Origin: Methylomicrobium sp.
GTDB taxonomy: Bacteria > Pseudomonadota > Gammaproteobacteria > Methylococcales > Methylomonadaceae
Reading direction: 5' to 3'
Length of the DNA stretch: 17,021 bases
Assembly: GCA_007135635.1 (NCBI GenBank)
Contig: SLIO01000103.1
Span: 1 to 17,021, forward strand
This document shows, one piece after another, positions 1 to 17,021 of this stretch. Both the position numbers and the translations under genes were made by a program. The notes beneath the pieces are model-generated. The model was not told the origin of the DNA and did no database searches. It saw only the letters and a program-made list of their open reading frames with translations. Each line of letters starts with the position of its first letter. Position 1 is the first letter of the stretch.

Positions 1-1835
1 TTATCTTGTGCGTAACCAACCTATCGCGTGCCGCTCAAGCGGTAGAGCTTGACCTTTCAGCATACAAGGGCTACATGCCGGTAGAAATGCTCGGGCATAC
101 CGCTTTTCCGCCTATCGGCGAATTACCCTACCTGCTTACCCTGCCCGGCTATAATTATTATTGGTTCCGCCTGGCCAGTAGCGAAGAAGTACCAGCTTGG
201 CACGAGGAACACTTATTACCCGAGGAATTACCGACATTGGTGCTGTTCGATGGCTGGCACAGTTTTTTCCGGAATCAGGTCGAGTCCTGGCGTTTTGCCA
301 TGTCGAAAAAGGCGCGCACTCAACTCGAAGAAAACGCATTGCCGGATTTTGTCGCTGTTCAACACTGGCATCGGGAAATCAGCGGCGAATCGATCAGCCG
401 TGTGCACATTACCGATTATATTGAATGGGGACTGGAAGAAAATACCTGGCTGCTAACCCTAGCACGTGTCGACCACAAGGCAGGCGAGCCATTTGACTGT
501 TTCTTACCTCTCGCACTGGCATGGGAAGATCACAATCTGAAACGGCTGCATGACTTAAGGCCCTTCACCGTGGCGAAAGTGCGCCAGCAATCTCAAGTCG
601 GCATTTTAGGCGATGCATTTGCCGACGAGACATTTTGCCAAGCACTGGTCCAGGCTATAGGAACCGGCCAAACACTCGCCTGCGAACAAGGAGTCATCCG
701 CTGCTCGCCGACCGACGTTTTTACTGCATGCGCCGAGAACGAGCCGGCCAAGCTATCCGCCCGACCACCCTATACAAAGGGTAATAAAACCGCAGTCGCA
801 CTGAACAATCGGTTATTTTTGAAAGGCTATCGGCGTCTTCAAATCGGACTCCATCCGGAAATTGAAATGGGATGCTTTTTGTGCAATACGGCAAAATTCC
901 CGAATACGCCGCCTATCGCAGGCTTCGTCGAGTATCAGGCCAAAAACGGTGACACCATGACACTTGCTGTGTTGCAAGGCTATGTCAAAAACCAGGGCGA
1001 CGGCTGGAACTACACGCTCGATTATTTGGAACGATTCCTGGAAGAATGTCTCACAACGAAGGAACAATCGACCGCTGCCGCAGAGGCGCATAGCGGCTAT
1101 CTAATGCTGATACATACGCTCGGTCAGCGAACCGGCGAACTGCATAATGCATTGAGCACGGCAACGGGTGACTCCGCTTTCGATCCTGAGCCGGTCACCG
1201 ATGGCGATCTATCGGACTGGGTGCAACGAGCGCAGACAGAAGCGGAATCGACGATGGATATTCTTAAGCATCGGCTGGGCGCGCTTGATGAAACGACTCG
1301 AACAGTAATAAAAAAGCTACTCGACCAGCGAGGTGCACTGATTGAGCGGATGAAAGCCTGTATTTCCGAACCGGCAAAAGGATTCAAGACCCGCTATCAT
1401 GGAAATCTTCGTTTGGGACAAGTGCTACTGACCGAAAACGATTTCTTATTCACCGACTTCGAGAGCGCTCCGGCACACTTACCCGCCAACTCACATCAAA
1501 AACATTCACCGTTAAGGGATGTAGCCGACATGCTGAGTTCCTTGAACCATGTGGCCCATACCGCAGTTACGCTCGCCAGCATTGAACAACCCAAGGCTAT
1601 TGCCAAGCTCGAACCTTTTATGCGAGATTGGCAAGTCGAGGTTGAACGCGCCTTTCTCGCTGCCTATGATGAAGCGGTTCGCTGCTCCGACTTGTTTGCA
1701 AAAAAATCATCGCCTCGCGGTTTGCTTGATCTATTCCTATTCGAAAAGACGCTTTACGAACTACGCGAAGAATTGGATGCTCAACCAGAAAAAATAGCTA
1801 TTGAAATTGAATATATCCTATCGCTACTTACTTGA
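1..1835 (+). CDS. Trehalose synthase-maltokinase fusion, 3' part (5' truncated by window edge)
   Basis: The reading frame is open from the first bases, so the true start lies upstream; the TTG at position 6 is not a credible start. From that codon, residues 1-58 match the C-terminal beta-sandwich domain of GH13 trehalose synthase (TreS): an LCVTNLSR start, PVEMLG, then GELPYLLTLPGYNYYWFRL. The remainder is a maltokinase (Mak) domain: ATP-site FLKGYRRLQ (about 274-282), GELHNAL, KHSPLRDVADML, and the terminal FLFEKTLYELREEL. TreS interconverts trehalose and maltose; Mak phosphorylates maltose to maltose 1-phosphate for GlgE glucan synthesis. Oddly, the usual HGDxHLGQ catalytic loop reads HGNLRLGQ (465-472) and DFEGEP reads DFESAP, so kinase activity is doubtful although the frame is intact. 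The family is secure; function of the kinase half is not. Confidence 0.9.
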   Translation, partial: ILCVTNLSRAAQAVELDLSAYKGYMPVEMLGHTAFPPIGELPYLLTLPGYNYYWFRLASSEEVPAWHEEHLLPEELPTLVLFDGWHSFFRNQVESWRFAMSKKARTQLEENALPDFVAVQHWHREISGESISRVHITDYIEWGLEENTWLLTLARVDHKAGEPFDCFLPLALAWEDHNLKRLHDLRPFTVAKVRQQSQVGILGDAFADETFCQALVQAIGTGQTLACEQGVIRCSPTDVFTACAENEPAKLSARPPYTKGNKTAVALNNRLFLKGYRRLQIGLHPEIEMGCFLCNTAKFPNTPPIAGFVEYQAKNGDTMTLAVLQGYVKNQGDGWNYTLDYLERFLEECLTTKEQSTAAAEAHSGYLMLIHTLGQRTGELHNALSTATGDSAFDPEPVTDGDLSDWVQRAQTEAESTMDILKHRLGALDETTRTVIKKLLDQRGALIERMKACISEPAKGFKTRYHGNLRLGQVLLTENDFLFTDFESAPAHLPANSHQKHSPLRDVADMLSSLNHVAHTAVTLASIEQPKAIAKLEPFMRDWQVEVERAFLAAYDEAVRCSDLFAKKSSPRGLLDLFLFEKTLYELREELDAQPEKIAIEIEYILSLLT

Positions 1836-1970
1836 ATAAAACCAACCGACATCTTTGACATCAGTGACTTACGATGCGGTACTATCGACTCGATTCCAAA
1901 ACCTATTTAGTATTAGTATTTTCTTATATACTACCCACCATGACTCACCTTACCTTAATGGAAAGCCATT

Positions 1971-3329
1971 ATGTTTCAATTGACCAAAACAGCCGTTCTG
2001 GCCTGCTTACTGATACTGCCGCAAGCGCGCGTTTACGCGCAAACTTCGGTACTCGAACACAAACAAACCTATACCCTTGAAGACGCTATCTCGCTTGCAT
2101 TGCATAACAACCCCGATTTACAAATCGCTCACGAGCGTATCGGCCAAGCTCAAGCGCAATTGGGCGAAGCATTCGCCGCGTTTTACCCGCAAGCCCAAAT
2201 ACGCATGTCTTACGAACATACCGACAACCCCTCGCGCGCTTTCGGCATGATCATATCGCAGCGTCGACTGAATCTTGACGGTTCAACTAATTTCAATCAA
2301 CCGGGCGGGACCGATAATTACCGGCCCGAAGTTGTCGCAACCTATTCGCTGTTTCGCGGCGGCCAAGACTATCAAACGGCCAAGGCCGCCGAACTCGGCG
2401 TCGAAGCCGCGGAATTGCAAGAATCGGCGGTCCGCAATCAATTAATCGAGGCCGTGACATCAGCCTATTACGGCTTGCTCGCTACCACCGAGGCGCATAA
2501 AGTCGCGTTGAATTCGATCAAGGCAGTCGACAGCGAACTTCGGCAAAGCCGAAATCAATACGAGGCCGGCGCACTATTAAAGTCCGACGTCTTATCGTTG
2601 GAAGTGCAATTGGCCGAAACCCAGGACGCTGAAATTCAATCGGCAAATGCGATTGAGTTAACCCGAACCGGACTCAAAACCTTGCTGGGCCTCAATACCA
2701 ACGAAACGCTTGAGTTCGAGCACGCCTCGGCGGTACTGCAAATACCGGAAAATCATGAGGCTTTCGAAGACCTACTGAATCGTGCCATACAGGAGCGTCC
2801 GGAAATCGTCGCCGCCTTCAAACAAGTCGAAATTGCCGAACGTAAACTGAGTGCAGCCAAAGGCGCGCATCTACCGCGTGCGAATGCGTATGTCAGTTAC
2901 GGCTCGGACAGTAAGAATATCGATTTTTCGACTAACCGCGACAATGTCACGGCCGGCGTTATAGTGGAAATGGATTTGTTTAGCGGTTTCGGCACCAGCG
3001 AAGCCATCAAAAAAGCCGAGCATCGATTGAACGAAGCGCAAAAAGCTCATACCCAAACCAAGCTCGCGATCGAAAACCAAGTCAAAACCGCTCATTTGAA
3101 ATTCAAAGAAGCACTAGCGCGCCTCAATGTAACACAAGCGGCAATCGCATCGGCCGAGGAAGCCTTACGCTTGGTCAACCAACAACGCCAAGCCGGCGCC
3201 GCTACGATCACGCGTTATATCGAAGCCGAAGTCGCGCGTGACAAGGCGCATTCACGCGATATCGCAGCGCGTTTCGATGCATTACGCGCCGAGGCCGAGC
3301 TCAAAAAAGCGCTGGGGAGTTGGCGGTGA
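1971..3329 (+). CDS. TolC-family outer-membrane efflux protein
   Basis: A 452-residue protein with a signal peptide at residues 1-23 (hydrophobic core then ARVYA before Gln24) followed by two outer-membrane-efflux repeats. YTLEDAISLALHNNPDLQIA near residue 34 opens the first repeat, as in TolC and OprM relatives. Long Ala/Glu/Gln-rich helices fill the rest, and RPEIVAAFKQVEIAERKLSAAKGAHLP-like residues (about 275-302) open the second repeat. Length is normal for the family. The protein would form the trimeric outer-membrane channel of a type I secretion or RND efflux system. No membrane-fusion or inner-membrane pump gene lies beside it, so its partner cannot be named. The SD-like GGAAAG sits in a short hairpin (AATGG, 1957-1961, with CCATT, 1966-1970) immediately before the ATG. 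The stop codon falls inside a heptamer tandem repeat. Confidence 0.92.
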   Translation: MFQLTKTAVLACLLILPQARVYAQTSVLEHKQTYTLEDAISLALHNNPDLQIAHERIGQAQAQLGEAFAAFYPQAQIRMSYEHTDNPSRAFGMIISQRRLNLDGSTNFNQPGGTDNYRPEVVATYSLFRGGQDYQTAKAAELGVEAAELQESAVRNQLIEAVTSAYYGLLATTEAHKVALNSIKAVDSELRQSRNQYEAGALLKSDVLSLEVQLAETQDAEIQSANAIELTRTGLKTLLGLNTNETLEFEHASAVLQIPENHEAFEDLLNRAIQERPEIVAAFKQVEIAERKLSAAKGAHLPRANAYVSYGSDSKNIDFSTNRDNVTAGVIVEMDLFSGFGTSEAIKKAEHRLNEAQKAHTQTKLAIENQVKTAHLKFKEALARLNVTQAAIASAEEALRLVNQQRQAGAATITRYIEAEVARDKAHSRDIAARFDALRAEAELKKALGSWR

Positions 3330-3344
3330 GCGGTGAGCGGTGAA
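3324..3344. repeat. Heptanucleotide tandem repeat (CGGTGAG x3)
   Basis: Three head-to-tail 7-base units begin at 3324, 3331 and 3338; the third differs in its last base. The TGA stop codon of the tolC-like gene lies in the first unit, so changes in copy number would not alter the protein. Confidence 0.8.
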
Positions 3345-3375
3345 ATGATGATGCATTTAATCCATTTATCAAGCC

Positions 3376-3410
3376 CCTCTTTCCTCTTTCCTCTTTCCCC
3401 TTTCCCCTTT
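3376..3410. repeat. Heptanucleotide polypyrimidine tandem repeat (5 units)
   Basis: Three CCTCTTT units (3376-3396) are followed by two CCCCTTT units (3397-3410), giving a strict 7-base period and a pure pyrimidine strand of 35 bases or more. It ends a few bases before the stop codon of the convergent rhodanese gene. No terminator hairpin is visible in this junction. Confidence 0.85.
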
Positions 3411-3414
3411 CAAC

Positions 3415-3813
3415 TCATTCAAATGCGAACCCAGACTGTCGCCAAGCCTTTGCGCCGCCTTCCAGGTTGAATAAATTACGATAGCCCAATTCATAAAGAG
3501 ACCGCGCGGCCGCATTGCCCATGGGACCGCCTTCGCAATACAAATAGAGCGCGGTATTTTTATCGGCGGGTAATTTATCCTTGTATTGCTCAATCTCGTT
3601 ATAAGGAATAAAAAGATTGGTACCCTTGATATGCTGCTGTTCGGGGATGTGAACATCGATTAAAACAATGGACCCATTTTGCATGATTCGATTGAGTTCT
3701 TCAGCACTGATCATGGTCAAATAGTCAGGCTTTTGAAACGCGCAACCGGCGACGATAGCGATAACTATGATCGAAAATAACAGTGGTTTCTTAGCTAGGA
3801 TTCGGAGTTTCAT
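3415..3813 (-). CDS. Rhodanese-like domain lipoprotein
   Basis: Read from the ATG at 3813, this is a 132-residue protein with a basic N-terminus, a hydrophobic stretch and a lipobox IVAGC (Cys24), so it is a likely lipoprotein. A longer in-frame start at 3855 exists, but it would put 14 extra residues before the signal peptide and has no better ribosome binding site. One rhodanese domain follows: SIVLIDVHIPEQQHIKG (48-64), the active-site loop YCEGGPMGNAA with Cys93, and the closing LEGGAKAWRQSGF (117-129). Rhodanese domains transfer sulfur from a Cys persulfide; the Cys is kept, but the usual DVRexxE motif is weakened (DVHIPEQ). The substrate is unknown. The gene converges on the tolC-like gene and appears monocistronic. 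Confidence 0.85.
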   Translation of the reverse strand: MKLRILAKKPLLFSIIVIAIVAGCAFQKPDYLTMISAEELNRIMQNGSIVLIDVHIPEQQHIKGTNLFIPYNEIEQYKDKLPADKNTALYLYCEGGPMGNAAARSLYELGYRNLFNLEGGAKAWRQSGFAFE

Positions 3814-3939
3814 AGACAGTGACCTAATTAAATAAAGAAAACGGCATTTAACCATAAAAGCCGGGATGGGCGCGAAGCGGTTTTAAATAGCGGATATTGC
3901 TATGCCTCTGCCGCTCTGCATTATCGTCCCCCATTATCG

Positions 3940-3987
3940 TTCCAATGCTCTGCGTTGGAATGCAGCCCGCAACGCTCAAGCGTTGCG
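3940..3987. repeat. Pair of adjacent REP-like hairpins
   Basis: Two hairpins lie side by side. The first has arms TTCCAATGC (3940-3948) and GCGTTGGAA (3952-3960), which pair over 9 bases with one G.U and a TCT loop. The second has perfect arms CGCAACGCT (3968-3976) and AGCGTTGCG (3979-3987) around CA. Paired short palindromes in intergenic DNA are typical of REP/BIME elements. Confidence 0.7.
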
Positions 3988-4085
3988 AAACCCGCCCACG
4001 CCTATAAAAAGCTTTTTTCCATAGAGTACACAAAAATCACGAAAATATTTAAATCGAAGATGCCGCCTTGCCATCTTAGCTAATG

Positions 4086-4209
4086 AGACCTCGATACCAT
4101 TTATCGTTACCTATCGTACCCGGCTTCGAAAATCGCGACGAAGGCGTCGCTCCCACAATGATTCCGATGCTCTGTGGGAGCGATCCCCAGATCGCGATCA
4201 TCGAGGTCT
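4086..4209. repeat. Nested inverted-repeat element (REP/MITE-like)
   Basis: The element is bounded by perfect 10-base inverted repeats, AGACCTCGAT (4086-4095) and ATCGAGGTCT (4200-4209). Inside are an 11-base perfect hairpin, TCGCTCCCACA (4147-4157) with TGTGGGAGCGA (4173-4183), and a small palindrome GCGATC-CCCA-GATCGC (4180-4195). A 21-base stretch, 4173-4193, recurs exactly at 6891-6911 in the same orientation. Confidence 0.7.
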
Positions 4210-4339
4210 ATAATGCTAAAAAACGCACAACAGTATCGAAGCCGCAACGCTATGACGAAAACAATTTCCGCTTTGGATCAGGGCTAGTCCGGGTTAGGAT
4301 TAAGCATTCTGTAACACCTCACTCGTCGACAATGATTTT

Positions 4340-5983
4340 ATGAATACAGAACCGAACCGCCAATGGCAAAACTGGCTTGACCGCAATGTTTACGATCTAG
4401 CTCGACAAATGCGCCTCAGCTATGTACCGCCGTTGATGGTCTATTTGGCGGCGGGCGTATCCGGCTTGACCGGCATCGTTGGAACTTTTTTCGTCAAGGA
4501 ATACCTCGGGTTGTCGGCCGAATTTCTGGCCATGTTAGGTTTCTGGGTGATGCTGCCCTGGGCCTTGAAAATGCCGGTCGGTCATTTGGTCGATTTGCTA
4601 TGGCAGCATAAAGCCAAGTTGATTTATCTAGGCGCGGCACTGATCGCCGCTAGCTTGTTTATCATGATCAATCTATTGGCTGACCGGGAATTCATGACTC
4701 ACATCCTGCCTGCTGAAACCTGGTTTGTATTGTCAGCGTTACTAGCGCCGATCGGTTATGTCGTCCAGGATACCGTGGCCGATGCGATGACGGTCGAAGC
4801 GGTACCTCGTTTCGACGAGCATGGCAAGCCACTACCCGAGCTACAAATCAAATTGGCGCACACGACGATGCAGACCTTGGGCCGAGTTTCAATTATCAGC
4901 GGGACCATGCTGGTCGCGGCGGCCAATGTGATAATGTTCGACGACGTACACTTGATGGACGACGCAGAAAAAGCGGCGGTATATTTGACGGTTTACCGTT
5001 GGGCCTTGGTCATCCCGTTGATTTCGATAGCCGGGGTATTATTGTCCAACTACTTGCGCTCTCAGCAGGAATGGCGCCTGGCGGCTCAGGGTTATGAATT
5101 CGAGGACATTGACCGCTTGCTGACGCGGCCTGACGATGAATTGCCCGAAATCAACTGGTGGATTCTCGGCGGCGGACTCGGTTTCGTGTTGTTCGCGGTC
5201 TTGATGGGCTTGAGCGATATTCCGAATAGCGATGCGATTGTTTTTATCGGTTCGCTGGCTATTGTCATGTTTTTAATTTGGCGTCTGACGTTGGATTTAG
5301 ACAAAACGCAACGCAATCAGCTTTACGGCATCGCTTTCGTAATATTCGCTTTTCGGGCCGTACCGACGACCGGTGCCGGCGAAACTTGGTGGATGATCGA
5401 TGTGCTCGAATTCGATCAGCAGTTTCTCGCGCAACTATCGTTACTCACCGGCGGGTTGACGCTATTCGGCATGATTCTATTCCGGCGCTTCATGGCCGAA
5501 CGACCGATTACCCATGTCATTGCGGTATTGACGATAGCATTGAGCGCGCTGTATTTACCGAATATCGCGCTGTTTTACGGTTTTCAAGAATGGACGCAGG
5601 CCCATACCGGCGGCGTGGTCGATGCCCGCTTCATTGCCTTGATCGATACCGCGCTGGAATCGCCGCTTGGACAAATCGCGATGATTCCGATGCTGGCCTG
5701 GATCGCCAACTCCGCGCCGCCTAGACTCAAGGCAACCTATTTCGCGGTCATGGCCGCTTTTGTCAATCTGGCGCTTTCGCTGTCCCAACTACTGACCAAG
5801 GCACTCAATCAATTTTTCGTGATCAGCCGCGAAATCAAGGATCCTACAACCGGCTTGGTCATCACCGCAGCCGATTACAGCCAATTAGGCACCTTATTTT
5901 TCATCGTTATGTTTCTAGGATTGGCGATGCCGTTGTCGGCGATTTTTGTCGCCCGGCGCACGTTCTTGAAAGATCGGAACTGA
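4340..5983 (+). CDS. BT1/FBT-like MFS transporter, 12 TM segments
   Basis: A 547-residue polytopic inner-membrane protein with about 12 hydrophobic helices in two halves split by a hydrophilic loop (about residues 241-263). The first helices read VPPLMVYLAAGVSGLTGIVGTFF then LGLSAEFLAMLGFWVMLPWALKMPVGHLVD. The segment GYVVQDTVADAMTVEA (139-154) recalls the DxxxDxxVVE signature of BT1/folate-biopterin transporters, a major-facilitator branch. The substrate is unknown; folates or pterins are known for some family members, but this divergent bacterial form may carry something else. The ATG at 4340 lacks a clear SD; Met24 (before RLSYVPP) is a possible alternative start. The gene stands alone with repeats on both sides. 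Confidence 0.75.
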   Translation: MNTEPNRQWQNWLDRNVYDLARQMRLSYVPPLMVYLAAGVSGLTGIVGTFFVKEYLGLSAEFLAMLGFWVMLPWALKMPVGHLVDLLWQHKAKLIYLGAALIAASLFIMINLLADREFMTHILPAETWFVLSALLAPIGYVVQDTVADAMTVEAVPRFDEHGKPLPELQIKLAHTTMQTLGRVSIISGTMLVAAANVIMFDDVHLMDDAEKAAVYLTVYRWALVIPLISIAGVLLSNYLRSQQEWRLAAQGYEFEDIDRLLTRPDDELPEINWWILGGGLGFVLFAVLMGLSDIPNSDAIVFIGSLAIVMFLIWRLTLDLDKTQRNQLYGIAFVIFAFRAVPTTGAGETWWMIDVLEFDQQFLAQLSLLTGGLTLFGMILFRRFMAERPITHVIAVLTIALSALYLPNIALFYGFQEWTQAHTGGVVDARFIALIDTALESPLGQIAMIPMLAWIANSAPPRLKATYFAVMAAFVNLALSLSQLLTKALNQFFVISREIKDPTTGLVITAADYSQLGTLFFIVMFLGLAMPLSAIFVARRTFLKDRN

Positions 5984-6363
5984 TTTATACTTCGCGCGGC
6001 CACATTCACTGGAAAGCTGAAGCGCTCTTTTGTCCGATAGCTGCGTTACCTACATGGATGTAGGTAAGGGGCGTGAGCAGGAGTGGAAGCTTTGCGAAAA
6101 CAGTCACATAGCTTAGATTAACGCCTGTTTTCGCGCCTTGCTACCGAACAAAACAAAAAGTCCGGGGTCAGACCTTGTATTTAACATTCAGATCTTTTTG
6201 TTCTTGAACGATAATTGGCTGTGGCTTTCGGGGTCTTGCATCAAACATTGTTACTTATGCGCATAGACTCAAATTGTTTCCTGATTAGCAAGATACTTCA
6301 GCTTACCGAAGCCAAGTGTCCGAGCAGGGGCACAAGTCGTAGTCGCAAAAACTAAAATATGCT
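5984..6363. other. Non-coding repeat island, left part
   Basis: No credible gene. It contains a perfect 10-base hairpin TTACCTACAT-GG-ATGTAGGTAA (6046-6067), a second hairpin at 6094-6134 that resembles one at 7757-7799, and a GGGGTCAGACC sequence near 6164-6174. The last is like a short repeat I associate with transposase-linked intergenic DNA, but only tentatively. Confidence 0.6.
6046..6134. repeat. Compound hairpin repeat, copy 1
   Basis: Two perfect hairpins in tandem: 6046-6055 with 6058-6067 (arms TTACCTACAT / ATGTAGGTAA, loop GG), then 6094-6103 with 6125-6134 (arms GCGAAAACAG / CTGTTTTCGC, 21-base loop containing ATAGCTTAG). The second hairpin and its loop resemble the sequence at 7757-7799. 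Confidence 0.7.
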
Positions 6364-6531
6364 GTTACCCAAGCTCCAGCTTGGGTAACCTGTTCAGGAA
6401 GCTCTAGCTTCCCGACAATCAAGAAAGATTGAACTAGCGAGTCGGGGTTGATCAAGAATGTGCGGAGGGTGTGTCGGTCTCAGGAAGCTGGAGCTTCCGG
6501 TGTATCTTTCCCAGGCTGGAGCTTGGGAAAG
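6364..6531. repeat. Mirrored pair of REP doublets (BIME-like)
   Basis: Four palindromes form two mirrored doublets. Doublet 1: a perfect 12-base stem GTTACCCAAGCT / AGCTTGGGTAAC (6364-6389), then GGAAGCT-CT-AGCTTCC (6397-6412). Doublet 2: GGAAGCT-GG-AGCTTCC (6483-6498), then arms CTTTCCCA (6506-6513) and TGGGAAAG (6524-6531), extended inwards by GCT/AGC. All share the core AGCTTGGG or AGCTTCC. The second doublet abuts the broken end of the transposase remnant. Such BIME arrangements are normally mobilised by RAYT tyrosine transposases; none is present here. Confidence 0.8.
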
Positions 6532-6533
6532 AG

Positions 6534-6680
6534 CGTGATCGTGCTGACCGGATAATTGGCAAAGAAGGCTAAGACTTCCGCCCGTTTGAGTTTTTTCTTG
6601 ATGACTTTGTTATCCGCATTCAACGTATACAGATGAAAAATGTTCTTTGCGATATCTAAACCAATTACGCTAGTATTCAT
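6534..6680 (-). pseudogene. IS110-family transposase, N-terminal remnant
   Basis: The first 46 or so residues, starting MNTSVIGLDIAKNIFHLY and ending LAFFANYPVS, match the N-terminus of IS110-family transposases, including the first acidic residue (D9) of the RuvC-like DEDD catalytic domain. The frame then runs into REP palindrome DNA, which encodes the meaningless tail LFPKLQPGKDTPEAPAS. The rest of the catalytic domain and the C-terminal Ser domain are absent, so the element cannot move. A strong SD, GAGGAG, stands at 6688-6693 on the minus strand, eight bases before the ATG, within a hairpin. Confidence 0.8.
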
Positions 6681-6683
6681 CTC

Positions 6684-6746
6684 GGACTCCTCTTGTTTTG
6701 TTTTTTACCAAGGTGCTATTTGACACCAACAGAGTGAGAGGAGTCC
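6684..6746 (-). promoter_or_regulatory. Hairpin covering the IS110 transposase ribosome binding site
   Basis: Perfect 10-base inverted repeats GGACTCCTCT (6684-6693) and AGAGGAGTCC (6737-6746) are 43 bases apart, with a smaller GGTG/CACC stem (6712-6715, 6724-6727) between them. On the minus strand the right arm carries the GAGGAG SD just before the transposase ATG, so a transcript reading in from outside could fold and hide it. The arms may also be subterminal repeats of the element, as in the IS1111 subgroup. Confidence 0.55.
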
Positions 6747-6753
6747 ATATCAT

Positions 6754-6911
6754 CATCCTACGCAAGAGCGGCCATGCGGAATGGACTGGGCAGTAGGATG
6801 AGGAGCGAAGCGGAAACCCATCATGGGGATCCCACAAGCCCTTTAAAAGACTTTATGAACTTCATGGTTAAAATACCGAATTTAGGATTATGTGGGAGCG
6901 ATCCCCAGATC
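6754..6911. repeat. Intergenic repeat copies between IS remnant and membrane-protein gene
   Basis: CATCCTAC (6754-6761) is inverted at GTAGGATG (6793-6800). The stretch 6793-6834 resembles, in reverse orientation, the repeat at 12153-12190 (shared core GCTTCGCTCCT and an ATGGGTTT stretch). At 6891-6911 there is an exact 21-base copy of 4173-4193. No gene is visible from 6681 to 6952. Confidence 0.6.
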
Positions 6912-6952
6912 TCCATTTCCAGGCCGAAATTTGGCTAGCAAAGGGTATAGAG

Positions 6953-7543
6953 TCAAGCTCCTTTATGATCTTCACTGAAAATCGGTAACGATTTCAGTAA
7001 TGCGACTACGCCAAAAATCACAGTCGCATAGATCAAGGTCGATTTGATATAGGCCGGGTAGAAATTCGCCATTTTGCTCAGTTTCTCAGACCAGACCAGC
7101 GCATCGTGACGGCCCGACAGCAAATAGAAGCTGAATTCGGAGATGAGGAACGCGAGCGTCGTTGCCGCGAGCAGAATTGCGAATTGTTTCAATAGTACAG
7201 ATGAGTTCAATTCTTTGAATTGGGAACACATTTTACCGCCGAACCAAACTGCGGCATAGGTCGGAATTAAAAAGACATAGGCCGGCGAAACGCAAAAACT
7301 GCTAACTCCGAAGAATTGAATCACGACAAAATCGATCAATGCCGCTTCGGCCAATAAAACGGCAAAAATGTGAGCACTACCTAGCCAAAGTCCGGCCAGG
7401 AAAAACACCGCAAGCGAAGCATCGGGAAGATTGAAAGAACTGCCGACATGATCGAATCGTGTTATAGCCATGAGTAACATTAAAGAAATAGCAATGGGGT
7501 GGTTAAAAGTGGCTTCGATAGGCTTTTGTTGCGCAATATTCAT
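6953..7543 (-). CDS. Small polytopic membrane protein, unknown function
   Basis: A 196-residue hydrophobic protein with about five or six membrane segments. Conserved-looking motifs are HPIAISLMLLMAITRFDH (15-32), NLPDASLAVFFLAGLWLG (38-55), EAALIDFVV (66-74) and SPAYVFLIPTYAAVWFGG (86-103). I do not recognise a named family. Size and topology resemble the substrate-binding S components of ECF vitamin transporters and small B12-regulated cobalt transporters, but no signature proves either. It follows the riboswitch-controlled receptor operon on the same strand after a 326-base gap, so a role in cobalamin or cobalt uptake is possible. The ATG has GGAG about 12 bases upstream. Acidic and aromatic residues in helices (D31, H32, D41, E66, D71) could bind substrate. 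Confidence 0.7.
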   Translation of the reverse strand: MNIAQQKPIEATFNHPIAISLMLLMAITRFDHVGSSFNLPDASLAVFFLAGLWLGSAHIFAVLLAEAALIDFVVIQFFGVSSFCVSPAYVFLIPTYAAVWFGGKMCSQFKELNSSVLLKQFAILLAATTLAFLISEFSFYLLSGRHDALVWSEKLSKMANFYPAYIKSTLIYATVIFGVVALLKSLPIFSEDHKGA

Positions 7544-7869
7544 AATTATATAGTCTCCAGTTTTAAAAAATTCTCGTAGGGCCGGCAGCGAAGCCCGTTA
7601 AAGTAATGAATCCTTCGCACGGCCGCATTTTCGGAGTTCAGTCAGGCACCTTAGTTCGATAACTCCATTTTTATCATGGACGCTATTCGCTCGAAAACCA
7701 CCTTTACCATTTTCTAGGGTAAATACTGGCAAAGATTATCGGCAGGTGCGGAAGCTCGCGAAAACAAGGTTATAGCTTAGCATAATGCTTGCTTTCGCGC
7801 TTTACACGCGAGGACAGGCCCGGTGCGTCAAAAGTCAAACTACCATCAAATGCAGTTTCAAGCGATAGT
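7544..7869. other. Non-coding gap in the cobalamin operon
   Basis: No gene seen. It holds the hairpin repeat at 7757-7799 and a 14-base sequence AGTCAGGCACCTTA (7640-7653) that is identical to the 5' edge of the cobalamin riboswitch (11870-11883). The other riboswitch elements are missing here. No clear terminator follows the DUF4465 gene, and no convincing promoter for the downstream gene was found. Confidence 0.55.
7757..7799. repeat. Hairpin repeat, copy 2
   Basis: Twelve-base arms CGCGAAAACAAG (7757-7768) and CTTGCTTTCGCG (7788-7799) pair with a single mismatch around a 19-base loop. The loop contains TATAGCTTAG, close to the loop of the hairpin at 6094-6134, and GGAAGCT precedes both hairpins. 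Confidence 0.65.
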
Positions 7870-8685
7870 TTATACTTCCAACGAGCTTCGGCGATTGAAG
7901 CCCAAAAGTGCTAACAAGCCGCTTCCCATTAACCAAATAGCGGCTGGAAGAGGAACGGCGGTAACCGTTAAATTATCCATCGCAAAATAAGCCGGCGTAT
8001 TCATTCCGAATGCCCCTTGATCGGTGGACGACATCGAAAAAGTCAACCCCGTGATCAAACCGAGAGAACTCAAATCGACCCATTCCCATTCACTGACGAT
8101 GTGACTGTTGCCATTGCGATAATCGGCTAAATAAAAATCGACTTGTCCGATTGTGTCGCCCCCGTTGACGCCCTGTATTGAAAGTTTAAGCCAATCCTGA
8201 TCGGTTCCCTCCTCACCGCCGAATTTTTTGGAGAATGCGTCGCCGTTAAGCATCGATAAAGCCGTGTAAGTGGTATTGGTGGCATAAAAACCTCCCGCCC
8301 ATACTGCTTCATCGAAAGCAATAGCCGCGTTGTTGCCGGAAACATAAGCGACGCCGAACTGACTGCCGCTAAAAGCCTGGCCCGAATAAACGCTGTATTG
8401 ATTGCCGAATCCCGGAGTCACATTATCGGTCATGTTCGAATAAGACCAGCCGCTCCAGGACGTGAAGCCGCCGCCCCAATCGGTAGTTTGATTGCTGAAT
8501 GTTGCGTTGCCGCTGGTAAAGGTGTTGTTGCTGGGTGTAACTGGCAGCGAGCCGGGTTCGATTTGTCCGGACCAATAACTATTGGGTGCTAAATCGAGAT
8601 CATCGAATGTAATAACTGATGCCGCTTGTGCGTAATTTGTTCCGATCAAGCCAAACACCAGCAATGAATAACGGCGAAATTTCAT
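7870..8685 (-). CDS. DUF4465 surface protein with VPLPA-type exosortase tail
   Basis: A 271-residue exported protein. Residues 1-21 form a signal peptide (ending YAQA). The body matches DUF4465: TFDDLDLAPNSYWSG (26-40), a WSGWSYSNMTD stretch, GFGNQYSVYSG, ATNTTYTALSMLNGDAFSKK, GTDQDWLKLSI, VDFYLADYR and the closing MNTPAYFAMDNLTVT. The C-terminus (244-271) is a sorting tail: VPLPAAIWLMGSG, a hydrophobic helix, then NRR. An exosortase would process it after export. DUF4465 proteins are often found as lipoproteins beside BtuB receptors in Bacteroidetes, which suggests corrinoid binding at the cell surface; that function is inferred here from position behind a cobalamin riboswitch. The SD AAGGAG lies just before the ATG, and 49 bases separate it from the preceding gene. 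Confidence 0.88.
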   Translation of the reverse strand: MKFRRYSLLVFGLIGTNYAQAASVITFDDLDLAPNSYWSGQIEPGSLPVTPSNNTFTSGNATFSNQTTDWGGGFTSWSGWSYSNMTDNVTPGFGNQYSVYSGQAFSGSQFGVAYVSGNNAAIAFDEAVWAGGFYATNTTYTALSMLNGDAFSKKFGGEEGTDQDWLKLSIQGVNGGDTIGQVDFYLADYRNGNSHIVSEWEWVDLSSLGLITGLTFSMSSTDQGAFGMNTPAYFAMDNLTVTAVPLPAAIWLMGSGLLALLGFNRRSSLEV

Positions 8686-8734
8686 GATTGCTCCTTATTA
8701 AAATGAGTTAAATACTCGAAAGTAATGCTAATTA

Positions 8735-9511
8735 TTAAATATCGGTCGGGCGGCGTTTTAGGCCTATCAGCGCAACCAGCGCCGATCCCATTAACCAAAG
8801 TGCCGCAGGAACAGGTACTGCGCTCAGGTTTTGATGGATGACCCCGATCGCATCCAGGTCGAAACCGGCGCTGCCGGTCGTCGGATAGGGATCGTAAATC
8901 CGGTTGTTCAGGCTATCGCGTGCGTTGCCGTCGCCGATTATGTCTATTAAACGAATATAAAGAATATTGTCTATGTCTAGGTTGCTGTGAGAGGCCAAAC
9001 CTGCCAAGTCGAACGGCGTGCCGAAGCCTTGGCGATATTTTCCCGCATAACCGTGAATGTTGGTGGGGTCGACGGAGCCGAAGGCACCGACCGCGCTGGG
9101 TGTGTAGGAATAATTATCGAACCGAAAAAAATCGCTGCCGTTTGAAGATACTTCCACCCAGGCCAGCTCCAAGAAGGTATCGCTAAACGAGTTTTCAAAG
9201 ACCGCGAAATCCCAGCCGGGCCCATTCATGATCGGATTTGCGAAAGTCAGCGTAATTTTACCGCCTTCCCCTAACGAAACGACATCGAAAGACGTACCGC
9301 TTGCTTTACCCAAAGCTTTTTCCGGTGTTTTAAAGCTGGCATCAAGGTTAGCACCGGGAATGTAATCGATCCAACCGGTCGCCCAGGCGGTAAACGCCGA
9401 ATCGTTCATGTGAATCGCGGTCGAGCCGGGTTGTCCGGCGGCGGGAGCAAAAGGGCCTGCGTGGCTGTTGACCGACAGTAACAGCGCCGACAAGGTTAAG
9501 AGTTTCTTCAT
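8735..9511 (-). CDS. Exported surface protein with VPLPA-type exosortase tail
   Basis: A 258-residue protein with a signal peptide at 1-18 (ending NSHA) and an exosortase sorting tail at 232-258: [20 protein letters not shown], then KRR. The central domain has the pattern [48 protein letters not shown] and TPFDLAGL, which I know from secreted cell-surface proteins of uncharacterised function in several phyla. A beta-rich fold is likely. Its ATG overlaps the receptor's TAA stop (TAATG), with SD AGGAG upstream, so translation is coupled to that of the receptor. Coupling and the riboswitch imply a role in corrinoid capture together with the receptor; the biochemical activity is unknown. Confidence 0.88.
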
Positions 9512-11550
9512 TAGTGATCTCCTGTGGATTGATAAGAATATGACAGACCGACATAGGCATGTCGTTCCGGCATCGGATAAAAGCCCCCGCCGTAAGCGGA
9601 GGTTTCGTAAAACGCGTTGAAAAGATTATTGATTCCTGCAAACAATTCGGCGCCGGCTATTTGATAAAACACTTTCAAATCGACTTTTTTGAATGCGCTC
9701 AGCGAAGGCTCATCGGCTTCCGGCGTAATATTCAAACCATTCGGACGGGTGCCGGTATATTCGGCCGATAAACTGACACTGAGCCGTTCCGTCGTATGCC
9801 ACAGGAATCCGGCATTGGCATTGATTTTCGGGACCAGGGGCATTGATAAATTGGTTTTATCGAAACGTGCGTCGGTGTAGCCGAAATTAGTCCACAACGA
9901 AAAGGCATCGGACAAATAAAAACGGGACTCGAATTCCAAGCCACGGCGGATGGTATCGTTTTCGTAATTTTTATTGATGCGGTCGTCGAAGTAGATTTCG
10001 TCGGTATGTGTCATTTGAAAAAAAGCAAGCGACATTTCCGACCAAGGCAAAAGGCTAAACCTCAATCCGGTTTCCCAGTTTTCCCCCTTTTGCGGCTTGA
10101 TCGAGTCGGCGCTTAGCAGCAATTCTTCGGGATTCGGGTTTCGGTAGCTTCGATTATGATTCATGTACCACGAAACCGACTCATTGATAGTCCATGTTAA
10201 GCCGAAATCGGCCGCGTAACTTCGCCAATTGTTTTTGCGGCTGGATACCTGAGTCCATCGATCGTTGCAATCTAAGGGTTGGAAAGGGAAAACCGACGCA
10301 AATGTACAAAACCGGCGAAATTCATCCGATGTTCCCTTTAAATCGAATCGGTCTTCTCGATAACCGGCGTTGAAGATTACCGGCACCGGTAATTCCCAGA
10401 CAGTATTGACAAACCCGCTTTGATTGTTGAATTCGGACCGTTTGACTTTGCTTTGATCTGGAATATCGTTGCCGTTTTCACGGCGTATCGCTTGGCCTTG
10501 CCGTCTGAAATAACCGAATGTCCAGGTTTGATTGATCGGGCCGGTTGAAAAATCGACTTGATGGCGCGCGTCAATTTCCCGGTTATCGAATTCATTTTTC
10601 CACGGATTGACGAATCGCTGATCGGGGTTCCAATAATTCGCCAGCTCGTAAGGGTTGTCTCGGTCGCGATAGCCTAGATTAATCCGAGTCAAGCCGAAAT
10701 TGCCCCAATCGAAAGAACCGCCCGTGTTCACCGCATAGTCGAATGTCTCTCCTCCGGCAAACGGAGTCGAAGCCTTTCTTCGCAAAGACGAATGGCTGAT
10801 TGCGGAACGGTCGACGGTACCGGCAAGGCCGAATTCGTCGTCATGCAGGCGGAAATTAGCGTATAAATTGAGCCGATCCAGCGGTTCGAAATCGACGTGA
10901 GCGGAAAATTGGCGTTTTTCGAGAAAAGTATTATCGCGGTAGCCGTCCGTATTGAAATAAGCTCCATTGACGGAAATACGAAAGGGCCCTTGCTTGTAGC
11001 CCGCATTCAAACGTACGTCGGACGTGTCGAAATGGCCGTAGCTACCATAAATTTCCGCGCGGGTCCGGTCGGTTTTGCGAGTCACGATATTCACCACGCC
11101 ACCGACTGCGCCGTCGCCGTAAAGTACTCCGCTGCCGCCGCGGATAATTTCGATTCGCTCGATTTGGCCAAGCGTCATCGTCGACAAATCGGCGCCGGAT
11201 AAATCGGGTGCATTCAACCGAATACCGTCGACTAAAATCAACACGTTGCTGTGGAGTGAATCGCCCATGCCTCGGATGTCGACACCGCCGAATTTATCGT
11301 GGCCGGTAAAACTACGTACCGTAATGTTGGCCTCACGGGACAATAAATCGATTAACGAATTGCTTGGCGCATTCAAGATGTCGTTTCGATCAATGACGGT
11401 TATGCTTTTAGGTTGTTCCCATACCGTACCCGCCGTCCCGAAAACGGTCATAGTCGAAAGCGGCTGCGCTCGTTCGCGTATCGAGTCAGCATAGGCATGA
11501 TCGGCAATGAAAACCAAGACCAGCAAGAGGCGTTTTTGTGTGTCCGGCAT
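9511..11550 (-). CDS. TonB-dependent receptor, BtuB-like (cobalamin uptake)
   Basis: A 679-residue outer-membrane receptor. A signal peptide (about 1-21, ending HAYA) is followed by a TonB-box-like LSTMTVFG (32-39). The plug domain comes next, with [64 protein letters not shown] 22-strand barrel ends in [10 protein letters not shown] length of 679 exceeds E. coli BtuB (614) but is normal for the superfamily. Cobalamin as substrate is inferred from the cobalamin riboswitch directly upstream. The start at 11550 is forced because an in-frame TAA lies two codons before it, yet no SD is visible there. It is the first gene of the operon and overlaps the next by one base. No btuCDF or tonB-exbBD genes lie nearby. 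Confidence 0.92.
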
Positions 11551-11693
11551 CGATTAATAGTTTATTAAGCGGCGTCGGATTAAGGAGTCCCGTCTTAGAG
11601 ACTTGAGGTGCGCAAAGAAACGCTATCGATCGGAGGATCGGAAGGGTTTTTTGTCACTCAATCGCCCGCCGCGATGAGGTTACGAATGCTTTT
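11551..11693 (-). promoter_or_regulatory. Riboswitch expression platform / receptor leader
   Basis: About 140 untranslated bases separate the aptamer from the receptor ATG. Possible stems include CTCATCGC with GCGATTGAG (one bulge, around 11657-11678), CGATC-CTCC-GATCG near 11625-11640 and GTCT-CTA-AGAC (11592-11602). None is followed by a U-run, so I see no intrinsic terminator; control may be at translation or by an unrecognised fold. Confidence 0.45.
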
Positions 11694-11883
11694 AGGCCGG
11701 TCTCCGGGCTTTCGAGTCGCATAAGCTCAATTGCCGCCTTCCCACCTAATGGCAGTGGCATGTTGGCAATTGTAATCTCGATTACCGTTGCGGGGGCAGC
11801 GTCGGCATTGCAATCATGCGCACCGAACTTCCCGTTTAACCTGATTACTCAACGGACAAAGCCATTGGTAGTCAGGCACCTTA
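11694..11883 (-). ncRNA. Cobalamin riboswitch (AdoCbl-type aptamer)
   Basis: On the minus strand the conserved elements appear in the correct order: GGTGCCTG at the 5' edge, TTAAACGGGAA and CGGTGC, then GCTGCCCCCGCAACGGTAA (complement of 11782-11800), the B12 box GCCACTG (complement of 11753-11759), GGGAAGGCGGC, and the closing GCCCGGAGACCGGCC (complement of 11695-11709). This arrangement is diagnostic for the cobalamin aptamer. It controls the downstream receptor and exported-protein genes, and such switches normally lower expression when cobalamin is plentiful. Confidence 0.96.
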
Positions 11884-11896
11884 AAGCAAGGTGGAC

Positions 11897-11924
11897 ATTA
11901 TATGGATTTACAGACTGAATGCAA
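11897..11924 (-). promoter_or_regulatory. Sigma70-type promoter of the cobalamin operon
   Basis: On the minus strand TTGCAT (-35, 11919-11924) and a perfect TATAAT (-10, 11897-11902) are 16 bases apart. Transcription would begin near 11890, a few bases before the riboswitch. A/T runs upstream (11952-11967) could act as an UP element. Confidence 0.75.
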
Positions 11925-12260
11925 GTGGAAGAAAAATAGAGAGGATTCAATCGAAAAAAAAACATTTTTTGGGTGGGCGGGGGCTGCATCCACGTCCCGC
12001 GCAGTCGGAGCAACATCTACGTCGCGACTATCGAAGCCATTGACGCTCAAACATCAATAGTCATCTAGGACGATGCCGTTCATTAATTTTTAACTTATGC
12101 GACAACTACATTGACATATACCGGCCGCAATGTTTTCCTACCGTTTGCAGCTCCCATCATGGGTTTGCGCTTCGCTCCTACCCATCCTACTTCGCTCGCG
12201 AACCAACTATTGCGAAGTATATGTCATTCGAACAGTCGTTTAGAGTCTTTTGCCGACGCA
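11925..12260. other. Non-coding interval with one dispersed repeat
   Basis: No gene is supported. The right part contains CCCATCATGGG (12153-12163) leading into a GCTTCGCTCCT repeat that ends with CATCCTAC near 12190 and has a reversed relative at 6793-6834. The left part has A and T runs upstream of the cobalamin operon promoter. No terminator was recognised after the RMD1-like gene. Confidence 0.55.
12153..12190. repeat. Dispersed intergenic repeat (CATCCTAC family)
   Basis: The sequence runs from CCCATCATGGGTTTGCGC through TTCGCTCCTACCCATCCTAC. The reverse complement of 6793-6834 is nearly the same, with a few substitutions and a 3-base difference, so two copies lie in opposite orientation about 5.3 kb apart. 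Confidence 0.65.
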
Positions 12261-13055
12261 TCAAAAAACCCTGTCGACTAAAGACATCACAATTTCGACC
12301 GCGATCAAATAAATAATGATCCACTCGAGAAACGACGAATGCTGATGTTTTTGCTCGTCGGCTAGCATTTCCAATAATTCATGTATCGTCTCGAGCTTTT
12401 TCGATAGCACTTCGGTGCGCGGTTGAATTTCGAGATAATTGGCCGCCATCGAATAGATGCCTTGATACTCCGGATGCTCCCAGAAAAACTCGGGGGTATC
12501 GAGCAGATCGTAATTCAAAATGATATCGCTCTTGGTTAGAAACAATTGCCCCCGGATCATTGCGGTCGCTTTTCTACCGAGCCGTATTTTTCCTTCCTTG
12601 GCCAGGGATTCGGGTAAATGGCTGGTTTCTCGAATCGTATTGATCGCATGACCTTCGAAAGCCGCCAATTTAATCGATTGCGCCATGGCATGCGATAAGG
12701 CCAAGAGTATCATTTGATCGGCGCTGATTAGCTCAATATGATCGCTTTGTATTCGGTGCTGCTCGCAGTTTATTTCGTAACTGAAATTGTCTTCCTGCGG
12801 CTCGGCATCGGGCTTGATTGCAAAGCCTAGTAATAAATCATGTAAATTCCGCCGTTCGTCAAGACTCACATGCCAATGCACGACGACGCCGTAAGCGAAT
12901 ACAATCGAGCAGCCGCTTTTATAGTCGACGACCAAGGCGTTTCTAAACGACTTGACGCGTCCCGACATCAACATTTTCTCGCGCAATGCCGGAAAATCGA
13001 AGGATTGCGCAAGGCAAACGGTTAAACAATGTCTGATAGGACGATCGCTGGTCAT
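12261..13055 (-). CDS. RMD1/DUF155-family membrane-anchored protein
   Basis: A 264-residue protein with the DUF155 (Rmd1/Sif2) layout: an N-terminal beta-rich region with ALVVDYKSGCSIVFAYGVVVHW (40-61), a central ISADQMILLALSHAMAQSIKLAAFE stretch (110-134), then helices with YLEIQPRTEVLSKKLETIHELLEML (207-231). One C-terminal membrane helix follows (about 243-260, SFLEWIIIYLIAVEIVMSL). Eukaryotic relatives are mitochondrial membrane proteins tied to meiotic division or translation; the bacterial role is unknown. It is the last gene of the minus-strand set, 13 bases after the GNAT/C39 gene, with SD AGAGGA before the ATG. Its place suggests a membrane partner for that system. Confidence 0.88.
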   Translation of the reverse strand: MTSDRPIRHCLTVCLAQSFDFPALREKMLMSGRVKSFRNALVVDYKSGCSIVFAYGVVVHWHVSLDERRNLHDLLLGFAIKPDAEPQEDNFSYEINCEQHRIQSDHIELISADQMILLALSHAMAQSIKLAAFEGHAINTIRETSHLPESLAKEGKIRLGRKATAMIRGQLFLTKSDIILNYDLLDTPEFFWEHPEYQGIYSMAANYLEIQPRTEVLSKKLETIHELLEMLADEQKHQHSSFLEWIIIYLIAVEIVMSLVDRVF

Positions 13056-13068
13056 AACTTTCCTCTAG

Positions 13069-14202
13069 TCATTCGCGCCGCGCGATGATCACGACAGCTC
13101 TCAGCTGGCTACGCCCGAAGCGGGACATCGCCAAAAATTCGGCTTTCGGCACCGGCACATAAAAGTTATCCGCTTCGCTGGCATGCTGTTCGGTATCGAC
13201 ATCGGGATCGTGCAGATAAATAAAGTGCGGATCGTGCGCGGTCACGACTACCCAATGCGGCGCTTTGTTGCGATTGATCCGGTAAGTGCTAACCAAAATC
13301 AACGGAATATGACCGGCATCCAGATGCCCGGTCAATGCTTCCAACGTGATTTTATCGAAATGCATGCGCACGTCGGTTTGCTCGAGCTGGCGCAGAAAAT
13401 CCTCTTGCACCAGACTGATGACTTCGCGTTTTTCCGGATTGCGCACGCTGTCGATAAACAATACATCTTGATGACTCAGATACACATCGACCGCAAAACC
13501 TCGCCGCCAAGCCGCCAGCGCCAAACCGTGAGGTCCGCATCCGCCGTGCCCGGAGGTCATAAAAATCGTCGTCGATTCGCGCCAAATTTGCAGTTCATGC
13601 GCCTGCGACAATTCGATGTCCGGATTCAGTCCCGCCATCGCCATCAACAAGCCCGAAGGGCCGCAGCTGAAATCGGTCGTTTGCCGATAAAACGGCACGG
13701 TCAGACGGGTTTCCGGATGCGGATAGATGATTCGTTTCTCGAAGCATAGCGCCTCGCTGTGATCTTCATAATAATCTTCTTTGGTATCGAATTGCCGATA
13801 ACCTTGTTTTCGGTACAACGCGATCGCTTGTTGATTATCGGGACGAACTTCGAGCCTCAAATACACGCAGTCGCGCTCTCGTGCGCGTGCTTCAGAGTGA
13901 TTGAGCAGTCCCACGCCAATACCGAGCCCGCGGTATTCGGGTAACACCGCGAACGAATAAAGTCTTGCCAACGATGCGCCTCTGCGGTACAGCAACAGCG
14001 CATATCCCGCCGCTTTATCTTCGATTTCGGCAAGGATGATATCGGCATTGGCTCTTTCCAGCATCCAGTGAAAATTGCGCGAGGTTAATTTATCCTGTGT
14101 AAAACAAGCATTTTCAATCGCCAGCAATTGCCGGACGTCATTTTTGACCGCGCTACGAAACACGATGTTCGGTGTTCCTTCGGCACCCGCAAAATCAGTC
14201 AT
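13069..14202 (-). CDS. GNAT acetyltransferase fused to C39-like cysteine peptidase
   Basis: A 377-residue two-domain protein. Residues 12-156 are a RimI-like GNAT domain: the acetyl-CoA loop RGLGIG (91-96) follows FAVLPEY, and ALYRKQGY (128-135) closes the fold. Residues about 165-377 are a papain-like peptidase of C39 type: QTTDFSCGPSG with nucleophile Cys180, GGCGPHGLALAAWRRGF (220-236), PHWVVVTAHD with His316, and HDPDVD (331-336) able to supply the Asp. All three expected catalytic residues are present. No transporter domain is attached, unlike bacteriocin-exporting C39 proteins. It begins 6 bases after the DUF2817 gene and is followed 13 bases later by the RMD1-like gene. It may acetylate and cleave a peptide made by the RimK-like ligase; the substrate is unknown. 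Confidence 0.92.
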   Translation of the reverse strand: MTDFAGAEGTPNIVFRSAVKNDVRQLLAIENACFTQDKLTSRNFHWMLERANADIILAEIEDKAAGYALLLYRRGASLARLYSFAVLPEYRGLGIGVGLLNHSEARARERDCVYLRLEVRPDNQQAIALYRKQGYRQFDTKEDYYEDHSEALCFEKRIIYPHPETRLTVPFYRQTTDFSCGPSGLLMAMAGLNPDIELSQAHELQIWRESTTIFMTSGHGGCGPHGLALAAWRRGFAVDVYLSHQDVLFIDSVRNPEKREVISLVQEDFLRQLEQTDVRMHFDKITLEALTGHLDAGHIPLILVSTYRINRNKAPHWVVVTAHDPHFIYLHDPDVDTEQHASEADNFYVPVPKAEFLAMSRFGRSQLRAVVIIARRE

Positions 14203-14208
14203 TATCCG

Positions 14209-15297
14209 TCAATCCATATCCGCCAATCCATCAAGCGCCTGTTTTAACACTTGTTCACTACGAAACAGCACCATTTCCTGCCAATCTCGCTTATCCGGAT
14301 AAAAATAATCCCGGATTTGCTGCCGTACCGGATGATTGAGTTGCCTTGTTTCGGGATTTCTATGCCAAAGGTAATTTTCTTTGCGCAACACGGCAAACAG
14401 CGCTTCAAGCGAGTAAGTACCGAATTCCAAGGTAATATAACAGCCACGATCACCCAGAACCTTATGCCAGGCATAATCGAGCAACCCCAACTTAGGCACC
14501 GAAGTCGATGTTCCTAGTGCCGGCTCGGTGACGCTGTCGCCAAACCACCGCTTCGCCAATTCTGCAGCCTTGGAACCTGGCGTATGATCCGAAATGACTT
14601 CACCATAACCATAGGGACCGAGTCCCGAATGGATGTCGACAACCGCGACTCGTCGCCGATTCGCCAAGTCGAATTCGCGCATCACGGTTTCAATCACTTG
14701 TCTCGACCAGGTGGAAGATGCGCCTCCATAAAACAAGCCTTGCGGATATTCGAATTGACCGCCGCTGATCGCTTCCTCGGTCTTGCGTTGACCGTAACGC
14801 TGCCGGTACTCGTTGATTGTTTGCAATACGTTCTTTTCGGTTGCGTCGGTCCAATGCTCCGGCAGTAAAACATCGGACAATTCCCGATACCCCTGATTGA
14901 CCGGGCAATCGGAAAAATCGATGAAGTTGCGATTCAAATCGACATTATCTTCGTTAACGCGGCGCAAATGAGCAAAGCCGAACGGATTCAAGGCATGAAT
15001 GAACAACACTGCGGTATCGCCTGCGGGCATCGGTGCATGCCTAAGCCAATTGATTTGCGCTGCAGAACCGCAAAAGCCCTCGACACCATGGGTCGCGCTG
15101 ATGATAACCAACACCTTGTCGACTTGTTCGCCGCCGAACCAAAACACCTCGGTCGACAAGGGTTGATTGTCGTCAGCTAACAATGAATGTTGAAAACGCC
15201 TTAAATGGCCGGGCTGGGTGGAACAGGCGGACAGAAAATTTTCGCGTGCGTCGAAATAGTCTGTAGAAAAGCTTTTTAGGTCGTAATTGCTCGGCAT
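14209..15297 (-). CDS. M14-family (DUF2817) zinc metallopeptidase
   Basis: A 362-residue cytoplasmic protein with no signal peptide. Zinc and catalytic residues of the M14 carboxypeptidase fold are visible: HGVEG (His70, Glu73), RRVNEDNVDLNRNF with substrate-binding Arg/Asn (112-125), DIHSGLGPYG with the third zinc ligand His223, and TLEFGTY with the candidate general base Glu291. Length fits DUF2817. The expected reaction is removal of a C-terminal residue or hydrolysis of an amide bond; the substrate is not known. SD GGATGAG stands before the ATG. The gene is 6 bases upstream of the GNAT/C39 gene and 143 bases downstream of the RimK-like ligase gene, which suggests editing or turnover of the ligase product. 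Confidence 0.9.
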   Translation of the reverse strand: MPSNYDLKSFSTDYFDARENFLSACSTQPGHLRRFQHSLLADDNQPLSTEVFWFGGEQVDKVLVIISATHGVEGFCGSAAQINWLRHAPMPAGDTAVLFIHALNPFGFAHLRRVNEDNVDLNRNFIDFSDCPVNQGYRELSDVLLPEHWTDATEKNVLQTINEYRQRYGQRKTEEAISGGQFEYPQGLFYGGASSTWSRQVIETVMREFDLANRRRVAVVDIHSGLGPYGYGEVISDHTPGSKAAELAKRWFGDSVTEPALGTSTSVPKLGLLDYAWHKVLGDRGCYITLEFGTYSLEALFAVLRKENYLWHRNPETRQLNHPVRQQIRDYFYPDKRDWQEMVLFRSEQVLKQALDGLADMD

Positions 15298-15318
15298 AAT
15301 GTACTCATCCGGTTTGCT

Positions 15319-15346
15319 AAAAAAATAGGGAACGCGTAGGGTACGC
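15319..15346 (-). terminator. Weak possible terminator after the RimK-like gene
   Basis: On the minus strand GCGTA-CCC-TACGC (15334-15346) is followed, after eight bases, by seven Ts (15319-15325). The stem is only 5 bp and set back from the T-run, so it may merely attenuate transcription or mean nothing. Confidence 0.25.
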
Positions 15347-15440
15347 TGCGGTTAGGGTATCAGGTCTCCCAATCGGAACGAAGGAATCATTAGGGAAGTT
15401 ATTTTATGCTTATTCCTAAACCGCCTTGAATTTTACGCTC

Positions 15441-16928
15441 TCAAGCATAAGCACTATGCTTACGCTCCAATCGGCGCACAAACTCCTCCATGATGATGCG
15501 GTACAAATCCTCACCTAAATAATCATCCTCGACACTGCTGTCGATACTCGGATTATCGTTGATTTCGATGATTACATTGCGGCCTTCGACTTGTTTCATA
15601 TCGACACCGTAAAATCCGTTACCGATCAGTTTAACCGCTTTGGTCGCTGTTTTGATAACAGCCTTAGGCACGTCATGAACAGCCAGCGTTTCGAAACCAC
15701 CACTTTTACCTTTCGCTTTCTCGCTACTATGATTGTAAATTTGCCAATGCCCCCTCGCCATGTAATATTTGCAGGCGTAAATCGGCCTGTTATTCAAAAA
15801 TCCGATTCGCCAATCATAGTCGGTCAACACGTATTCCTGCACTAATAATATGGCCGACTCCCTAAATAACTCGCGACAGTGGTTTTCCAACTCGTCGCGG
15901 CCATGCGCCTTAACCACGCCGCGAGAAAACGAACCGTGAGGAATCTTGAGCACCAGCGGATAACCGAAGCGCTGTTCCAATTCGTCAAAATCCAGCGGCT
16001 TGTCGCGCATGATCAGCTGCGTTTTCGGGGTCGGAATACTATGCGCGCTTAATAAATCGGCCAAAAATACCTTATTGGCACATTTCAGAATCGAATCGGG
16101 ATCGTCCAGCACGACCAAGCCTTCGCTTTCAGCCCGTTTGGCAAAACGGTAAGTATGATGATCGATCGCGGTGGTTTCGCGGATGAACAAGGCATCGTAC
16201 TCCAAAAGCCGTGCGAAATCGTTTCTATCGATTAAATCGACATCCAAGCCCAGCTCATTACCGGCTTTGATGAAGTTCCTCAGGGCTTTCGCATCGCTCG
16301 GTGGAAATTCCTCATGCGGATTGTAGAGAATCGCCATGTCGAAACGAAAACGTTTGCGCAAGCGGGGCTTGCGCCAAATCTTTCGGCTGAAGGCATCGAT
16401 CGCCGCGGCGAATTGATTTTGTTCGCTTTCGTCCAATTCGGCTAGATTTCCGGGCGTGATACCGACAATTTCCCAGCGCTCGCCTCGCTTAAACTCAACA
16501 TTCAGAATCGGGCTTGGGTAAAGCTCAAACAAGCGCCTGGCCAATTTTTCAAGCGGGGAATAAGACACTTTGCCGAAAAATATTTTTATTCCGAAATATT
16601 CCGTGTCGGGTTGCCCGTAGCTCGCCAGATGCTTTCCCAGATATTTATCGAGATTGTTATCGTAAAGATGATAATAATGATGATTGGCTAAATCGTTGAT
16701 GCTGCGAATCGACGGAATCACACGTTGCCCACGCGCTTCGGCCAACAAAGAACAATAATAGCCAGTACCGAGATAATCATATTCTCGGCATAAATTGATG
16801 ACTTGTGTTTTACCGGCTTTTTTACTTTCCGGCAACGTCAGATAAACCTCGACTGCGACGAGATCACTACTAGGATAATAAGGCGCCCAGTCTTCCAGGC
16901 GATCGACAACGATATATAAAGAATGCAT
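15441..16928 (-). CDS. RimK-like ATP-grasp ligase with RLAN N-terminal domain
   Basis: A 495-residue protein read from the ATG at 16928, preceded by GGAG. The frame stays open to the window edge, but the 31 extra codons lack conserved character, so the gene is probably complete. Residues 1 to about 150 match the RimK-like ATP-grasp N-terminal (RLAN) domain, beginning MHSLYIVVDRLEDWAPYYPS. The ATP-grasp region follows: ILKCANKVFLADLL (280-293), nucleotide lysine in PLVLKIPHGSFSRGVVK (324-340), VQEYV (363-367), DWRIGFLNN (372-380), YGVDMK (440-445) and the metal site IIEINDNPSID (453-463). Such enzymes join an amino acid or peptide through an acyl phosphate, as RimK adds glutamates to ribosomal protein S6. 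Substrates are unknown. It leads the metallopeptidase, GNAT/C39 and RMD1-like genes. Confidence 0.93.
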   Translation of the reverse strand: MHSLYIVVDRLEDWAPYYPSSDLVAVEVYLTLPESKKAGKTQVINLCREYDYLGTGYYCSLLAEARGQRVIPSIRSINDLANHHYYHLYDNNLDKYLGKHLASYGQPDTEYFGIKIFFGKVSYSPLEKLARRLFELYPSPILNVEFKRGERWEIVGITPGNLAELDESEQNQFAAAIDAFSRKIWRKPRLRKRFRFDMAILYNPHEEFPPSDAKALRNFIKAGNELGLDVDLIDRNDFARLLEYDALFIRETTAIDHHTYRFAKRAESEGLVVLDDPDSILKCANKVFLADLLSAHSIPTPKTQLIMRDKPLDFDELEQRFGYPLVLKIPHGSFSRGVVKAHGRDELENHCRELFRESAILLVQEYVLTDYDWRIGFLNNRPIYACKYYMARGHWQIYNHSSEKAKGKSGGFETLAVHDVPKAVIKTATKAVKLIGNGFYGVDMKQVEGRNVIIEINDNPSIDSSVEDDYLGEDLYRIIMEEFVRRLERKHSAYA

Positions 16929-17021
16929 GGGCTCCGCCTGGGAAATAAAATAGAGGTCTAGAAATACTAATTCTGTCTTAATTACGAAAAGAGCTTTTCT
17001 CTGAACCGCGGATTCATTCAA

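Follow-up and report, generated by a model that had tools for sequence, protein, structure and literature searches.

A putative B12-repressed cobamide scavenging operon with exosortase-type capture proteins and BtuM in Methylomicrobium

Capture of vitamin B12 outside the cell has so far been studied mainly with lipoproteins of gut Bacteroides. The BtuH domain of these bacteria has been described as lacking any known structural homologue. In cobamide operon 2 of B. thetaiotaomicron the order is BtuJ2-BtuH2-BtuL-BtuG2-BtuB2-BtuF-BtuC-BtuD-BtuX. Cobalamin binding was shown for eight members of DUF4465, the BtuJ family, in 2026 (PMC13398666), and a HI-loop motif with a role in B12 binding has been published for this family together with the roles in binding of BtuJ1 residues Y245 and Y146 (PMC13398666, PMC12751083). 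For the importer BtuM, Cys80 is described as the cobalt-ligating residue, and BtuM genes are described near a receptor gene (PMC6072759).

The locus described here is best explained, with a probability of roughly 0.78, as a B12-repressed cobamide scavenging operon with exosortase-processed capture proteins and BtuM. At low intracellular cobalamin, the riboswitch would permit expression of a BtuB-like receptor, of BtuM and of two capture proteins exported through Sec. The latter, a DUF4465 protein and a protein that we call family X, would bind cobamides outside the cell. Exosortase would cut their VPLPA/PEP-CTERM-like tails, and the domains would stay on the cell surface or in the matrix around it, a location for which Bacteroides relies on lipid anchors. 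From the capture proteins the vitamin would pass to the receptor, and BtuM would then bring it through the inner membrane to supply enzymes such as MetH, a domain of which is present in this genome.

Layout of the locus

The window (the whole stretch of 17,021 nucleotides that was analysed) carries on its minus strand, in this order, a cobalamin riboswitch and the genes of a BtuB-like receptor, family X (an exported protein of an unnamed family), a DUF4465 protein and a BtuM homologue. The features are:

11897..11924, minus strand: possible promoter, TATAAT at 11902-11897, spacer of 16 nt, TTGCAT at 11924-11919; weak, -35 element matching 3/6
11678..11898, minus strand: cobalamin riboswitch aptamer RF00174, full length (model positions 1-189), 102.8 bits against a gathering score of 31.5, E 3.5e-25
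9511..11550, minus strand: TonB-dependent receptor, BtuB-like, plug and barrel, from profiles and solved relatives
8735..9511, minus strand: family X, exported, 258 aa, predicted BtuH-like fold; start overlaps the receptor stop
9185..9196, minus strand: E106-N107-S108-F109 of family X; N107 and F109 align with BtuH2 Asn399 and Phe401
8750..8821, minus strand: PEP-CTERM-like tail of family X, residues 231-254, sub-threshold; helix at 236-252 in the model
7870..8685, minus strand: DUF4465 (BtuJ-type) protein, 271 aa; PF14717, 173 bits against a cut-off of 25, E 1e-50
7984..8004, minus strand: HI-loop motif MNTPAYF of the DUF4465 protein, residues 228-234, from alignment and the published motif
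7888..7959, minus strand: VPLPA-CTERM-like tail of the DUF4465 protein, residues 243-266, sub-threshold (TIGR03370, 24.3 against 25.35)
6953..7543, minus strand: BtuM homologue, S-component-type B12 importer, with the Cys in FCVSPAY; E 2e-24 to 8c7p/8ovv

The receptor stop and the family X start overlap in TAATG, and 49 nt separate family X from the DUF4465 gene. The gap from there to btuM is 326 nt, across which the genes would be cotranscribed. The first-pass annotation had read a B12-regulated uptake operon at 7870..11924. That reading is supported, and the riboswitch, the receptor, the TAATG-coupled exported protein and the DUF4465 protein were all confirmed by RF00174, by profiles and by PF14717. 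The unit, however, extends past the lower limit given there, because the BtuM homologue had been missed. The RF00174 match is the sole one in a scan of the draft genome. The promoter that had been claimed upstream is the weakest element: its TATAAT is perfect (one of five copies in the window, both strands counted), but its -35 element is poor and a consensus promoter scan of 7500-12260 returned none on the minus strand.

Among solved structures, the receptor is closest to entries for the vitamin B12 receptor BtuB (E 2.3e-23), and the best match outside that family follows at 2.9e-14. It is named BtuB-like only, because it scored 137 bits with the BtuB equivalog model TIGR01779, whose cut-off is 599.7. 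The best NCBIfam model by bits was the siderophore receptor subfamily TIGR01783 (169, cut-off 223.5), a ranking that favours import of another corrinoid-like or metal ligand, with the riboswitch merely reporting on B12. We regard this as barely credible, since DUF4465, BtuM and the riboswitch all point to cobalamin and BtuB is the best receptor match among solved structures. The BtuM relatives 8c7p and 8ovv are entries titled "Cobalamin ABC transporter"; the former is the Thiobacillus denitrificans protein. The Cys of the FCVSPAY motif aligns with the Cys at residue 80 of the 8c7p chain.

The two exported proteins and their tails

Solved relatives of the DUF4465 protein include the B12-bound structures 9hmu, 9fct and 9i2l. 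The protein retains the binding loop MNTPAYF. In the 9fct alignment, counted by hand, two binding tyrosines of BtuJ1 coincide with tyrosines of the window protein: Y245 of the HI loop with Y233, and Y146 of the DE loop helix with Y140. The sequence supports its earlier designation as a corrinoid-capture protein, in a family with proven B12 binders (PMC13398666).

The predicted model of family X agrees best with the fold of the C-terminal, B12-binding domain of Bacteroides BtuH2. BtuH entries were the best matches in two fold comparisons, at modest margins. VIA-align gave 13.1 for BtuH2 and 11.9 for the BtuGH row, the latter tied with PAPP-A2 at 11.2; the Foldseek values for BtuH2, 3.4e-4 and 3.8e-4, were equalled by muskelin (4.2e-4). 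TM-scores were low, 0.41-0.44 by query, and identity to BtuH2 (7biz) was 16% over 158 aligned residues. The top profile match was also BtuH-type (E 0.014), and hhalign gave probabilities of 56% and 85% over 33 and 35 columns, the only ones to align with confidence, above 60 shuffles. Family X N107, aligned with BtuH2 Asn399, is invariant (79/79 and 68/68), and F109, aligned with Phe401, is mostly conserved (75/79 and 52/68); in BtuH2 these residues make nucleotide-loop and lower-ligand contacts (PMC8941943). Q27 of family X, kept in 56/79 and 33/68, falls on the ribose contact Gln333 only in a low-confidence extension of the alignment. The corrin contacts His476, Tyr510, Trp511 and Trp577 lie outside the confidently aligned core and have no reliable counterpart. 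Family X is probably a remote relative of BtuH, a nature missed when this middle protein was first proposed as a capture factor.

These data also bear on the view that B12 binding is confined to the DUF4465 protein. Family X would then be an auxiliary surface domain that holds the capture protein close to the receptor, either through a discoidin-like fold that binds carbohydrate or matrix or by docking onto the receptor itself. We consider this view rather unlikely. BtuH2 or BtuGH headed both fold comparisons and the profile search, the best-aligned stretch contains BtuH2 Asn399 and Phe401, and there is no resemblance to a BtuL sequence; BtuH2 itself is modestly similar to an alginate-lyase domain of the same fold (PMC8941943).

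Two other assignments of family X were rejected: BtuL, at an hhalign probability of 0.1, and homology to DUF4465, because the hhalign match of 89% was confined to query columns 221-259, the shared tail. Family X matches the NCBIfam LIC_13355 lipoproteins weakly (21.3, cut-off 120). Among 8000 scored candidates, 7412 proteins matched family X at E <= 0.001, some perhaps via the tail alone; the 120 matches listed contain no Pfam domain except PEP-CTERM.

Both tails have the form first described for them, a VPxPA-type motif (the second is VPLPAAIWLMGS...), a helix and RR, with scores just under the curated cut-offs. PF07589 gave 18.0 and 17.3 (cut-off 20.7), TIGR03370 gave 15.5 for the family X tail, and TIGR02595 gave 13.8 (cut-off 16). 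The tails are therefore treated as putative sorting signals rather than filed as members of these families. Exosortase (PF09721), whose absence the first-pass annotation took as telling against its reading, was nominally missing from the window's own draft genome; yet this draft is 79% complete, and the gene was found in 5/5 same-genus genomes and in 16/21 genomes of the search overall, the window's genome being among the misses. The missing gene and the sub-threshold scores would suit plain C-terminal membrane anchors that tether periplasmic proteins to the inner membrane. This is improbable in view of the incomplete draft and the same-genus genomes, and the tails of two relatives (L022 and L016) exceed curated cut-offs. 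Exosortase was also present in 23 of the 26 genomes whose loci were grouped by eye as PEP-CTERM-tailed. Exosortase sorting of both window proteins is likely.

Exosortase substrates may also stay in exopolysaccharide. This speaks against a variant of the scavenging-operon reading, compatible with it and possible though not favoured, in which the capture proteins would be released after tail cleavage as soluble or vesicle-borne B12 traps, like protein siderophores. In its favour, BtuJ proteins of B. thetaiotaomicron carry cobalamin on extracellular vesicles (PMC12751083), and the PEP-CTERM protein ZepA is an exoprotein in zinc uptake (PMC10957091).

Distribution among relatives

We compared the best 80 of at least 566 confirmed family X loci, chosen by family X alone, with genes called by profiles and a single receptor query on stop-to-stop frames. 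Examination of the locus DNA placed DUF4465 in 49 of the 80, fused to family X in 11; another 17 had neither DUF4465 nor a detected receptor. A cobalamin-class riboswitch was found in 55 of the 70 loci scanned and in none of the other 15; the base rate comes from the window's own order (12 genomes) rather than from the phyla to which the loci belong. Of the conservation that the first-pass annotation asked for, the gene set holds in relatives, though its order varies by lineage. In one locus (L138) btuM adjoins DUF4465 in the order of the window. Titles of records with both family X and DUF4465 name gamma-, beta- and deltaproteobacteria, planctomycetes, verrucomicrobia, Bacteroidetes and others. 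The same cargo carries PEP-CTERM, T9SS, CFI-box or M36-like C-termini by lineage; these groups were assigned by eye, and tail type is confounded with phylum. Nine proteins were compared with NCBIfam models, which bore out examples of every tail type; of four proteins taken as CFI-tailed, only one passed the CFI model. Family X and DUF4465 proteins both occur under the name Methylomonas koyamae.

Within the window's order, DUF4465 occurs in only 5/311 genomes and in 0/5 of the same genus. These low counts weigh against the scavenging-operon reading, as do the 17 loci with neither DUF4465 nor a detected receptor and the 15 in which the scan showed no riboswitch. One carrier (G241) has a family X locus, L139, in which the contig breaks off within the family X gene, so that the upstream part lies beyond it. 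Among PLSDB plasmids, tblastn found no match to the window's family X protein at an E limit of 0.01, and three records match DUF4465. CobB/CobQ (PF07685, E below 1e-15) was counted by hand in 207/311 genomes of the order. It was strong in one of the five DUF4465 carriers, G241, and not in the window's genome, G226, G114 or G141. We draw no conclusion on loss of B12 synthesis in the carriers, because, of the four carriers without a strong match, two (the window's genome and G226) are incomplete drafts and the other two (G114 and G141) are congeneric. PF07685 was present in 5/5 same-genus genomes, and its absence from the window's genome fits loss or draft gaps.

We lean towards the view that family X and DUF4465 form an ancient two-part cobamide-capture module welded to the surface-sorting system of the host, be it exosortase, T9SS, CFI-box, an M36-like C-terminus or, as for BtuJ and BtuH in gut Bacteroides, lipid. 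The gut Bacteroides BtuH domain would then be one branch of a far larger unnamed family. If true, BtuJ- and BtuH-like capture would be spread over many environmental bacteria, two families of exported proteins with exosortase-type tails would gain a task, and a function would be proposed for the large family X.

Comparison with known systems

Among open-licence PMC texts, the papers that mention exosortase together with cobalamin deal with other subjects, judged by title and abstract start, and none pairs PEP-CTERM with BtuB; the sole text with a cobalamin riboswitch and PEP-CTERM has riboswitches flanking synthesis genes. ZepA is similar by description: it is an exoprotein with a PEP-CTERM tail that acts in nutrient uptake, and genes for TonB-dependent transporters lie in its genomic context (PMC10957091). 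It differs in serving zinc and in being Zur-regulated.

D5EK51 of Coraliomargarita akajimensis (9hmu) has the same domain as the window DUF4465 protein (E 7.4e-25). Its crystallised chain terminates in VPE, which suggests that the native protein probably bears a PEP-CTERM tail. The first-pass annotation knew of no experimental work on such a system, which is only partly right: DUF4465 binding has been published, and a word search of that paper (PMC13398666) found neither PEP-CTERM nor exosortase. The paper deals with binding and structure.

The BtuM homologue resembles the known BtuM (8c7p) in sequence, in its aligned Cys and in the receptor gene nearby, but differs in adjoining exported capture proteins. 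Family X has its top fold match in the C-terminal domain of BtuH2 but, unlike BtuH2, has neither PKD domains nor a lipid anchor.

The order of B. thetaiotaomicron operon 2 recurs in one of our loci (L123), whose BtuH is identical to 7biz over residues 103-593. No match to BtuG, BtuF, BtuC or BtuD was found in the window. Operon 2 and the window have in common regulation by B12, a TonB-dependent receptor, DUF4465 (BtuJ) and a BtuH-type domain. The Bacteroides operon employs the lipoproteins BtuJ and BtuH, a propeller protein (BtuG) and BtuFCD. The window instead has tails of exosortase type, a substitution that the first-pass annotation had proposed and our data support, together with BtuM.

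Layout of the operon and its fourth gene

As the first-pass annotation had claimed, the riboswitch, receptor, TAATG-coupled exported protein and DUF4465 protein are present on one strand and in that order:

possible promoter, minus strand, first element of the series
11678-11898, minus strand, cobalamin riboswitch (102.8 bits)
9511-11550, minus strand, TonB-dependent receptor
8735-9511, minus strand, exported protein of family X, 258 aa
7870-8685, minus strand, DUF4465 protein
6953-7543, minus strand, membrane protein, 196 aa (BtuM-like)

The receptor stop overlaps the family X start in TAATG, and gaps of 49 nt and 326 nt follow the family X and DUF4465 genes, respectively. In a consensus scan, the stretch 7500-8735 showed no terminator on the minus strand, so the 196-aa gene is possibly cotranscribed with the upstream genes. 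The operon extent of 7870..11924 holds for the genes first listed and not as a limit, since this further gene lies beyond it.

The 196-aa protein scored 19.7 with Pfam DUF6580, under the cut-off of 27; against 8c7p, a solved chain titled "Cobalamin ABC transporter", its E value was 2e-24. The cysteine in FCVSPAY of 8c7p, chain residue 80 as counted in the alignment, is kept in the window protein; Cys80 is described as the cobalt-ligating residue of the inner-membrane importer BtuM (PMC6072759). With a BtuM-type fourth gene, the operon spans both membranes. The order riboswitch, receptor, family X, DUF4465, BtuM recurs in a genome of the same family (G226, locus L138), where the BtuM cysteine lies within DFCLSPAY. 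In Methylobacillus arboreus, a BtuM-like gene adjoins the riboswitch in divergent orientation, and its product has a cysteine in the more diverged motif FCLTDGYW.

Elsewhere the window encodes a TolC-family outer membrane efflux protein (1971-3329; PF02321, E 1.6e-65) and a large membrane protein similar to BT1/folate-biopterin transporters (4340-5983; PF03092, 51.5 bits). Its 12261-17021 part carries, on the minus strand, DUF155, a GNAT (RimI-like) domain fused to a C39-like peptidase domain (DUF3335), DUF2817, and a long frame leaving the window end that by eye resembles a RimK-type ATP-grasp ligase.

Recurrence of the locus

Within the window's order the locus is sporadic, since DUF4465 was found in just 5 of 311 genomes; it is absent from five other genomes of the genus. 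The MetH activation domain was present in all 12 genomes checked, including the window's own.

Scanning genomes with the family X alignment confirmed at least 566 loci, of which the best 80 were analysed. Judged by record titles, these 80 include loci from gamma-, beta- and deltaproteobacteria, planctomycetes, verrucomicrobia, Bacteroidetes, a spirochaete and a myxobacterium. In 49 of the 80, the locus sequence analysed also encodes DUF4465, in 11 of them as a fusion with family X (seven planctomycete records, two Bacteroidetes, one betaproteobacterium, one unclassified). The receptor was detected in 43/80, a BtuC-like gene in 11/80, and neither DUF4465 nor receptor in 17/80, several of these being cut by contig ends. 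A BtuG-like gene is present in 9 of the 11 Bacteroidetes loci among the best 80, with one more BtuG match elsewhere. Conservation of gene order was partial: within this set receptor-X-DUF4465 is kept in eight gammaproteobacterial loci, as it is in L138, and differs in betaproteobacterial loci (X-DUF4465-receptor) and in deltaproteobacterial and some verrucomicrobial ones (DUF4465-receptor-X).

Rfam scanning of 70 of these 80 loci found a cobalamin-class riboswitch in 55 (RF00174 in 54, RF01482 in one); in 51 of the 70, a frame for family X, DUF4465 or the receptor follows it on the same strand within 1.3 kb. The base rate in the window's order (18 in 12 genomes, ~55 Mb) predicts 0.3 in the 0.90 Mb scanned. 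In two Deltaproteobacteria records (L007:3228-3615 and L006:6438-7063), two riboswitches lie just upstream of DUF4465-family X genes: a cobalamin riboswitch and, after it, one of the c-di-GMP-I-GGC class. These pairs resemble the AdoCbl/c-di-GMP logic gates reported in Desulfobacca acetoxidans, to which no purpose was assigned (PMC9481103); such pairs may gate B12-capture exoproteins.

Probable B12 binding by the exported proteins

Six solved sequences match the window DUF4465 protein with E values no higher than 1.6e-7; they include 9hmu, 9fct and 9i2l, which are reported as B12-bound structures (PMC13398666, PMC12751083). The window protein carries MNTPAYF at the HI loop, and its Y233 and Y140 align with positions 245 and 146 of the 9fct chain, where the conserved pair of B12-binding tyrosines lies. 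Every row of a 40-row DUF4465 alignment has N229, T230, P231, F234 and Y140; Y233 is kept in 39. B12 binding is reported for eight DUF4465 members (PMC13398666); a word search of the available text of that paper returned neither "PEP-CTERM" nor "exosortase". The crystallised, B12-binding 9hmu_A chain (D5EK51) ends in VPE, the start of the VPEP tail in a Coraliomargarita relative (L055), which suggests that D5EK51 is natively PEP-CTERM-tailed. We infer from this match that B12 binding has already been demonstrated for a PEP-CTERM-tailed DUF4465 protein, its tail going unremarked.

The predicted fold of family X best matches the BtuH B12-binding domain, by modest margins. That family X itself does not bind B12 is rather unlikely, though ties among the fold scores make this alternative slightly more probable than it would otherwise be.

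Tails, exosortases and known systems

By eye, both domains end in PEP-CTERM or VPLPA-CTERM tails in gamma- and betaproteobacterial and many planctomycete and verrucomicrobial loci, in CFI-type motifs in several deltaproteobacterial loci, and in T9SS domains in Bacteroidetes loci. Among nine proteins searched with NCBIfam, TIGR02595 (L016), TIGR03370 (L022) and TIGR04183 (L063, L078) were above cut-off; the CFI motif NF041763 was passed by one of four CFI-type proteins tested (L046). On sequence scores, neither the window's receptor nor its tails are filed as formal members of BtuB or the curated tail families because each fails the curated cut-off, the receptor that of the BtuB equivalog and the tails those of the tail models. 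Two relatives from the window's order (G114, G141) each encode family X and DUF4465 proteins with a common C-terminal half (97.5% identity over 524 aa and 94.3% over 546 aa):

L140:3634-10908 and L141:3507-10779, near-identical C-terminal half of >500 aa replacing the PEP-CTERM tail

For the family X protein of L140, this half showed similarity to part of M36 metallopeptidase models, with a sub-threshold score of 275 bits.

With genomes grouped by tail type by eye, a full-length exosortase match (E below 1e-20) was found in 23 of 26 PEP-tailed genomes, in one of six CFI-tailed genomes (a weak match in one more) and in none of nine T9SS-tailed genomes (weak partial matches in five). The order's other DUF4465 carriers (G226, G241, G114, G141) have an exosortase. 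The exosortase processing proposed in the first-pass annotation found no matching gene in the organism's own genome, which is 79% complete; all five same-genus genomes have one to three each.

The operon parts are of known kinds. Abstracts and passages of open-licence PMC texts yielded no description of the combination, the BtuH link or the interchangeable tails. ZepA, a PEP-CTERM exoprotein acting in nutrient uptake (PMC10957091), is the precedent. On a Bacteroides finegoldii plasmid record (L123:10081-25137), a BtuJ-BtuH-BtuL-BtuG-BtuB-BtuF-BtuC-BtuD-BtuX-like locus, named by gene position and by resemblance to the B. theta operon, adjoins integrase genes, a location consistent with mobility of such Btu loci. 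In how it works, the window operon resembles the Bacteroides cobamide loci, except that exosortase-type sorting replaces lipid anchors; those loci have BtuG and import through the inner membrane by BtuFCD, whereas the window operon lacks BtuG and uses BtuM.
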